From Rathayibacter sp. VKM Ac-2804 (GTDB lineage: Bacteria > Actinomycetota > Actinomycetes > Actinomycetales > Microbacteriaceae): DNA of 64,000 bases. Under the pieces are notes generated by a model. That model was not told the DNA's origin, ran no database searches, and saw nothing but the letters and a program-made list of their open reading frames with translations. This document shows positions 1 through 64,000 of this stretch, in pieces. The stretch is from assembly GCF_009866655.1 (NCBI RefSeq), contig NZ_CP047420.1, positions 868,001 through 932,000 on the forward strand. Direction: 5' to 3'. Every line of letters starts with the position of its first letter. Position 1 is the stretch's first letter. The translations under genes were made by a program, and so were the position numbers.

Positions 1-609
1 GCGCCCGACTTCAGCGTCGCCCCGACCGACGCGGCGCCGATCGTGCGCGAGCACCGGCACGAGGAGTCGCTGGAGCGCGAGATCGAGCTGGCCTCCTGGG
101 GCTTCCGGCCCTCCTGGGCGAAGGGGAAGGGGCCGTCGCCGATCAACGCGCGGCTCGAGACGGTCGCCTCGAACGGCCTGTTCCGCGGGGCCTTCGCCAA
201 GCAGCGCGCGATCGTGCCGATGCGCGGCTACTACGAGTGGGAGGCGCGCGCCGACGGCAAGCAGCCGTGGTTCCTGCACGGCGAGGAGCCGATCCTCGCC
301 GCGGCCGGCCTCTACGCGGCGCGCAAGGAGGGCGACGAGTGGCGGGTCTCCTTCACGATCATCACCCGCGAGGCGCGGGACGCCTCCGGCGAGGTGCACG
401 ACCGGATGCCCGTCTTCCTCACGCCCGACGTCCGCGACGCCTGGCTGAGCCCGGAGCCGCTCGCCTCCAGCGAGGAGATGCTCGCGACCCTCGACCGAGC
501 CTCGGTCGCCGTCGCGTCGACCATCACCGCGTACCCGGTCGACCGCCGCGTGAACAACGCGCAGACGGTCGACCGCCACGACCCGGGCCTGCTCGACCCG
601 GTCGGATAG
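1..609 (+). CDS. SOS response-associated peptidase (SRAP/HMCES/YedK family), 5' end missing
   Basis: The open frame runs in from base 1, so the start codon and the catalytic Cys2 of this family lie outside the window; 202 residues and a TAG stop are visible. SRAP proteins form a covalent crosslink with abasic sites in single-stranded DNA and shield them. Visible family landmarks are the SVAPTD segment (the family's N-APT motif), the NAR-ET segment near residue 50, RGYYEW near 75 with the conserved Glu, FTIITREA, and HDRMPVFL with the active-site His. A pair of inverted palindromic repeats follows about 30 bp after the stop. Identification is firm; the N-terminus cannot be judged. Confidence 0.9.
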   Translation, partial: APDFSVAPTDAAPIVREHRHEESLEREIELASWGFRPSWAKGKGPSPINARLETVASNGLFRGAFAKQRAIVPMRGYYEWEARADGKQPWFLHGEEPILAAAGLYAARKEGDEWRVSFTIITREARDASGEVHDRMPVFLTPDVRDAWLSPEPLASSEEMLATLDRASVAVASTITAYPVDRRVNNAQTVDRHDPGLLDPVG

Positions 610-640
610 GACGTGGTCAGTGACCGCGGAGCGGGCCGTG

Positions 641-764
641 CTGATCGAGTAGCCCGCGGAGCGGGCGTATCGAGATCCACTCGCGTCAGAAGACGAGTCT
701 GCAGACCGCCCTTCCGGTGACGGCGGGTCTCGATACGCCCCTGCGGGGCTACTCGACCAGCATG
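641..764. repeat. paired palindromic repeat (family A) with conserved spacer
   Basis: Two imperfect ~40-bp palindromes of the same family lie in opposite orientation: 641-679 (core TCGAGTAGCCCGC / GCGGGCGTATCGAGA) and 725-764 (GGTCTCGATACGCCCC / GGGGCTACTCGACC). They flank a ~45-bp spacer starting GTCAGAAGACGAG. A related spacer recurs at 17185-17225 and, truncated, at 58061-58080, so the pair behaves as one composite element. It lies between convergent genes (SRAP and the 873-1169 gene) and could form transcription-stopping hairpins. Nothing else is seen in 610-872. Confidence 0.85.
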
Positions 765-872
765 ACCGGGCTCCGCGCGTCCACTGCGAAGTGCAGAGCG
801 ACTACTTCGTTCCGGCGTGGCCCGCCCGCCGGCGGAGCCGGCTGATGGGCGGGGTTCCCGGGGTGGGCCGGA

Positions 873-1169
873 TCATTTCGTTCCGGCGTGGCCCGGGAAC
901 GGCTTGCCGTTGAGCGAGACCTCGTCGGGGTCGACCTCGACGGTGCCGACGTCGTCCGCGCCGCCGGTGCCGGGGACGGAGATGACCTCGGCCGAGCCGG
1001 AGACCTCCGTCCGGCTGGTGGTGGGGTCCTGGTTCTGGCGGACCTCGGTCTCGCGCTCGCTGCCCGGCGACTCCGCGCGGTCCTTCTCGATCGTCTCGCT
1101 CTCGTTCGCCGTGGCCGGAGCCGCGCCGTCCGTCGCGCCGATCGTCGATCCCTGGTCGTCCTCGTCCAT
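873..1169 (-). CDS. small acidic hypothetical protein (98 aa)
   Basis: This protein is not recognised. It is hydrophilic and acidic, starts MDEDDQGST, has many Glu, Asp, Ser and Thr residues, and shows no membrane segment, Cys or known motif; the C-terminal half has V-VDPDEVSLNGKPFPG. The ATG is preceded by AAGG at good spacing, and a TAGCGT -10-like hexamer lies about 25 nt further upstream, so it is probably transcribed from its own promoter. It is divergent from the kinase gene at 1347. Similar low-complexity acidic proteins occur at 13298-13618 and 29937-30257. It is a probable real gene with unknown role. Confidence 0.6.
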   Translation of the reverse strand: MDEDDQGSTIGATDGAAPATANESETIEKDRAESPGSERETEVRQNQDPTTSRTEVSGSAEVISVPGTGGADDVGTVEVDPDEVSLNGKPFPGHAGTK

Positions 1170-1281
1170 GTGCCTACCTTTCGTCGGGACCAGCCACGCT
1201 ACGCGCGGGTTCAGGGGCGGGCACCCGCTTGACAGCCCGCGGGCCCCCGGTCGAGTCCTGCGCCTCGGAAGACGGACGTAC

Positions 1282-1287
1282 TACCCT
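1282..1287 (+). promoter_or_regulatory. putative -10 (TACCCT) for the kinase-lipoprotein pair
   Basis: TACCCT fits the actinobacterial TAnnnT -10 pattern and lies about 60 nt before the GTG at 1347, which has a strong GAGGAGGAA ribosome site. A TTGACA at 1229-1234 is too far upstream to pair with it. Confidence 0.3.
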
Positions 1288-1346
1288 GGGGAGACGGTCG
1301 CACCGGGGGGCGCGGCGTTGCCGCAGCATCCGCCCGAGGAGGAACC

Positions 1347-2618
1347 GTGTCATCCCACCGAACGGGCGAGAACCGCGTCGTCGGCACGACGATCGGGCGC
1401 CGCTACACGATCGAGGAGCTGATCGGCCGGGGCGGGATGGCCACGGTCTACCGGGCGCGCGACGAGATCCTCGGCCGATCGGTGGCGCTGAAGATGTTCG
1501 CGCCGGGCATCGACGATGCGCAGGACCTGCAGCGCAAGTCGTCCGAGATCCGGCTGCTCGCGGCCCTCAACCACCCCGCGCTGGTCACCCTCTACGACGC
1601 CGACGACGGCGGCGACGACACCGGCGGCCAGGCCTACATGGTGATGGAGCTCGCCGAGGGGCCGAGCCTCGCGGAGCGCCTCGCCACCGGCCCCGTCGCG
1701 CCGAACGACGTCGCGTCGATGGCCGCCGACCTCGGCGAGGCCCTGCACACCGTGCACGCGGCCGGAGTGGTGCACCGCGACGTGAAGCCCTCGAACGTGC
1801 TGCTCGTGCCGAGCCCGCTGACGAGCCGCGAGTTCCGGCCCAAGCTCGCCGACTTCGGCATCGCCTACCTGATCGACGCCACCCGCATCACCTCGCCGGG
1901 CACGCTGATCGGCACCGCCGCCTACCTCAGCCCCGAGCAGGCGCACGGCGACGTGCTGACCTCGGCCAGCGACGTCTACTCCCTCGGACTGGTGCTGCTC
2001 GAGTCGCTGACCGGCCGCCGCCCCTTCACCGGGTCGGCGATCGAGGTCACCCTCGCCCGGCTGCTGCGCGACCCCGAGGTGTCGGACTCGCTCGGCGGCG
2101 GCTGGTCGGCGCTGCTCAACGCGATGACCCGGCGCGAGCCGGCCGAGCGCCCCACGGCGATCGAGGTGGCGGAGTCGGCGCGTGCGCTGATCGACCCGCG
2201 GCGCGACGGCCCGCCGACGGCGATCGTCGTCCCCGACGTGCCGGTCCGGCAGCCGTCCGGACCGCCGCCGACCGAGCGGATGCCCGCCACCGAGCGGTTC
2301 GCCCCGACGTCCGCCGCGACCGAGCTGCTCGACGCGACGTCGGTGCTGCCGATGGGCGCGACCGAGCTGCTGCCGGGGGCGGCGCCCGCCACGGCGACGA
2401 CGACGCGGGTCGCGCCGAGTGCGCCCGTCCTTCCGCCCGCGGCCGCTCGGCGCCGCACCGGGCCGAGCCCGTGGCTGATCGTCGTGGTGCTCGCGCTGGT
2501 CGCCGTCGCGATCGGCCTCGTGCTCGTCCTGTTCGACGGTCCGCAGTCGCCGCTGCCCGCCGTCGACGGGGAGCTCGGCGAGCACCTGCGTCAGCTGCGC
2601 GAGAGCATCCGCTCGTGA
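1347..2618 (+). CDS. Serine/threonine protein kinase (Pkn-type, membrane-anchored)
   Basis: This 423-residue protein is a eukaryotic-type Ser/Thr kinase. The catalytic domain covers about residues 18-285: glycine loop GRGGMATVY near 27, ATP-anchoring Lys in VALKMF near 49, catalytic loop HRDVKPSN near 143 and DFG near 168, all intact, so it should be active. A Pro/Ala/Thr-rich linker follows, then one membrane helix at about 372-394 and a short outer tail of ~30 residues. No PASTA repeats are present, unlike PknB, so cell-wall fragments are not obvious ligands. GTG at 1347 follows GAGGAGGAA. The next gene starts on the overlapping GTGA, so the neighbouring lipoprotein is probably translated with it and may be its sensory partner. 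Confidence 0.92.
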   Translation: MSSHRTGENRVVGTTIGRRYTIEELIGRGGMATVYRARDEILGRSVALKMFAPGIDDAQDLQRKSSEIRLLAALNHPALVTLYDADDGGDDTGGQAYMVMELAEGPSLAERLATGPVAPNDVASMAADLGEALHTVHAAGVVHRDVKPSNVLLVPSPLTSREFRPKLADFGIAYLIDATRITSPGTLIGTAAYLSPEQAHGDVLTSASDVYSLGLVLLESLTGRRPFTGSAIEVTLARLLRDPEVSDSLGGGWSALLNAMTRREPAERPTAIEVAESARALIDPRRDGPPTAIVVPDVPVRQPSGPPPTERMPATERFAPTSAATELLDATSVLPMGATELLPGAAPATATTTRVAPSAPVLPPAAARRRTGPSPWLIVVVLALVAVAIGLVLVLFDGPQSPLPAVDGELGEHLRQLRESIRS

Positions 2619-3325
2619 GGGGCGTGAGGCGTGCGGGCCTGAGGCTGCGGGCCGGGGGAGCGGTGCTCGCCGCGGTGCTCGTGCTGTCGGGCTGCTCCGC
2701 CGCGGACCCGTCGATCGACGACGGCACCGCGCAGGCCCTCGACGACGCGGTCGTCGCCGTCGCCGAGAAGGCGTCGGCCGACGACTGGGCCGCAGCGCTG
2801 ACCGAGCTGGACGCGCTCCAGGCGACGCTCGACGCGGCGATCGCCGGCGGGACCGTGCAGGAAGACCGTGCGACCGCGATCCGGACCCAGGCCGACATCG
2901 TGCGCGCCGACCTCGCCGCGCTGATGGCGGCCGTCCCCGCGCCCGAGGAGTCGACCGGGCCCGAGCCGGAGGAGACCGCTCCCGTCGAGGAGGAGCCGCC
3001 GGCCGAGGAGACCCCGGAGGAGGAGACGCCGGCCCCGGTGGAGACCCCCGAGGAGGAGCCGTCGCCGACTCCCGAGGAGACCGAGCCGACGGAGCCCGTC
3101 GAGCCGACCGAGCCGCCCGAGGAGGAGTCGCCCGCGCCCGCCGCGACGACGCCGGCCACCGGCGCTCCGGCGGTGCAGGCGCCCGCCTCGCCGGCACCGG
3201 TCGAGGAGCCGGTCGAGGGACCGGGGAACTCCGGTGGCAACGGCGGGGGGAACGGGAACGGCAACGGGAGGAGCCCGGAGAGCGGCCAGAACCCGGGCGA
3301 CGGGAACGGGCCGGGGCAGGGCTGA
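2615..3325 (+). CDS. Pro/Glu-rich lipoprotein translationally coupled to the kinase
   Basis: The frame opens at GTG 2615, overlapping the kinase stop by four bases (GTGA); GTG 2624 is an alternative. The first 26 residues form a lipoprotein signal peptide, with basic residues, a hydrophobic stretch and lipobox VLSGC giving Cys27. A helical segment of about 100 residues (DDAVVAVAEKASADDWAAAL and onward) follows, then a long EE-TP/PEE low-complexity spacer (about residues 115-180) and a Gly/Asn-rich tail. The protein is likely exported and lipid-anchored, the spacer perhaps reaching into the cell wall. No enzyme motif is seen. Coupling to the kinase suggests an extracytoplasmic sensory or substrate role, which is inference. 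Confidence 0.75.
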   Translation: MRGVRRAGLRLRAGGAVLAAVLVLSGCSAADPSIDDGTAQALDDAVVAVAEKASADDWAAALTELDALQATLDAAIAGGTVQEDRATAIRTQADIVRADLAALMAAVPAPEESTGPEPEETAPVEEEPPAEETPEEETPAPVETPEEEPSPTPEETEPTEPVEPTEPPEEESPAPAATTPATGAPAVQAPASPAPVEEPVEGPGNSGGNGGGNGNGNGRSPESGQNPGDGNGPGQG

Positions 3326-3347
3326 GCCCCCCCCGCTCGCGGGGGCT
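3325..3347. terminator. GC-rich hairpin between convergent genes
   Basis: AGCCCC...GGGGGCT arms around a GCTCGC loop lie exactly at the junction of the lipoprotein stop and the stop of the convergent PepSY gene. There is no clear T-run; it could stop transcripts from both sides. Confidence 0.5.
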
Positions 3348-3945
3348 ACTCCTCCGTGCGGACGACCGCGTAGGACGCGTCGAGGTCGACGTCCACGTCC
3401 GTGCCGTCGGCGCGGGTGATCTCGACGTCGAAGGCGTGATCGGCGTCGTCGCTGCGCTCGGCCTCGGTGACCGTGCCGCCGCCGACCGCGGCGATCGCGG
3501 CCTCGCTCGCGCGGGTCAGCTCCTCGCCGACGAGGTCGTCGGGGTCGACGGCGCCGGTGACGCCGGTGGTGCTGTCCTCGGTGGTGCCGGTCGTGCCGTC
3601 GTCCGTGCTGCCGTTCGTGCCGTCGGCGCCGCGCACCGCGTCGTCGTCGGGGTCGACGATGAGCACGCCGAAGGAGTCGTCCAGCCGCACGTCGTACTCG
3701 AGGCCGTCGTCGCCGCGCAGCTCGAGATCGTAGCCCGGCGTGCCGTCGTCGTCGCGCTCGGCCGAGGTCACGGTCCCGCCGCCGATCTCGGCGATCGCGA
3801 CCTCGCTCGCGCGGTCGAGGTCGGTGCCGGTCAGCGCGTCCGAGCGCTCGAAGCCGTCGGTCGCGGCGAAGGCGATGCCCGTGCCGACTCCGACGAGCAC
3901 GATCGCGCCCACGACTCCGACGATGATCCCGGTCTTCTTCTGCAT
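3346..3945 (-). CDS. Double PepSY-domain membrane-anchored protein
   Basis: This 199-residue protein has one N-terminal hydrophobic segment (about residues 6-28, basic start MQKKT), signal anchor or signal peptide. Two similar ~60-residue PepSY units follow, at about 36-100 and 135-199. Both show the same pattern: L...R...AAIA--GGGTVT-AER-DDG followed by Y-V/F-V strands. A Thr/Asp/Gly-rich linker separates them. PepSY domains are extracytoplasmic and often bind or inhibit peptidases or act near two-component systems. The gene lies 94 bp downstream of the histidine kinase on the same strand and is probably part of that transcription unit, as is common for PepSY proteins. Metal-stress or cell-envelope sensing is possible but not shown. 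Confidence 0.8.
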   Translation of the reverse strand: MQKKTGIIVGVVGAIVLVGVGTGIAFAATDGFERSDALTGTDLDRASEVAIAEIGGGTVTSAERDDDGTPGYDLELRGDDGLEYDVRLDDSFGVLIVDPDDDAVRGADGTNGSTDDGTTGTTEDSTTGVTGAVDPDDLVGEELTRASEAAIAAVGGGTVTEAERSDDADHAFDVEITRADGTDVDVDLDASYAVVRTEE

Positions 3946-4039
3946 GATCCGCTCCGTCTCCGGCGCCGCTCGTCGACGCCGCAGCCACTGTCCCGCGGCG
4001 CCGCTGAAGCCAGCCTGAAGCGGCCCCCTGCAGCTCCGG

Positions 4040-5347
4040 TCAGTGCAGCGGCACCCGGAGCGTCACTCGCGCGCCGCCCCACGGCGACTCCTCGATCGCG
4101 ACGCTCCCGCCGTGCGCCGCCGCGATCTCGGCCACGATCGCGAGCCCGAGCCCCGAGCCGCCGGCGTCGCGGGCGCGCCCCTCGTCCAGCCGGACGAAGC
4201 GCTCGATCACCCGCTCGCGGTCGGCCGACGGGATCCCCGGTCCGTCGTCGTCGACGACGAGCACCGCGGTCGGGCCCTCGCCGCGGGTCGCGATCGCCAG
4301 CCGCGAGGCGCGGTGCCGGACCGCGTTGTCGACGAGGTTCCGCAGCGCGCGCCCGAGCAGGGCCTCGTCGGCCACCGCCTGCACCGGCGAGACGCCCGAG
4401 GCGTCCACGGCGATCCCGGAGTCGCGCAGCCGCCGCACCTCGCGCAGCGCCAGGTCGTCGAGGTCGACCGGGACCGCGAGCACGGCCAGCCGCGCCTCGT
4501 CCGCGCGCGCCAGCAGCAGCAGGCCCTCGATCAGGCCGCCCATCCGCACCGACTCCTCGGCGACCGTCGTTGCCAGCCGCGCCGCGTCGAGCCGGTCGGG
4601 ATGCGCGAGGGCGACCTCCGCGCTCTGGCGCAAAGCCGCGACCGGCGAGCGCAGCTCGTGCGAGGCGTCCGAGACGAACCGGCGCTGCCGCTCCTGGCCG
4701 TCCTCGAGCCGCCCGAGCATCCGGTTGAGGGTCTGCGCGAGCCGGTCGATCTCGTCGCCGGAGCCAGGCTCCGCGATCCGGCGGTCGAGCGCCGCCGCGG
4801 TGACCGCGTCCGCCTCAGCGCGCATCCGGTCCACCGGCCGCAGCGCGCGGCCGACGACGATCCAGCAGACGGCGGCGACGAAGGCGACCAGCAGCGGGAC
4901 GGCCACCGCGAGCAGGCCCGCGGTCGTCGCGAGCGCCTCCGCCCGGCCCTCGTCGGGGACGCCCACGACGACGAGCGAGCCGTCGTCGAGCTCCTTTGTC
5001 GCGACGACCAGCGGATCCTCGTCCGCCGGCGTCGTCGTGAACGGCTCGTCGCGCTCCTCGGTCGCCAGCGCCGGCAGATCGTCCGCGTCCTCGCCCGCGG
5101 CGACCACGCGCCCGTCGACGATCAGCTGCACGACGCCCTCCGAAGCCCGCACCGCGTCGGCGCCGCCGCGCTCCACGAGGGTCGCGATCCGCTCCGCCTC
5201 GGTCTCGGCCGCCGTCGCGGAGCTGCCCGCGAGCACGGAGGAGAGCACCAGCAGGAAGCCGGCCGTGCCGAGCACCGCCGCGAGGGCGACCACGGCGGTC
5301 GCCGCGAGCGTGATCCGGGAGCGCAGGGAGCGCCGACGCCGCGTCAC
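4040..5347 (-). CDS. Two-component sensor histidine kinase
   Basis: GTG at 5347 overlaps the regulator stop (GTGA) and opens a 435-residue frame. Order of parts: TM helix at ~12-35; outer domain of ~100 residues with no recognised fold; TM helix at ~137-163; HAMP (ALRPVDRMRAEADAV and following); dimerisation/phosphoacceptor box FVSDASHELRSPV with His near 230; N box LVDNAVRHR; and G boxes DDDGPGIP and GSGLGLAIV. All catalytic boxes are intact. The kinase phosphorylates its own His and passes the phosphate to the regulator encoded just upstream. The stimulus is unknown; the PepSY gene downstream may modulate it. Confidence 0.92.
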   Translation of the reverse strand: MTRRRRSLRSRITLAATAVVALAAVLGTAGFLLVLSSVLAGSSATAAETEAERIATLVERGGADAVRASEGVVQLIVDGRVVAAGEDADDLPALATEERDEPFTTTPADEDPLVVATKELDDGSLVVVGVPDEGRAEALATTAGLLAVAVPLLVAFVAAVCWIVVGRALRPVDRMRAEADAVTAAALDRRIAEPGSGDEIDRLAQTLNRMLGRLEDGQERQRRFVSDASHELRSPVAALRQSAEVALAHPDRLDAARLATTVAEESVRMGGLIEGLLLLARADEARLAVLAVPVDLDDLALREVRRLRDSGIAVDASGVSPVQAVADEALLGRALRNLVDNAVRHRASRLAIATRGEGPTAVLVVDDDGPGIPSADRERVIERFVRLDEGRARDAGGSGLGLAIVAEIAAAHGGSVAIEESPWGGARVTLRVPLH

Positions 5348-6012
5348 GGCAGCACCGAGTAGCCCGCGCCGCGCTGGGTGCGGATCGTCTCGCGGCCGAA
5401 CGGCCGGTCGATCTTGTTGCGGAGCGTCCGGATGTAGACCTCGACGATGTTCGGATCGCCGTCGAAGTCGAAGTCCCAGACGGCGCCGAGGATGTCGCGC
5501 TTGGGGACGACGTCGCCCGCGCGCGAGACGAGGTACTCCAGCACGCTGAACTCGCGCGCCGTCAGCGGGATCGCGACCCCGCCGCGCTCCACCCGGCGCG
5601 CGGCCGGGTCGAGCACGAGGTCGCCGACGGTGAGCACGGTCGGCCGTTCGGCGGCGCCGCGGCGGATCAGCGCCCGCAGCCGCGCGACCAGCACCGGGAA
5701 GGAGAACGGCTTCGTGAGGTAGTCGTCCGCGCCGGTGTCGAGCGCCTCGACCTGGTCGAGGTCGCCGTCCTTCGCCGTGAGCATCAGGATCGGCGTCCAG
5801 TCCTCGGCCGCGCGCAGGCGCTCGCAGACCCGGAAGCCGCTGATGTCGGGCAGCATCAGGTCGAGCACGATCGCCGCGTACTCCGCCTCCTGCGCGAGCC
5901 AGAGCGCGTCGGTGCCGGTCGTGGCGGTGTCGACGGCGAAGCCCTCGCCCTCCAGGCCCGCCTCGAGCGCACCGAGCAGGTTGATCTCGTCGTCGACGAT
6001 GAGGATGCGGAT
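5344..6012 (-). CDS. OmpR/PhoB-type response regulator, apparent ATC start
   Basis: The receiver domain has the acidic pair in RILIVDDE, the phosphoacceptor Asp in LDLMLPD near residue 51 and Lys in LTKPF. The winged-helix DNA-binding domain runs from LTAREFSVLEYL to RTQRGAGYSV. The first in-frame ATG/GTG/TTG (5868) would delete 48 residues, including the acidic pocket. Upstream the frame stays open to a TAA at about 6040 but holds only one plausible start: ATC at 6010-6012, preceded by GGGAGG at 5-nt spacing, giving the canonical N-terminus MRILIVDDE and 222 residues in all. I therefore annotate ATC, a rare initiator, or a base error in what was ATG. The regulator is co-transcribed with the kinase and divergent from the permease at 6084. 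Confidence 0.85.
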   Translation of the reverse strand: MRILIVDDEINLLGALEAGLEGEGFAVDTATTGTDALWLAQEAEYAAIVLDLMLPDISGFRVCERLRAAEDWTPILMLTAKDGDLDQVEALDTGADDYLTKPFSFPVLVARLRALIRRGAAERPTVLTVGDLVLDPAARRVERGGVAIPLTAREFSVLEYLVSRAGDVVPKRDILGAVWDFDFDGDPNIVEVYIRTLRNKIDRPFGRETIRTQRGAGYSVLP

Positions 6013-6083
6013 GGGAGCCTCCCGGTCTCGGCACGGACGCCCAGGTTAACCCGGCCGTCGCCCGGGTGCGCTAAGACGGGGCG

Positions 6084-7337
<1,254 letters not shown>

Positions 7338-9402
7338 GGCGCGCCGACCAGCGCGATCATCAGGCCCGCGGGCAGCTGCGAGGGCGCGATGAGCGTGCGG
7401 CCGAGGGTGTCCGCCACGAGGACGAGCAGTCCGCCGAGCAGCATCGCGACCGGGACGATGCGCCCGTGCCGCGCGCCGACCAGCGTCCGGGCCAGGTGCG
7501 GCGCGACCAGTCCGACGAAGCCGACCGTGCCGACGGCGACGACGGCCAGCGAGGCGAGCACGGCGGCCAGCGCGAGAACGCCCAGCCGGGTGCGCTCGGG
7601 CCGGACGCCGAGGATGCGCGGGGTGTCCTCGTCGATCGCCAGCAGGTCCAGGCGGCGGCGCAGTCCCAGGAGGATCGGCAGCAGCACGAGGATCCCGATC
7701 GCGACCGGGAGGACGTCGGGCAGCGAGCGGCCGTAGGTCGTGCCGGAGAGCCAGGTGAGGATCCGCGGCGTCTGCCACGGGTCGGAGCTCAGCAGCAGGA
7801 AGGCGGTCACCGCGGTCAGGGCGTAGCCCATGCCGATGCCGACGAGCACGAAGCGATCCGGTTGCAGGCCGCCGCGCCAGGCGAGCAGGGCGATCACCCC
7901 GAAGGTCGCGAGCCCGGCGGCGACCGCCATCGCGATCAGAACGGGGCGCCCGCCGCCGCCGAGACCGGTGGTGACGACGATCACGGCGCCGAGCCCCGCG
8001 CCGGCGGTGATGCCCAGCAGTCCCGGCTCGGCCAGCGGATTGCGGACGGTGCCCTGCACCGCGGTGCCCGCGAGCGCGAGCGCCGCGCCGGCGAGCACGG
8101 CCGCGGCGATGCGAGGCGCCCGCTCGTCGAGGGCGCGGGCGACGAGGTCCGGTGCCGCGCTCTGCAGCCAGAGGACGACGTCGCCCAGGCGCAGCTGCAG
8201 GCTGCCCGCGAGCAGCCCGAGCACGATCGTGCCGGCGAGCAGGACGACGAGCACCGCGAGCACGATCCGGAAGCGCCGGACCGTCCGCAGCGAGGAGCGC
8301 ACCGCCCGCGCCGTCCGCGCGGAGCCGGCGTCGCGCATCCGCAGGGCGAGCACCACGATGACCACTCCGCCGAGCACCGCGGTCGGGATGCCCGTGGGGA
8401 TCGCCGTGGCCCCCTCCGGGCTGAGGATCGCGCGCAGCAGCGCGTCGGCGAGCACGATCAGCGCGGCGCCGATCAGCCCCGACGCGGGCACGAGGAAGAC
8501 GTGCCGACGCAGCGCCGGCACCCGCGCCGTCAGCAGCCGGGTCAGCACCGGGGCGCCGAGCCCCACGAACGCGATCGGCCCGGCCAGGGTGACCGAGGTG
8601 CTGGTGAGCAGCACCGCGCAGAGCACGGCCAGCGCCCTGGTCGAGCGGACCGGGACGCCGAGGGTCGCGGCGCCGTCCTCGCCGAGCCCGAGCACGTCGA
8701 GGCGGCGCGAGAGCAGCAGGGCCAGCGCGAGGACGACCGCGATCAGCGGGGCGGCGCGCACCGAGGCGTCGATGTTGAGCTGACCCAGTGAGCCGCTGCC
8801 CCAGGCGAACAGCCCGGTGGTGTTCTCCCGGAACAGGATCAGCAGCATCGCCGTGCCGGAGTCGAGCGCCATCGCGATCGCCGAGCCCGCCAGGATCAGC
8901 CGGGTGCTCGAGGTGCCCGCGGCGCGGCCGCTGAGCGCGAGCACGACGGCCGCTGCCGCGAGCCCGCCGAGGAAGGCGACTCCGCTGGACGCCCAGAGCG
9001 GCACGGCCACCGAGAAGGCGGCCACCGCGGTCAGGGCGAAGTAGGCGCCCGCGGTCACCGCGAGCGTGTCCGGCGAGGCGAGGGCGTTGCGCGAGATCGA
9101 CTGCAGCAGCGCGCCCGCCGCCCCGAGGGCGAGCCCGACGGCGATGCCCGCGGACAGGCGCGGCAGCCGCGAGCCGGCGAAGACGTCGGCGGCCGAGACT
9201 CCGCCGACCGACACCTCCTCGCCGAGCAGGGCGCGCAGCAGCCCGTCCGCGCCGATGCCCGAGGTGCCCTGGGTCAGGTGCCAGAGGCCGACGAGCACGA
9301 CCACGACCGCGAGGGCCGCGAGCACGCCGACGCCGACGAGCGCCGTCCGGACGTCCGCACGGCGCGGGTCGGAACGGCGCTCGTCGGCGGCCGGCGTCGT
9401 CG

Positions 9403-10454
9403 TCACTCGCCGACGATGACGTCCACGAAGGCGTCGATGGCCTGCTCGCCGGACTTCGGTCCGCCGGCGCCCCAGACGCCGGGCGGGAACTCGAAGGCGC
9501 GGCCCTGCTGCACCGCGGGGAGCGCGGCCCAGACCGGGCTCTTGGCGAGCTCTGTCACGTAGCTGTCGGGGGTGCCGTCGTTGGAGTAGACCAGGTTCGC
9601 CTCGCCGACCGCGGTCAGCCCCTCGATGTCGGTCTGCGCGAGACCGTAGGCGGGGTCGACGCCGCCGCTGCCGTAGGAGTCGTTGATCTCGTCCGTCCAG
9701 GCGCCCTCGAGGCCCAGCTCCTCGCCGAGCTCGGTGAACAGCGCGCCCTTCCCGTACGGGCGGATGACGACGTTGCCGCTCTCGATCCAGCCGTCGAAGA
9801 AGACGAACTCCGGCGTCGAGAGCGCGGCCTCGGCGACCTCGGTCGTGGCGTCGGCGAGGTGCTGGTCGAACTCCGCCAGCACCGTGTCTGCGCGCTCGGT
9901 CCGCCCGGTGGCCTCGCCGAGGAGCGAGAACACCTCCTTCATGTTGTCGATCTGGCCGCTCGCGTCCGCGCCGATGGTCGCGAGCACCGGCACGTCGCGC
10001 TCCTCGAGCTGGGCGAGCAGGTCGTCGTCGGCGCTGTAGGCCTCGATCACGATCAGGTCCGGGTCGAGTCCGTAGAGGGTGTCGAGGTCGGGCTCGCCGC
10101 GCTCGCCCACGTCGGTGGTGCTCTCGGGCAGGGTCTCGGCGCTGACGTAGGTGGCGTAGTCCTCGGTCGAGGCGGCGCCGACCGGGGCGACGCAGAGCGT
10201 CAGCAGGTCCTCGGTCTGCTGCCACTCGAGCACGACGATCCGCTCGGCGGGTGCGTCGAGCTCGACCGTGCGGCCGAGGCTGTCGGTGAGCGAGACGGCG
10301 CCGGTGGCGGTCGGCGTGTCGTCGGCGGCGCACTCGGCGGAGTCGACGGTGCCGGCGGCATCGGCGGTCTCGACGGCGGTGGTGCCGCAGCCGGTCAGCA
10401 GGAGCACGCCGGCGGCGGCCGCGGCGAGGGCCGTGGGGAGGAGGGGGGCGCGGG

Positions 10455-10458
<4 letters not shown>
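9403..10458 (-). CDS. Ferric-siderophore ABC substrate-binding lipoprotein
   Basis: This 351-residue protein has a lipoprotein signal peptide ending LLTGC (Cys24). It then follows the PF01497 periplasmic-binding pattern: SLGRTVELDAPAERIVVLEW near 60, DLDTLYGLDPDLIVIEAY in the first lobe, and PAVQQGRAFEFPPGVWGAGG near the end. The protein is anchored on the outer face of the membrane and delivers ferric-siderophore to the permease. Its ATG overlaps the ATPase stop by four bases, and its own stop overlaps the permease start, so the three are translated together. Substrate type (catecholate or hydroxamate) cannot be told. Confidence 0.92.
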
Positions 10459-11333
<875 letters not shown>

Positions 11334-11398
11334 GGGGGAGGCGGAGTCCTGCGTCGGAGGGGGAGCGGGCGGAGGATCCGCTGGAGGAGGAAGCCTAC

Positions 11399-11417
11399 TA
11401 AGGGTTGGCTTACCTTC
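11399..11417 (-). promoter_or_regulatory. DtxR/IdeR-like iron box for the siderophore operon
   Basis: TAAGGGTTGGCTTACCTTC matches the DtxR consensus TTAGGTTAGGCTAACCTAA at about 13 of 19 positions by eye. On the minus strand a TAGCCT -10 hexamer (11426-11421) lies just upstream, so the box covers the likely start of transcription. Confidence 0.6.
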
Positions 11418-11504
11418 CTCAGGCTAGGTGGCCGCAGGATCGTCCGCAATCGGCTGCCGAGGACACCCGATAGAGCGTTCCGGCCACCGCCGGGGTGCCG
11501 GTGG

Positions 11505-12332
11505 TCAGTTCGCCGCGGCGCGCTGGTCCTGCGCGAAGGCGCCCGGAGTGGTCCCCATCACCCGCTTGAACGCCGCGATGAAGGTGCTCGGGTGCGTGTG
11601 CCCCATCAGCTCCGAGACGTCCTGCACCCTGCGCCCCTCCGCGAGCAGCGCGAGCGCGCGGTGCGCTCGGAGCGCCTGGCGCCACTGCAGGAAGGACAGC
11701 CCGGTCTGCGCGCGGAGGAGGCGGGAGAGGGTCCGCTCGCCGACGCCGAGGTGCTCCGCCCAGTCGGCGAGCGTCCGCCGGTCGGTCGGGTCGTCGAGGA
11801 GCGCCGCGACCAGCGGCGCGAGCCGCTCGCCCTGCGGAACGGTGACGGAGTACTGCTCGCTCGACGGCGCGATCACGTCGAAGACCACCGCCTCCGCCCG
11901 CAGCCGCGCCGCAGGCTCCAGGTCGGAGCGGGACAGCCGGGTGAGGAGCGCGGCCAGCACGGGCGTCACCTCGACGAGGACCGGCGTCGTGATCGGCACG
12001 GGCGAGCGCTCCGGGTCGAAGAGCGCGTCGCAGAGCGCGGTGCGCGCGGTCGTCCGCCCGGCGTGCTCCGTCCCGGCCGGGATCCAGACGCCGAAGCCGT
12101 CGGGCACGGTCAGGATCCGGTGCTCGAGCCGGACCGTCATGGTGCCGCCGCGGACCCAGACCAGCTCATGCAGCTCGTGGCGGTGCGGCGCGAACTCGTG
12201 CGGTGCCTCGAGCAGGACGCTGTCGGCCGCGATCGCGAACGGCTCGGCGATGCGCGACGGCGTCCCGGTGTCGGCGACGACGACGGTGCTCGGCTCGCGC
12301 CGCCAGGTGCCCCGTGCGCTGTCCTCGTCCAT
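11505..12332 (-). CDS. AraC-family transcriptional regulator (cupin N-terminal domain)
   Basis: An N-terminal cupin domain (APHEFAPHRHELHELVWVRGG with metal/ligand-type His residues, about residues 40-110) is joined to a C-terminal AraC DNA-binding domain with two helix-turn-helices (TLADWAEHLGVGERTLSRLLRAQTG and DVSELMGHTHPSTFIAAFKRVMG). The protein is 275 residues from ATG 12332. This ATG is preferred over the in-frame GTG 12338 because a TAAGAT -10 hexamer ends seven nt before the ATG and would overlap the GTG. It is divergent from the serine hydrolase at 12377 with only 44 bp between, so it may control that gene; it could also act on the nearby iron operon. Confidence 0.88.
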   Translation of the reverse strand: MDEDSARGTWRREPSTVVVADTGTPSRIAEPFAIAADSVLLEAPHEFAPHRHELHELVWVRGGTMTVRLEHRILTVPDGFGVWIPAGTEHAGRTTARTALCDALFDPERSPVPITTPVLVEVTPVLAALLTRLSRSDLEPAARLRAEAVVFDVIAPSSEQYSVTVPQGERLAPLVAALLDDPTDRRTLADWAEHLGVGERTLSRLLRAQTGLSFLQWRQALRAHRALALLAEGRRVQDVSELMGHTHPSTFIAAFKRVMGTTPGAFAQDQRAAAN

Positions 12333-12376
12333 GCCCACGATCTTAGGAAGCGCCCGCGCCGGGGCAGACTGTCCCG

Positions 12377-13276
12377 GTGACAGCAGCGCCCGACCCGACA
12401 GCAGCGCAGGCCTTCCGCGACCGCCTCGTCGAGCACATCGACGCCGTCGGCTTCGGGGCTCACGGGCTGCACGTGCTGATCGGCGACGACGCCGCCGAGC
12501 ACCGCTGGACGCCCGACGTCCGCGAGGACGTGCACTCCGTCGCCAAGGGCGTCTGCGTGCTGGCCGCGGGGCTGGCCGCCGACGAGGGCCTGATCTCGCT
12601 CGACGAGCCCCTGGGGCGGTCTCTGACCGCAGAGGTCTCCGCGGACCTGGGCGAGGGGGTCGCGGAGCTCACGCTCCGCCGACTGCTGAGCATGACCAGC
12701 GGCATCGACCTGCCGTGGTCGCCGACCCTGATGACCGACTGGCCCGACCTCGCCGTCGAGTTCCTCCGCCGGCCCTCCCGCGGGCTCGTCTTCCAGTACT
12801 CCAACGCCAGCAGCTACACCGCGATGCGGCTCCTGGAGACCCGGGTGGGCGACGTGGGGGACTACGTCGACCGCAGGCTCCTGCAGCCGCTCGGGATCGA
12901 GGGCTCGGAGTGGGAGCGCTGCCCGAACGGCCGCATCGTCGCCGGCAGCGGGCTGGCGCTGCGCACCGGGGAGACCGCCCGGATCGGCCGGCTGATCCGC
13001 GATCGCGGGCTCTGGCGCGGCGAGCGGCTCCTCGCCCCGGAGTGGAGCGACGCGCTGCACTCCGAGTGGGTCCCCGCCGGCACCGGCCCGGGCTACCAGC
13101 GCTACGCCCTCGCCGGCTGGGACGGGCCCGGCCCGTGCTGGCGCCTGCACGGCGCCTACGGTCAGCTGCTGGTGTTCGCCGGCGACGCGGTGGTGACGAT
13201 CAGCGCCGACGACCATCCGGGCGCCGACGCGATCGCCGCGTTCATCGCGGCGGAGCGGGCGGCCGTCCAGCACTGA
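12377..13276 (+). CDS. Serine hydrolase, class C beta-lactamase-like
   Basis: This 299-residue protein belongs to the beta-lactamase/penicillin-binding fold. Catalytic elements are present: SVAK with Ser54 and Lys57, YSN at about 141-143 and a HGAYG third motif near 257. No signal peptide is visible, so it is probably cytoplasmic, an esterase or peptidase rather than an antibiotic-resistance enzyme. GTG 12377 follows a CAGACT hexamer by six nt, in line with leaderless transcription. It is divergent from the AraC regulator, which may sense its substrate. The true substrate is unknown. Confidence 0.85.
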   Translation: MTAAPDPTAAQAFRDRLVEHIDAVGFGAHGLHVLIGDDAAEHRWTPDVREDVHSVAKGVCVLAAGLAADEGLISLDEPLGRSLTAEVSADLGEGVAELTLRRLLSMTSGIDLPWSPTLMTDWPDLAVEFLRRPSRGLVFQYSNASSYTAMRLLETRVGDVGDYVDRRLLQPLGIEGSEWERCPNGRIVAGSGLALRTGETARIGRLIRDRGLWRGERLLAPEWSDALHSEWVPAGTGPGYQRYALAGWDGPGPCWRLHGAYGQLLVFAGDAVVTISADDHPGADAIAAFIAAERAAVQH

Positions 13277-13297
13277 CGGCCGGCCCGCACCCGCGGA

Positions 13298-13618
13298 CTA
13301 CTCGTCGCGGTCGGTGTACTCGCCCTCGCCGGTGGAGTCGGGGCCCGAGCCCTCCGTGTCGACGTAGCTGCCCTTCTCGGTGCTCGACTCCTGGTGCGAG
13401 GAGGTGTCGACGTAGCTGCCCTCCTCCTCGCCGTCGGTGTGCGAGACGCCGTCGGTCTCGGTGTACTCGCCCTCGTCCGAGGTGTCGGTGCTGTGTCCGT
13501 CCGTGCCGGCGCCGTCCGCGGCTCCGTCCGCGAGGTGGCGCCCGCGACGGGTCGTCTCCTCGGTCGTGCCGCCGCTCTCGGTGGTCGTGGTGGTCTCGAA
13601 CTCGTCGTCGTGTGCCAT
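13298..13618 (-). CDS. Acidic protein with repeated EGxYxxT motif (106 aa)
   Basis: This protein is not recognised. From ATG 13618 (GAGGAG upstream) it runs 106 residues, mostly Asp, Glu, Ser, Thr and Gly. Its second half holds four copies of a short motif: DEGEYTETD, EEGSYVDTS, EKGSYVDTE and GEGEYTDRD, each with one Tyr, separated by 9-14 residues. There is no membrane segment and no Cys. It is probably disordered; the regular Tyr-Thr/Val-Asp-Thr pattern could be a phosphorylation or protein-binding array, which is speculation. It is convergent with the serine hydrolase (21 bp apart) and divergent from the photolyase. Confidence 0.65.
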   Translation of the reverse strand: MAHDDEFETTTTTESGGTTEETTRRGRHLADGAADGAGTDGHSTDTSDEGEYTETDGVSHTDGEEEGSYVDTSSHQESSTEKGSYVDTEGSGPDSTGEGEYTDRDE

Positions 13619-13685
13619 GGCGGGGCTCCTCGCCTCATCGCGTCGGGTGGATGCAGTCGACGATCCTGCACGGCGTCCGCCGGTG

Positions 13686-13718
13686 CAAGGTGTCGCGGCT
13701 GCACATCCGCGCACCTTG
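13686..13718. promoter_or_regulatory. inverted repeat in the acidic protein-photolyase intergenic region
   Basis: CAAGGTG-t-CGCGG and CCGCG-CACCTTG form arms of 12 bases around an 8-base centre, a size typical of a regulator operator. It lies about 110 bp before the photolyase start and 70 bp before the minus-strand acidic gene. Nearby are two direct copies of CTCTGCGCTCTT (13722-13733 and 13739-13750). Nothing else is recognised in 13619-13831 apart from the photolyase -10. Confidence 0.4.
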
Positions 13719-13819
13719 ACACTCTGCGCTCTTGGATGCTCTGCGCTCTTCGAGGCTCGAGGCGCATCGATGCTCCGGGCGCGGAGCGCAACTCCTGTCG
13801 CGATGTCCTCGGTGCCGCC

Positions 13820-13825
13820 TAGCCT
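13820..13825 (+). promoter_or_regulatory. -10 hexamer TAGCCT for the photolyase (leaderless)
   Basis: TAGCCT ends exactly six nt before ATG 13832, so transcription should begin at or next to the start codon. Confidence 0.5.
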
Positions 13826-13831
13826 CCGAGC

Positions 13832-15310
13832 ATGACTGCACGGACTGCACGGACCCGCTGGAGCGTCATCGGGCAGCTCGGCCCCCTCTTCGACGACGGC
13901 GGCCCGATGCTGCTCGTCGAGGCCCGCTCGGCCTTCGGACGGCGGCCGATGCACCGCGCGAAGGCGCAGCTGCTGCTCTCGGCGCTGCGCCACCGCGGCC
14001 GCGAGCTCGGCGACCGGGCCGAGTACGTCCGCGCCGAGACCTTCGCCGAGGGCCTCGCCGGCCGCGACGGCCTCGAGGTGATCGACCCGCCGACCCGGGG
14101 CGGCCGTCGCCTCGCCCGCAGGCTGGGCATGAGCATCCTGCCCAGCCGCGGCTTCGTCACGGAGGAGGAGGACTTCCGCGAGTGGGCGCTCGCGAAGGCC
14201 GGCAAGCGGCTCCTGCTCGAGGACTTCTACCGCTGGAGCCGCGAGCGCACCGGCGTCCTGATGCGCGGCGACCAGCCGGAGGGCGGCCGCTGGAACTACG
14301 ACCACGACAACCGCAACCCGCCGCCCAAGGGTGCCTCGCGCCTCGGCCTGCCCGATCCGTGGTGGCCGGAGGAGGACGACATCGACGAGGAGGTGCGCGC
14401 CGATCTCGCCCGCTGGGAGCGAGAGGGAGCGATCCGGCTCGTCGGCGAGGACGGCCCGCGCCGGTTCGCGGCGACCCCCGCGGAGGCGGAGGCGGCGCTC
14501 GCCGACTTCGTCTCGTCGCGCCTGGGCGACTTCGGCACCTACGAGGACGCGATGCTCTCGGGCGACTGGACGATGGCGCACTCGCTGCTGAGCGCACCGC
14601 TCAACCTCGGCCTGCTCGACCCGCGTGCCGTGATCGACGCCGCCGCGGCCGAGCACGCCTCGGGCGGCGCCCCGCTCGCGAGCGTCGAGGGCTTCGTCCG
14701 GCAGATCCTCGGCTGGCGCGACTACGTCTGGCACCTGTACTGGCATCTCGGGCCGGACTACCGCACGCGCAGCAAGGCCCTCGGCGCCTCGGCCCCGCTC
14801 CCGCAGCAGCTGCTCGACCTCGATCCGGCCGGCATCGAGGCGAACTGCCTGCACGAGACCCTCGACGACGTGCGCCGGCACGGCTGGGCGCACCACATCC
14901 AGCGGCTGATGGTGCTCGGCAACTGGGGACTGCAGCGCGGCTGGGACCCGGCCGAGCTGAACGACTGGTTCGTCGACGTCTTCGTCGACGGCACGGAGTG
15001 GGTGATGCCCGCGAACGTGATCGGCATGTCGCAGCACGCGGACGGCGGTGTCGTCGCGACCAAGCCGTACTCCTCCGGCGGGGCGTACATCAACAAGATG
15101 TCGGACTACTGCGGCGGCTGCCGCTTCAACCCGAAGGTGCGCCTGGGCGAGAACGCCTGCCCGGTCACCGCCGGCTACTGGGCCTTCCTCGACCGCACCG
15201 AGCCCGTCCTCCGCAGCAACCACCGGATGGCGCAGCCCCTCGCGGGCCTGCGGGCCCTGTCCGACCGCGCCGCCGTCGTCGACCAGGAGCGCCGCCGCGA
15301 GAGCTACTGA
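13832..15310 (+). CDS. Fe-S bacterial cryptochrome/(6-4) photolyase (PhrB family)
   Basis: This 492-residue protein matches the deoxyribodipyrimidine photolyase-related (FeS-BCP) family that repairs (6-4) photoproducts with FAD and a 4Fe-4S cluster. The N-terminal Rossmann part includes HRAKAQLLLSALRH, and the FAD-binding helical part includes RWNYDHDNRN, GFVRQILGWRDYVWHLYW and QRLMVLGNW. Four cysteines at about 339, 427, 430 and 443 (NCLHET, YCGGC, NACP) fit the cluster ligands. It is leaderless behind TAGCCT. It fits the lifestyle of a pigmented, light-exposed actinobacterium. Its 3' flank is full of palindromic repeats. Confidence 0.93.
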   Translation: MTARTARTRWSVIGQLGPLFDDGGPMLLVEARSAFGRRPMHRAKAQLLLSALRHRGRELGDRAEYVRAETFAEGLAGRDGLEVIDPPTRGGRRLARRLGMSILPSRGFVTEEEDFREWALAKAGKRLLLEDFYRWSRERTGVLMRGDQPEGGRWNYDHDNRNPPPKGASRLGLPDPWWPEEDDIDEEVRADLARWEREGAIRLVGEDGPRRFAATPAEAEAALADFVSSRLGDFGTYEDAMLSGDWTMAHSLLSAPLNLGLLDPRAVIDAAAAEHASGGAPLASVEGFVRQILGWRDYVWHLYWHLGPDYRTRSKALGASAPLPQQLLDLDPAGIEANCLHETLDDVRRHGWAHHIQRLMVLGNWGLQRGWDPAELNDWFVDVFVDGTEWVMPANVIGMSQHADGGVVATKPYSSGGAYINKMSDYCGGCRFNPKVRLGENACPVTAGYWAFLDRTEPVLRSNHRMAQPLAGLRALSDRAAVVDQERRRESY

Positions 15311-15386
15311 CCCGCGGCCGATCGAGCGGAGGGGGACGCCTTGGCGCCGGCGCAGGGCGGGAAGAGGCCGACGTCCATGCGGTGGT

Positions 15387-15425
15387 GGGTCTCGATACGC
15401 CCCTGCGGGGCTACTCGACCAGCAT
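15387..15425. repeat. palindromic repeat, family A
   Basis: One full unit: GGTCTCGATACGCCCC, tgc, GGGGCTACTCGACC, ending AGCATG. It is nearly identical to the unit at 725-764. Confidence 0.8.
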
Positions 15426-15470
15426 GTGTGCGGGCGTCTCTTCCCAGGAGATCCACCGTCTGCCGGGGTG

Positions 15471-15507
15471 GGGTCTCGATACGCCCTGCGGGCTGCTCGA
15501 CCAGCAT
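15471..15507. repeat. palindromic repeat, family A (shorter variant)
   Basis: The same unit and orientation as 15387-15425, with the central arms shortened (GCCCTGCGGGC) and CTGCTCGACC on the right. Confidence 0.75.
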
Positions 15508-15526
15508 GGGGCGGTGCATGCCGACG

Positions 15527-15553
15527 CGCGCTGCACGCGCTGCACGCGCTGCA
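15527..15553. repeat. three tandem copies of CGCGCTGCA
   Basis: Three exact 9-bp copies run directly into the next palindromic unit. This looks like slippage between repeat units. Confidence 0.7.
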
Positions 15554-15554
15554 T

Positions 15555-15594
15555 GCTGATCGAGTAGCCCGCGGAGCGGGCGTATCGAGATCCA
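15555..15594. repeat. palindromic repeat, family A (inverted orientation)
   Basis: GCTGATCGAGTAGCCCGC / GCGGGCGTATCGAGATCC lies six bp from the stop codon of the HNH gene. Together with 15387 and 15471 it fills the 290-bp junction between the convergent photolyase and HNH genes. Confidence 0.8.
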
Positions 15595-15600
15595 CCACCG

Positions 15601-16905
15601 TCAGAACGGCACGGGAGCATCGTCGAACCGAGGCCCCGGCGGCGGGTCCGGCGGCCGGCCGGGTAGAGGTGGTGGTCGGTTGCTGATCCGTCGGCCGGTC
15701 GGGCTCGTCCACTCGAGCGTGCCGTGGTCGTCGACCCGCTTGTAGCTCCACTGCTCTCCGTGCCGGACGTGGTGGTGGGACGTGCAGAGGCTGACGAGGT
15801 TCTCGAGGGAGGTCTCGCCGCCGTTGCGCCACTCGAGACTGTGGTCGGCCTCGGCCGTCGATGCGGTGCGTGTGCAGCCGGGGAACCGGCAGGTCTGGTC
15901 CCGGAGCTGGAGGTGGAGGCGCATCTGCGGTGGTGGCACGCGCCAGGTGCGGCCGACGGAGGTGACGGCGCCGGTGTCCGGATCGGTGAGCACCCGCGTG
16001 AAGGAGGCTCCCGTTCGGATGAGCTCGCGGGCGACGTCCGCGGGAACCGGTCCGTAGCCGTCGAGGTCCGCAGGAGCGTCGTCGAGGCCGACGGCCGTGG
16101 ACGCGGCGAGGGTGAGGCGGACCTCCGCACGGACGCCGGGGACGAAGGTCGGGTCGGGCCGGTGTTCGGAGTTCGGTGTCGTGCCGGCGATGTCCCCGTC
16201 GCAGAGCAGATCGACGGCGGCATCGGCGCTGAGTTGTTGCAGGGTTCGCGGGTCGCCCTCGTCGCGGAGGGTGCGGGAGATGCGGCGCAGTCGGTTGTAG
16301 GCGCCGAAGACGGCGGGCGCGGGAGCGTAGACGCACAGCGTGGCCATCCCGTCGACGTCGGGCGTGACCCAGACGGCGCGGTCCTCCCGGGCGCGCGCGT
16401 GGCGCTCGACGCGGGGCTGCTCGTGCAGCTCCTCGCGCCAGCGGCTGAGGGCGCGGCGCAGCTGGGTCGTCGTCATCGTGAGGGCGGCGTCCGCGGCGCG
16501 CTCGTCGAGTGCGGAGCGGGAGGTCTCGGGGAGGCTGCTCGCGGTCTTGCAGATCGACTCGCCGACCTCCCAGAGAATTCGACTGTCGCGGAGCAGCGCC
16601 CGGGTGAGCGGAAGGTGCTCCATCAGCATCCGCGCGGTCTCGAGGCGGCGGGAGACCTCCCGCTCGGACACGCCGAGCGTCACCGCGAGCTCGGCGCGGA
16701 TGGAGCGCTCGATGAGGTCGCGGGTCTCGCTCCGGGAGGCGCCGCGGGCGAATGATTCCGGGACGGTGAGAGCGATGCGGTAGCCGCGGTGCATGCGTTC
16801 CGCCGCCCTCAGGCGCGTCGGGGACGCGGCGCGCTCGGCGGCCGCGGCGTCGTCGAAGCAGTCGCGCACCTCCGCGAGTGCTGCCGCATTCTCGTCTTCT
16901 GACAT
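15601..16905 (-). CDS. DUF222 / HNH endonuclease domain protein
   Basis: ATG 16905 gives 434 residues. The N-terminal ~300 residues are the DUF222 helical region (RYRIALTV-like, VSEREVSRRLETARML, ADAALTMTTTQLRRALSRWREE). The C-terminal HNH nuclease reads CRFPGCTRTASTAEADHSLEW followed by LVSLCTSHHHVRH, with zinc-type Cys pairs and the catalytic His. This family is present in many copies in Microbacteriaceae and other actinobacteria; its function is unproven, with homing-like or defence roles suggested. The gene is bracketed by family A palindromes (15555-15594 and 17022-17250) on both sides, unlike any other gene here, which suggests that the block moves or is rearranged as a unit. No target site can be read. 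Confidence 0.88.
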   Translation of the reverse strand: MSEDENAAALAEVRDCFDDAAAAERAASPTRLRAAERMHRGYRIALTVPESFARGASRSETRDLIERSIRAELAVTLGVSEREVSRRLETARMLMEHLPLTRALLRDSRILWEVGESICKTASSLPETSRSALDERAADAALTMTTTQLRRALSRWREELHEQPRVERHARAREDRAVWVTPDVDGMATLCVYAPAPAVFGAYNRLRRISRTLRDEGDPRTLQQLSADAAVDLLCDGDIAGTTPNSEHRPDPTFVPGVRAEVRLTLAASTAVGLDDAPADLDGYGPVPADVARELIRTGASFTRVLTDPDTGAVTSVGRTWRVPPPQMRLHLQLRDQTCRFPGCTRTASTAEADHSLEWRNGGETSLENLVSLCTSHHHVRHGEQWSYKRVDDHGTLEWTSPTGRRISNRPPPLPGRPPDPPPGPRFDDAPVPF

Positions 16906-17021
16906 ACGCGTATTGAAGCAGGGGCCACCGACACCGGGGTCGGAACCCTGGGCTGATCGGGGACAACCCCGTTGCATCGCGAGTGTGGAGGAGGCTCGCT
17001 CCCGGATGTCTCGACGATGGT

Positions 17022-17250
17022 GGGTCTCGATACGCCGCCGGTGACGGCTACTCGACCAGCATGGGGGCCGCCCTGCGCGCTGCTCGACCAGCAGGGACTG
17101 CCCTGCGCGCTGCTCGACCGGCATGGGTCCCCTCTCGTGCTGGTCGAGTAGCGCGCGCAGCGCGCGTATCGAGACCCCCCTCGGGTCAGAAGGACGAATC
17201 GGCAGACCAGCCTTGCTGATGACGGTGGGTCTCGATGCGCCCCTGCGCCG
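17022..17250. repeat. cluster of family A palindromes upstream of the HNH gene
   Basis: This holds one full unit (17022-17062), two partial units in direct tandem with a 30-bp period (17071-17096 and 17101-17125, CCCTGCGCGCTGCTCGACC), one full inverted unit (17139-17177, with GCGCGC arms), the spacer beginning GGTCAGAAGGACGA (17184-17225) and a truncated unit (17226-17250). The last is cut off by the 3' end of the methyltransferase gene, where CCCCGCCTACG is also repeated. The spacer pairs 17139 with 17226 exactly as in 641-764. In 16906-17021 nothing is recognised. Confidence 0.85.
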
Positions 17251-17267
17251 CCCCGCCTACGCCCCGC

Positions 17268-18137
17268 CTACGCCGCGCGGTACACCGACACCGTCACCGC
17301 GACGGTCACCGCAGTCGTCCCCTCGCGCCCCGCCAGCAGCGCGTCGACCGCCGCCGCATCGACGTGGTGGGCGCTCGGCCCCATCAGCACCTCGGCCCGC
17401 AGCTCGCCGGGCGTCATCGCGACCGCGTAGTCGAGCTCGTGCCGCGCCACCCGCTCGAAGCCCTGCAGCTGCTCGTCGAGCCGCTCGGCCTTGCCCGCGT
17501 CGATCCCGAGCATCCCGAACACCGGCCGGATCTCGCCCAGGTGCCGCTCGCGGGGCGTCACCACCACCGCCACGCCGCCCGGGCGCAGCACCCGCAGCAT
17601 CTCCGGGGCGTTCCGCGGCGCGAAGACGGTCAGCAGGGCGTCCGCGTAGGCGTCCGCGAGCGGCAGCGGCTGCCAGAGGTCCGCCGTCGCGACCGCGGCC
17701 CGCGGGTGCGCGCGCGGGCGGCCCGCCGCGCGCGCGGCCGCGGACAGGTCCAGCCCCAGCCCGCTCGCCTCCGGCCGCGCGTCGAGGACCGCGGCGAGGT
17801 ACGCGCCCGTCCCGCAGCCGAGATCGACGACCAGTCGCGCCGCCTCGGGCACGGCCCCCGCGACCGCGTCCTGGATCGGCCGGTAGTGCCCGGAGCCCAG
17901 CAGCTCCTCGCGCGCCTGCACCATCGCGGCGGTGTCGCCGGAGGTCGCGTGCCGGCCGCGGAGCAGCGAGACGTAGCCCTGCCGCGCCAGATCCGCGCTG
18001 TGCCCGAGCGGGCAGCGCAGCAGGGTCGGCCGCGGCAGCGCGTCCGGCGCCAGCCCCGCGCCGCAGACCGGGCAGGCGAGCGCGGGCAGGACCGCCGACC
18101 CGGGGACGCCCGCCGGGTCGAAGGGGTGCCGGGTCAC
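17268..18137 (-). CDS. 23S rRNA (guanine-N1)-methyltransferase, RlmA family
   Basis: GTG 18137 overlaps the stop of the transporter gene upstream (GTGA) and gives 289 residues. An N-terminal zinc finger (CPVCGAGL ... LRCPLGHS) is followed by DLARQGYVSLL, the typical RlmA linker. A Rossmann methyltransferase domain then has SAM motif VDLGCGTGAYLAAV, LGLDLS and LLTVFAPRN. Members methylate N1 of G745 or G748 in helix 35 of 23S rRNA; TlrB-type members give tylosin resistance. Which base this one modifies cannot be decided. It is translationally coupled to the AI-2E-type transporter. Confidence 0.9.
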   Translation of the reverse strand: MTRHPFDPAGVPGSAVLPALACPVCGAGLAPDALPRPTLLRCPLGHSADLARQGYVSLLRGRHATSGDTAAMVQAREELLGSGHYRPIQDAVAGAVPEAARLVVDLGCGTGAYLAAVLDARPEASGLGLDLSAAARAAGRPRAHPRAAVATADLWQPLPLADAYADALLTVFAPRNAPEMLRVLRPGGVAVVVTPRERHLGEIRPVFGMLGIDAGKAERLDEQLQGFERVARHELDYAVAMTPGELRAEVLMGPSAHHVDAAAVDALLAGREGTTAVTVAVTVSVYRAA

Positions 18138-19300
18138 GCGGAGCGCCCCGGATCGAGCGGAACGCGCACGACCTGCTCCGGATCGTGCCGCATCGCCGTG
18201 ATCGCCGAGTTCAGCGTCGCGATCACCGGCACCGCGAACAGCGCGCCGGCCAGCCCCGCCACCTCGAGCCCGGTCGCGACGCCCAGCACGACGGCGAGCG
18301 GGTGCACCTTCACCGCCGAGCCGAGGATCAGCGGCTGGAGCACGTGCCCCTCGAGCAGGTGCACGACGACGACCACGCCGATCATCACGAGCGCGGCCAC
18401 CGGTCCGCTGAACAGCAGCGCGACGACCGCGGCGAGCGCCCCCGTCACGATCGCGCCGAGGAACGGCACGAACGAGCCCAGGAACACCACGATCGCGATC
18501 GGCACGACCAGCGGCAGCTGCAGGGCGAGCGCGCCGATGCCGATGCCGATCGCGTTGATGCCCGCGACGCCGAGCTGCGCCCGGACGAACTGGCTGAGCG
18601 TCCACCAGCCGGCCGCGGCTCCCGTGTCGAGCGGCAGTCGCGCGGCGCGCGGCATCAGCCGGAGGAACCAGGCCCAGATCCGCCGGCCGTCCAGCAGCAG
18701 GAAGATCAGCGAGAACAGGGTGAGCAGCGTGCCGGCGAACACCTCGGCGACCTGGGAGCCGACGGCGAGCGCTCCGGAGGCGATCGTCGACGCCTGGGTG
18801 TCGGCCCAGTCGATCGCCGACTGCGCCCAGTCGCCGAGCTGCACTTCGCTGAAGCCGAGCGGCGGGCCCTGCAGCCACGCCTCCACGTCGTCGACCGCGT
18901 CGAGCGCCCGCTGCCCGACGCCGCCGAAGCCGGCCCGGGACTGCACGACGACGAGCCCGATCAGGCCGACCAGCGCGAGCAGGAGCGCGAGGATCGAGAC
19001 CAGCACCGCGAGCGGGCGCGGCAGGCGCCAGCGCTCGAGCCGGTCGCGGAGCGGGGTGAGCAGCGCCGTGACCAGGAGCGCGATCAGCACCGGCACCACC
19101 ACGACCGGCACCAGTGCGACCAGCTTCACGACCAGCCAGAGCAGGGCGGCGACCGCCAGCACCCGCCAGCCCCAGGCGGCGGCGATCCGCAGGCCGGGGG
19201 AGACGTCGTGACGGTCGTCGGCCGAGGGGCCGGGGGGAGTCTCCGCCGGAGGGGTCGGCGCTGCGACGCGTCCCCCGTCGCGCGGCCGGCGTGCTCGCAT
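18134..19300 (-). CDS. AI-2E family transporter (YdiK/PerM/TqsA superfamily)
   Basis: ATG 19300, preceded by GGAGGGGAC, gives 388 residues. After a Pro-rich cytoplasmic start of about 45 residues the protein has the family's 7-8 membrane helices. The conserved VPIAIVVFLGSFVPFLGAIVTG and GHVLQPLILGSAVKVHPLAVV segments of the C-terminal half are clear. The family includes exporters of AI-2 and Na+(Li+)/H+ antiporters, so the substrate is open. The coupled rRNA methyltransferase gives no hint. It is divergent from the FAD oxidoreductase. Confidence 0.88.
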   Translation of the reverse strand: MRARRPRDGGRVAAPTPPAETPPGPSADDRHDVSPGLRIAAAWGWRVLAVAALLWLVVKLVALVPVVVVPVLIALLVTALLTPLRDRLERWRLPRPLAVLVSILALLLALVGLIGLVVVQSRAGFGGVGQRALDAVDDVEAWLQGPPLGFSEVQLGDWAQSAIDWADTQASTIASGALAVGSQVAEVFAGTLLTLFSLIFLLLDGRRIWAWFLRLMPRAARLPLDTGAAAGWWTLSQFVRAQLGVAGINAIGIGIGALALQLPLVVPIAIVVFLGSFVPFLGAIVTGALAAVVALLFSGPVAALVMIGVVVVVHLLEGHVLQPLILGSAVKVHPLAVVLGVATGLEVAGLAGALFAVPVIATLNSAITAMRHDPEQVVRVPLDPGRSA

Positions 19301-19418
19301 GTCCCCTCCGATTTCCCTCGCAGTGTACGACCGTGCCGGACGACCTGGCCGGGAGGTATGCGCCGGAACGACGGATCCGGTTGCGGAATGCCCTCGGAGC
19401 TGACGTAATGGAGGCACT

Positions 19419-20840
19419 ATGGCCCTCTCCAGCACGGTTTTCGAACGATCCGCCCCCGACTCCGCCGTCGTCGACGCCGCGCTCAGCGGCACCCGACGCG
19501 GCGTGTACTGGCTCGAGGACCCCGACGTGCCGCGCCCCGCCCTCGCGGGCGCCGTGACAGCCGACCTGGTGGTCGTCGGCGGCGGGTACACCGGACTCTG
19601 GAGCGCCCTGCGCGCGAAGGAGCGCGACCCCGGCCGCCGCGTGGTGCTGCTCGAGGCCCGCTCGCTCGGCTGGGCCGCCTCCGGCCGCAACGGCGGCTTC
19701 GTGGAGTCGAGCCTCACCCACGGCCGCGAGAACGGCCTCGCCCGCTGGCCGGCCGAAGCCGCTCGGCTGGAGGAGCTGGGCGTGCTGAACCTCGACGGCA
19801 TCGAGGCGGCCGTCGCCCGCTACGGGATGGACTGCGACTTCGAGCGCACCGGCTCGCTCGCGGTCGCGGTGGAGGAGTACCAGGTCGGCCCGCTCGCCGA
19901 CGGCGACGGCGTCGCGGGCGGCCGCTTCCTCGACACCGCGGAGGTCCGCGCCGTGGTCGACTCGCCGATCTTCCTGGCCGGCCTCGCCGCGCCCGCCGAG
20001 CAGTGCGCGCTGGTGCACCCCGGCAAGCTCGTCCGCGAGCTGGCGCGGGTGGCGGAGGAGCTCGGCGTCGAGATCCACGAGGACAGCCGCGTGCTCGGTC
20101 TCGAGCGCGACGGCGCCGGCGTGCTCGTCCGCACCGCGCACGGCTCCGTGGCGGCGTCCCAGGCGATCCTCGGCACCAGCGCCTTCCCCTCCCTCCTCGC
20201 CCGCACCCGCCTGATGACCGTCCCGGTCTACGACCACGTCCTGATGACCGAGCCGCTGGACGCCGCCCAGCTGGCCTCGATCGGCTGGACGGGGCGCGAG
20301 GGTCTCAGCGACGTCGCCAACCAGTTCCACTACTACCGCCGCACCGCCGACGACCGGATCCTCTGGGGCGGCTACGACGCCGTCTACCACCCGGGCGGCC
20401 GGATCCGCTCCGCCTACGAGGAGCGTCCGGAGACCGATCGCGCGCTCGCCGCGCACTTCCTGACCACCTTCCCGCAGCTCGAGGGCCTGCGCTTCAGCCA
20501 CCGCTGGGCCGGAGTGATCGACACCAGCACCCGCTTCGCCGCCTTCTACGGCACCGCGCTCGCCGGCCGGGTCGCCTACGCGGCCGGCTACACGGGGCTC
20601 GGCGTCGGCACGACCGCCTTCGCGGCCGACGTGCTCCTCGACCTCCTCGACGGCGAGCCGACCGAGCGGACCGAGCTGGAGATGGTGCGCAAGCGCCCGC
20701 TGCCGTTCCCGCCCGAGCCGTTCGCCACCGCGGGCATCCAGGCCACCCGCTGGTCGCTCGACCGCGCCGACCACGACGGCGGCCGGCGGAACGCGCTGCT
20801 GCGGACGCTGGACGCGCTCGGGCTGGGCTTCGATTCGTGA
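19419..20840 (+). CDS. FAD-dependent amino acid/amine oxidoreductase (DAO family)
   Basis: This 473-residue protein has an N-terminal FAD dinucleotide-binding motif, DLVVVGGGYTGLWSAL near 46, then ARSLGWAASGRNGGFV, typical of OrdL/PuuB-like gamma-glutamylputrescine oxidases and sarcosine/glycine oxidases. The C-terminal GYTGLGVGTTAFAADVLLDLL is the second FAD-contact region. It probably oxidises an amine or N-substituted amino acid with oxygen. GGAGG precedes ATG 19419. No polyamine genes are adjacent, so the substrate is unknown. The family is certain, the reaction is not. Confidence 0.85.
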   Translation: MALSSTVFERSAPDSAVVDAALSGTRRGVYWLEDPDVPRPALAGAVTADLVVVGGGYTGLWSALRAKERDPGRRVVLLEARSLGWAASGRNGGFVESSLTHGRENGLARWPAEAARLEELGVLNLDGIEAAVARYGMDCDFERTGSLAVAVEEYQVGPLADGDGVAGGRFLDTAEVRAVVDSPIFLAGLAAPAEQCALVHPGKLVRELARVAEELGVEIHEDSRVLGLERDGAGVLVRTAHGSVAASQAILGTSAFPSLLARTRLMTVPVYDHVLMTEPLDAAQLASIGWTGREGLSDVANQFHYYRRTADDRILWGGYDAVYHPGGRIRSAYEERPETDRALAAHFLTTFPQLEGLRFSHRWAGVIDTSTRFAAFYGTALAGRVAYAAGYTGLGVGTTAFAADVLLDLLDGEPTERTELEMVRKRPLPFPPEPFATAGIQATRWSLDRADHDGGRRNALLRTLDALGLGFDS

Positions 20841-20935
20841 TCGGCCCGGGCTCCTGACGCGCTCCGACTCCTGACCGCGCCGCCCGCCCGGTAGCGTGCT
20901 CTGCGGGGGCACCGTCGGGTGCGGGAGGGACACGG

Positions 20936-21928
20936 ATGCTCGCGTCAGCGCTCGAGGTCCTGCTCGCGGTCGCGGGCGCGGCCGCCGGAGCCGTCCTCGT
21001 CGTCAGCGGCGTGCTGAAGCTCGGGCGGACGGAGCGGTTCCGCGCGAGCCTCGCCGCGCTCGGTCTGCCGGCCCGCCTCTCCGCGAGCCCGCTCTTCGCC
21101 CGGGCCTTCCCCGTCGTCGAGATCGCGCTCGGGCTGGCGATCCTGCTCGCCCCCGCGCCGCTGCACCGCGGGGCGCTGCTCGGCGCGGTCGCGGTCGACG
21201 TCGTCTTCCTCGTCGTCGCGGTCCGCGCGGTCCGCGCCCCGGAGCCGGTCGAGTGCGAGTGCTTCGGCGGCCTCGGCGACGCCCGGATGACCGGCCGCAC
21301 GGTCGCGCGGAACGCCGTCCTGCTCGCGCTGGCGCTCGCCGGACTCGTCGGGGCCACGGCGCCTGCGGAGCTGCTCGTCCCCGGGGTCCCCGCCCTCCTC
21401 GCGGTGCTGCTCGCGCTCGCGCTGGTGCCGGTGCGCGACCGGCTGACGGCGCGGACCCCTGCCACCGACACCCCGACCGACTCCGCCGACCTCGTCCTCC
21501 TCACCGCCGCGGGCGAGCCGATCGCCCTCGCCGAGTGGGCCGACCCGCCGACGCACCTCGTCTTCTTCTCGCCGTCCTGCATCTCCTGCCACGAGCTGGT
21601 CGAGCGCTTCCGCTGGTGGCCGAACGGCCTGCGCGAGGGCGAGGAGCTGATGCCCGTCTTCCTCGGCGCACCCGCCGACTTCGCCGAGCACGAGGTGTTC
21701 GCCCCGCTCGTCGAGCACGCGCTCTACGACCCCGACCGCTCGGTCGCGGCGGCGGTCGGCCGCGGCGCCACCCCGGGCCACGTGCTGCTGGACCCGGCGC
21801 ACCCCCTCGGCGACGGCTGGTCCAGCGGCTGGTTCGAGATCGAGAAGCGCGTCCTGCGCCCCGACTTCTTCGAGGACGTCCGCCGCGGCGCCGTCGCGCC
21901 GGCCCCGGACACCGCCGGACACGAGTGA
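20936..21928 (+). CDS. MauE-type membrane protein fused to a thioredoxin-like domain
   Basis: This 330-residue protein has an N-terminal half (~1-165) of four to five membrane helices and the MauE/DoxX signature with ECECFGGLGD, a Cys pair beside the membrane. The C-terminal half (~185-320) resembles a thioredoxin/AhpC fold with FFSPSCISCHELV, a CxxC redox centre, and GRGATPGHVLL, the cis-Pro-type region. MauE-like proteins pass electrons or help thiol exchange in exported proteins; this one probably moves reducing power across the membrane. GGGAGGGAC precedes ATG 20936. The antiporter gene starts within its stop codon (GTGA). Confidence 0.8.
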   Translation: MLASALEVLLAVAGAAAGAVLVVSGVLKLGRTERFRASLAALGLPARLSASPLFARAFPVVEIALGLAILLAPAPLHRGALLGAVAVDVVFLVVAVRAVRAPEPVECECFGGLGDARMTGRTVARNAVLLALALAGLVGATAPAELLVPGVPALLAVLLALALVPVRDRLTARTPATDTPTDSADLVLLTAAGEPIALAEWADPPTHLVFFSPSCISCHELVERFRWWPNGLREGEELMPVFLGAPADFAEHEVFAPLVEHALYDPDRSVAAAVGRGATPGHVLLDPAHPLGDGWSSGWFEIEKRVLRPDFFEDVRRGAVAPAPDTAGHE

Positions 21929-23595
21929 CCGCGCTCCTGGTGGTGCTGGTGCTCGCGCTGGTCGTGATCGCCGGCGCCGCCGTCGTCGGCCCGCGCCTGG
22001 GCGTCGCCTCGCCGCTCGTGCTGGTCGGGATCGGCGTGGCCGCGAGCTTCCTCCCCGTGGTCGGCCCGATCGAGATCGAGCCGGAGTGGATCCTGGCCGG
22101 GGTCCTCCCGCCGCTGCTCTACTCCTCCGCGGTGTCGATGCCGGCGATGAACTTCCGCCGCGAGTTCGGTGCGATCAGCGGTCTCTCGGTGCTGCTGGTC
22201 GTCGGCACCTCGCTGGTGCTCGGCCTGTTCTTCCTGCTGGTCCTGCCGGATCTCGGCTTCGCCTGGGGCGTCGCGCTCGGCGCGATCGTCAGCCCCACGG
22301 ACGCCGTCGCGACCTCGATCGTCAAGGGCACCTCCGTCTCGCGCCGGGTCGTCGCGATGCTCGACGGCGAGAGCCTGCTCAACGACGCGACGGCCCTGGT
22401 GCTGCTGCGCACGGCGATCGCGGCCGCCGCGGCGAGCTTCTCCTTCTGGGGTGCGCTCGGCTCGTTCGGCTACGCCGTGCTGATCGCCACGATCGTCGGC
22501 GGTCTCGTCGGCTGGCTGAACCTCGCCGTGCGCCGCCGGGTGCAGGACCCGACGGTCAACACGATCCTGTCCTTCACCGTCCCCTTCCTCGCCTCCGTCC
22601 CGGCCGAGCTGCTCGGCGCCTCGGGCCTGGTCGCCGCGGTCGTCGCCGGGATCGTCACCGGCATCCGCGCCCCGCGCGAGCTCTCGCCGCAGAACCGGCT
22701 GTCCGACTCGCAGAACTGGCGCACGGTCGAGCTGGTGCTCGAGGGCGCGGTCTTCCTCACCATGGGCCTGCAGGTGCGGGCGATCGTGACGAGCGTCGAG
22801 GAGGACCACGCCGGCGTCGGCCCCGCGGTGCTGATCGCGGTGGGCGCGCTCCTGCTCACGGTGCTGGTCCGCGCGGCCTACGTCGCCCCGCTGCTCGGCG
22901 TGCTGAAGAGCCGAGGCCGCCTGCGCGAGCGGATGCGCCCGCGCGTCGAGGGCCTGCAGGAGCAGATGGGCACCGAGGAGGGCCGCGAGGAGAGCCTGCA
23001 GCGGATCAGCCGGGGCCGCCGCACGCCGACCGCCCGCGATCTCGAGCGCTTCCGCACCCGGCTGACACGGATGCTCGCCGACATGGAGTACTTCGTCCGC
23101 GCGCCGCTCGGCTGGCGCGAGGGCACGGCCGTGGTCTGGGCCGGGATGCGCGGTGCCGTCACGGTCGCCGCCGCGCAGACGCTGCCCGAGGACACCCCGC
23201 AGCGCTCGGTCCTCGTGCTGATCGCCTTCGCCGTGGCCGCGCTGTCGCTGCTGCTGCAGGGCGGCACGGTCGGTCCGCTGCTGCGCGCGATCGCGCCGGA
23301 CGTCGACGAGGCGGCCGAGGAGAGGGCCCGCGAGGAGGAGCGCACCCGCGTCTTCGCCCTCCTGCGCACCAGCGCCGAGGCCGTCCAGGAGCCGCCGCCC
23401 GCCCCGGACGCGCCGAGGACCGAGGCGTTCCTCCAGGCCCAGCGCCACCGGCTGGCCGTGATCGCGGCGCAGCGCGCGGACCTCCTCGACGCCCGCGACA
23501 ACGGCACCTTCGACGCCGACGTGCTCGCCTCGGTGCTCGCCGCGCTCGACGCCTCGCAGATCGACCTCGAGATCCGCGCGCGCACCGCCCGCTGA
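21925..23595 (+). CDS. Na+/H+ antiporter (CPA1, NhaP/NHE type)
   Basis: GTG 21925 overlaps the previous stop by four bases and gives 556 residues. About 12 membrane helices span residues 1-410. The ion-binding helices carry GAIVSPTDAVATSIV and DGESLLNDATALVLLR, the TD and ND motifs of CPA1 exchangers, and WAGMRGAVTVAAAQ is the conserved Arg helix near 400. A soluble, charged tail of ~120 residues follows. It exports Na+ (or K+/Li+) in exchange for protons. It lies just upstream of the putative osmolyte gene trio, but has its own unit with the MauE-like gene. Confidence 0.92.
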   Translation: MTALLVVLVLALVVIAGAAVVGPRLGVASPLVLVGIGVAASFLPVVGPIEIEPEWILAGVLPPLLYSSAVSMPAMNFRREFGAISGLSVLLVVGTSLVLGLFFLLVLPDLGFAWGVALGAIVSPTDAVATSIVKGTSVSRRVVAMLDGESLLNDATALVLLRTAIAAAAASFSFWGALGSFGYAVLIATIVGGLVGWLNLAVRRRVQDPTVNTILSFTVPFLASVPAELLGASGLVAAVVAGIVTGIRAPRELSPQNRLSDSQNWRTVELVLEGAVFLTMGLQVRAIVTSVEEDHAGVGPAVLIAVGALLLTVLVRAAYVAPLLGVLKSRGRLRERMRPRVEGLQEQMGTEEGREESLQRISRGRRTPTARDLERFRTRLTRMLADMEYFVRAPLGWREGTAVVWAGMRGAVTVAAAQTLPEDTPQRSVLVLIAFAVAALSLLLQGGTVGPLLRAIAPDVDEAAEERAREEERTRVFALLRTSAEAVQEPPPAPDAPRTEAFLQAQRHRLAVIAAQRADLLDARDNGTFDADVLASVLAALDASQIDLEIRARTAR

Positions 23596-23654
23596 CCCCG
23601 CGCCGCTCGCGCCGCTCGCGAACAACCCGGTAGCCGCCCGAAACATGAGGGTCG

Positions 23655-23660
23655 TACGGT
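23655..23660 (+). promoter_or_regulatory. -10 hexamer TACGGT for the amide-ligase trio (leaderless)
   Basis: TACGGT ends six nt before ATG 23667. No ribosome site precedes that ATG, which fits leaderless translation of the first gene of the three-gene unit. Confidence 0.5.
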
Positions 23661-23666
23661 GAGCGC

Positions 23667-26174
23667 ATGCGCGCAGAACTGACCCTCGGTGCGGAGGAGG
23701 AGCTCCACCTCATCGATCTCGAGTCGAGGCAGCTCTCCCCCCACGCCCCCCAGGTGCTCGCCCGGCTGCCGAAGGAGAGCTTCTCGGCCGAGCTGCAGCG
23801 GACCACGGTCGAGACGAACACCGCGGTGGTCGACTCCCTCGACGGGCTGCGCGAGCAGCTGATCTCGCTTCGGCGCGCGGTGATCGACGCCGCGGCGCCC
23901 GACGGCATCGGCATCGCCGCGGTCGGCACCGCGCCGCGCTCCGAGCAGACCGACTTCGAGCTCACCAGCACCGGCCGCTACGGCCGGATGCAGGAGCAGT
24001 ACCGGATGCTGGTGGACGAGCAGCTGATCTGCGGCACCCAGATCCATGTCGGCGTCTCCGACCGCGAGCTCGCGGTGCAGATCGCGCAGCGGATCGCCCG
24101 CGATCTGCCGGTGCTGCTCTCCGCCAGCGCGAGCAGCCCCTACTGGAACGGCCAGGACACCGGCTACGCCAGCATCCGCACGATCATCTGGCAGCGCTGG
24201 CCGAGCGCCGGCGCGACCGGGCCCCTGGAGTCCGCGGCCGAGTACGACCGCCTCCTCGACGACCTGATCGCCACCGGTGTCATCGCCGACTCGAAGATGG
24301 CCTACTTCGACGTCCGGCCCTCCTCGCACGCGCCGACCCTCGAGCTGCGGGTCTGCGACGCGATGCCGATCGTCGACGACGCGGTGCTGATCGCCGGGCT
24401 CTTCCGCGGCCTGGTCCGCACCGCCGAGCTCGACATCGAGGCGGGCCGTCCGTTCCGGCACACCCCGCCGCCGATCCAGCGCGCCGCCACCTGGCAGGCC
24501 GCGCGCGGCGGTCTCTCCGGCCCGCTGCTCGATCACACCGAGCACCCCCGTCCGGTTCCCGCAGCCGAGGCGCTGCGCAGCCTGATCGCCCGCCTCCAGC
24601 CCGCGCTCGACGAGCTCGGCGACCTGGAGCAGGTGCGCGCGCTCGCCGAGGCGCTGATCGCGCGCGGCAACTCCGCCGACCGCCAGCGCGCCGTCCTCGC
24701 CGAGCGCGGCACCCTCGACGCCGTGGTCGACGCCGTCGTCGCCGAGACGCACGGCCCGGCGAGCGGACCGATCCTGCCCGCCCCGAGCCTGCGCTCCTAC
24801 CGCGTGCGCGCCGGCGACGAGGCCGTGGCCACCGGCGGCCGCGCCAGGAGCGCGTACCAGCCGATCCTCGAGCACTTCCGCGGGCTCGGCGCCGAGCGGC
24901 TCGCCACCCTGCACGAGTCCCGCGACCGGCTCGTCGAGCAGGCCGGGCTCACCTTCCGCGTCGGCGAGGAGGACCGGCCGTTCCCGGTCGACCTCGTGCC
25001 GCGCGTGCTGCAGGCGCACGAGTGGAGCGAGCTCGCCGCCGGGCTCGAGCAGCGCGCCCGCGCCCTCGAGTGCTTCCTCCAGGACGTCTACGGCGAGGGC
25101 CGGGCGGTGCGGGCCGGCGTGGTCCGCGATCTGCGCGGCGCGCCGGGCTGGAGCGAGGACGCGGCCCGGCTGCCCGCCGGCACCGTCCGCGGCGCCGTGA
25201 TGGGCTTCGACCTGGTCCGCAACGAGTTCGGCGGCTGGCGGGTGCTGGAGGACAACCTCCGCAACCCCAGCGGTCTCGCCTACGCGATGGGCATCCGCGC
25301 GCTGCTCGACGACGTGCTGCCCGATCTGCCGCGGCCCGCGGGCCTGCTCGACGCGTCGACGGCGCTCGCCGGACTGCGCGCCACCCTCGCCCACGGCGCG
25401 AAGGGCGCCGACCCGGTGCTCGGGCTGCTCTCCAGCGGAGCGTCGAGCTCGGCCTGGTTCGAGCACCGCCGCCTGGCCGAGGGCGCGGGGCTCCTGCTGC
25501 TCGAGGCGGGCGACCTCGCGGTCGAGGGCGGCCGCGTCCTGGCCGGCGGCACGGTCGTCGACGCGCTCTACCTGCGGCTCGACGTCGAGCTCGCCGACCT
25601 CGTCGCGGGCGGGAGGGGGATCGGCCGCGAGATCCTCGACGTCGCGGCGGCCGGCGACGTGTACCTGGCGAACGCGCCCGGCAACGGCGTCGCGGACGAC
25701 AAGGCGCTCTACTGCGCGGTTCCCGAGCTGATCGGCTACTACCTCGACGAGCGCCCGCTGCTCGAGTCCGTGCCGACCTACCGCCCCGAGGACGAGGCCG
25801 AGCGCCGGATCGTGCTCGAGCGGGTCGGCGAGCTGGTCACCAAGCCGGTCGACGGCTACGGCGGCCGGGGAGTGATGATCGGCCCGTCGTCCCCAGCGGC
25901 GCGCGTCGCCGAGCGGCGCGCCGAGATCGCGGCGGACCCGGGCGCCTGGGTCGCCCAGGAGGTCGTCCGGCTCTCCTCGCTGCCCGCCTTCTCCGGCACC
26001 GACCTGCAGCCGCGGCACATCGACCTCCGCGCCTTCGTCTTCGTCACCGGCACCGGACCCGGCGACGTCCGCCTCGCCGACCTCGCGCTCACTCGCGTCG
26101 CGGCCGAGGGCAGCATGATCGTGAACTCCTCGCGCGGCGGCGGCGCGAAGGACACCTGGATCGTCGGAGGCTGA
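23667..26174 (+). CDS. Bifunctional GCS2-type carboxylate-amine ligase / circularly permuted ATP-grasp
   Basis: This 835-residue two-domain enzyme starts with a YbdK/GCS2 glutamate-cysteine-ligase-like domain (~1-370): GAEEELHLID, ELQRTTVETNT, CGTQIHVGV, SSPYWNGQDTGYASIR, and DVRPSSHAPTLELRVCD. From ~385 to the end it matches circularly permuted ATP-grasp proteins (DUF404/DUF407): RPFPVDLVPRVLQAHEW, FLQDVYGEGRAV, GWRVLEDNLRNPSG, LANAPGNGVADDKALY, VTKPVDGYGGRGVMIGP and VNSSRGGGAKDTWI. Both domains activate carboxylates with ATP and join them to amines, so two successive peptide or amide bonds are likely. The amidotransferase follows after one base and an S9 peptidase after that. Substrates are unknown; an unusual osmolyte or small peptide amide is my inference. 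Confidence 0.88.
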   Translation: MRAELTLGAEEELHLIDLESRQLSPHAPQVLARLPKESFSAELQRTTVETNTAVVDSLDGLREQLISLRRAVIDAAAPDGIGIAAVGTAPRSEQTDFELTSTGRYGRMQEQYRMLVDEQLICGTQIHVGVSDRELAVQIAQRIARDLPVLLSASASSPYWNGQDTGYASIRTIIWQRWPSAGATGPLESAAEYDRLLDDLIATGVIADSKMAYFDVRPSSHAPTLELRVCDAMPIVDDAVLIAGLFRGLVRTAELDIEAGRPFRHTPPPIQRAATWQAARGGLSGPLLDHTEHPRPVPAAEALRSLIARLQPALDELGDLEQVRALAEALIARGNSADRQRAVLAERGTLDAVVDAVVAETHGPASGPILPAPSLRSYRVRAGDEAVATGGRARSAYQPILEHFRGLGAERLATLHESRDRLVEQAGLTFRVGEEDRPFPVDLVPRVLQAHEWSELAAGLEQRARALECFLQDVYGEGRAVRAGVVRDLRGAPGWSEDAARLPAGTVRGAVMGFDLVRNEFGGWRVLEDNLRNPSGLAYAMGIRALLDDVLPDLPRPAGLLDASTALAGLRATLAHGAKGADPVLGLLSSGASSSAWFEHRRLAEGAGLLLLEAGDLAVEGGRVLAGGTVVDALYLRLDVELADLVAGGRGIGREILDVAAAGDVYLANAPGNGVADDKALYCAVPELIGYYLDERPLLESVPTYRPEDEAERRIVLERVGELVTKPVDGYGGRGVMIGPSSPAARVAERRAEIAADPGAWVAQEVVRLSSLPAFSGTDLQPRHIDLRAFVFVTGTGPGDVRLADLALTRVAAEGSMIVNSSRGGGAKDTWIVGG

Positions 26175-26175
26175 G

Positions 26176-27960
26176 ATGTGCGGCATCGCGGGAGAGATCC
26201 GGTTCGACGGCGCGCGCGCCGACATCGGCGCCGTCGACCGGATGACCGGCTGCCTCGTGCACCGCGGCCCGGACGGCGACGGGCTCTGGGCGGCGGGCCG
26301 CGTGGCGCTCGGGCACCGGCGGCTGGCGATCATCGACCTCTCGGCGGCCGGCGCGCAGCCGATGGTCGACGCCGCACTCGGCCTCACGATCGTCTTCAAC
26401 GGCTGCATCTACAACCACCGGCAGCTGCGCGTCGAGCTGGAGGGGAAGGGGCACCGCTTCTTCTCGCACTCCGACACCGAGGTGATCGGCAAGGCCTACG
26501 CCCAGTGGGGCGAGGACTGCGTCGACCACCTGCTCGGCATGTTCGCCTTCGCGATCGTCGAGCGCGAGTCCGGCCGGGTGGTGCTGGCGCGCGACCGCCT
26601 CGGCATCAAGCCGCTCTACCTCGACGAGACCCGCGAGCGGATCCGCTTCGCCTCGACCGTGCAGTCCCTGCTCGCGGCCGGCGGCGTCGACACCTCGATC
26701 GACCGCACGGCGCTGATGCTCTACCTGAGCTTCCACTCGGTCGTGCCCGCGCCGCGCACGATCCTCGCCGGGGTCACCAAGCTGCCGCCCGCGACCGTCC
26801 GCGTGATCGAGCCCGACGGCACGAGCCGCGAGCGCGTCTACTGGGAGCCGGTGTTCGCCCGCGATCCCGCCCGCGCCGCCTGGACCGAGCGCGACTGGCA
26901 GGAGGCGCTGCTCGCGTCCTTCCGCACCGCCGTCTCGCGCCGGATGGTCGCCGACGTCCCGGTCGGCGTGCTGCTCTCCGGCGGCATCGACTCCAGCCTG
27001 ATCGTGGCGCTGCTCGCCGAGGCCGGCCAGACCGGGCTGCAGACCTTCTCGATCGGCTTCGACGCCGCGGGCGGCGAGTCGGGCGACGAGTTCGAGTACT
27101 CGAGCCTGGTCGCCGAGCGCTTCGGCACCGACCACCACCGCCTGCCGATCGACTCCGCGCGGCTGCTGCCCGGGATCGACGCCGCGGTCGGCGCGATGAG
27201 CGAGCCGATGGTCTCGCACGACGCCGTCGCCTTCCACCTGCTCAGCGAGGACGTCTCGCAGCACGTCAAGGTCGTCCAGTCCGGCCAGGGCGCCGACGAG
27301 GTGCTCGGCGGCTACGACTGGTACCCGCCGCTGGCGCGGGTGCCGCGCGAGAACGCCGCCGAGGCGTACGCGGACGTCTTCGTCGACCGCCCCTTCGCCG
27401 CGCTGCAGGCCCTGCTGTCGCCCGCTTGGCGCGGGGACGCCGACGCGGCGGCCGCCTTCCTCGCCGAGCGCTTCGCCCGCCCCGGCGCCGACACGGCGGT
27501 GGACGCCGCGCTGCGCAACGACACCGCGGTCATGCTCGTCGACGACCCGGTGAAGCGGGTCGACAACATGACCATGGCCTGGGGCCTGGAGGCGCGCGTC
27601 CCGTTCCTCGACCACGAGTTCGTCGAGCTCGTCGGCACGATCCCGCCGGAGCTCAAGCTCGCCGACGGCGGCAAGGGGATCCTCAAGCGGGCCGTCCGCG
27701 GCATCGTCCCGGACGAGGTGATCGACCGCACCAAGGGCTCCTTCCCGGTGCCCGCGATCCGGCAGCTGGAGGGGCCCTACCTCGAGCGGGTGCGGGCGGC
27801 GCTGACCGACCCCGCCGCGCGGCGCCGCGGGATCTTCGATCCGGCGACAGTGGACGCGCTGCTGGCCGACCCGAACGCGACCCGCACCCGCCTGGGCTCG
27901 AACGAGCTGTGGCAGCTCGCCCTGCTCGAGATGTGGCTCCAGGAGCACGGCGTCGGCTGA
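26176..27960 (+). CDS. Asparagine-synthase-type amidotransferase (NAGGN-amidotransferase-like)
   Basis: This 594-residue protein has an N-terminal class II glutaminase domain: MCGIAGEIRFDG with nucleophile Cys2, RLAIIDLS, FNGCIYNH, and HSDTEVI. The AsnB-type synthetase domain has PP-loop SGGIDSS at ~268, GQGADEVLGGY and MAWGLEARVPFLDHEFVEL. Length, the GEIRFDG start and the C-terminal NELWQLALLEMWLQEHGV resemble, from memory, the amidotransferase of the N-acetylglutaminylglutamine amide osmolyte pathway rather than plain AsnB. It would turn a terminal carboxylate into an amide with glutamine-derived ammonia and ATP. ATG lies one base after the ligase stop, so the two are coupled. The usual N-acetyl ligase partner is absent; the GCS2-ATP-grasp fusion stands in its place. 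Confidence 0.88.
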   Translation: MCGIAGEIRFDGARADIGAVDRMTGCLVHRGPDGDGLWAAGRVALGHRRLAIIDLSAAGAQPMVDAALGLTIVFNGCIYNHRQLRVELEGKGHRFFSHSDTEVIGKAYAQWGEDCVDHLLGMFAFAIVERESGRVVLARDRLGIKPLYLDETRERIRFASTVQSLLAAGGVDTSIDRTALMLYLSFHSVVPAPRTILAGVTKLPPATVRVIEPDGTSRERVYWEPVFARDPARAAWTERDWQEALLASFRTAVSRRMVADVPVGVLLSGGIDSSLIVALLAEAGQTGLQTFSIGFDAAGGESGDEFEYSSLVAERFGTDHHRLPIDSARLLPGIDAAVGAMSEPMVSHDAVAFHLLSEDVSQHVKVVQSGQGADEVLGGYDWYPPLARVPRENAAEAYADVFVDRPFAALQALLSPAWRGDADAAAAFLAERFARPGADTAVDAALRNDTAVMLVDDPVKRVDNMTMAWGLEARVPFLDHEFVELVGTIPPELKLADGGKGILKRAVRGIVPDEVIDRTKGSFPVPAIRQLEGPYLERVRAALTDPAARRRGIFDPATVDALLADPNATRTRLGSNELWQLALLEMWLQEHGVG

Positions 27961-27981
27961 CCGGTGCCCGAGGATGGAGGC

Positions 27982-29874
27982 ATGACGTCTCTTCTCACCG
28001 ATCCGCTGCCGGCCGACCGCCTGGCCGCTGCCGAGGAGCTCGCGCTCGGGCTCGTGCACGCCTGGGGCAGCTGGGGCCCGACGATGACCCCGGACGCCGC
28101 CCGCGTCGCCTTCCTCAGCGACCGCGGCGGAGCCCCCGAGGTCTGGGTGCAGGACGTCGTCGTCGGCGCGGAGCCGCCGGAGGCGCGCCGCATCGCCCTC
28201 ACCGAGGACCCGGTGCTCGAGGTCTCCTGGTCCGCCGACTCCGCCTGGCTGGCCTGCCTCGTCGCGACCGACGGCGGCGTGCGCACTCAGGTCTGGGTCG
28301 TGCGGCCCGACGGCACCGATGCCCGCCGCATCGCCGGCTCCCGCGACGCCCACGCCGAGCTCGGGCCGTGGACGCGCAGCGGCCACCACGTCGTCGTCAC
28401 GATCCCGTCGGCCGAGCCGGAGCAGCCGAGCCGCTCGTTCCTCGTCGACCCGGTGACGGGGGAGCGGAATCCGCTCGTCGACGGCGACCTGATCTCGGTG
28501 CTCGACCTCTCGGTCGAGGAGCGCCTCGTCGTGGTCCGCGACGGCCAGCGCGGCCAGCAGTACTGCGTGGTCGTCGACCGGCTGACCGACGAGAACCACG
28601 CCCTCCTGCCCGACTCGGGCACCGGCTCGACGGACGTCGCGCTGCTGCGCCCCTCGCCGCTGCACGACACCGAGAGCCCGATGGTCGCCTACCTCGCGAC
28701 CGACGTCGACCTGCCGCGGCGCCAGCTGGTCGCGATGCCGCTGGGCCCGGACGGCTGGCGCGGCCGGATCCGCCGCCTCGCCGCCCGCGACGACGCCGAG
28801 CTCGAGGGGCTGGACGCCGACGACGCCGGCCGGATGCTGATGCTGGTCTGGAACGTCGCGGGCTCGAGCGAGATCGAGCTGCTCGACACCACCACCGGCG
28901 AGCGGGTCCCGGTCGCCGGACTGCCGGGGCTGGTGGCCACGACGCCGGTGCTCTCCCGCGACGGCGGCGCCGTGATCCTGGGCGTCGAGGGCCCGGAGCG
29001 CCCCCGCGAGCTGTGGCGGCTGGACACGGCGAGCCACGAGTGGTCGCGGATCACCGGGGTGCCGGCGCTCGACGCGCCGCCGCTGATCGTGCCGACGCTC
29101 GAGCACTTCCAGGGCCGCGACGGCCTCGCGCTCTCCGGCTGGCTCTACCGCGCACCAGGGGCGACGGGGTCGGGACCGGCGATGCTCAGCCTGCACGGCG
29201 GTCCGGAGTCGCAGGAGCGGCCCACCTTCTCGGCGCAGCATCAGGCGGTCGCCGCCGCGGGGATCACGGTCTTCGCGCCGAACGTGCGCGGCTCCTCGGG
29301 CTTCGGGCGCGACTTCGTGCATGCCGACGACGTCGAGAAGCGCCGCGGAGCCTTCGACGACGTCCTCGCCGCCGCCGAGCACCTCGTCGACGCCGGGATC
29401 GCCGACCCGGCGCGCATCGCCGTCACCGGCCGCTCCTACGGCGGCTACCTCACCCTCGCGTCGCTGGCCTTCTCGCCCGGTGTCTTCGCCGCCGGCGTCG
29501 ACATCTGCGGCATGTCGCACCTGCAGACCTTCTACCGCGACACCGAGCCGTGGATCGCCTCGGCCGCCGTCACCAAGTACGGGCACCCCGAGCACGACGC
29601 GGAGCTGCTGGAGGAGCTGTCGCCGCTGACCGCGGCCGACGCGATCGACGTGCCGCTGCTGGTGGTGCACGGCGAGCTCGACACCAACGTGCCGCTCGGC
29701 GAGGCCCGGCAGATCGTCGCGGCGCTCGAGGAGCTCGGCCGCCCGGTCCGCTACCTGCAGCTGGACGGCGAGGGCCACGAGTACCGCCGCGCCGACTCGA
29801 AGGAGGCGCTGCTGCGCGAGCTGCTGCAGTTCCTCACCGAGGCCCTCGCCGCCCCGCCCCTGCTGGTCGAGTAG
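27982..29874 (+). CDS. S9-family (prolyl oligopeptidase-type) peptidase
   Basis: ATG 27982 (GAGGA seven nt upstream) is preferred to GTG 27964; it gives 630 residues. The first ~370 residues are repeated beta-propeller blades (WSADSAWLACLV, WVVRPDGTDARRIAG and similar). The C-terminal alpha/beta hydrolase has oxyanion segment SLHGGPE, nucleophile Ser485 in GRSYGGY, Asp567 in HGELDTNVP and His599 in GEGHEYRR, a complete triad. Members release dipeptides or acyl-amino acids from short peptides. As third gene of the trio it could recycle the product of the two upstream enzymes, as an M42 peptidase does beside NAGGN genes. Its last three residues and stop are written by a palindromic repeat. Confidence 0.88.
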   Translation: MTSLLTDPLPADRLAAAEELALGLVHAWGSWGPTMTPDAARVAFLSDRGGAPEVWVQDVVVGAEPPEARRIALTEDPVLEVSWSADSAWLACLVATDGGVRTQVWVVRPDGTDARRIAGSRDAHAELGPWTRSGHHVVVTIPSAEPEQPSRSFLVDPVTGERNPLVDGDLISVLDLSVEERLVVVRDGQRGQQYCVVVDRLTDENHALLPDSGTGSTDVALLRPSPLHDTESPMVAYLATDVDLPRRQLVAMPLGPDGWRGRIRRLAARDDAELEGLDADDAGRMLMLVWNVAGSSEIELLDTTTGERVPVAGLPGLVATTPVLSRDGGAVILGVEGPERPRELWRLDTASHEWSRITGVPALDAPPLIVPTLEHFQGRDGLALSGWLYRAPGATGSGPAMLSLHGGPESQERPTFSAQHQAVAAAGITVFAPNVRGSSGFGRDFVHADDVEKRRGAFDDVLAAAEHLVDAGIADPARIAVTGRSYGGYLTLASLAFSPGVFAAGVDICGMSHLQTFYRDTEPWIASAAVTKYGHPEHDAELLEELSPLTAADAIDVPLLVVHGELDTNVPLGEARQIVAALEELGRPVRYLQLDGEGHEYRRADSKEALLRELLQFLTEALAAPPLLVE

Positions 29875-29930
29875 CCCCCGCAGGGGCCCTCCATGCTGGT
29901 CGAGCAGCCCCGCAGGGGCGTCTCGAGACC
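29864..29930. repeat. two palindromic repeats, family A, overlapping the S9 peptidase stop
   Basis: A truncated unit (29864-29889, GGTCGAGTAGCCCC cgc AGGGG) supplies the codons GTC GAG TAG that end the peptidase gene. A second unit (29894-29930, GGTCGAGCAGCCCC, GGGGCGTCTCGAGACC) follows in the same orientation. They fill the 62-bp junction between convergent genes. Confidence 0.85.
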
Positions 29931-29936
29931 CGGAGA

Positions 29937-30257
29937 TCAGCGCGTCTCGAACTCCTGGCGGAGGGTCCCGTGGATCGGGTGCGCGGGGTCGTCGCCGACG
30001 GCGCGCGCCGGGTCGTCGATCTCGACGGAGCGGGTCAGCGCGGGGGCTGCGTCGCCGCCGATCATCTCCGAGGTGCCGTCGAGCAGCTCCTCGGCGATCC
30101 GGCTGGAGAGCCCGCTCCGCTCGCCCGGACCGGGATCGGTCATCGCGTCGACCGGCGCGGCCAGCGCCGCCTCGAGGCCCGTCGGCTCGACGCCCGCCTC
30201 CGGCTCGTGCTCGATCCGCCGCACGCCGTCGTGCTGTGACCGGGACCCGTCTGGCAT
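29937..30257 (-). CDS. small acidic hypothetical protein (106 aa)
   Basis: This protein is not recognised. ATG 30257, with GAGGAG five nt upstream, gives 106 residues, hydrophilic and acidic, with GLSSRIAEELLDGTSEMIGGD in the middle and EIDDPARAVGDDPAHPIHGTLRQEFETR at the end. There is no membrane segment, signal or Cys. A TACGCT hexamer at 30323-30318 suggests a ~55-nt leader containing a hairpin (30282-30314). It is convergent with the S9 peptidase through palindromic repeats and lies downstream of the GH13 gene on the same strand. Confidence 0.6.
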   Translation of the reverse strand: MPDGSRSQHDGVRRIEHEPEAGVEPTGLEAALAAPVDAMTDPGPGERSGLSSRIAEELLDGTSEMIGGDAAPALTRSVEIDDPARAVGDDPAHPIHGTLRQEFETR

Positions 30258-30281
30258 GGTCGCTCCTCGTCCGTCTCGTCG

Positions 30282-30314
30282 CGGCAGCGGGGGCAGGGCG
30301 CTCCCGCCGCTGCC
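30282..30314 (-). promoter_or_regulatory. hairpin in the leader of the acidic protein gene or terminator of GH13
   Basis: GGCAGCGG and CCGCTGCC arms around a 17-base GC-rich loop lie between the GH13 stop (30349) and the acidic protein start. It may end GH13 transcription or fold in the leader. Confidence 0.4.
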
Positions 30315-30348
30315 CCGAGCGTAGATCACGGCGTGTCCGATCGAGGGG

Positions 30349-31626
30349 TCAGTCGAGCAGGAGCCAGGAGTGCGCCTCGACCTGCACGCCGCCGACGCTC
30401 GCGGCGCGGTCGCCGAGGTTCAGCGCGAGCCGGGCGCTCTCGCCGTCCGGCCCCTCGGCCACCAGCAGCACGGCGGTGTTCGACAGATCGACGCTCGTGG
30501 TGCGCGCGGCGACGAGCCACGGGTGCCTGCGGCGGAACGCGATGACCTCCTGGTGCACGCGGTAGGCGTCGTTCCGCGGCCACTCGCCCGGGTCGGCCGG
30601 GAACTCGGGCCGGATCGCGTCGTCGCCGCCGACGCGCTCCTCCTTCACGCCCTCGAGGCCGCGCTCGTCGCCCGAGTAGACGCTCGGCACGCCGCCGACG
30701 AAGCCGAGGATCGCGACCGCGTGGCCGTGGTGGCGCGGATCCGTGATCGCGCTGGCGAGCCGGGTCACGTCGTGGTTGCCGACGAAGGTCAGCGGCACGA
30801 ACGTCTCGAGGAACTCCGCGTGGCGCTGCAGCGTCCAGTCGAGCTCGAAGAGGTTGCCCTCCTCGATCGAGCTGCGCACCGACTTCCACAGCTCGTACTG
30901 GGTGACGGAGTCGAGCCCCGACTCCCGCACGTAGCCGGCGTAGTCGCCGTGGATGACCTCGCCGACGAACCACGCCTCGGGGAAGCGCTCGCGCACCGGG
31001 TCGATCGCGGCGCGCCAGGAGGAGGGGTCCACCGCGTAGGCGGCGTCCAGGCGCCAGCCGTCGATGCCGCGCTCGAGCCAGTGGCTCATCACCGCGGAGA
31101 CGTGCGCCGCCACCTCGGGGTTCGCGGTGTCGAGCTCGACGAGCGCCTCGTGCCCCTCGAAGACGTCGACCGGCAGGCCGTCGACCTCGCGCGCCGCGCC
31201 CGTCCGGCGGAACCGCGCGGCGGCGGGGGAGTCCTCGCCCGCCGCGACGGCCTCGCGCCACCACGGGTGCTCGCGGCCCACGTGGTTGAAGACACCGTCG
31301 AAGACGAGGCGGATGCCGCGCTCGCGGCAGGCGGCGATCAGCGCGTCGAGGTCGTGCTCGTCGCCCAGGCGCGGATCGACGCGGAAGTGGTCGACCGTGT
31401 CGTAGCCGTGCGTCATCGAGGCGAAGACCGGCCCGAGCAGCAGGCCGTTGCAGCCGAGCGCGAGCAGGTCGTCCAGCCAGGGCAGCAGCCGGCGGAGGCG
31501 GTGCTGCGGCTCGTCGCCGGCCCCGGGTCCGTCGGCCGAGGTCGCCTCGGCCCCCAGGAACGCGAGCGGATGGATCTGCCACCAGATCGCCGTCGAGATC
31601 CAGCCGTCCGTCGTCGTCTCCGCCAT
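30349..31626 (-). CDS. GH13 alpha-amylase-family glycosidase
   Basis: ATG 31626 (GAGAGG eight nt upstream) gives 425 residues with no signal peptide, so it acts in the cytoplasm. The (beta/alpha)8 barrel shows region I DGVFNHVG, region II GWRLDAAY with the nucleophile Asp, region III WFVGEVIHGDY with the acid Glu, and region IV TFVGNHDVTR with the transition-state Asp. It lacks the N-terminal domain of large debranching enzymes. It probably cleaves maltodextrins or a related alpha-glucan such as a maltodextrin glucosidase or neopullulanase-like enzyme. A TACACT hexamer at 31675-31670 is a likely -10. There are no sugar transport genes beside it. Confidence 0.9.
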   Translation of the reverse strand: MAETTTDGWISTAIWWQIHPLAFLGAEATSADGPGAGDEPQHRLRRLLPWLDDLLALGCNGLLLGPVFASMTHGYDTVDHFRVDPRLGDEHDLDALIAACRERGIRLVFDGVFNHVGREHPWWREAVAAGEDSPAAARFRRTGAAREVDGLPVDVFEGHEALVELDTANPEVAAHVSAVMSHWLERGIDGWRLDAAYAVDPSSWRAAIDPVRERFPEAWFVGEVIHGDYAGYVRESGLDSVTQYELWKSVRSSIEEGNLFELDWTLQRHAEFLETFVPLTFVGNHDVTRLASAITDPRHHGHAVAILGFVGGVPSVYSGDERGLEGVKEERVGGDDAIRPEFPADPGEWPRNDAYRVHQEVIAFRRRHPWLVAARTTSVDLSNTAVLLVAEGPDGESARLALNLGDRAASVGGVQVEAHSWLLLD

Positions 31627-31896
31627 CGCGGCCGCCTCTCCCGGCGAGCTCGGGCGCGCGCCGTCGGCGAGTGTAGCGACGGCCCCTGACACCGCCTCCC
31701 AGCCGCTCCCGGAGGCTCCACGGGGTGCCGATCGGCGTGTTTCCGGGCTTCTCACCGCGCGAATCGCCGCCGATCCGGGATCGGGCTGGTAGGTTACGGA
31801 CGGTCCGACCGGTCGACGGGGTCCGCCCCCGACCGCTGGACGACACACAACCACCAGCTGTTCTCAACAGCGCGAACGTCCTGGGAGGACACTCCA

Positions 31897-32184
31897 ATGG
31901 CTGACAAGTCGCTCAACCGCACCGAGCTCGTCGCGAAGATCGCCGCCGACTCCGGCCAGAGCCAGGCCGCCGTCAACGGCGTCCTCGACTCGCTCTTCTC
32001 GACCCTCGCCGACTCCGTCTCCAACGACGTGAAGGTCACCATCCCGGGCTGGATCGCCGTCGAGCGCACGTCCCGCGCCGCGCGCACCGGCCGCAACCCG
32101 CAGACCGGCGAGACCATCCAGATCGCCGCCGGCCACTCGGTCAAGGTCTCGGCCGGCACCAAGCTCAAGGCCGCTGCCAAGTAG
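31897..32184 (+). CDS. HU-family nucleoid-associated DNA-binding protein
   Basis: This 95-residue protein has the HU/IHF fold: LNRTELVAKIAADSGQSQAAVNGVLDSL helices, the VTIPGW turn, the DNA-arm segment RTGRNPQTGETIQI, and VKVSAGTKLKAAAK. It lacks the long Lys/Ala-rich tail of mycobacterial HupB. HU dimers bend and compact DNA. GGGAGGACACTCCAATG gives a strong ribosome site. The 270-bp upstream region (31627-31896) should hold its promoter but I see no clear -35; the gene is followed by a strong hairpin, so it is monocistronic. Confidence 0.95.
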   Translation: MADKSLNRTELVAKIAADSGQSQAAVNGVLDSLFSTLADSVSNDVKVTIPGWIAVERTSRAARTGRNPQTGETIQIAAGHSVKVSAGTKLKAAAK

Positions 32185-32208
32185 TCACGGCTCAGCACGC
32201 TCTGCGAG

Positions 32209-32240
32209 GGCTCCGGCGATCCGCCGGGGCCTTCGTCGTT
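32209..32240 (+). terminator. intrinsic terminator after the HU gene
   Basis: GGCTCCGGCG and CGCCGGGGCC pair in a ten-base stem with a three-base loop (one T-G pair), followed by TTCGTCGTT. Confidence 0.7.
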
Positions 32241-32284
32241 CCTCCGGGGTTCGCCGGACCGGCCGCCCCTCAGCCGCGAGAACG

Positions 32285-32290
32285 TAGGCT
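32285..32290 (+). promoter_or_regulatory. -10 hexamer TAGGCT for the CopD/CtaG gene (leaderless)
   Basis: TAGGCT ends six nt before GTG 32297. Confidence 0.5.
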
Positions 32291-32296
32291 TGCCGG

Positions 32297-34309
32297 GTGA
32301 ATCGAACCGTCCGGATCGCGGGCCCGGCGCTCCTGCTCGTGGTCGCCGCCCTCGTCGCGCTCCTGGCGGCGCTCGCGTTCGGCGGCGGCTCGGCCGCACC
32401 GCTCCTGAACGACCCGGGACCCGTCGTCCGCTTCGGCCTCCCGGTCGCCAAGCTCGCCGTCAACCTCGGCGCCGCCGGCATGATCGGCGCCCTCGTCCTC
32501 ACGCTCTTCGCGCTGAGCCCCCGCGCGGTCGCCGCGCGGAAGGGCGCCCCCGCCGACGCGGAGCCGCGCACCGAGTACACGATCGCCCTCGACGTGGCCG
32601 CCGCGAGCGCCGCGTTCTTCGCCGCCGCCTCCGCGCTGACCGGCTTCTTCACCTTCCTCAACGTCACCCAGACGCCGCTGAGCTTCGACCGCGACTTCGG
32701 CACCAAGCTCAGCTACTTCATCGGCAGCATCCCGGTCGGCCAGGCCTGGCTGATCACCACGCTCCTCGCCGCCGTCGTCACGGTGCTCTGCTTCGCGGTG
32801 CGCAATCAGACCGCGCTCGTCTTCGTGACCGCGATCGCGCTGCTGACACTGCTGCCGATGGCGCAGCAGGGCCACGCGGCCGGAGCGAGCGGCCACGACG
32901 CCGCCGTCACCGCCCTCGGCCTGCACCTGGTCTTCGCCGCGATCTGGCTCGGCGGGCTGGTCACGATCGTCGTGCTGCGCCCGCTGCTCGGCGGCGCGCG
33001 CCTGCTGCCCGTGATCGGGCGCTACTCGAGCCTCGCGCTCGTCAGCTTCATCGTGGTCGCCGCCTCGGGCTACATCAGCGCCGAGCTGCGGCTGGCGACC
33101 CTCGGCAACCTGCTCACCGGCTACGGCGTGCTCGTGCTGGTCAAGGTCGCGGCGCTGACCGCCCTCGGCGTCTTCGGGCTCGTCCAGCGCCGGTTCCTCA
33201 TCGCGCGGATGCGCAGCGCCGGCGGAGCGGGCGGGCGCAGCTTCTGGTGGCTGGTCGCCGCCGAGGTCGCCTTTATGGGCGTCGCCTCCGGCGTCGCCGC
33301 CGCCCTCGCCCGCACCGCGACGCCGGTCGACCAGGTCGCCGCGACCGAGCTGACGAACCCGACCCCCGCGGAGCTGCTCACCGGCGAGCCGCTGCCGCCC
33401 GCACCGTCCGCGCTCAACTTCCTCACCCTCTGGAACGTCGACCTGGTCTGGCTGCTGGTCTGCGGCTTCGGCATCGCCTTCTACGTCGCCGGCGTCGTGC
33501 GCCTGCACCGCCGCGGCGACCGCTGGCCCGTGCACCGCACCGTGCTCTGGATCGCAGGCATGCTGCTGCTGGCCTACATCACCAACGGCGGTGTCAACGC
33601 CTACGAGAAGTACCTGTTCAGCGCGCACATGCTCGCGCACATGGTCCTGACGATGGCGGTGCCGGTGCTGCTCGTGCCGGCCGCTCCAGTGACGCTGATC
33701 GCGCGCGCCACCGCGAGGCGCACCGACGGCTCCCGCGGCGGCCGCGAGTGGGTCCTGCTCGCCGTGCACTCGCGCTTCGCCACCGCGATCTCGCACCCGA
33801 TCGTCGCCGCGCTGCTCTTCGTCGGCTCGCTCTGGGGCTTCTACTACTCGCCGCTGTTCCGCTGGGCGACGACCGACCACATCGGCCACGAGTGGATGAT
33901 CGTGCACTTCCTGATCACGGGCTACCTCTTCGTGAGCGTCCTGATCGGCGTCGACCCGAGCGTGCACCGCGTGCCGTACCCGATGCGCCTGCTGCTGCTG
34001 CTGGGCACGATGGCGTTCCACGCCTTCTTCGGTCTCGCCCTGATGACGGGCGAGGGCCTCCTGCTCGCCGACTGGTACGGCGCGATGGGCTGGGGCACGA
34101 ACGCCCTCGTCGATCAGCAGGCGGCCGGCGGCATCGCCTGGAGCATCGGCGAGATCCCCACGCTCGCGCTCGCGATCATCGTCGCGGTGATGTGGAGCCG
34201 GTCGGACGCGCGCGACTCCAAGCGGCTCGACCGCCAGGCCGACCGCACCGGCGAGGCCGAGCTCTCGGCGTACAACGACCGCCTCGCGGCGCTGCAGAAG
34301 CGCGGCTGA
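32297..34309 (+). CDS. CopD/CtaG fusion: copper transport and cytochrome c oxidase assembly membrane protein
   Basis: This 670-residue protein has about 15 membrane helices. The N-terminal half (~1-345) includes the CopD-like GHAAGASGHDAAVTALGLHLVFAAIWLGGLV, with His residues suited to copper. The C-terminal half (~370-640) is the caa3_CtaG domain: LFSAHMLAHMVLTMAVPVLLV, FRWATTDHIGHEWMIVHFLITGYLF and DWYGAMGWG. The fusion is common in actinobacteria, where it brings copper to the oxidase CuB centre. It is transcribed alone, downstream of HU. Start GTG 32297 is supported by the -10 six nt away. Confidence 0.92.
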   Translation: MNRTVRIAGPALLLVVAALVALLAALAFGGGSAAPLLNDPGPVVRFGLPVAKLAVNLGAAGMIGALVLTLFALSPRAVAARKGAPADAEPRTEYTIALDVAAASAAFFAAASALTGFFTFLNVTQTPLSFDRDFGTKLSYFIGSIPVGQAWLITTLLAAVVTVLCFAVRNQTALVFVTAIALLTLLPMAQQGHAAGASGHDAAVTALGLHLVFAAIWLGGLVTIVVLRPLLGGARLLPVIGRYSSLALVSFIVVAASGYISAELRLATLGNLLTGYGVLVLVKVAALTALGVFGLVQRRFLIARMRSAGGAGGRSFWWLVAAEVAFMGVASGVAAALARTATPVDQVAATELTNPTPAELLTGEPLPPAPSALNFLTLWNVDLVWLLVCGFGIAFYVAGVVRLHRRGDRWPVHRTVLWIAGMLLLAYITNGGVNAYEKYLFSAHMLAHMVLTMAVPVLLVPAAPVTLIARATARRTDGSRGGREWVLLAVHSRFATAISHPIVAALLFVGSLWGFYYSPLFRWATTDHIGHEWMIVHFLITGYLFVSVLIGVDPSVHRVPYPMRLLLLLGTMAFHAFFGLALMTGEGLLLADWYGAMGWGTNALVDQQAAGGIAWSIGEIPTLALAIIVAVMWSRSDARDSKRLDRQADRTGEAELSAYNDRLAALQKRG

Positions 34310-34448
34310 TCCGAGCCGTTCCCGTCCGGCCGGACGTCCTGCGACAGCCCGGAGCGGGCTCCGCCGGCGCTTCCTAGGCTGACCGCTGCCGCACGACCTC
34401 GCCCGCTCCCCGCGGGCTCGAGGCGGCGCGCTGCGAGAAGGGGAACGC

Positions 34449-35399
34449 ATGATCGAGGCACGAGGCCTGACCAAGAAGTACGGGGCGAAGACCGCCGTCG
34501 ACGGGATCGACTTCACCGTCGAGCCCGGGAGGGTCACCGGATTCCTGGGGCCGAACGGCGCCGGCAAGTCGACGACGATGCGGATGATCGTCGGTCTCGA
34601 CCGGCCGTCCGCCGGCTCGGTCACGGTGAACGGCCGCCCCTACCGCGAGCACGAGGCGCCGCTCGCCGAGGTCGGCGCCCTGCTCGACGCGAAGGCGACT
34701 CACCGGGGCCGCTCGCTCCGCGACCACCTGCGCGTGATCGCCGCGACGCACCGCATCCCGCGCTCCCGGGTGGAGGAGGTCATCGAGGTCGTCGGCCTCG
34801 GCAGCGTCGCCCGCAAGCGCGTCGGCGGCTTCTCGCTCGGCATGGGGCAGCGCGTGGGCATCGCGACCGCGCTCCTCGGCGACCCGCGGACCCTCCTGCT
34901 CGACGAGCCGGTCAACGGCCTCGACCCGGAGGGGGTCCGCTGGGTCCGCGACTTCGTCCGGGCGAAGGCGGCGGAGGGCTGCTGCGTGCTGCTCTCCTCG
35001 CACCTGATGAGCGAGATGGCGCAGACCGCCGACCACATCATCGTCCTCGGCCGGGGCCGGATCCTCGCGGACGCACCCCTCGCCGACTTCCTCGCCGAGG
35101 CGCGGCCGCGCGTGCGCGTCGAGAGCCCGGACTCGGTGCGCTTCGCCGAGCTCCTCGCCGTCCGCGGCGCGGCGGTCGCCGTCGTCGCCGGCGGGATCGA
35201 GGTCGAGGGCCTCGGGGCCCCGGTGATCGGCGCCCTCGCCGCCGAGTCGGGGGTCGTCCTGCACGCCCTCACCGCGCTGACGCGCTCGCTCGAGGAGGCG
35301 TACGTCGCGATGACCGCCGACTCCGTCGAGTACCACGCCGCCCAGCCCGCCGGATCCCAGCCCGCCGGATCCCAGCCCCTCGAAGGAGCCTCCCGATGA
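34449..35399 (+). CDS. ABC-2 type exporter ATPase
   Basis: This 316-residue ATPase has Walker A GPNGAGKST near 40, signature FSLGMGQRVGIATAL, Walker B TLLLDEPVNGLDPEG and switch His in LLSSHLMSEM. The ATPase part ends at about 220 and a short accessory domain follows. The C-terminus contains two 15-bp tandem repeats (35343-35372) coding QPAGS twice. AAGGGGAACGC precedes the ATG; TAGGCT at ~34375 may be the -10. The permease gene starts on the overlapping ATGA. Together they resemble bacitracin- or lantibiotic-type exporters; the cargo is unknown. Confidence 0.9.
   Translation: MIEARGLTKKYGAKTAVDGIDFTVEPGRVTGFLGPNGAGKSTTMRMIVGLDRPSAGSVTVNGRPYREHEAPLAEVGALLDAKATHRGRSLRDHLRVIAATHRIPRSRVEEVIEVVGLGSVARKRVGGFSLGMGQRVGIATALLGDPRTLLLDEPVNGLDPEGVRWVRDFVRAKAAEGCCVLLSSHLMSEMAQTADHIIVLGRGRILADAPLADFLAEARPRVRVESPDSVRFAELLAVRGAAVAVVAGGIEVEGLGAPVIGALAAESGVVLHALTALTRSLEEAYVAMTADSVEYHAAQPAGSQPAGSQPLEGASR
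35343..35372. repeat. in-frame 15-bp tandem repeat
   Basis: Two exact 15-bp copies (CAGCCCGCCGGATCC) plus six bases of a third lie in the last codons of the ABC ATPase gene and code for QPAGS. Being a multiple of three, changes in copy number keep the frame. Confidence 0.85.
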
Positions 35400-36226
35400 C
35401 CGCCACCGCCCCGGGCACCGCCCGTGCCGACACCGCGCCCGTCCGGCTCCGCCTGGACGGCGTCGTCCTCTCCGAGCTGCTCAAGCTCGTCACCGTCCGC
35501 TCGACCTGGTGGTCGATCGTCGTCTCCGCCGCGCTCGCGCTCGCGCTGGCGCTGGCGCTCGGCGCCGTCGCCTCCCCGGAGCCGGGGGTCTCCGCGTCCA
35601 CGCTCGCGGCCGGCGGCTCGACGATCCAGCTGCAGTTCGTCGGTCTGGTCATCGCCGTCCTCGGCGCGCTGTCGCTCGGCGGCGAGTACTCCACCGGGAT
35701 GATCCGCTCGACCTACACCGCCGTGCCGCGCCGGATCCCGTCGCTCCTCGCCCGCGGAGTCGTCGTGGCCGTCGCCTCCTTCCTGGTGGGCGTGCTCACC
35801 TGCGTCGGCTCGTTCGCGGTGATCGCACCGCTGCTCACGGCGAAGGGCGCGCAGGTGTCGCTGCTCGACGACGGGGTGATCGGGAGCCTGCTGGGCGGGG
35901 CCTTCTCGCTGGCCGTCATCGGCGCCTTCGCGGTCGGGGTGGCGGCGCTGCTGCGCAGCACTGCCGCCGCCATCGGCGTCTCGGTCGGCGTGCTCTTCGT
36001 TCTGCCGCTGCTCGCGACCATCGCGGGCGGGCTGCTGCAGGCGCCGTGGATCGCCGACGTCAGCCCCTACCTGCTCTCGAACCTCGGGCTGGCGCTGTCG
36101 AGCGTCCCGAGCGAGGGCTCCGGCGTGGAGTCGATCAGCACGACGTCCGCCGTGCTCGCCTGCGGCGTCTGGCTCCTCGCCGTCTGGGTCCCGGCGCTGC
36201 TGGTCACCCGCGTCCGCGACGTCTGA
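35396..36226 (+). CDS. ABC-2 type exporter permease
   Basis: This 276-residue membrane protein has about six helices. VRLRLDGVVLSELLKLVTVRSTWW leads into the first helix, a pattern usual for ABC-2 permeases of actinobacteria, and SLGGEYSTGMIRSTYTAVPRR is the cytoplasmic coupling loop. ATG overlaps the ATPase stop (ATGA), so the two proteins are made together and should form the exporter. The substrate cannot be inferred. Confidence 0.88.
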   Translation: MTATAPGTARADTAPVRLRLDGVVLSELLKLVTVRSTWWSIVVSAALALALALALGAVASPEPGVSASTLAAGGSTIQLQFVGLVIAVLGALSLGGEYSTGMIRSTYTAVPRRIPSLLARGVVVAVASFLVGVLTCVGSFAVIAPLLTAKGAQVSLLDDGVIGSLLGGAFSLAVIGAFAVGVAALLRSTAAAIGVSVGVLFVLPLLATIAGGLLQAPWIADVSPYLLSNLGLALSSVPSEGSGVESISTTSAVLACGVWLLAVWVPALLVTRVRDV

Positions 36227-36261
36227 CCGCCCGGGTCGGCCGGGTGCGGCGGTCGGCTGGG

Positions 36262-36267
36262 TACAGT
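36262..36267 (+). promoter_or_regulatory. -10 hexamer TACAGT for the helicase (leaderless)
   Basis: TACAGT ends six nt before GTG 36274. Confidence 0.5.
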
Positions 36268-36273
36268 GGAGCG

Positions 36274-37581
36274 GTGACCCAGCCGACCCTCTCCGACGAG
36301 CAGCAGCGGGTGTTCGACCTCATCGAGAACACCCGCGAGCACCTCTTCGTCACGGGCCGCGCCGGCACCGGCAAGTCGACCCTGCTCAACCACCTGAGCT
36401 GGAACACCGACAAGCAGATCGTCATCTGCGCGCCGACCGGGGTCGCCGCCCTCAACGTCGGCGGGCAGACGATCCACTCGCTCTTCCGGCTCCCGATCGG
36501 CGTCATCGCCGACTCGGACCTCGATCAGCCGCCCGAGCTGCGCAAGCTCCTCAACACCATCGACACCCTCGTCATCGACGAGATCTCGATGGTCAACGCG
36601 GACCTCCTCGACGGCATCGACCGCAGCCTCCGCCAGGCCCGGCAGCGCCGGTCCGAGCCGTTCGGCGGCGTCCAGGTCGTCCTCTTCGGCGACCCGTTCC
36701 AGCTCGCCCCCGTGCCGGGCGACCCGGAGGAGCGCGCCTACTTCGCCGACCGCTACCGCTCGCTCTGGTTCTTCGACGCGCTGGTCTGGCAGGAGGCGCC
36801 GCTGCGGATCATCGAGCTCGGGAGGATCCACCGGCAGAGCGACGAGCGCTTCAAGTGGATGCTCAACGCGGTGCGCTTCGGGATGGTGACCAAGGAGATC
36901 GCCGACGTCCTGAACGCCGCCGGCGCGCGCACTCCGCCCGGGAACGACGCGATCACCCTGGCGACCCGCAACGACACCGTCAACCGGATCAACCAGACCG
37001 CCCTGGCGCGGCTCAAGGGCCCGGTGAAGACGGCCTCGGCTGAGATCAGCGGCGACTTCGGCGGTCGCGCCTACCCCGCCGATCAGAACCTCGAGCTCAA
37101 GATCGGCGCGCACGTGATGTTCCTGCGCAACGACGCCGAGCAGCGCTGGGTCAACGGCACGATCGGCCGCGTGACCAAGGTCGCCGGCACGGTCTGGGTC
37201 GAGGTGGACGGCGAGGTGCACGAGGTCGAGCCCGCCACCTGGGAGCGCTACCGCTACTCCTACTCCGCCGCGACCAAGAAGCTGACCCGCGAGATCGTGG
37301 CCGAGTTCGCGCAGTTCCCGCTCCGCCTGGCCTGGGCGGTCACGATCCACAAGTCGCAGGGCAAGACCTACGACGCCGCGGTGGTCGACCTCGGCTCGCG
37401 GGCGTTCGCACCCGGTCAGACCTACGTCGCGCTCAGCCGCATCACCAGCCTCGAGGGGCTCTACCTCACCCGTCCGCTGCGGCCGAGTGACATCATCGTC
37501 GACAAGGACGTGCTGCGCTTCATGTCCGAGCGCCGCGCCGAGCCGGCCGCGGTCGCCGAGGCCGGGACCGCCTCCGCCTGA
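36274..37581 (+). CDS. Pif1/RecD-like superfamily 1 DNA helicase
   Basis: GTG 36274 gives 435 residues. Helicase motifs in order are Q-like DEQQRVFDLIENT, motif I TGRAGTGKSTLL near 31, Ia ICAPTGVAALNVGGQTIHSLF, motif II VIDEISMV, motif III LFGDPFQLAPV, motif V-type AWAVTIHKSQGKTYDAAVVDLG and motif VI YVALSRIT. GKSTLL, the DEIS Walker B and HKSQGK are typical of Pif1/Dda 5'-3' helicases. It is shorter than RecD and lacks a nuclease. It may act in fork restart or G-quadruplex unwinding. It is transcribed alone and convergent with heme oxygenase across a short hairpin (37591-37608). Confidence 0.9.
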   Translation: MTQPTLSDEQQRVFDLIENTREHLFVTGRAGTGKSTLLNHLSWNTDKQIVICAPTGVAALNVGGQTIHSLFRLPIGVIADSDLDQPPELRKLLNTIDTLVIDEISMVNADLLDGIDRSLRQARQRRSEPFGGVQVVLFGDPFQLAPVPGDPEERAYFADRYRSLWFFDALVWQEAPLRIIELGRIHRQSDERFKWMLNAVRFGMVTKEIADVLNAAGARTPPGNDAITLATRNDTVNRINQTALARLKGPVKTASAEISGDFGGRAYPADQNLELKIGAHVMFLRNDAEQRWVNGTIGRVTKVAGTVWVEVDGEVHEVEPATWERYRYSYSAATKKLTREIVAEFAQFPLRLAWAVTIHKSQGKTYDAAVVDLGSRAFAPGQTYVALSRITSLEGLYLTRPLRPSDIIVDKDVLRFMSERRAEPAAVAEAGTASA

Positions 37582-37590
37582 GCCGTCGGG

Positions 37591-37608
37591 CGGACCCTCC
37601 GCGGTCCG
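37591..37608. terminator. hairpin between convergent helicase and heme oxygenase genes
   Basis: CGGACC and GGTCCG arms with a six-base loop lie in the 27-bp junction just outside both stop codons. Confidence 0.45.
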
Positions 37609-38265
37609 TCAGGCCGCGGCGCGGGAGCGGGCGAGGTCGCGGAAGAGCTCGGTCGTCAGCCGGTAGGCCTCGGCCACCTCGGCGATCACGCGGTCGCGCT
37701 CGTCGTCGTCCCAGCCGGCGGCGTCGAGCTGCTCGCGGTAGACCGCTCGGAACGCGGACGGCGTCGCGATCTCGCCGTAGAGGTAGAAGCCCACGCCGTT
37801 CGTCTCGAAGCCGAAGCGCCGCTGCAGCAGAGCGCGCACGATCGCGCAGCCGGAGAGGTCGCCGAGGTAGCGCGTGTAGTGGTGCGCGACGAAGCCGCCG
37901 CTCCAGCCGCTCGCGACGGTGCGGATCCGCTCGACGTAGGCCGCCGTCGAGGGGAGCGGGCTGATCCGCGAGCGCCAGTCCTCGCCGACCAGGAAGCGCA
38001 GGTCCTCCGCGATCGCCGGCATGCGGGTGAGCTTGGCCGAGATGAACGGGGCGGCGACCGGGTCGCCCGCCATCTCCTCGGCCACGGCCTCGAGCGCCTC
38101 GTAGACGAAGTAGTGCTGCGCGATCATCGCGACGTAGTCGTCGCGGCTGCCGGACCCCGTCATCAGCGCCGTCATGAAGGCCGAGACCTCGTCGTCGGCG
38201 CCGGACTGGCCCAGGCGCGCGCGGAGGGCCTGCGAGAACGGAACGACGTTCGAGACCTTCGGCAC
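37609..38265 (-). CDS. Heme oxygenase-family protein lacking the usual axial histidine
   Basis: GTG 38265 (GAAGGAGG upstream) gives 218 residues of the biliverdin-forming heme oxygenase fold. The distal helix AHHYTRYLGDLSG is clear, as are FVYEALEAVAEEM and DWRSRI. Alignment by eye with Corynebacterium HmuO puts Gly22 (LGQSGADDEVSAFM) where HmuO has the heme-binding His20 (AQAHEKAEHSTFM); the distal GDLSGG reads GDLSGC. The enzyme would normally open heme to biliverdin, CO and iron. Loss of the axial His should weaken or change this, so another residue may serve or the protein may only store or carry heme. A DtxR-like box sits upstream, so it is expected to respond to iron. Confidence 0.85.
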   Translation of the reverse strand: MPKVSNVVPFSQALRARLGQSGADDEVSAFMTALMTGSGSRDDYVAMIAQHYFVYEALEAVAEEMAGDPVAAPFISAKLTRMPAIAEDLRFLVGEDWRSRISPLPSTAAYVERIRTVASGWSGGFVAHHYTRYLGDLSGCAIVRALLQRRFGFETNGVGFYLYGEIATPSAFRAVYREQLDAAGWDDDERDRVIAEVAEAYRLTTELFRDLARSRAAA

Positions 38266-38285
38266 GGCGGCCTCCTTCGGGCGTC

Positions 38286-38304
38286 TTAGGCTGCCCTTAC
38301 CTTA
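38286..38304 (-). promoter_or_regulatory. DtxR/IdeR-like iron box for heme oxygenase
   Basis: TTAGGCTGCCCTTACCTTA matches TTAGGTTAGGCTAACCTAA at about 13 of 19 positions, with good outer arms (TTAGG, CCTTA). It lies 20 bp upstream of the GTG and overlaps a TAAGGT/TAAGAC -10 candidate. Confidence 0.6.
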
Positions 38305-38336
38305 GCCTGCGGGCACCGCCGTGGCCAGGACCGGTC

Positions 38337-38828
38337 TCAGTGCGAGTGCCCGCCGTCGGTGACCGTCGTCATCATGCCGCCCATGTCGTGCGAGCCCTCC
38401 GAGGACGCCGACAGCGCCGGCGTCGCGAGGGCGGAGACGAGCAGCGCGCCGGCGAAGAGGCCGAGGACCGCGCGCGGCGCTGACACGGGCGGCTCGGCGG
38501 TGCGCCGCGAGCGCAGGGTCGCCGCGACGACCGCGGCGGCGACGAGCTGCAGGGCGCCGGCCGCGAGGGCGGGCAGCGGATCGCGGAGCAGACCGGCGGC
38601 GATCGCCAGGACGAATCCCGCGACGGTCGTGCCGGTGACGGCGAGCGCGATCCGCGGGACGACGATCCAACCACGGGCGAGGACGACGACACCCCAGATC
38701 AGCTCGGCGACGCCGAGGGCGGCGATCGGCAGGGCCGCCGCATCGAGCTGTCCGGCGGCGAGCGAGAGGTGCACGAGACCGGCGCCGAGTCCTGCGAAGG
38801 CGGCGTTGCCGCGGGCGACGGTGCTCAT
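38337..38828 (-). CDS. small membrane protein with His/Met-rich tail (163 aa)
   Basis: This protein is not recognised by name. ATG 38828 (GGAG upstream) gives 163 residues with four hydrophobic helices (about 8-28, 36-60, 66-90, 105-135). It ends in a soluble tail, SHDMGGMMTTVTDGGHSH, rich in His and Met, which could bind copper or another metal. Two strong hairpins separate it from the DUF4383 gene upstream on the same strand, so it likely has its own promoter. It sits next to the iron-regulated heme oxygenase, but a shared role is only a guess. Confidence 0.65.
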   Translation of the reverse strand: MSTVARGNAAFAGLGAGLVHLSLAAGQLDAAALPIAALGVAELIWGVVVLARGWIVVPRIALAVTGTTVAGFVLAIAAGLLRDPLPALAAGALQLVAAAVVAATLRSRRTAEPPVSAPRAVLGLFAGALLVSALATPALSASSEGSHDMGGMMTTVTDGGHSH

Positions 38829-38881
38829 CCCGGTCTCCGATCGTGGTGCATGCCTCGGGCGCGGCCCGAGAGAAGGGAAGA

Positions 38882-38920
38882 GGCCCCGGATCGACACACC
38901 GCATCGTGTCGTCCGGGGCC
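38882..38920 (-). terminator. strong hairpin terminator after the DUF4383 gene
   Basis: GGCCCCGGA-CGACAC type arms pair over 15 bases with one bulge; on the minus strand a T/C-rich run TCTTCCCTTCTCTC follows. This is a convincing intrinsic terminator for the gene at 38998-39411. Confidence 0.7.
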
Positions 38921-38926
38921 GTTCGG

Positions 38927-38966
38927 TCCGTCCGCCGCGGAAAACGGCGGGCCCACGGCGGACGGA
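38927..38966 (-). terminator. second hairpin after the DUF4383 gene
   Basis: TCCGTCCGCCG and CGGCGGACGGA are perfect 11-base arms, with an inner CCGCCG/CGGCGG alternative around GAAAA. It lies between the DUF4383 stop and the hairpin at 38882-38920, so there are two hairpins in tandem. Confidence 0.6.
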
Positions 38967-38997
38967 GTGCAGGGGGAGCGGACGGATCCGCTCCGGG

Positions 38998-39411
38998 TCA
39001 GGCGGTCGCGGTGCGCGCCCGGGCGCCCTTGTCGGCGGTGAGCCCGACTCCGAGGAGGACGAGCGCGCTGGCGAGGTGCAGGAAGTGGTCGGCCGTGTTC
39101 AGCGCGAGCACATTGAGCGCGGTGTCGACCAGGAAGAAGCCCACGACGCCGAGGGCGAGGTAGACCGCGCCGACGGTGGTGTTCACGGTCTTGGCCGCCG
39201 ACGTGGTGGAGAGGCCCGCGATGAGCAGTGCCCCGCCGATCAGCAGGTGAGCGATGTTGTGCAGCGGATTGACCTCGAAGATCCCGAGGAGCAGTCCGCC
39301 CTCGGTGGCGAGGAACTGGACGCCGCCCGTGACGACGAAGCCGAGCAGTCCGACGACGACGTACACCGCGCCGAAGAGCGTGGCGAGCAGTCGATTCGGT
39401 GATGTGCGCAT
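38998..39411 (-). CDS. DUF4383-family membrane protein
   Basis: ATG 39411 gives 137 residues with four membrane helices. NPLHNIAHLLIGGALLIAG and NTADHFLHLASALVLLGVGL are the conserved His-containing helices of the DUF4383 family, common in actinobacteria and of unknown function. GGGAGATCAGGGACC precedes the start. It is divergent from the beta-lactamase-like lipoprotein across 227 bp. Confidence 0.8.
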   Translation of the reverse strand: MRTSPNRLLATLFGAVYVVVGLLGFVVTGGVQFLATEGGLLLGIFEVNPLHNIAHLLIGGALLIAGLSTTSAAKTVNTTVGAVYLALGVVGFFLVDTALNVLALNTADHFLHLASALVLLGVGLTADKGARARTATA

Positions 39412-39591
39412 GGTCCCTGATCTCCCTTCGAGCAGCGTCTCTTCGCCGCTTGCCTTCTCTTCGTAGCAGCCGCTCAGACGGTTTGGAAAAGGGGTGGCCG
39501 GATCCGGGAGGACGTGGTTGCGAGGGTCACGGTCGGGACACGAAAGCCGTCCAGCGCGCCTCCCGCCGCGTCCTCCGCCGGATCGCGCCCG

Positions 39592-39597
39592 TACAGT
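39592..39597 (+). promoter_or_regulatory. -10 hexamer TACAGT for the beta-lactamase-like lipoprotein
   Basis: TACAGT lies 42 nt before ATG 39639 and is followed by a GGGGGGAG ribosome site, so this gene has a leader, unlike most neighbours. The rest of 39412-39638 shows nothing recognised. Confidence 0.4.
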
Positions 39598-39638
39598 GGG
39601 GGCGTTCCAGCACACGTCTTCGGGGGGAGTCGAACGGC

Positions 39639-40889
39639 ATGATCGGTGGCCGCAGGTCGATCCGGGTCGGAGCTCTCGTCGTGCCCGCCCTGCTCCTCGC
39701 CCTCACCGGCTGCACCGGCGGCACCAGCTCCGTCGTCCCCGACGCACCGCCCGGTCCCGTGCCCGACGATCTGGCGATCGCCCTGTCCGGCTTCCTCGTC
39801 GAGGCGCAGAGCGTCGCGGGTGCCTCCGGCGTGGTCGCCGGGGTCTGGTCGCCCTGGGCCGGCGGCTGGGAGACGGCGATCGGCACGATCGGCGACGAGG
39901 CGAACACCCCGGTGACCACCGACGCGCACGTGCGGCTCGGCACCGGCGGCACCGAGGCGATGACCTGCGACGTCGTCGTCGCGCTCGCCGAGAAGGGCAC
40001 CCTCGATCTCGACGCCGACGTCGGCGGCGCTCTCACCTCGCTGCCCGGGATCGAGGGGATGACCCTCCGCCAGCTCTGCTCGCACACCTCCGGGCTCGCC
40101 GACTTCCGCTCCATCCTCTGGCCGACCGTCGTGCAGAACCCCGCTCGCGAGTGGCCCACGCTGGAGCTGATCTCGGCCGCGCAGGTGAGCGCGCCGATCG
40201 CCGAGCCGGGGACCGCCTGGTCCGAGTCCTCGACCGGCCCGCTCCTCGCCGGTGTCGTGGCCTCCCAGGCGACGGGCCTCAGCATGCAGTCGCTCTACGA
40301 CGAGTACGTCGTGCCGCGCTACGGACTGGGCAGCACCCGGCTCCCCGGCGACTCCGAGCTCGAGCTCCCCGCCCCGGCGATGCTCGGCTTCTCCGCGGCC
40401 CTCGATCCGCGCTCCGGAGCCGTCCAGTGCGAGGTCCGCCGCGACCTGTCCGCCGCGTCGCCCTCCTCGCTCGGCGCGGCCGGTGGCGCCGTCACCGACC
40501 TCGAGGACCTGCGCCGCCTCGCGCAGGGTCTCGCGACCGAGCCCGCGGGCGACGCGATGTGGGCCGATCCCGTGCCGCAGGGTCAGGGGCGCGCGGAGTG
40601 GCTCCTCGCCGGCCTCGGCGGCCACCAGGCCGGTCCGCTCCGCGGCTTCTCCGGTATCGCGCCCGGCTTCCTCACCGCCGCCTACTCCGACCCCGAGTCG
40701 GGACTGACGGTCGCGGTCGCGTTCAACAGCTCGACGGCGGGCGAGGGCTTCGTCGCCACGACCGCGCGCGCCCTCGCGGCGATCGCGGTCGAGCAGGGCG
40801 CGGCGACCGGCGCCGCGGGCCTGCCGCAGCTGCCGTGGACGGCGGACGGCGAGCGCGGTGCGGTCCAGGGCGCGCAGCCCCGCTGCTGA
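39639..40889 (+). CDS. Beta-lactamase-like lipoprotein without the catalytic motifs
   Basis: This 416-residue protein has a lipoprotein signal with lipobox LALTGC (Cys25). The fold follows class C beta-lactamase/serine hydrolases: the LRQLCSHTSGLADF segment is very close to the family's L--LLTHTSGL. Yet where the family has SxxK after (R/K)IGS, this protein reads RLGTGGTEAMTC, and where it has Y-x-N it reads AWSESSTG; HQAG keeps the third motif. It is therefore probably not a serine hydrolase but an anchored binding or sensory protein on the cell surface. It is transcribed from its own promoter, with DinB starting 20 bp downstream of the stop. Confidence 0.8.
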   Translation: MIGGRRSIRVGALVVPALLLALTGCTGGTSSVVPDAPPGPVPDDLAIALSGFLVEAQSVAGASGVVAGVWSPWAGGWETAIGTIGDEANTPVTTDAHVRLGTGGTEAMTCDVVVALAEKGTLDLDADVGGALTSLPGIEGMTLRQLCSHTSGLADFRSILWPTVVQNPAREWPTLELISAAQVSAPIAEPGTAWSESSTGPLLAGVVASQATGLSMQSLYDEYVVPRYGLGSTRLPGDSELELPAPAMLGFSAALDPRSGAVQCEVRRDLSAASPSSLGAAGGAVTDLEDLRRLAQGLATEPAGDAMWADPVPQGQGRAEWLLAGLGGHQAGPLRGFSGIAPGFLTAAYSDPESGLTVAVAFNSSTAGEGFVATTARALAAIAVEQGAATGAAGLPQLPWTADGERGAVQGAQPRC

Positions 40890-40896
40890 GCGGTCC

Positions 40897-40902
40897 TACC
40901 CT
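40897..40902 (+). promoter_or_regulatory. -10 hexamer TACCCT for the DinB-family gene (leaderless)
   Basis: TACCCT ends six nt before ATG 40909. Confidence 0.5.
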
Positions 40903-40908
40903 GGACCC

Positions 40909-41427
40909 ATGCCCATCACTCCCGATACCAAGGACTGGACCTGGGTGCTCGAGCGCCCCTGCCTCGAGTGCGGCTTCGACGCCTCGCTCGTCGAGTCCGA
41001 TGCCGTCCCCGCGCTGATCCGCCAGAACGCCGCCGCCTGGCCCTACGTCCTCGAGCGCGAGGACGCCGCGGGGCGCCCCGACGACGAGACCTGGTCGCCG
41101 CTGGAGTACGCCGCGCACGTGCGCGACGTGCACCGGATCTACCGGATGCGCCTCGGGCTGATGCTCGAGGGCGACGACCCGCTCTTCCCCAACTGGGACC
41201 AGGACGTGGCGGCGACCGAGGAGCGCTACGACCAGCAGGATCCGGCCGTCGTCGGCCGCGAGCTCGTCGAGGAGGCGGGCCGCATCAGCGACGTCTTCGA
41301 GGGCGTCACCGGCCGGCAGTGGCAGCGCCCGGGGCGGCGCAGCGACGGCGCCTCCTTCACGGTCGAGACGATCGCGAAGTACTACCTGCACGACGTGCAG
41401 CACCACCTGCACGACGTCGAGGGCTGA
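40909..41427 (+). CDS. DinB-family protein
   Basis: ATG 40909 gives 172 residues. The pattern TWSPLEYAAHVRDVHRIYRMRL and YYLHDVQHHLHDVEG matches the DinB/YfiT four-helix bundle with three metal-type His residues (AAHVRD, HDVQHHLHD). Members include bacillithiol- or mycothiol-dependent transferases and maleylpyruvate isomerases, so a mycothiol-dependent reaction is possible in an actinobacterium, but no substrate is evident. It is leaderless behind TACCCT, and the upstream in-frame extension is rejected for that reason. It is convergent with the DLH-like gene. Confidence 0.82.
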   Translation: MPITPDTKDWTWVLERPCLECGFDASLVESDAVPALIRQNAAAWPYVLEREDAAGRPDDETWSPLEYAAHVRDVHRIYRMRLGLMLEGDDPLFPNWDQDVAATEERYDQQDPAVVGRELVEEAGRISDVFEGVTGRQWQRPGRRSDGASFTVETIAKYYLHDVQHHLHDVEG

Positions 41428-41451
41428 CGCCGCGCGGAGCCGGGGCCGGCG

Positions 41452-42102
41452 TCAGCAGTCGATGAGCTGCGGGTTGAGGAACGAGAGCGTCCGCGCGTAG
41501 GCGAGCGCCGCGGCGGCCGGGCTCACCGACTCCCGCAGGGTGGCATTGGCGAAGTGCCGCTCCGTGTCCGGGTAGGTGTGCGCGGTGACGGGGGTGCCCG
41601 CCTCCTTCAGGCGGCCGACGAACGACTCCGGGTCGTCGCCCTCGGGCCACTCGTCGCTCTGCGCGTAGTGCAGCAGGGTCGGGCAGGGGACGAGCACGTG
41701 CTCCTCCCGGCCGAGAGTGGCGTAGTAGGCCACGACCGCGTCGACGAGACCGGTCGCGGCGACCAGCAGCGCCAGCCGACCGCCGAAGCCGAAGCCGACG
41801 ATGGCCGAGCGCGCGGCACCGGCCGCGGATCCGGTGCGCACCGCGTCGGCGACGGAGGCGAGTGCGCGGTCCTGCGCGGCCATCGCGGCGAGGTCGCGCG
41901 CGTCCTCCGGGGCGAGCGTGGCCCAGCCGTCGTAGAGGTCGGGGACGAGCACGTGGTACCCGTGCTTCGAGACGGCCTCGGCGAACGGCTCGAGCCAGGG
42001 CAGCCGGCCGAAGACGTCGTGCAGGATCACCACGACCGGGCGGCCGGGGTGCCCGTACTCGAGGGCGATGCCCGGAGACGGGATCTGGACGAGCTCGCTC
42101 AC
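41452..42102 (-). CDS. Dienelactone-hydrolase-like protein with Gly in place of the nucleophile Cys
   Basis: GTG 42102 (or GTG 42117) gives 216 residues of the alpha/beta-hydrolase DLH family: VVVILHDVFGRLPW, PDLYDGW, and ERHFANATLRE near the end. Where active DLH enzymes carry G-x-C-x-G-G, this one reads VGFGFGGRLA, with Gly105 in place of the Cys. The acid (QSDEWP) and the His (ERHF) are present. It is probably not an active dienelactone hydrolase. It lies downstream of the sugar-binding protein gene on the same strand, with 74 bp between. Confidence 0.78.
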   Translation of the reverse strand: MSELVQIPSPGIALEYGHPGRPVVVILHDVFGRLPWLEPFAEAVSKHGYHVLVPDLYDGWATLAPEDARDLAAMAAQDRALASVADAVRTGSAAGAARSAIVGFGFGGRLALLVAATGLVDAVVAYYATLGREEHVLVPCPTLLHYAQSDEWPEGDDPESFVGRLKEAGTPVTAHTYPDTERHFANATLRESVSPAAAALAYARTLSFLNPQLIDC

Positions 42103-42176
42103 CCCTCCACCCTGCACCGTCGGGCGGGCGGATCCGCGTGTTCGCACCGATCCGCCCGGCGTGTCGCAGCGCCGGC

Positions 42177-43466
42177 TCACCTCTGGACGGTGAAGCCCTG
42201 CTCCGCGCCGTACTCCTCGAGCTCGGCCTCCCAGTCGAGCAGCCCGTCCTGGAGGGTCGTCCCGTCGGTGTAGGCGGTGCCGACGGAGTCGTTGAAGACC
42301 CCCGCGGCGTAGACCTGGTAGGGCAGGAACCGGACGTCGTCGGGGGCGTTCTCCGACGCGGTCGCGTACTCCCGGTTGACGGCCTGCCCGCCGAAGTACT
42401 CGTTCGGCTCGTCGAGGAACCCGGGGGCCTCGGTCGCGGCGCGGTGGGCGGGCCAGAGCCCGGAGTCGCGGAGGACGTCGACGCCCTCGCCCGCGGTGGC
42501 GAAGGTCAGGAAGTCGACGGCGAGCTCCTTGCTGTCGCTGCTCTCCAGCACCGAGAAGCCGCCGCCGCCGTGCTCCGCCGCCACGCTCTCGCCCGGCTCC
42601 CACTGCGGCAGCTGCGCCACGCGCCACTCGCCGGCGGAGTCGGGGGCGCTCTGCGCCAGCGCGGAGGCCATCCAGCTGCCGGCCGGCAGCGTCGCGATCC
42701 GGTCCGCCGCGAGCATCCTCCGCCACTCGTCGCTCCAGTCCGCGACCGGCGCGAGCAGACCGCCGTCGAGGAGCCGCTGCCAGTTCTCCGCGTACCGAGC
42801 GGTGCCGGGGTCGGCGAGATCGATCGCGACCTCGGAGCCGCTCCCCGAGAACGGCCGGCCGCCCGCCTGCTGGATCAGACTCGTGGCCAGGCCGGCGTTG
42901 CCGACGTCGTTGAGGATGTGCACCTCCGGATCCGCCGCGTGCAGCTGCTCCGCCGCGCTGACGTACTCCGTCCAGGTGGTGGGCACCGCCACGCCGAGCC
43001 GCTCGAAGAGGGCTCGGTTGTAGAACAGCACCATCGGCCCGGACGCCCACGGCAGCCCGTAGACCGTGCCGTCGAGCTGCGACGCCGCCCACGGACCGGG
43101 CGCGAACTCGTCGGACAGCGCGTCGGCCCCGAGCGGCCCGAGGTCGGCCAGAGCACCGGACAGGGCGAACTGGGGGAGCGCGGTGGCGTCGAGGAAGGCG
43201 ACGTCGGGGCTGCCCGATCCGGCCGCGATCACGTTCTGCAGCGCGGTGTACTGCTCGTCCCCGGTGCCGACGTCGACCACCTCGATCTCGACCCCGGGAT
43301 GCTCCTCCTCGTAGAGCTCCGCGACCTCCGGCAGCTGGTCGTCCCAGCTCCAGACCAGCAGGGAGTCGTCCCGGGGTGCCGCTGCGCCGGCGCAGCCGCC
43401 GAGGGTGACGGCGAGCGCGGCGGCGGCCAGCGCTGCCACGGGGCGAGAGGGGCTCCGGTGGGTCAT
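42177..43466 (-). CDS. Sugar ABC transporter substrate-binding lipoprotein (orphan)
   Basis: This 429-residue protein has a lipoprotein signal ending TLGGC (Cys25). It follows the family 1 carbohydrate-binding protein fold: LLVWSWDDQLPEVAELYEEEHPGVEIEVV, PDVAFLDATALPQF, VYGLPWASGPMVLFYNRALFERLG, and VAAEHGGGGFSVLESS. It would bind a mono- or oligosaccharide outside the cell. No permease or ATPase gene is near, so it must share a transporter encoded elsewhere. It is divergent from a LacI-family regulator, with a palindrome at the regulator's -10, so that regulator probably controls it. Confidence 0.88.
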   Translation of the reverse strand: MTHRSPSRPVAALAAAALAVTLGGCAGAAAPRDDSLLVWSWDDQLPEVAELYEEEHPGVEIEVVDVGTGDEQYTALQNVIAAGSGSPDVAFLDATALPQFALSGALADLGPLGADALSDEFAPGPWAASQLDGTVYGLPWASGPMVLFYNRALFERLGVAVPTTWTEYVSAAEQLHAADPEVHILNDVGNAGLATSLIQQAGGRPFSGSGSEVAIDLADPGTARYAENWQRLLDGGLLAPVADWSDEWRRMLAADRIATLPAGSWMASALAQSAPDSAGEWRVAQLPQWEPGESVAAEHGGGGFSVLESSDSKELAVDFLTFATAGEGVDVLRDSGLWPAHRAATEAPGFLDEPNEYFGGQAVNREYATASENAPDDVRFLPYQVYAAGVFNDSVGTAYTDGTTLQDGLLDWEAELEEYGAEQGFTVQR

Positions 43467-43542
43467 CGTCGTCCTTCACTCGATCGGGATGCCGTCCCGG
43501 AAGGGGGAGGCCGTCGTCGATCCTACGAGAAGGTCGGCGAAG

Positions 43543-43558
43543 ATGGTTGCCTTACCAT
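43543..43558. promoter_or_regulatory. putative LacI operator overlapping the -10 of the regulator gene
   Basis: ATGGT-TGCCTT-ACCAT is a perfect palindrome apart from the six-base centre. Its right half contains TACCAT (43553-43558), which ends six nt before ATG 43565 and is the likely -10. It lies in the 98-bp space between the divergent LacI and binding-protein genes. Confidence 0.5.
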
Positions 43559-43564
43559 TCCCTC

Positions 43565-44677
43565 ATGTCTGCCGATGACGTGCACGACCCGATTCCCCCG
43601 CCCGACTTCCTCGAGGAGCTCCTGGACGAGCTGCGGCGGAAGAGGAGCCACTATGGGGACATGACCGACGTTCCGCGCCGCCCCTCGCTGGCCGACGTGG
43701 CGCGCCTCGCGGGCGTCGCGCCCGTCACCGCCTCCCGGGTCGCGAACGGGCAGACCAACGTCGTGCCGGCGACGCGGCAGGTCGTGCTGGAGGCGATGCG
43801 CACCCTCGGCTATCGGCCCAACAGCGCCGCGCGCGCCCTGAAGAGCGGTTCGTTCCGCACCCTCGGGGTCGCCGTCTTCAGCCTGGACACCCTGGGCATG
43901 ATGCGGACCGTGGACTCGATCGCCTCCGCGGCGGCGGAGGCGGGCTACGCGATCACGCTCGTCCCGGTCTCCGCACCCAGCCAGACCGGGCTCAACGGCG
44001 CCTTCACTCGGTTCGGCGAGCTGGCGGTGGACGGCCTCATCGTCGTCGTGGAGACGTACCTGCGCGACACGGCGCAGCTGACCCTCCCCGAGATCCCGCG
44101 CGTGCTCGTCAACGCGGCCGCCGGTGCCCAGGGGCCCGTGGTCGACGCCGATCAGGCGGGCGGCGTCCGGGCCGCGGTCGAGCACCTCCTCGGGCTCGGG
44201 CACCGCACGGTGCACCACATCGCCGGCCCCCGCGGCTCCTTCGCGGCCGAGCGCCGCGAGACGGCGTGGCGGGAGGCGCTCCTCGCGGCGGGTGCGCCCG
44301 TGCCGCCCACGCGCTACAGCAACTGGCGCTCCGACGGCGGGTACCTGCAGGGCGCCGCCCTGGCCGAGAGCGGCGACTGCACCGCGGTGCTCGTCTCCAG
44401 CGACGAGGCCGCTCTGGGCGTCTACCGGGCGTTCGCGGAGCACGGTCTGCGGATCCCCGAGGACGTCAGCGTGGTGGGCTTCAACGACATCCCGGAGGCG
44501 CAGGACTTCTCGCCGCCGCTGACGACGATCCGGCAGGACTACCGCGCGGTCGGCGCGAAGTGCGTCGAGCTGCTGCTGGAGCAGCTCGCGAACGGGGTGA
44601 GCGACGAGCCCGTCGTCGAGCTGGTGCCGACCTCGCTGATCGTGCGGGCGAGCACCGCGCCGCCCGCGACGCGCTAG
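43565..44677 (+). CDS. LacI-family transcriptional regulator
   Basis: A LacI helix-turn-helix (SLADVARLAGVAPVTASRVANG) is followed by a periplasmic-binding-like effector domain (GLIVVVE, VEHLLGLGHRTVHHIAGP, VLVSSDEAALGVYRAFAEHGLRIPEDVSVVGFNDI), with an ordinary C-terminus. From ATG 43565 it has 370 residues and a 32-residue charged extension before the HTH; ATG 43661 would give the usual 338. The first is preferred because a -10 hexamer lies six nt upstream and codon use in the extension is coding-like. It probably represses the divergent sugar-binding protein and itself through the palindrome. The SGNH hydrolase follows closely. Confidence 0.88.
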   Translation: MSADDVHDPIPPPDFLEELLDELRRKRSHYGDMTDVPRRPSLADVARLAGVAPVTASRVANGQTNVVPATRQVVLEAMRTLGYRPNSAARALKSGSFRTLGVAVFSLDTLGMMRTVDSIASAAAEAGYAITLVPVSAPSQTGLNGAFTRFGELAVDGLIVVVETYLRDTAQLTLPEIPRVLVNAAAGAQGPVVDADQAGGVRAAVEHLLGLGHRTVHHIAGPRGSFAAERRETAWREALLAAGAPVPPTRYSNWRSDGGYLQGAALAESGDCTAVLVSSDEAALGVYRAFAEHGLRIPEDVSVVGFNDIPEAQDFSPPLTTIRQDYRAVGAKCVELLLEQLANGVSDEPVVELVPTSLIVRASTAPPATR

Positions 44678-44686
44678 GCCGCCGCC

Positions 44687-45346
44687 GTGCACGGTCTCCT
44701 CCGCGTCGTCGCGGAACTGGAGCGGACCTGGCCCGACAACAGGGCGGTGAACCTCGTCTTCCACGGTCACAGCGTGCCGTCGGGCTACTCCGCGACGCCC
44801 CTGGTCGACCGGCGCGCGTCCTACCCGCACGTCGTCGCCGGCCGGCTCGCCGAGCGCCACCCGCACGCGGTGATCAACGCGATCGTCACTGCGATCGGCG
44901 GCGAGCACTCGGAGTCGGGTGAGCGCCGGACGACGGAGGTCCTCGGCCATCGCCCGGACGTCGTGCTGATCGACTACGCCCTGAACGACCGGGCGATCGG
45001 GCTCGACCGGGCCCGCCGCGCCTGGGCGTCGATGATCGACGCCGTGCTCGGGGCCGGCGTCGTCCCCGTGCTGATCACGCCCTCGCCGGACCTGGCCGCC
45101 GACCTGGCCGATCCCGACGACGAGCTGGTCCGGCACGCCGAGCAGATCCGCGGGCTCGCCGAACGCGACGGCGTGCTGCTGGCGGACCCGCTCCGGGTCT
45201 TCCGCGCGCTGCAGGAGCGCGGCGAGTCCCTGGCGGAGCTGATGGCGCAGGGGAACCACCCGAACGGGCGCGGCCACGAGGTCATCGCGGCGGAGATCCT
45301 CGCGCTGTTCGCGCAGGCCCGGCAGCGGGGGAGTCGGAGCGAGTGA
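44687..45346 (+). CDS. SGNH-type hydrolase with GHS nucleophile motif
   Basis: GTG 44687 gives 219 residues. The block I nucleophile motif reads LVFHGHSVPSGY (Ser29), the GHS variant of the GDS motif. DVVLIDYALND is the block III Asn and NHPNGRGHEVIAAEIL the C-terminal His. Such proteins deacetylate or hydrolyse esters of sugars. It starts nine bases after the LacI stop and so probably belongs to the sugar-response unit. Its last three codons overlap the 3' end of the tRNA-Gly gene on the other strand by nine bases, which is unusual. Confidence 0.8.
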   Translation: MHGLLRVVAELERTWPDNRAVNLVFHGHSVPSGYSATPLVDRRASYPHVVAGRLAERHPHAVINAIVTAIGGEHSESGERRTTEVLGHRPDVVLIDYALNDRAIGLDRARRAWASMIDAVLGAGVVPVLITPSPDLAADLADPDDELVRHAEQIRGLAERDGVLLADPLRVFRALQERGESLAELMAQGNHPNGRGHEVIAAEILALFAQARQRGSRSE

Positions 45347-45408
45347 CGGGAATCGAACCCGCGCCATCTGCTTGGGAAGCAGAAGTTCTACCATTGAACT
45401 ACACTCGC
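45338..45408 (-). tRNA. tRNA-Gly (anticodon CCC)
   Basis: The minus strand folds into a 71-nt cloverleaf without an encoded CCA. The acceptor stem pairs GCGAGTG with CACTCGC, the D arm is GTTCAATGGTAGAAC, the anticodon stem TCTGC/GCAGA holds loop TTCCCAA (anticodon CCC, reading GGG), and the T arm is CGGGTTCGATTCCCG. It overlaps the SGNH hydrolase gene by nine bases at its 3' end and lies 60 bp from dcd. Confidence 0.95.
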
Positions 45409-45455
45409 GCGGCGCCGCTCAGGCGCACCGCCCCATGGTAGCAAGCCCCGCGCCC

Positions 45456-45461
45456 TAAGCT
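45456..45461 (+). promoter_or_regulatory. -10 hexamer TAAGCT for dcd (leaderless)
   Basis: TAAGCT ends six nt before GTG 45468. Confidence 0.5.
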
Positions 45462-45467
45462 CGCCTC

Positions 45468-46052
45468 GTGCTGCTCTCCGATCGCGACATCAAGCTCGAA
45501 CTCTCCTCCGGCCGCGTCGGGCTCTCGCCGCACGACGCGGCGATGATCCAGCCCTCGTCGGTCGACGTGCGGCTCGACCGCTTCTTCCGGCTGTTCGACA
45601 ACCACCGGTACCCCTACATCGATCCGGCCGAGGACCAGCCCGAGCTGACGCGCCTGGTCGAGACCCCGGCGGGCGAGGCGTTCATCCTGCACCCCGGCGA
45701 GTTCGTGCTCGGCTCGACCTACGAGGAGGTCTCGCTCCCCGACGACATCGCCGCGCGCCTGGAGGGCAAGAGCTCGCTGGGGCGGCTGGGGCTGCTGACG
45801 CACTCGACCGCGGGGTTCATCGATCCCGGCTTCACCGGTCACGTCACGCTCGAGCTGAGCAACGTCGCGACCCTGCCGATCATGCTCTGGCCGGGGATGA
45901 AGATCGGCCAGATGTGCTTCTTCCGCCTGAGCTCGCCCGCCGAGCAGCCGTACGGCTCGGCGTCCTACCTCTCGCGCTATCAGGGCCAGCGCGGCCCCAC
46001 CGCCTCCCGATCGTCGCTGAACTTCCACCGCACCGACGTCTACGGCGACTGA
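45468..46052 (+). CDS. dcd: dCTP deaminase
   Basis: This 194-residue protein shows the trimeric dUTPase/Dcd fold: [63 protein letters not shown] (catalytic Glu in the [11 protein letters not shown] region), and [10 protein letters not shown]. It converts dCTP to dUTP; actinobacterial members such as that of M. tuberculosis also hydrolyse dUTP to dUMP, feeding dTMP synthesis. Whether this one is bifunctional cannot be told by eye. It is leaderless behind TAAGCT and followed at 7 bp by the family B palindrome. Confidence 0.95.
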
Positions 46053-46059
46053 CCCCCTC

Positions 46060-46120
46060 CGCGAGATGCCACTTGTGCACGCGACACGCCGTGGAAGGCG
46101 TGCACAAGTGGCATCTCGCG
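46060..46120. repeat. 61-bp perfect palindrome, family B, copy 1
   Basis: Perfect 23-base arms (46060-46082 and 46098-46120, beginning CGCGAGATGCCACTTGTG) surround a 15-base centre GACACGCCGTGGAAG. The element starts 7 bp after the dcd stop and lies between dcd and the convergent idi gene. Copy 2 is at 62228-62288 in the opposite orientation. Confidence 0.95.
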
Positions 46121-46135
46121 GGCGGGGGCAGCCGG

Positions 46136-46705
46136 TCAGCCGAGCAGGCGGGGGAGCTGCAGGACGAGCCAGGGGGAGAAGGCCCAGGGGGCCGCACGGA
46201 CGGCGGCGAGGGTCGCCTCGGGGTCGACCCACTCGACGTCCATGACCTCGTCGGCGCGGGGGCTCAGCGCGTCGCGGCTCGAGACCGTCGCGGTGTAGAC
46301 CGGGCAGATCTCGTTCTCGACGATGCCGGAGGCGTCCACCGCGCGGTAGCGGAAGTCGGGCAGCGCCAGCTCGAGCGAGTCGAGCCGGGCGCCCAGCTCG
46401 CGCTCGGCGCGGCGCACCACCGCGTCCTCGATCCGCTCGCCGGGAGCGGGGTGCCCGCAGAACGAGTTGGTCCATACTCCGGGCCAGGTGCGCTTGCCCA
46501 GCGCGCGCCGCGTCACCAGCAGTGCGCCGTCGGGCGCGAAGACGTGGCAGGAGAAGGCGAGGTGCAGGGGGGTCGCGGTGTCGTGCACGGTCGCCTTGTC
46601 GGCCACGCCGACGGCGGTCCCGGACTCGTCGAGGAGCACCACCTCCTCGAGGAGATCCAGCTGCTCGAGCTCGTCAGTGCGCACGGCGATTCCTTCCGAA
46701 GTCAT
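46136..46705 (-). CDS. idi: Isopentenyl-diphosphate delta-isomerase, type I
   Basis: This 189-residue Nudix-fold enzyme interconverts IPP and DMAPP. The active-site Cys is in TNSFCGHPAPGE and the Glu in GIVENEICPVY; HLAFSCHVFAPDGALLVTRRA is the typical N-terminal strand. It supplies DMAPP for the carotenoid pathway encoded divergently from 46780. The 74-bp space between idi and crtE must hold both promoters; an A/T-richer stretch at 46740-46770 could bind a regulator (imperfect GCTA...TAGC). Confidence 0.95.
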   Translation of the reverse strand: MTSEGIAVRTDELEQLDLLEEVVLLDESGTAVGVADKATVHDTATPLHLAFSCHVFAPDGALLVTRRALGKRTWPGVWTNSFCGHPAPGERIEDAVVRRAERELGARLDSLELALPDFRYRAVDASGIVENEICPVYTATVSSRDALSPRADEVMDVEWVDPEATLAAVRAAPWAFSPWLVLQLPRLLG

Positions 46706-46766
46706 GACCGTAAGTCAAGCACGACGGCGGAACTCAGCCGGCTTATTGCTAGAGAGGCGAGTTTGT

Positions 46767-46772
46767 TAGCCT
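46767..46772 (+). promoter_or_regulatory. -10 hexamer TAGCCT for crtE (leaderless)
   Basis: TAGCCT ends seven nt before GTG 46780. Confidence 0.45.
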
Positions 46773-46779
46773 CGACCCC

Positions 46780-47850
46780 GTGGATACGCGCGACCCCGTG
46801 GTTCTCTCCCGAAGGCGGCAGGAGCACGTCGATGCTGTCCTCGACCGGTTCTTCTCGCTCGCGCGCTCCCGGGCGACGCGGCTCGGACCCCGGTACCTGA
46901 CCCTCTGGCAGACGATCGAGGCCAACACCCGCGGCGGCAAGCGGTTCCGGCCGCTGATGGTGATCTCGGCCTACGAGGCGCACGGCGGTCAGGACCCCGA
47001 GGCGTCCGCCCACCTCGGCGCGGCCTTCGAGCTGCTGCACACCGCGCTGATCGTGCACGACGACGTGATCGACCGCGACTTCGTCCGCCGCGGCGGCCCG
47101 AACGTCTCGGGCAGCTACCGCGACGAGGCGACGACCGCCGGGCTCTCCATCCCCATCGCGGAGCACCGCGGAACCTCGGTCGCCGTCATCGCGGGCGACC
47201 TCGCGCTCACCGGCGCGCACCGCCTGGTCGAGGGCGTCGGCGCCTCCGACGGCGTCCGCGCGCGCCTGCTCACCCTGCTCGACGAGGCCGTCTTCGCCTC
47301 CGCCGCGGGCGAGCTGGCCGACGTCGACTTCTCGCTGATGCCCGGCATGCCCTCGGTGGAGGAGGTGCTCGAGATGGAGCGTCTGAAGACCGCGGTCTAC
47401 TCCTTCGAGGCGCCGCTGCAGGCCGGCGCGATCCTGGCCGGCGCCGACGACGCGGCCGTCGAGGCCCTCGGCGAGTTCGGCCGCGGCATCGGCATCGCCT
47501 ACCAGATCGTCGACGACCTGCTCGGCGTCTTCGGCTCCGAGGGGCAGACCGGCAAGACCACGCTCGGCGATCTCCGCGAGGGCAAGCGCACGGTCCTGAT
47601 CGCGCACGCCGCCGGGACCGACCGCTGGCGCGAGATCGAGGGCCTCATCGGCGACGAGCACCTCGACCCCGACACGGCGGAGCGCGTGCGCTGCATCCTC
47701 GAGGAGTGCGGTTCGCGCGGCTACGCCGAGGCGCTCGCGAGCGACTTCGCGAACCGCGCGTGGGACGCGCTGCACACCCCCGCGGTGACGGAGGCGTTCC
47801 GCACCGAGATGCGGCCGCTGGTCTCGAGCGTCCTCGGGCGCACCCGGTGA
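46780..47850 (+). CDS. crtE: Geranylgeranyl diphosphate synthase
   Basis: This 356-residue trans-prenyl synthase has first aspartate-rich motif VHDDVIDRD near 92, second QIVDDLLGVFG near 247, and GGKRFRPLM near the start. It joins IPP to allylic diphosphates to make GGPP for carotenoids. Chain length cannot be read with certainty; the carotenoid context argues for C20. GTG 46780 follows a -10 by seven nt. It starts the carotenoid block; the crtB-crtI fusion begins 97 bp after its stop with its own -10. Confidence 0.92.
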   Translation: MDTRDPVVLSRRRQEHVDAVLDRFFSLARSRATRLGPRYLTLWQTIEANTRGGKRFRPLMVISAYEAHGGQDPEASAHLGAAFELLHTALIVHDDVIDRDFVRRGGPNVSGSYRDEATTAGLSIPIAEHRGTSVAVIAGDLALTGAHRLVEGVGASDGVRARLLTLLDEAVFASAAGELADVDFSLMPGMPSVEEVLEMERLKTAVYSFEAPLQAGAILAGADDAAVEALGEFGRGIGIAYQIVDDLLGVFGSEGQTGKTTLGDLREGKRTVLIAHAAGTDRWREIEGLIGDEHLDPDTAERVRCILEECGSRGYAEALASDFANRAWDALHTPAVTEAFRTEMRPLVSSVLGRTR

Positions 47851-47935
47851 CCGCCCGACACGCCGCCGCGCACCCGTCGGACGCCCGCCACGCGCGGATC
47901 GCGGCCCGGATGCCGGTCGCCGCCCGCGCGCGCCG

Positions 47936-47941
47936 TACGGT
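47936..47941 (+). promoter_or_regulatory. -10 hexamer TACGGT for the crtB-crtI fusion (leaderless)
   Basis: TACGGT ends six nt before ATG 47948, suggesting a second transcription start inside the carotenoid cluster. Confidence 0.45.
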
Positions 47942-47947
47942 GGCACG

Positions 47948-50491
47948 ATGAGCCGGCAGAGCGAACTGTACGACCGCGTCGCCCACGAGGCGTCCGCGCA
48001 GGTGATCCGGCGCTACTCCACGTCCTTCGGCCTGGCCACCCGCCTCCTCGGGGCGGGCGTGCGCGAGCGCATCGAGGACGTCTACGCGCTGGTGCGCGTC
48101 GCCGACGAGATCGTGGACGGGGTCGCCGAGGAGGCGCACCTCGACCGCGCCGCCGTCGAGGAGTCGCTCGACGCCTTCGAGGCCGAGACCGAGCGCGCGC
48201 TCGCCAGCGGCTACAGCGCGAACCTCGTCATCCACGCCTTCGCCCGCACCGCGCGCGCCGCCGGCTTCGGCACCGAGCTCACCGGTCCCTTCTTCGCCTC
48301 GATGCGCGCCGACCTGCGCGAGACGGTGCACACCCCCGAGTCGTTCGAGAGCTACGTCTACGGCTCGGCCGAGGTGGTCGGGCTGATGTGCCTGCACGTC
48401 TTCCTCGCCGCGCCCGACGCCGGACTCGTCTCGCCCGCCGCGCGCGAGCGCCTCGTCGCCGGCGCCCGGCGCCTGGGTTCCGCGTTCCAGAAGGTCAACT
48501 TCCTCCGCGATCTGGCGGCCGACGTCGACGGCCTCGGCCGCAGCTACTTCCCCGGCGTCGACCCGCGCGCGTTCTCGGAGACCGACAAGGCGGCGCTGCT
48601 GGCCGACCTCGATGACGACCTCGCCGCGGCCGGCGCCATCGTGCCCGAGCTGCCCCGCTCGAGCCGACGCGCCGTGCTGCTCGCGCACTCCCTCTTCGCC
48701 GCGCTCGCGGACCGGATCCGCGCCACTCCCGCCGAGGAGCTGCTGCGCGCCCGGGTCGGCGTGCCGACGGCGACGAAGGCGGCGCTCGCCGCCCGCGCCG
48801 CCGTCTCGACGATCGGCCCGCGCCTGGGCGCCGGCCCGGCGCGCGCCTCCCGCTCGGCGAGCGGCCCGCACCGGGCCGTCGTGATCGGCGGCGGCATCGG
48901 CGGTCTCGCCTCCGCCGGCCTGCTCGCCCGCGACGGCTGGGACGTGACCCTGCTCGAGCAGCGCGAGGTCGTCGGCGGCCGGGCCGGCTCGTGGGAGCGC
49001 GACGGCTTCCGCTTCGACACCGGCCCCTCCTGGTACCTGATGCCGGAGGTGTTCGACCACTTCTTCCGGCTGATGGGCACGAGCGCCGAGGAGCGGCTCG
49101 ACCTCGAGCGCCTCGACCCGGGCTACCGCGTCTACAGCCAGGGCATCGCCGAGCCGATCGACGTGCTCGCCGACCTGGAGTCCAACCTCGCCCTGTTCGA
49201 GAGCATCGAGCCCGGCGCGGGGGCCCGGATGCGGGTCTACCTCGAGTCGGCGCGCGACACCTACGAGGTGGCCAAGCGCCGGTTCCTCTACACGAGCTTC
49301 GCGTCGTTCCTGCCGCTGCTGCGCCGCGACGTGCTCAGCCGCACCGGCCGGCTCGGCCGCCTCCTGCTCACCCCGCTCGACACCTTCGCGGCGACCGCGG
49401 TCACCGACAACCGGCTGCGGCAGATCCTCGGCTACCCGGCCGTCTTCCTCGGCTCCTCGCCGTTCGCCGCGCCGAGCATGTACCACCTGATGAGCCACCT
49501 CGACCTGGCCGACGGCGTGCTCTACCCGATGGGCGGCTTCACCCGCCTGATCGCGGCCGTCGCCGAGGTGGCGGAGGAGGCGGGCGTCACCGTCCGCACC
49601 TCCTCGCCCGCCACCCGCATCCTCACGGCGCGCGCCCCGCGCGGCAGCCGCCGCGGGGCCGAGGTCGTCGGCGTCGAGTACGAGGGCCCGGACGGCACGC
49701 GACAGCTCCCCGCCGAGCTCGTCGTCAACGCCTCCGACCTGTTCACCACGGAGCAGGCGCTGCTTCCTGACGAGCTGCGCAGCTATCCGCCCGAGTACTG
49801 GGAGAACCGCGAGCCCGGCCCGAGCGCCGTGCTGGTGCTCCTGGGCGTCCGCGGCGCGCTGCCGGAGCTCGAGCACCACACGCTGCTGTTCACGAGCGAC
49901 TGGCGCGAGAACTTCGGCCGGATCTTCGGCGAGAACCCCTCGGTCCCCGATCCCGCGTCGATCTACGTCTGCCGCCCGAGCGCGACCGACCCCGGCGTCG
50001 CTCCCGAGGGGCACGAGAACCTCTTCGTCCTCGTGCCGATCCCGGCCGACACCTCGATCGGCCACGGGGGGATCGACGGCGCCGGCGACGCGCAGGTCGA
50101 GGCCATCGCCGACGCGGCGATCCGCCAGATCGCGACCTGGACCGGTGCCGAGGACCTCGCCGAGCGGATCGTCGTGCGCCGCACCATCGGCCCGGCCGAC
50201 TTCGAGAGCGATCTCGGGGCCTGGCGCGGCTCGATGCTCGGTCCGGCGCACATCCTCTCGCAGAGCGCGTTCTTCCGCTCCGGGAACGCCAGCGCGCACG
50301 TCGACGGGCTGCTCTTCGCGGGCAGCTCGACGATCCCGGGCATCGGCCTGCCCATGTGCGTGATCAGCGCCGAGGTGATGCTCAAGCGCGTCCGCGGCGA
50401 CGTGTCGACCGAGCCGTTGCCCGTGCGCGCCGCCCCCTCGGCGCCGGTCGCCCCGAGCGTGGCTCCCGAGCCCGTCGCCGCGGGGGAGTAG
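47948..50491 (+). CDS. Fused phytoene synthase-phytoene desaturase (CrtB-CrtI)
   Basis: One uninterrupted 847-codon frame holds two enzymes. Residues ~1-295 are phytoene synthase: YSTSFGLATRLLG, VRVADEIVDG (DxxxD), and KVNFLRDLAADVDGLGRSYFP. After a ~17-residue Ala/Arg/Ser linker, residues ~312-820 are the desaturase: FAD motif VVIGGGIGGLASAGLLARDG, LLEQREVVGGRAGSWERDGFRFDTGPSWYLMP, and near the end LLFAGSSTIPGIGLPMCVISAE. Normally these are two genes. No ATG lies near the CrtI start, and the first GTG codons fall inside its FAD motif, so separate CrtI translation is unlikely. The protein would make phytoene from GGPP and desaturate it to lycopene in one chain. crtYe follows at three bases. 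Confidence 0.9.
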   Translation: MSRQSELYDRVAHEASAQVIRRYSTSFGLATRLLGAGVRERIEDVYALVRVADEIVDGVAEEAHLDRAAVEESLDAFEAETERALASGYSANLVIHAFARTARAAGFGTELTGPFFASMRADLRETVHTPESFESYVYGSAEVVGLMCLHVFLAAPDAGLVSPAARERLVAGARRLGSAFQKVNFLRDLAADVDGLGRSYFPGVDPRAFSETDKAALLADLDDDLAAAGAIVPELPRSSRRAVLLAHSLFAALADRIRATPAEELLRARVGVPTATKAALAARAAVSTIGPRLGAGPARASRSASGPHRAVVIGGGIGGLASAGLLARDGWDVTLLEQREVVGGRAGSWERDGFRFDTGPSWYLMPEVFDHFFRLMGTSAEERLDLERLDPGYRVYSQGIAEPIDVLADLESNLALFESIEPGAGARMRVYLESARDTYEVAKRRFLYTSFASFLPLLRRDVLSRTGRLGRLLLTPLDTFAATAVTDNRLRQILGYPAVFLGSSPFAAPSMYHLMSHLDLADGVLYPMGGFTRLIAAVAEVAEEAGVTVRTSSPATRILTARAPRGSRRGAEVVGVEYEGPDGTRQLPAELVVNASDLFTTEQALLPDELRSYPPEYWENREPGPSAVLVLLGVRGALPELEHHTLLFTSDWRENFGRIFGENPSVPDPASIYVCRPSATDPGVAPEGHENLFVLVPIPADTSIGHGGIDGAGDAQVEAIADAAIRQIATWTGAEDLAERIVVRRTIGPADFESDLGAWRGSMLGPAHILSQSAFFRSGNASAHVDGLLFAGSSTIPGIGLPMCVISAEVMLKRVRGDVSTEPLPVRAAPSAPVAPSVAPEPVAAGE

Positions 50492-50494
50492 CGC

Positions 50495-50812
50495 GTGGGG
50501 GTCCTCTACCTGCTCGCGCTCGTCGTCTCGATCACCGGGATGGTCGTGCTCGACAGGCGCTTCGGCCTGTTCTTCTGGGCGGACGCCCGCCGTGCGGCGA
50601 TCGTGCTGCCGGCCGGCGTCGTGTTCTTCCTGCTCTGGGACCTCGCCGGCATCGGACTCGGCGTCTTCTTCCGCGGCGAGACCCCGTACATGACCGGGCT
50701 GCAGCTCGCGCCGGAGCTGCCGGTCGAGGAGGTCCTCTTCCTCACGCTGCTCTGCTACCTGTCCATGGACGTGCACGGGTTCCTCGCGAAGCGGGCGGAG
50801 GCGCGCGCGTGA
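50495..50812 (+). CDS. C50 carotenoid epsilon-cyclase subunit (CrtYe-like)
   Basis: This 105-residue membrane protein has three helices and the lycopene-cyclase domain pattern: FFLLWDLAGIGLGVFFRGETPYMTG and ELPVEEVLFLTLLCYLSM, with conserved P-E-E. It forms a heterodimer with the next small protein and closes rings on the C50 precursor. GTG 50495 starts three bases after the CrtB-CrtI stop; the next gene overlaps by four bases. Confidence 0.88.
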   Translation: MGVLYLLALVVSITGMVVLDRRFGLFFWADARRAAIVLPAGVVFFLLWDLAGIGLGVFFRGETPYMTGLQLAPELPVEEVLFLTLLCYLSMDVHGFLAKRAEARA

Positions 50813-51117
50813 CCTACCTGCTCCTCAACGCGGTCTTCCTCGCGGTGGTCGCGGTGCCGCTGGTGGTCGCGCTCCGGCGCGGCCGGCTCCGGCTGCCCGT
50901 GCTGCTCGGCACCCTCGCGGTGCTGCTGGTGACGACCGCCGTCTTCGACAACATCATGATCGGCGTCGGGCTCCTCGTCGCCTACGACGACGACCTGATC
51001 TCGGGGATCCGGATCGGCGTCGCGCCGATCGAGGACTTCGCCTACGCGATCGCGGCCGCGCTCGCCCTGCCGGCGCTGTGGGTCCTCCTGCCGGCACGCC
51101 GCCGGAGCGCTCGGTGA
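50809..51117 (+). CDS. C50 carotenoid epsilon-cyclase subunit (CrtYf-like)
   Basis: GTG 50809 overlaps the previous stop (GTGA) and gives 102 residues, three helices, with TAVFDNIMIGVGLLVAYDDDLISGIRIG and APIEDFAYAIAAALALPALW, the second cyclase-domain signature (P-E-D). With CrtYe it should act after the elongase. It overlaps the elongase gene by four bases. Confidence 0.88.
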   Translation: MTYLLLNAVFLAVVAVPLVVALRRGRLRLPVLLGTLAVLLVTTAVFDNIMIGVGLLVAYDDDLISGIRIGVAPIEDFAYAIAAALALPALWVLLPARRRSAR

Positions 51118-51977
51118 GGCGGCTCCGCGCGCTGTTCGTCTCCAGCCGCCCGCTGAGCTGGGTCAACACGGCCTACCCGTTCGCCGCGGCCTACCTGCTG
51201 ACCACCCGCGAGATCGACCTCGCCCTCGTGCTCGGCACGCTCTACTTCCTGATCCCCTACAACCTCGCGATGTACGGGATCAACGACGTCTTCGACTACG
51301 AGTCCGACCTGCGGAACCCGCGCAAGGGCGGTGTCGAGGGCGCGGTCCTCGATCGGAGCGAGCACCGCGCGACGCTGATCGCGGCGGTGGCGACCAACGT
51401 CCCGTTCCTGATCGCGCTCGTGCTGCTCGGCTCGCCGCTGTCCTGGCTGGTGCTGGCGGTCAGCGTCTTCGCCGTCATCGCCTACAGCGCGCCCGGCCTG
51501 CGCTTCAAGGAGCGGCCGTTCCTCGACTCGCTGACCTCGGCGACGCACTTCGTCAGCCCCGCCGTCTACGGCGTCGCGCTCGCGGGCACGGTGCTCACCC
51601 CGGGTCTCTGGGCCCTGCTGGTCGCGTTCTTCCTCTGGGGCATAGCCAGCCACGCCTTCGGCGCGGTGCAGGACATCCTGGCCGACCGGGCCGGCGGCAT
51701 CGGGTCGATCGCCACGGTGATCGGCGCGAAGGCGACCGTGCGCTTCGCGATCGCCGCCTACGTCGCGAGCGGACTGCTCCTGCTGCTGCTGCCCTGGCCG
51801 GGGACGCTGGCCGCGCTGCTCGCGATCCCGTACGCGCTGAGCGTCTGGCCGTACCGCTCGCTGACCGACGAGCAGGCCGAGCGCGCGAACGCCGGCTGGA
51901 AGCGCTTCCTCGCGCTGAACTTCCTCACCGGGTTCCTGGTGACGCTGCTGCTGATCCTGTTCTGGCTCGCGACCTGA
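51114..51977 (+). CDS. Lycopene elongase, UbiA-family prenyltransferase (CrtEb-like)
   Basis: GTG 51114 overlaps the previous stop and gives 287 residues with about nine helices. The Asp-rich motif NDVFDYESD near 62 and the second QDILADRAGGIGS are UbiA prenyl-binding sites. In C. glutamicum CrtEb adds two C5 units to lycopene to give flavuxanthin, which CrtYe/f cyclise to decaprenoxanthin; the same gene set here predicts a C50 pigment. It is the last gene of the cluster and is convergent with the MFS gene. Confidence 0.9.
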   Translation: MRRLRALFVSSRPLSWVNTAYPFAAAYLLTTREIDLALVLGTLYFLIPYNLAMYGINDVFDYESDLRNPRKGGVEGAVLDRSEHRATLIAAVATNVPFLIALVLLGSPLSWLVLAVSVFAVIAYSAPGLRFKERPFLDSLTSATHFVSPAVYGVALAGTVLTPGLWALLVAFFLWGIASHAFGAVQDILADRAGGIGSIATVIGAKATVRFAIAAYVASGLLLLLLPWPGTLAALLAIPYALSVWPYRSLTDEQAERANAGWKRFLALNFLTGFLVTLLLILFWLAT

Positions 51978-51995
51978 TCGGAGCTCGCCGGCTGA

Positions 51996-53330
51996 TCAGG
52001 CGCTCGTCCGGGCGGCGGCGGCCGGCGTCCTGACCGGCAGCAGCAGGGCGAGTCCCGCGGCGAGCACGACGACCAGCCCGAGGATCCCCCAGTACTGCAC
52101 GTCGGCGTCGCCGGAGACGCCCGCGGCGATCGAGACCGCGGCGGCGAAGGCGGCGGGCGCGAGGAACGACGCCGCGCGACCGGTCGTCGCGTAGAGGCCG
52201 AAGATCTCGCCCTCGCGTCCCTCCGGGATCAGCCGGGAGAGGTAGCTGCGGCTGGCCGACTGCGCGGGGCCGACGAAGAGGCACAGCAGCAGGCCGAAGA
52301 CCCAGAACGCGGTCGGGCCGGCGTCGTGCAGGACGAAGACGGCGCCGCCGCAGACGATCAGCCCGATCAGCGAGGCGACGATCACCGACTTGGGACCGAG
52401 CCGGTCGTCGAGGGCGCCGACCGCGATGGTCGCGACGCCGGCGACGATGTTCGCGGCGATCGCGAACAGGATCACCTGCCCGGCGCTGAAGCCGAAGGTG
52501 CCCTGGGCGAGGACGCCGCCGAAGGTGAAGACGCCGGTCAGGCCGTCGCGGAAGACGGCGCTGGCGAGCAGGAAGGCGAGCGTCGTCGGGCTCTCGCGGC
52601 GCAGCGCCCCGATCTGGCGGAAGAGCGCGCGGTAGGACTCGAGCACGCTCACCCGCGCGGTGCCGCCGGTCCGGCCGGGGAGCTCGGGGACGGCGAACAG
52701 GACGGGCAGGGCGAAGACGGCGAACCAGATCCCGGCCAGCAGGATCGAGACGCGGACGTCCAGGCCGTCCTCGCCCGTGACGCCGAAGAGCCCCACCTCG
52801 GGCGAGATGAGGCCGAAGTAGAGGACGAGGAGCAGCGCGATGCCGCCGACGTAGCCCATGCCCCAGCCGAAGCCCGAGACGCGCCCGACGCTCGCCCGGG
52901 TGGAGACCTGGCTGAGCATCGCGTTGTAGTTGACGCTCGCGAACTCGAAGAAGACGGTGCCCACGGCGAGCAGGCCCAGGCCGAGCCAGAGGAAGGCCGG
53001 GTCGGGGCGGACGAAGAACATCAGCAGGATGCAGACGACGACCACCGCGGAGTGCAGGCCGAGCCAGCGGCGCCGCCGCCCGCCGAGATCGGCGCGGCGC
53101 CCGGTCACCGGGGCGATCAGGGCGACGACGACGCCGGCGCCCGCGAGCGTCCAGCCGAGCGCCGCCGAGACGCCGCTCGGTGTGCCGAAGAGGCCGTCGG
53201 TGGTGAGGTAGACGGTGAAGACGAAGGTCGTGACGACGGCGTTGAAGGCGGAGCTGCCCCAGTCCCAGAGGCCCCAGGCGACGACGGGCCAGCGGCTGGT
53301 GCGGGGGCGGAGGCTGGCGCTGGCGGTCAT
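51996..53330 (-). CDS. MFS transporter, UMF1/Atg22-like
   Basis: ATG 53330 gives 444 residues with 12 membrane helices. WGLWDWGSSAFNAVVTTFVFTVYL is the characteristic first helix of the UMF1/Atg22 group, and GRVSGFGWGMGYVGG and FVGPAQSASRSYLSRLIPEGREGEIFGLYATTGRAASF are conserved loops. Members are drug or amino-acid effluxers of undefined substrate. It is convergent with the carotenoid elongase (18 bp apart) and divergent from dnaK. Confidence 0.87.
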   Translation of the reverse strand: MTASASLRPRTSRWPVVAWGLWDWGSSAFNAVVTTFVFTVYLTTDGLFGTPSGVSAALGWTLAGAGVVVALIAPVTGRRADLGGRRRRWLGLHSAVVVVCILLMFFVRPDPAFLWLGLGLLAVGTVFFEFASVNYNAMLSQVSTRASVGRVSGFGWGMGYVGGIALLLVLYFGLISPEVGLFGVTGEDGLDVRVSILLAGIWFAVFALPVLFAVPELPGRTGGTARVSVLESYRALFRQIGALRRESPTTLAFLLASAVFRDGLTGVFTFGGVLAQGTFGFSAGQVILFAIAANIVAGVATIAVGALDDRLGPKSVIVASLIGLIVCGGAVFVLHDAGPTAFWVFGLLLCLFVGPAQSASRSYLSRLIPEGREGEIFGLYATTGRAASFLAPAAFAAAVSIAAGVSGDADVQYWGILGLVVVLAAGLALLLPVRTPAAAARTSA

Positions 53331-53391
53331 GCACTCACCGTAGGGGGAGCGGGAGAACGGGAGGTAGCGTGACGTTTTCTGCAGCCTGAGA

Positions 53392-53412
53392 GTTGAGCCG
53401 GGTCGACTCAGG
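53392..53412. promoter_or_regulatory. HspR-type inverted repeat (HAIR-like), upstream copy
   Basis: GTTGAGC-N7-ACTCAGG fits the HAIR consensus CTTGAGT-N7-ACTCAAG with four mismatches. It lies just upstream of the putative dnaK -35. Confidence 0.5.
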
Positions 53413-53427
53413 TTTCTGCTCCTCGAC

Positions 53428-53455
53428 TTGACTCGCCACGACCGATGCGTAAACT
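53428..53455 (+). promoter_or_regulatory. dnaK promoter (TTGACT-N16-TAAACT)
   Basis: A near-consensus vegetative promoter. The -10 overlaps the left arm of the HAIR box at 53454-53474, so bound HspR would block it. A leader of about 90 nt follows. Confidence 0.6.
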
Positions 53456-53474
53456 TGAGCGTGCGGGGCTCAAC
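53454..53474. promoter_or_regulatory. HspR-type inverted repeat (HAIR), proximal copy
   Basis: CTTGAGC-GTGCGGG-GCTCAAC is close to CTTGAGT-N7-ACTCAAG, the site bound by HspR, whose gene ends this operon. It gives negative autoregulation of the heat-shock operon. Confidence 0.75.
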
Positions 53475-53552
53475 TCCCGCAGACGACTTTCCCGCAGAAG
53501 ATCCACCAGTGAGGGACGGCCCGACGGCCGTCCGCGAAGGAGAAACACGCAT

Positions 53553-55415
<1,863 letters not shown>

Positions 55416-55417
55416 CG

Positions 55418-56017
55418 ATGGGGAAGCACAACCAGGAGCCGGACAACGGCGTGCCCGAGGACGAGCCGGCCACCGGTGCCGAGGCGGCCGAGTCCGCCCA
55501 GGACACCGAGGGTCTGATCGAGGCCGAGGGTCCCGACGTCGAGACGACGCTCTCCGACGCCGACCTCTCGTTCCTCTCCGGTCAGTCCGACGCCGAGACG
55601 CTCGCGGCCGAGCACCTCGCCGACCTCCAGCGGGTCACCGCGGAGTACGCGAACTACCGCAAGCGCACCGAGTCGAACCGCCAGGTCGACAAGGAGCGGG
55701 CGATCGGCGACGCGGTGAAGGTCATCCTCCCCGTGCTCGACGACATCGACCGCGCCGAGAAGCACGGCGATCTCGCCGAGGGCGGCCCGTTCACCGCCAT
55801 CGCGCAGAAGCTGCGCGGCGGCATCGAGAAGCTCGGGCTGGTGAAGACGGGCGCCGTGGGCGATCTGTTCGACCCGAACATCCACGAGGCGATCTTCCAG
55901 CAGCCCACTCCCGGCGCCGAGACCTCCACGGTCGCGGACGTCGTCGAATCGGGCTACTACCTCGGCGGCTCGCTGCTGCGCGCCGCCAAGGTGGTCGTCG
56001 CGGTCCCCGCCGACTGA
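55418..56017 (+). CDS. grpE: Nucleotide exchange factor GrpE
   Basis: This 199-residue protein starts two bases after dnaK. A charged, disordered N-terminus is followed by a long coiled helix (EHLADLQRVTAEYANYRKRTESNRQVDKERAIGDAVKVILPVLDDIDRAEKHG) and a beta domain with GDLFDPNIHEAIFQQPTP and YYLGGSLLRAAKVVVAV. It releases ADP from DnaK. It is co-transcribed with dnaK; a hairpin lies between it and dnaJ. Confidence 0.96.
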   Translation: MGKHNQEPDNGVPEDEPATGAEAAESAQDTEGLIEAEGPDVETTLSDADLSFLSGQSDAETLAAEHLADLQRVTAEYANYRKRTESNRQVDKERAIGDAVKVILPVLDDIDRAEKHGDLAEGGPFTAIAQKLRGGIEKLGLVKTGAVGDLFDPNIHEAIFQQPTPGAETSTVADVVESGYYLGGSLLRAAKVVVAVPAD

Positions 56018-56055
56018 CCCGCCTCCCGCACCACTGCGGAGCCTCCGCTCCCGAG

Positions 56056-56086
56056 CAGGGGCCGTCCCGACCACGGGCGGCCCCTG
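56056..56086 (+). terminator. hairpin between grpE and dnaJ
   Basis: CAGGGGCC and GGCCCCTG arms around GTCCCGACCACGGGC, without a T-run, in the 125-bp space between two genes of one operon. It may weaken read-through into dnaJ-hspR or protect the dnaK-grpE 3' end. Confidence 0.5.
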
Positions 56087-56142
56087 CCGGGGTCTGAGGA
56101 CTCCGCACGACGACAGCCGCACTACGACACAGGAAGAGGCGC

Positions 56143-57141
56143 ATGGCCAGCCAGGATTGGTTCGACAAGGACTTCTACAAGGTCCTCGGTGTCTCGAAGG
56201 ACGTCTCCGCGGCGGACCTCAAGAAGACCTACCGCAAGCTCGCTCGGCAGTTCCACCCCGACTCCAACCCGGGGGACGCGAAGGCCGAGGCGCGCTTCAA
56301 GGAGATCAGCGAGGCGTACACCGTCCTCTCCGACGCCGAGCACCGCAAGGAGTACGACCAGATCCGCGCGATGGGCTCCGGCGCCCGCTTCACGGCCGGC
56401 GGCCAGCCCGGCGGCTTCGACGACGTGTTCGGCAACGTCTTCAACCAGGGCGGCGGCGGCCGCACCTCGTACAGCACCCAGCAGGGTCCGCCCGCCGGCT
56501 TCGAGGACATCCTCGGCGGCATGTTCGGCAACGCGGGCGGCGGCCGGTTCGGCCAGCCCAGCGGCGGCTTCCGCGGCTTCGGCGGCCCGCAGAAGGGCGC
56601 CGACGTCACCGCCAGCACCACCATCGACTTCCGCACCGCGACGCAGGGCGACACCGTGCAGCTGCAGACCGGCGAGGGCCGCGCGCTGTCGGTCCGGATC
56701 CCGGCCGGCGTCGCCGACCAGCAGAAGATCCGCGTCCGCGGCAAGGGCCGCCCGAGCCCCGACGGCGGCGAGCCCGGCGACCTCGTGCTCACCGTCGCCG
56801 TGCGCAAGCACCCGGTCTTCGAGCGCGACGGACTGAACCTGCGCGTCACCGTCCCCGTCACCTTCGTCGAGGCCGTCTTCGGCGCCACGATCGAGGTGCC
56901 GACCCTCGGCGGCGACCCGGTCAAGCTGCGCGTCGCCCCCGGCACCCCGAGCGGCCGCGTGCTGCGAGTCAAGGGCCGCGGTGTCGCCACCGGCAAGGGC
57001 ACGGGCGACCTGCTCGCCGAGATCCAGGTCGCGGTGCCCGACCACCTGTCCGGCGCGGCGCGCGACGCGCTCGAGGCCTACGCGGCCGCCGAGCCGTCGG
57101 ACAACCCGCGCGACGACATCCTGGAGAAGGCCCGCTACTAG
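56143..57141 (+). CDS. dnaJ: DnaJ/CbpA-type co-chaperone without zinc finger
   Basis: This 332-residue protein has a J domain (DFYKVLGVSKDVSAADLKKTYRKLARQFHPD with the HPD tripeptide near 37), a Gly/Phe-rich region to about 145, and the two C-terminal client-binding domains (GADVTASTTIDFRTATQGDTVQL, VTVPVTFVEAVFGATIEVPTL). The CxxCxGxG zinc-binding repeats of full DnaJ are absent, so it is a type II J protein. It stimulates DnaK ATPase. Its place between grpE and hspR is the usual actinobacterial one. Confidence 0.94.
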   Translation: MASQDWFDKDFYKVLGVSKDVSAADLKKTYRKLARQFHPDSNPGDAKAEARFKEISEAYTVLSDAEHRKEYDQIRAMGSGARFTAGGQPGGFDDVFGNVFNQGGGGRTSYSTQQGPPAGFEDILGGMFGNAGGGRFGQPSGGFRGFGGPQKGADVTASTTIDFRTATQGDTVQLQTGEGRALSVRIPAGVADQQKIRVRGKGRPSPDGGEPGDLVLTVAVRKHPVFERDGLNLRVTVPVTFVEAVFGATIEVPTLGGDPVKLRVAPGTPSGRVLRVKGRGVATGKGTGDLLAEIQVAVPDHLSGAARDALEAYAAAEPSDNPRDDILEKARY

Positions 57142-57182
57142 CACGGCCCGGACCCTGCGGGGCCGGCCGGAGAGGAGGAGAC

Positions 57183-57647
57183 GTGGACGAGAGCACCCCG
57201 GTGTTCGCGATCGCGGTCGCCGCCGACCTGGCCGGCATGCACCCGCAGACGCTGCGCCAGTACGACCGGCTCGGTCTGGTGCGCCCCACGCGCACGGCCG
57301 GCAAGTCCCGCCGCTACTCGATGCGCGACGTCGTGCAGCTGCGCGAGGTCGCCCGGCTCTCCTCCGAGGGCGTCTCGCTCGAGGGCATCGCCCGCATCCT
57401 CCAGCTCGAGAACCAGGTCCTCTCGCTGTCGCAGCGCGTGCGCGAGCTCGAGTCCGCGCTGGCCGACGAGCTGCTCAACCGTCCGGGCCGCCGGGTCTTC
57501 GCCGCCGGCCTCGAGGGCGACGTGGTGACCCTCCGTCACGGAACGCGCGCCCAGCGGCGCACCGAGCTCGTGGTGTGGCGTCCGCTGCCGCGCGGGGCCG
57601 ATGAGGGCGACGCCACCCCTGAGCGCGGAGCCCCCGAACAGGGTTAG
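57183..57647 (+). CDS. hspR: Heat-shock repressor HspR (MerR family)
   Basis: GTG 57183 (AGAGGAGGAGAC upstream) gives 154 residues. A MerR-type winged helix reads FAIAVAADLAGMHPQTLRQYDRLGLVRPTRTAGKSRRYSMRDV, followed by a short coiled coil (LENQVLSLSQRVRELESAL). It binds HAIR sites, two of which precede dnaK, and represses the operon until heat stress draws DnaK away. The C-terminal tail is longer and more charged than needed for binding. Confidence 0.94.
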   Translation: MDESTPVFAIAVAADLAGMHPQTLRQYDRLGLVRPTRTAGKSRRYSMRDVVQLREVARLSSEGVSLEGIARILQLENQVLSLSQRVRELESALADELLNRPGRRVFAAGLEGDVVTLRHGTRAQRRTELVVWRPLPRGADEGDATPERGAPEQG

Positions 57648-57691
57648 CCTGTCGGAGCGCCCGGAACGGACCGGGCCGCTGAGAGGGCACC

Positions 57692-57946
57692 ATGACTCAG
57701 GACGACCGCGACGACGACGCCGCGACGCCGGATGCCGAGACTCCGGAGTACAGCCGCGAGGACTACGCGATCCACGCCACCCGGAGCGAGCTGCCGCTCT
57801 TCGCGGAGGCCGTCGCCGACCGGCGGGACGACTCCGACTGGCTCTCCGCGCTCTCGGGCGTCCTCGGCCGCACCGAGAAGGACACCGCCGCAGCGGCCGC
57901 CCAGGCGGCCCTCGAGCGCCGCGCGAGCAAGCCCGACGGCACCTGA
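57692..57946 (+). CDS. small hypothetical protein (84 aa)
   Basis: This protein is not recognised. ATG 57692 (GAGAGGG upstream) gives 84 residues: an acidic start, then YSREDYAIHATRSELPLFAEAVADRRDDSDWLSALSGVLGRTEKDTAAAAAQAALERRA, likely two helices. There is no membrane part. It lies 44 bp after hspR, with TAGCCT at about 57646 as a possible own -10. It is convergent with MptB through palindromic repeats. Confidence 0.65.
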   Translation: MTQDDRDDDAATPDAETPEYSREDYAIHATRSELPLFAEAVADRRDDSDWLSALSGVLGRTEKDTAAAAAQAALERRASKPDGT

Positions 57947-57969
57947 GCTCACCGGCTGAGGCGGCGGGC

Positions 57970-58092
57970 GGGTCTCGATGCGCCCCTGCGGGGCTGCTCG
58001 ACCACCATGATGTGCATGCCGATCGAGTAGCGCGCGGAGCGGGCGCATCGAGATCCACCGGCGTCAGAAGTCGAGTCGGCACTCGACCAGCA
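57970..58092. repeat. pair of family A palindromes with truncated spacer
   Basis: Unit 57970-58009 (GGTCTCGATGCGCCCC, GGGGCTGCTCGACC) and inverted unit 58017-58058 (GATCGAGTAGCGCGC, GCGGGCGCATCGAGATCC) are followed by GTCAGAAGTCGAGTC of the spacer and a remnant ACTCGACCAGCAGG (58081-58094). The order of the two units is the reverse of that in 641-764. They fill the convergent junction 57947-58109. Confidence 0.85.
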
Positions 58093-58109
58093 GGAGAAGG
58101 CGCTGCGTG

Positions 58110-59717
58110 CTACTTGCGGGCCGGGACGCGCAGCGCCGCGGGGGCGCCGAGGCGGCCGCCGCTGAGGCGCTGCAGGATCTCGGTGCCGAAGGGCACGGCG
58201 CCGACGAGTCGGCGCGCATCGACGTCCTCCTCGTCGGAGTAGCCGACCAGGACGTAGACGCCGACGACGACGATCGCGGCGATGGTCGCGACGCGGACCG
58301 GGATCTGGTCGACCGCCCCTCCCCCGCCGTCGACCGGCTCGGCGAGCGTGACGCACATCAGGAAGACCGTGGCGTAGACCGCGAGGTGCCGGTGCGTGCT
58401 CCGCCAGGGCCGCGAGAGCGCGGCGATCGGCAGGATCCAGAGCGCGTACCAGGGGTGGATGGCGGTCGACGCCGTGACGAAGGCCAGCAGCGCGCCGGTC
58501 AGGCGGGCGAGCGGATCGATGGCCCGCCGCGACAGCATCAGCGCACCGGCGATCACGCCCGCGCCGAGGAGGGCGAGCATCTTGACCACGGCGATCGCGG
58601 CGGCCGGATCGTGGCCGGTCATCTGGACGGCGGTGGACACCGCGACGACGACGGCGGACATCGGCGCGTACCAGTGCAGGATCGAGCCCGGCACGATCAT
58701 CGCGCCGATCCAGCCGACGCCGACTCCCGCGGCGAGGCCGATCGCGACGACGACGGCGAGGGCTCCCGCGCCGCTCCAGGCCCAGGTCCGGATGCGCTGC
58801 CGCAGCGTCGCGTCGTGCCGCAGCCAGAGCAGCGCGAGGACGGGCAGCGCGATGACGGCGACCGGCTTGACGGCGATCGCCGCGCCCATCAGCAGCACGG
58901 CGGCGACCCGGCGGTCGGTGTGGCCGTAGTAGAGCGAGGCGAGGATCAGCGCGATCATCACGGAGTCGTTGTGCCCGGCGACGACGAAGAGGACGAGGGT
59001 CAGCGGATTGGCGACGAGGGTCCACGCGGTGAGCGGGACGGACAGGCCGCGCAGCCGGGCGAGCCGCAGGGCGTAGACGGTGCTGACGGCGACTCCGGCG
59101 ACGGAGAGCGCGCGGAGCATCGCGACCGAGAGCTCGGGGAAGGTCCAGCCGGCGACGTGCACGGCGGTCTGCTCCGCGAGCAGGTAGAGCGGCCCGTAGG
59201 GCGTGGGCGTGTCGGCCCAGCGCGGGTCGACGCCGAGCGCGTACCAGCCGGGCAGGGTGGCGACGCCGCTCGAGTAGGGGTTCACGCCGGCGGTCATCAG
59301 GCGGCCCTGTGCGACGTAGGAGAACATGTCGCGGCTGAACAGCGGCACGGTGACGAGCAGGGGAGCGGCCCAGGCGAGCGCGGCGACGAGGATCGCGCGG
59401 ACGGATCCGGGGCGGTCGTCGAGGGCGGCCGAGCGCAGCCGCAGCCAGGCGACGAGCAGCAGCATCCCGCCGCCGACGACGGCCACGACGCCCAGCTCGG
59501 TGGCCCCGGCCGAGGCGCGGAGCGCGGAGATCAGCGGCCAGTCCCGGATCGGCGAGTCGAGCGGCAGGTAGCCGACGGAGAGCGAGCCGGCGAGGATCGC
59601 GAGCGAGCCGATCAGCCCGACCACGAGGGGTGCGGCCGTGGACAGCAGGGGCGCGCGCACGCGCCCGCTCTGCGTCCGGACCTCGTCCGGTCGTCGCGTC
59701 GTCCCCCGAGTCACCAT
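58110..59717 (-). CDS. Polyprenol-phosphate-mannose mannosyltransferase, MptB-like (GT-C)
   Basis: ATG 59717 gives 535 residues with about 13 membrane helices. The first outer loop has FSRDMFSYVAQGRLMTAGVNPYSSG, the GT-C signature with the catalytic Asp seen in MptA/MptB, then WADTPTPYGPLYLL; further on are VAGHNDSVMIALIL and STAIHPWYALWILPI. These enzymes add alpha-1,6-mannose from polyprenyl-P-mannose in lipomannan or related lipoglycans. ATG 59717 is preferred to GTG 59726 because TAACGT ends seven nt upstream of the former. It is monocistronic. Confidence 0.87.
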   Translation of the reverse strand: MVTRGTTRRPDEVRTQSGRVRAPLLSTAAPLVVGLIGSLAILAGSLSVGYLPLDSPIRDWPLISALRASAGATELGVVAVVGGGMLLLVAWLRLRSAALDDRPGSVRAILVAALAWAAPLLVTVPLFSRDMFSYVAQGRLMTAGVNPYSSGVATLPGWYALGVDPRWADTPTPYGPLYLLAEQTAVHVAGWTFPELSVAMLRALSVAGVAVSTVYALRLARLRGLSVPLTAWTLVANPLTLVLFVVAGHNDSVMIALILASLYYGHTDRRVAAVLLMGAAIAVKPVAVIALPVLALLWLRHDATLRQRIRTWAWSGAGALAVVVAIGLAAGVGVGWIGAMIVPGSILHWYAPMSAVVVAVSTAVQMTGHDPAAAIAVVKMLALLGAGVIAGALMLSRRAIDPLARLTGALLAFVTASTAIHPWYALWILPIAALSRPWRSTHRHLAVYATVFLMCVTLAEPVDGGGGAVDQIPVRVATIAAIVVVGVYVLVGYSDEEDVDARRLVGAVPFGTEILQRLSGGRLGAPAALRVPARK

Positions 59718-59785
59718 CCCGGCCACGTTAGGCGACCCGCATCGGAAAGCGGTGGACAGGCGGTGAACGGTTGACCAGCGCGCTC

Positions 59786-60226
59786 TCAGCCGTTAGCGGC
59801 GTCCGGCGCGGCCTCGGCGAAGCGCAGCTGGTTGCCGAACGGATCGATCAGATCGAGCGCGAATCCGAACGGCGACCGCGTGATCCGCGGGTTGAGGTAC
59901 GGGTACTCCTTCGAGTCGAGCTCGGCGTGCAGCTCGCGCACCCCGCGGAGGGCCACGTGCACCGCCGCTCCGGGGCTCCCGTCGCGGTGGTGCTCGCTGA
60001 GGTGCAGGCGCAGGCCCGACCGCGAGACCTGCAGGTAGAGCGGCGCGTCGCGTGCGGCGCGGTGCTCCCAGTCGACGGTGAAGCCGAGGTAGTCGACGTA
60101 GAACTCGCCCGCCTTGGCGACCGAGAAGATCCTCAGGATGGGCACCGCCGCCTCCAGCCGCACCGCTTCCAGGCGCGGAACGTCGCCTCCGTTCGTCTGG
60201 TCTCTGGCGCGTCGTCTCGTCTCCAC
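59786..60226 (-). CDS. VOC-superfamily protein (glyoxalase/bleomycin-resistance-like)
   Basis: GTG 60226 gives 146 residues. VPILRIFSVAKAGEFYVDYLGFTVDWEHR, SGLRLHLSEH, and GFALDLIDPFGNQLRF follow the paired beta-alpha-beta-beta-beta units of the glyoxalase fold. Members may bind bleomycin-like drugs or act as dioxygenases or isomerases; function is unknown here. TAGCCT (60238-60233) ends six nt before the GTG, supporting this start and leaderless mRNA. Confidence 0.83.
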   Translation of the reverse strand: METRRRARDQTNGGDVPRLEAVRLEAAVPILRIFSVAKAGEFYVDYLGFTVDWEHRAARDAPLYLQVSRSGLRLHLSEHHRDGSPGAAVHVALRGVRELHAELDSKEYPYLNPRITRSPFGFALDLIDPFGNQLRFAEAAPDAANG

Positions 60227-60232
60227 GCCACG

Positions 60233-60238
60233 AGGCTA
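60233..60238 (-). promoter_or_regulatory. -10 hexamer TAGCCT for the VOC gene (leaderless)
   Basis: On the minus strand TAGCCT ends six nt before GTG 60226. Confidence 0.5.
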
Positions 60239-60289
60239 GCCGCCCGTGCGACGGCCGCTCGCCAGCGGCGTCGCTCGACGAGGCCCGGC

Positions 60290-60691
60290 TCAGTCGATGA
60301 GGTCCAGGGCGCGCAGCCGGGCGAGCGTGTCGACCCCGGCGGGCGGGCAGCGGTGCGCGTCGGAGCCGGTGATCCAGTGCAGTGCGTCGATCTCGCCGCT
60401 CGCGCGCGGCTCCGCGGTGAGCTCCGCGGCGAACACGGTCATGTGCACCTCGCGGCCCTCCGGCTCGCCGTGCGCCTGCGTCCGGACGGTGAAGAGCTCG
60501 CGCAGCGACGTCGGCGCGGTGCCCAGCTCCTCCTCCGTCTCGCGGGCCGCCGCCTCGGCGCCCGTCTCGCCCGGGTCGACCTTGCCGCCGGGGAGGTAGA
60601 CGACGTCGCGCCCGCGCGCCGTCACCATCAGCACGCGGCGCTCGCGCAGGACGGCGACCGCGGAGACGACGAGGGGAGGGAGGCTGCTCAT
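60290..60691 (-). CDS. Nudix hydrolase
   Basis: ATG 60691 gives 133 residues. The Nudix box is complete: GKVDPGETGAEAAARETEEELG. VLMVTARGRDVVYLPGGKV is the strand before it. The enzyme hydrolyses a nucleoside diphosphate linked to another group; the substrate cannot be read. An upstream in-frame start at 60754 would add a 21-residue piece of low similarity and is less likely. It is divergent from glyS. Confidence 0.87.
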   Translation of the reverse strand: MSSLPPLVVSAVAVLRERRVLMVTARGRDVVYLPGGKVDPGETGAEAAARETEEELGTAPTSLRELFTVRTQAHGEPEGREVHMTVFAAELTAEPRASGEIDALHWITGSDAHRCPPAGVDTLARLRALDLID

Positions 60692-60828
60692 CTCGCCATC
60701 ATGCCCGTCGACGGTTCCCGCCCGCGGTCGGGCCTCCGAGCCCGCGGCTACCATGGACGCACACCAGAAGGACGCGCGCAGCCGGCGCGCGCCAGGGCCC
60801 CGTGCGCCCGAACAGCTAGGAGCTCCCC

Positions 60829-62220
<1,392 letters not shown>

Positions 62221-62227
62221 CCCTTCT

Positions 62228-62288
62228 CGCGAGATGCCACTTGTGCACGCTTTCCACGGCGTGTCGCGTGCACAAGTGGCATCTCGCG
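62228..62288. repeat. 61-bp perfect palindrome, family B, copy 2
   Basis: Same 23-base arms as 46060-46120; the 15-base centre TTTCCACGGCGTGTC is the reverse complement of copy 1 with one base changed. It begins 7 bp after the glyS stop and ends 7 bp from the stop of the convergent GNAT gene. Confidence 0.95.
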
Positions 62289-62295
62289 GAGGGGG

Positions 62296-62868
62296 TCAGC
62301 GCTCGCGGGCGAGCAGGGCGTAGACGAGGGTCGACGTCCACTCGCCCTTGCAGTACTCGTCGTCGAGGTGGTGCGCCTCGAGGCGCAGGCCGAGCCGCTC
62401 GCAGAGGCGGGCGGAGGCGGTGTTGCGGGCGTCCAGCTGCGCGACGATCCGGTGGGCGCCGAGCCGGTCGAACGCCAGATCGAGCAGGGCGCGGGCGGAC
62501 TCGGTCGCGAAGCCCTGCCCCTGCGCCTCCGGGTGCAGGACCCAGCCGATCTCGATGCCGGCCTGCTCGACCGACGACGCGATCAGCGTCAGGTCGCCGA
62601 CGACCCGGCCGGTGAGCGGCCCGGAGCGCGGCACGATCGCGAGCACGACGACGTCCCCGTCGGCCGCGAGCCGGTCGGAGGGCAGCCGGAGCGCGAGGTG
62701 CGCCCGCGACTCCTCCGGAGTCCGCACGGGCCAGCGCAGATAGCGCACCGCCTCTGCATCGCCCTGGTAGCGGGCGTGGTCCTCGGCGTCGTCCGGCGAG
62801 AGCGGCCGCAGCAGCAGCCGCTCCGTCTCGATCGGCTCCGCCTCGTAGGGGAGCCGGAGCGGCGTCAC
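62296..62868 (-). CDS. GNAT-family N-acetyltransferase (RimJ/RimL type)
   Basis: GTG 62868 overlaps the hemA stop (GTGA) and gives 190 residues. IETERLLLRPLSPDDAEDHARY, EIGWVLHPEAQGQGFATESARALLDLAF (acetyl-CoA loop Q-x-x-G-x-A) and HRIVAQLDARNTASARLCERLGL are typical of RimJ/RimL acetyltransferases. It moves acetyl from acetyl-CoA to an N-terminus or small amine; the target is unknown. It is coupled to hemA translation, though a role in heme synthesis is not expected. Confidence 0.87.
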   Translation of the reverse strand: MTPLRLPYEAEPIETERLLLRPLSPDDAEDHARYQGDAEAVRYLRWPVRTPEESRAHLALRLPSDRLAADGDVVVLAIVPRSGPLTGRVVGDLTLIASSVEQAGIEIGWVLHPEAQGQGFATESARALLDLAFDRLGAHRIVAQLDARNTASARLCERLGLRLEAHHLDDEYCKGEWTSTLVYALLARER

Positions 62869-64000
62869 GCGGAGGCCGCGGACTCGCCGCCGGCCTCGAG
62901 CGGGCGGGCCGCGGTGCGCTCGACCGGCACCTCGATGCCGAAGAGCGCCTCGAGGCCGGTGAGGTAGGCCTCCTGCTCGCCGGCGCGGGCGTAGTCGCGC
63001 GCCCGGACGCTCGGGGTGTGCAGCAGCACGCCGGCCAGGTGCCGCAGCGCCTGCTCGGTGCGGCCGTCCTCGTCACCGCGGGAGCGGGCGCGCTCGATCT
63101 CGGCGTCGAGCGCGTCGAAGACGTGGGCGCGGAGGGCGACCACGGCGGGGGTGAGGCTCTTCTCGTCGGCGACGTCCGAGAACTTGCGGACGGCCTTGTC
63201 GACCAGGGCGCGCGCCTGCGTCGACGCGTCGAGCACGTCGAGCGGGGCGTGCAGGCTGATCGTCTCGAGGTCGAGCAGCTCGACGCCGGTCACCGTGGTG
63301 ACGTCGGCGGCGACGTTGCGGGGGAGTCCGAGGTCGATCACCAGCTGGCGCTCGCGGGAGAAGCCGCGCAGGCGCCCCTCCGCGAGGACGGCAGCGTCGA
63401 GGACGGGCTCCTGCGTCGTGGTGCAGGTGATCACGACGTCGGCCGCGACGGCCTCGGTCGCCAGCTCGTCGCCGTCGATCGGCCGCAGTGCGCGGCGGGC
63501 GGCGAAGCCCTCGGCGCGGCCGGAGGGGGAGTGCACGGCGATCTCGAGCACGCCGCGGTCGCGCAGAGCGGCGACGGTCGCGCGGGCGTAGCTGCCGGTC
63601 CCGATCAGCAGCACCCGGGCGGCGCGCCAGTCGGTGATGCGGCTGGAGGCGAGGTCGAGGGCGAGGCGCACGATCGAGCGGCCGGCGCTGCCGAGCCCGG
63701 TGCGGTTCTTGATCCCGCGGGAGGTCTGCGAGGCGCGCTGGAAGAGGCGCTCGAGCTCGGAGGAGGTGGTGCCGAGGCGGCGCGCCTCCTCGAGCGAGCG
63801 GCGGACCTGGCCGGCGATCTCGCCCTCGCCGACGACCACGGACTCGAGCCCGCTGGAGACGGCGAAGAGGTGCTCGGCGACGCGATCGCCCGAGACGACG
63901 GAGACCGAGCTGCGCAGCTCCTCCTGCTCGACGCCGGTCGCGGCGCTCACCGCGGCGGTGGCGGCCTCGACGGTCACGGCCTGCGCGGCGGTCAGCGGCT
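62865..64000 (-). CDS. hemA: Glutamyl-tRNA reductase, 5' end beyond the window
   Basis: The frame is open to base 64000, so the N-terminal catalytic Cys region lies outside; about 377 residues are visible. ESVVVGEGEIAGQVRRSLEEA, RGIKNRTGLGSAGRSIVRLAL, the NADPH-binding LIGTGSYARATVAALRDRG, and ITCTTTQEPVL, VIDLGLPRN are the family's conserved blocks. It reduces Glu-tRNA-Glu to glutamate-1-semialdehyde, the first step of C5 heme synthesis. GTG 63977 is only the first in-frame start codon visible, not the true start. Confidence 0.94.
   Translation of the reverse strand, partial: PLTAAQAVTVEAATAAVSAATGVEQEELRSSVSVVSGDRVAEHLFAVSSGLESVVVGEGEIAGQVRRSLEEARRLGTTSSELERLFQRASQTSRGIKNRTGLGSAGRSIVRLALDLASSRITDWRAARVLLIGTGSYARATVAALRDRGVLEIAVHSPSGRAEGFAARRALRPIDGDELATEAVAADVVITCTTTQEPVLDAAVLAEGRLRGFSRERQLVIDLGLPRNVAADVTTVTGVELLDLETISLHAPLDVLDASTQARALVDKAVRKFSDVADEKSLTPAVVALRAHVFDALDAEIERARSRGDEDGRTEQALRHLAGVLLHTPSVRARDYARAGEQEAYLTGLEALFGIEVPVERTAARPLEAGGESAASA

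Follow-up and report, generated by a model that had tools for sequence, protein, structure and literature searches.

A recurring actinobacterial unit of GCS2 ligase, TIGR03104 amidotransferase and S9 peptidase that looks like a second route to a small capped peptide amide

Genes and domains of the unit

The window, that is the whole stretch of 64,000 nucleotides that was analysed, corresponds to contig positions 868001-932000 of the 4.09 Mb genome of Rathayibacter sp. VKM Ac-2804. Between its positions 23667 and 29874, three open reading frames (ORFs) follow each other in tight order, all on the + strand: a ligase, an amidotransferase of the AsnB type and a peptidase of family S9 (Table 1). 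The first-pass annotation had read them as one unit headed by a bifunctional ligase, with a gap of 21 bp in front of the peptidase gene. Both points were confirmed. The gap holds when the in-frame ATG at 27982 is used as the alternative start of the S9 gene, and Pfam places a GCS2 domain (residues 7-280) and the CP_ATPgrasp_2 domain in one 835-aa ORF.

Table 1. Features of the unit, with coordinates given in the window
Feature	Position	Strand	Remarks
Ligase gene, GCS2 (gamma-glutamyl ligase fold) fused to circularly permuted ATP-grasp	23667..26174	+	835 aa
GCS2/YbdK-type domain, about residues 1-363	23667..24755	+	NF010041 above cut-off; nearest solved chains 1r8g, 1tt4 (YbdK type)
CP_ATPgrasp_2 domain, residues 445-812	24999..26102	+	PF14403, 322 bits; nearest solved chain 3n6x
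AsnB-type amidotransferase, TIGR03104 family, GCS2-linked clade	26176..27960	+	594 aa
Partner-tracking motif R570-T-R-L-G574-S-N of the amidotransferase	27883..27903	+	NAGGN copies mostly [LI]-T-P-L-R-G
S9 (prolyl-oligopeptidase-type) peptidase	27964..29874	+	636 aa from GTG 27964; PF00326, 157 bits
-10-like element TACGGT	23655..23660	+	6 nt ahead of the ligase ATG; predicted leaderless promoter

In NCBIfam, the ligase scores 371 bits with NF010041 (cut-off 332) and 255 bits with TIGR02050 (cut-off 176), which assigns it to the YbdK type. Of the models, NF010041 fits the GCS2 protein of the window best, as it does that of the Streptomyces form described below; the window genome has a second GCS2 gene, which scores best with other models. 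YbdK/GCS2 ligases and circularly permuted ATP-grasp proteins each account for one half of the ligase (see the solved chains in Table 1), but here the two halves are parts of one protein, encoded next to an amidotransferase and an S9 peptidase. The motifs E528-D-N530, K726-P-x-D-G, D786-L-R and N820-S-S-x-G-G-G-x-K-D-T-W are conserved in at least 97% of a set of 139 fusion proteins, consisting of the best 120 of 936 database matches, the window's own protein and 18 from the loci described below; the same level of conservation is reached at 200 ligase positions. The ligases of the window and of Rathayibacter sp. VKM Ac-2857 share 99% identity.

The amidotransferase is composed of GATase_7 and Asn_synthase domains (Pfam). 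Its earlier placement in the family that serves the synthesis of N-acetylglutaminylglutamine amide (NAGGN) is borne out by a score of 942.4 bits with TIGR03104, for which the NCBIfam cut-off is 570.1. In the third protein the Peptidase_S9 domain spans residues 420-628 (Pfam), and Ser491, Asp573 and His605 are presumably its catalytic triad.

The NAGGN trio consists of the amidotransferase AsnO (TIGR03104), the ligase Ngg (TIGR03103) and an M42 peptidase (TIGR03106), and it is known in Sinorhizobium, Azospirillum and Pseudomonas (PA3459-PA3461). The unit resembles this trio in its TIGR03104 amidotransferase, which is well above the cut-off, in the order of roles (ligase, amidotransferase, peptidase), and in having a ligase of two catalytic parts, one of them an ATP-grasp. 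It differs in that GCS2 stands where Ngg has GNAT, the ATP-grasp is circularly permuted (and missing from some loci) whereas that of Ngg is RimK-like, the peptidase is S9 instead of M42, and the amidotransferase belongs to a sister clade with R570 and G574. The claim that ligase and peptidase are both replaced was upheld, as TIGR03103 has no match at E<=1e-50 anywhere in the window genome and the third gene of the unit is S9 and not M42. Ngg acetylates one glutamine and joins a second, which AsnO amidates (PMC8070244), and NAGGN has been isolated from a Micromonospora that is reported to have asnO and ngg (PMC8146288).

Upstream boundary and recurrence

The element in front of the ligase gene was compared over the 54 ligase loci described below, minus L016 and L055. 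All 51 distinct upstream sequences have the pattern TAnnnT, 6-8 nt ahead of the start codon of the ligase, whereas 0 of 38 distinct internal amidotransferase starts of the same loci have it; as background, it precedes 133 of the 6501 + strand ATGs there. Probably it serves as the -10 element for a leaderless mRNA, which would give the unit its own promoter. Six Rathayibacter sequences (the window and L003-L007) are alike over the ~45 bp that precede the ligase ATG, although they differ in the genes further upstream. Such an element was also seen before 15 of 27 distinct NAGGN amidotransferase starts.

The gene upstream of the unit belongs to Na_H_Exchanger (Pfam, 150 bits vs 26) and stays below the TIGR00831 cut-off (201 vs 279.6 bits). 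This Na+/H+ antiporter had been offered as a clue to the role of the unit, and the clue was lost on comparison: in the 8 kb upstream that were examined, the antiporter is present in L003 and L005 and absent from L004, L006 and L007, with too little upstream sequence in L008 to judge. Since it is an inconstant neighbour even in Rathayibacter, and since the -10-like element suggests that the unit begins at the ligase, the antiporter was rejected as a member. Neighbouring ORFs of at least 100 aa were also clustered, and the top 25 clusters were partly classified. Besides the unit, one family, ABC-ATPase-like by eye, occurs in 5 compared groups; among these clusters no other family occurs in more than 2 compared groups, and no osmotic-stress gene was seen to recur beside the unit.

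Species genomes were scanned with the ligase alone, which gave 54 loci. Ligase, amidotransferase and S9 peptidase occur together at 41 of them (L008 and L055 by partial matches). Three loci have ligase and amidotransferase without S9 (L019 and L039 on short contigs, L018 in the stretch examined), one has the GCS2 half with S9 (L049), and at nine only the ligase was found in the stretch examined, including L048, which is cut by its contig, and L051 with the GCS2 half only. L049 and L051 are the Naasia and Agreia loci, in which the ligase match is limited to that half. A TIGR03104 search in 10 of the 13 genomes lacking the full set recovered the adjacent copy of L018; of the other nine genomes, two have a copy elsewhere and seven have none (E<=1e-60).

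In a survey sample of 296 genomes of the class, TIGR03104 is above the cut-off in 97 genomes (98 copies), TIGR03103 in 46, and the ligase is matched at E<=1e-100 in 44. Thirty of the 44 strong ligase matches lie on the same strand within 5 kb of a TIGR03104 copy and 14 are not near one; by a rough estimate, well under one such pairing would be expected if the genes were scattered at random over genomes of several Mb. With 41 of the 54 ligase loci complete as well, the genes co-occur more than by chance, and the unit is found in several, distant actinobacterial families; the restriction to one species that the first-pass annotation had named as a refutation is not seen.

When the 98 amidotransferase copies are taken as the starting point, 45 have TIGR03103 on their own strand at a distance of up to 5 kb, 30 have the GCS2 ligase, none has both and 23 have neither at the thresholds given above. 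Counted as fusions among the 30 are G277 and G177, with a match to the GCS2 half only in open frames of 883 and 1077 aa, which could accommodate the fusion, and G203, which is cut by its contig. The flanks of all 23 remaining copies were re-examined by tblastn, and it was found that 3 have the fusion, 1 has only a C-terminal piece of the fusion (G169), 14 have GCS2 without ATP-grasp, 3 have S9 only and 2 have none of these. The totals are 45 copies of NAGGN type, 34 of fusion type, 14 GCS2-only, 3 S9-only and 2 with none, so that 48 of the 98 copies are GCS2-linked (34 fusion and 14 GCS2 alone) and no copy adjoins both ligases. The recurring core is GCS2, amidotransferase and S9 peptidase, and the ATP-grasp half is missing from a second form, for which records named as Streptomyces, Embleya and Nonomuraea are examples.

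The peptidase follows the same division. S9 adjoins the amidotransferase in 29 of the 34 non-NAGGN loci with long flanks (it is absent from L131, L132, L137, L147 and L148) and in 0 of 8 loci with NAGGN-type amidotransferase, 5 of which have M42. With the S9 protein as the query, 17 of 20 genomes were matched (E<=1e-30), and the best match is beside an amidotransferase or ligase in 16 of these 17. One S9 relative with 42% identity (L205, G167:C1 ~114900) is far from the NAGGN-type amidotransferase of its genome. Genome G283 has the fusion type, though many genomes of the same coded genus (g18) carry the NAGGN type; the types can therefore replace each other. Judged from these sequences, the unit is a widespread relative of the NAGGN trio with exchanged partners, and the analogy drawn in the first-pass annotation is retained for the conserved trio, the amidotransferase family and the swapped ligase and peptidase, though not for the antiporter.

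Some loci depart from both arrangements. G055 is the only genome with both ligases, which lie at different places, and it has no TIGR03104 copy at E<=1e-180. Three frames flanking its Ngg gene (L161, G055:C6) gave no amidotransferase, and its GCS2~ATP-grasp ligase is followed by S9, also without amidotransferase. The latter arrangement, with S9 directly behind the ligase, is that of L157, L158, L160 and L207, all from coded family f31. A GCS2-only unit is annotated on a plasmid, p1 of Streptomyces fungicidicus (L142), where an OsmC-family gene precedes it and a gene for a SpoIIE phosphatase follows.

Trees and partner-tracking residues

The amidotransferase set excluded matches below 500 bits, those starting after residue 10, and those with stops or shorter than 560 aa, leaving 113 loci, including overlapping loci of one genome. 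For the tree with outgroup, sequences at least 92% alike were removed, which gave 74 family rows, and 7 AsnB-type relatives from 5 of 8 carrier genomes served as the outgroup (the partial L190 was left out). In this tree, built by a quick method and with long outgroup branches, all 74 family rows stand apart from the 7 AsnB-type rows (SH-aLRT 97); a grouping with ordinary asparagine synthetase, which the first-pass annotation had also listed as refuting, is thus not seen. The 23 NAGGN rows are on one branch (SH-aLRT 94) and 49 GCS2- or S9-linked rows on another (89). A careful tree without outgroup, covering 53 of the 74 rows, gave supports of 93/83 and 91/68 for the two sets, neither of which the program starred. 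With moderate support, the GCS2-linked amidotransferases thus appear to be the sister group of the NAGGN ones, and the window protein falls in the sister clade, outside the NAGGN clade (93/83). The first branches within the TIGR03104 family in the tree with outgroup are L131 (8816-10600) and L132 (8797-10581), copies with neither known ligase nor S9 adjoining; ten frames chosen from their flanks were scanned with Pfam, and no third type of ligase came up.

The two sets are discriminated by 9 of 594 positions under the criteria used, mostly at 528-529 and 570-577, and 130 positions are invariant over the 74 sequences. R570 and G574 are each present in 49 of 49 GCS2-linked rows, and in the NAGGN rows position 570 is [LI] in all 23 and position 574 is R in 21, so that RTxxGxN vs [LI]TPLRG could serve as a motif test for the two types of amidotransferase. 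The fixed differences may reflect descent alone. Compared with asparagine synthetase B (TIGR01536), the family shares the domains, Cys2, the SGG.DS loop and Lys520. It differs in its separate branch, in Cys (or Met/Ile) at 77, where Glu is found in 7 of 7 ordinary relatives, and in Gln at 371, where 5 of 7 have Glu. From the near-identical core and Q371, the acceptor is likely to be of the same C-terminal kind as in NAGGN synthesis.

The GCS2 domains were compared for 67 chosen loci and the window. Those of fusion and GCS2-only units form one group of 64 rows (support 95), outside of which are four more distant GCS2 pieces and the second GCS2 gene of the window genome. Within the group, the ATP-grasp half is present in some units and absent from others, and so is the amidotransferase.

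Proposed product and its alternatives

The conserved unit looks like a second route to a small capped peptide amide. In the reading that we prefer, for which we put the case for and against about level, the unit is self-contained and both makes and turns over a gamma-glutamyl-capped glutamine (or glutamine-peptide) amide. The GCS2 domain would activate the gamma-carboxylate of glutamate and couple an amino acid, most likely glutamine. Some units lack the ATP-grasp half, which for this reason most likely contributes an additional bond; in the fused form it would form a second amide bond. The TIGR03104 amidotransferase would then convert the C-terminal carboxylate to an amide with glutamine as the ammonia donor, and the S9 peptidase would degrade the product again. 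The candidate products are gamma-Glu-Gln-NH2 for GCS2-only units and gamma-Glu-Gln-Gln-NH2 for the fusion. Known GCS2 enzymes form gamma-glutamyl bonds, and the ligase family suggests a gamma-glutamyl start of the product, although the GCS2 fold by itself is not proof of gamma-glutamyl transfer. Because ATP-grasp is missing in 14 of 98 copies and S9 in 5 of 34 loci, and because some genomes with the ligase are free of the amidotransferase, no single chemistry is forced.

A role as a compatible solute is plausible as one use of the putative product. A more specific form of the preferred reading takes the unit as a domain-by-domain counterpart of Ngg-AsnO (GCS2 for GNAT, circularly permuted ATP-grasp for ATP-grasp) that makes new gamma-glutamyl-capped glutamine-peptide amides as compatible solutes in place of NAGGN in many actinobacteria, including Microbacteriaceae and Streptomyces; we regard this as a tentative possibility. 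In Frankia, genes of the asnO type have been connected with osmotic stress or tolerance of salt (PMC5768760; PMC5563000, by gene content only), and in the former paper FRAAL1888 and FRAAL2171 are up under PEG, though the ligase type in Frankia may differ. PMC5563000 gives for Frankia casuarinae a locus in the order asnO-peptidase-'ngg', with an asnO more than 60% identical to others and an 'Ngg' with less than 15% identity to known Ngg, which was classed as NAGGN; the ligase family is unnamed, and the locus may or may not be this unit. Among the matches listed in a search of the open-access literature by titles and abstract starts, no unit of GCS2-CP-ATP-grasp, TIGR03104 and S9 is described. 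The neighbourhoods of amidoligases were reportedly surveyed by Iyer in 2009, and related ones may appear there.

An alternative is that the product is unchanged, with the GCS2 ligase in the place of Ngg and N-acetylglutaminylglutamine amide still being made through acetylation by an enzyme encoded elsewhere. The small number of discriminating positions and the public annotation, in which such copies are called NAGGN amidotransferase, agree with it. Against it, Pfam finds no acetyltransferase domain in the three genes, none was seen among the widely recurring neighbours (ORFs of at least 100 aa, top 25 clusters, partly classified), the amidotransferases divide according to their partner ligase and differ at fixed positions, and GCS2 enzymes are known for gamma and not alpha glutamyl bonds. 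We therefore consider an unchanged product unlikely. If the product does differ, the NAGGN label that the database gives to GCS2-linked copies, where seen, may be misplaced, it would be unsafe to claim NAGGN production from such genomes, and a class of metabolites common in soil and plant actinobacteria would have been overlooked.

The unit may also belong to specialised metabolism or peptide modification, its product being an amidated peptide for signalling, metal binding, defence or protein tagging. The best NCBIfam matches of the S9 protein include the lasso peptide isopeptidase NF033523, but at 70.7 bits, far below the cut-off of 400. The resemblance of the promoter-like element to a housekeeping -10 and the lack of a recurring osmotic-stress gene among the clusters described above would suit such a role. 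On the other hand, the ABC-ATPase-like family seen in 5 groups is the only hint of a recurring transporter or regulator in those clusters of ORFs of at least 100 aa, a length at which short precursor peptides escape, and in NAGGN synthesis the amidotransferase family acts on a free dipeptide; a specialised role is thus improbable as well.

That an ordinary glutamate-cysteine ligase and an asparagine synthetase are adjacent by chance is a very remote prospect: the database name is glutamate--cysteine ligase, the amidotransferase is above the TIGR01536 cut-off (433 vs 267 bits) and it is the only PF00733 (Asn_synthase) protein found in the genome, but the ligase scores 24.3 bits with the EgtA glutamate-cysteine ligase model TIGR03444 (cut-off 370.8), the genome has its second GCS2 gene, 13 listed genomes of the same family have no TIGR03104 copy at E<=1e-180, and the unit recurs in many families. 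An ordinary asparagine synthetase was rejected in view of the tree and of the genome itself, which has no AsnRS above the cut-off and has GatB, a combination that fits tRNA-dependent asparagine formation.
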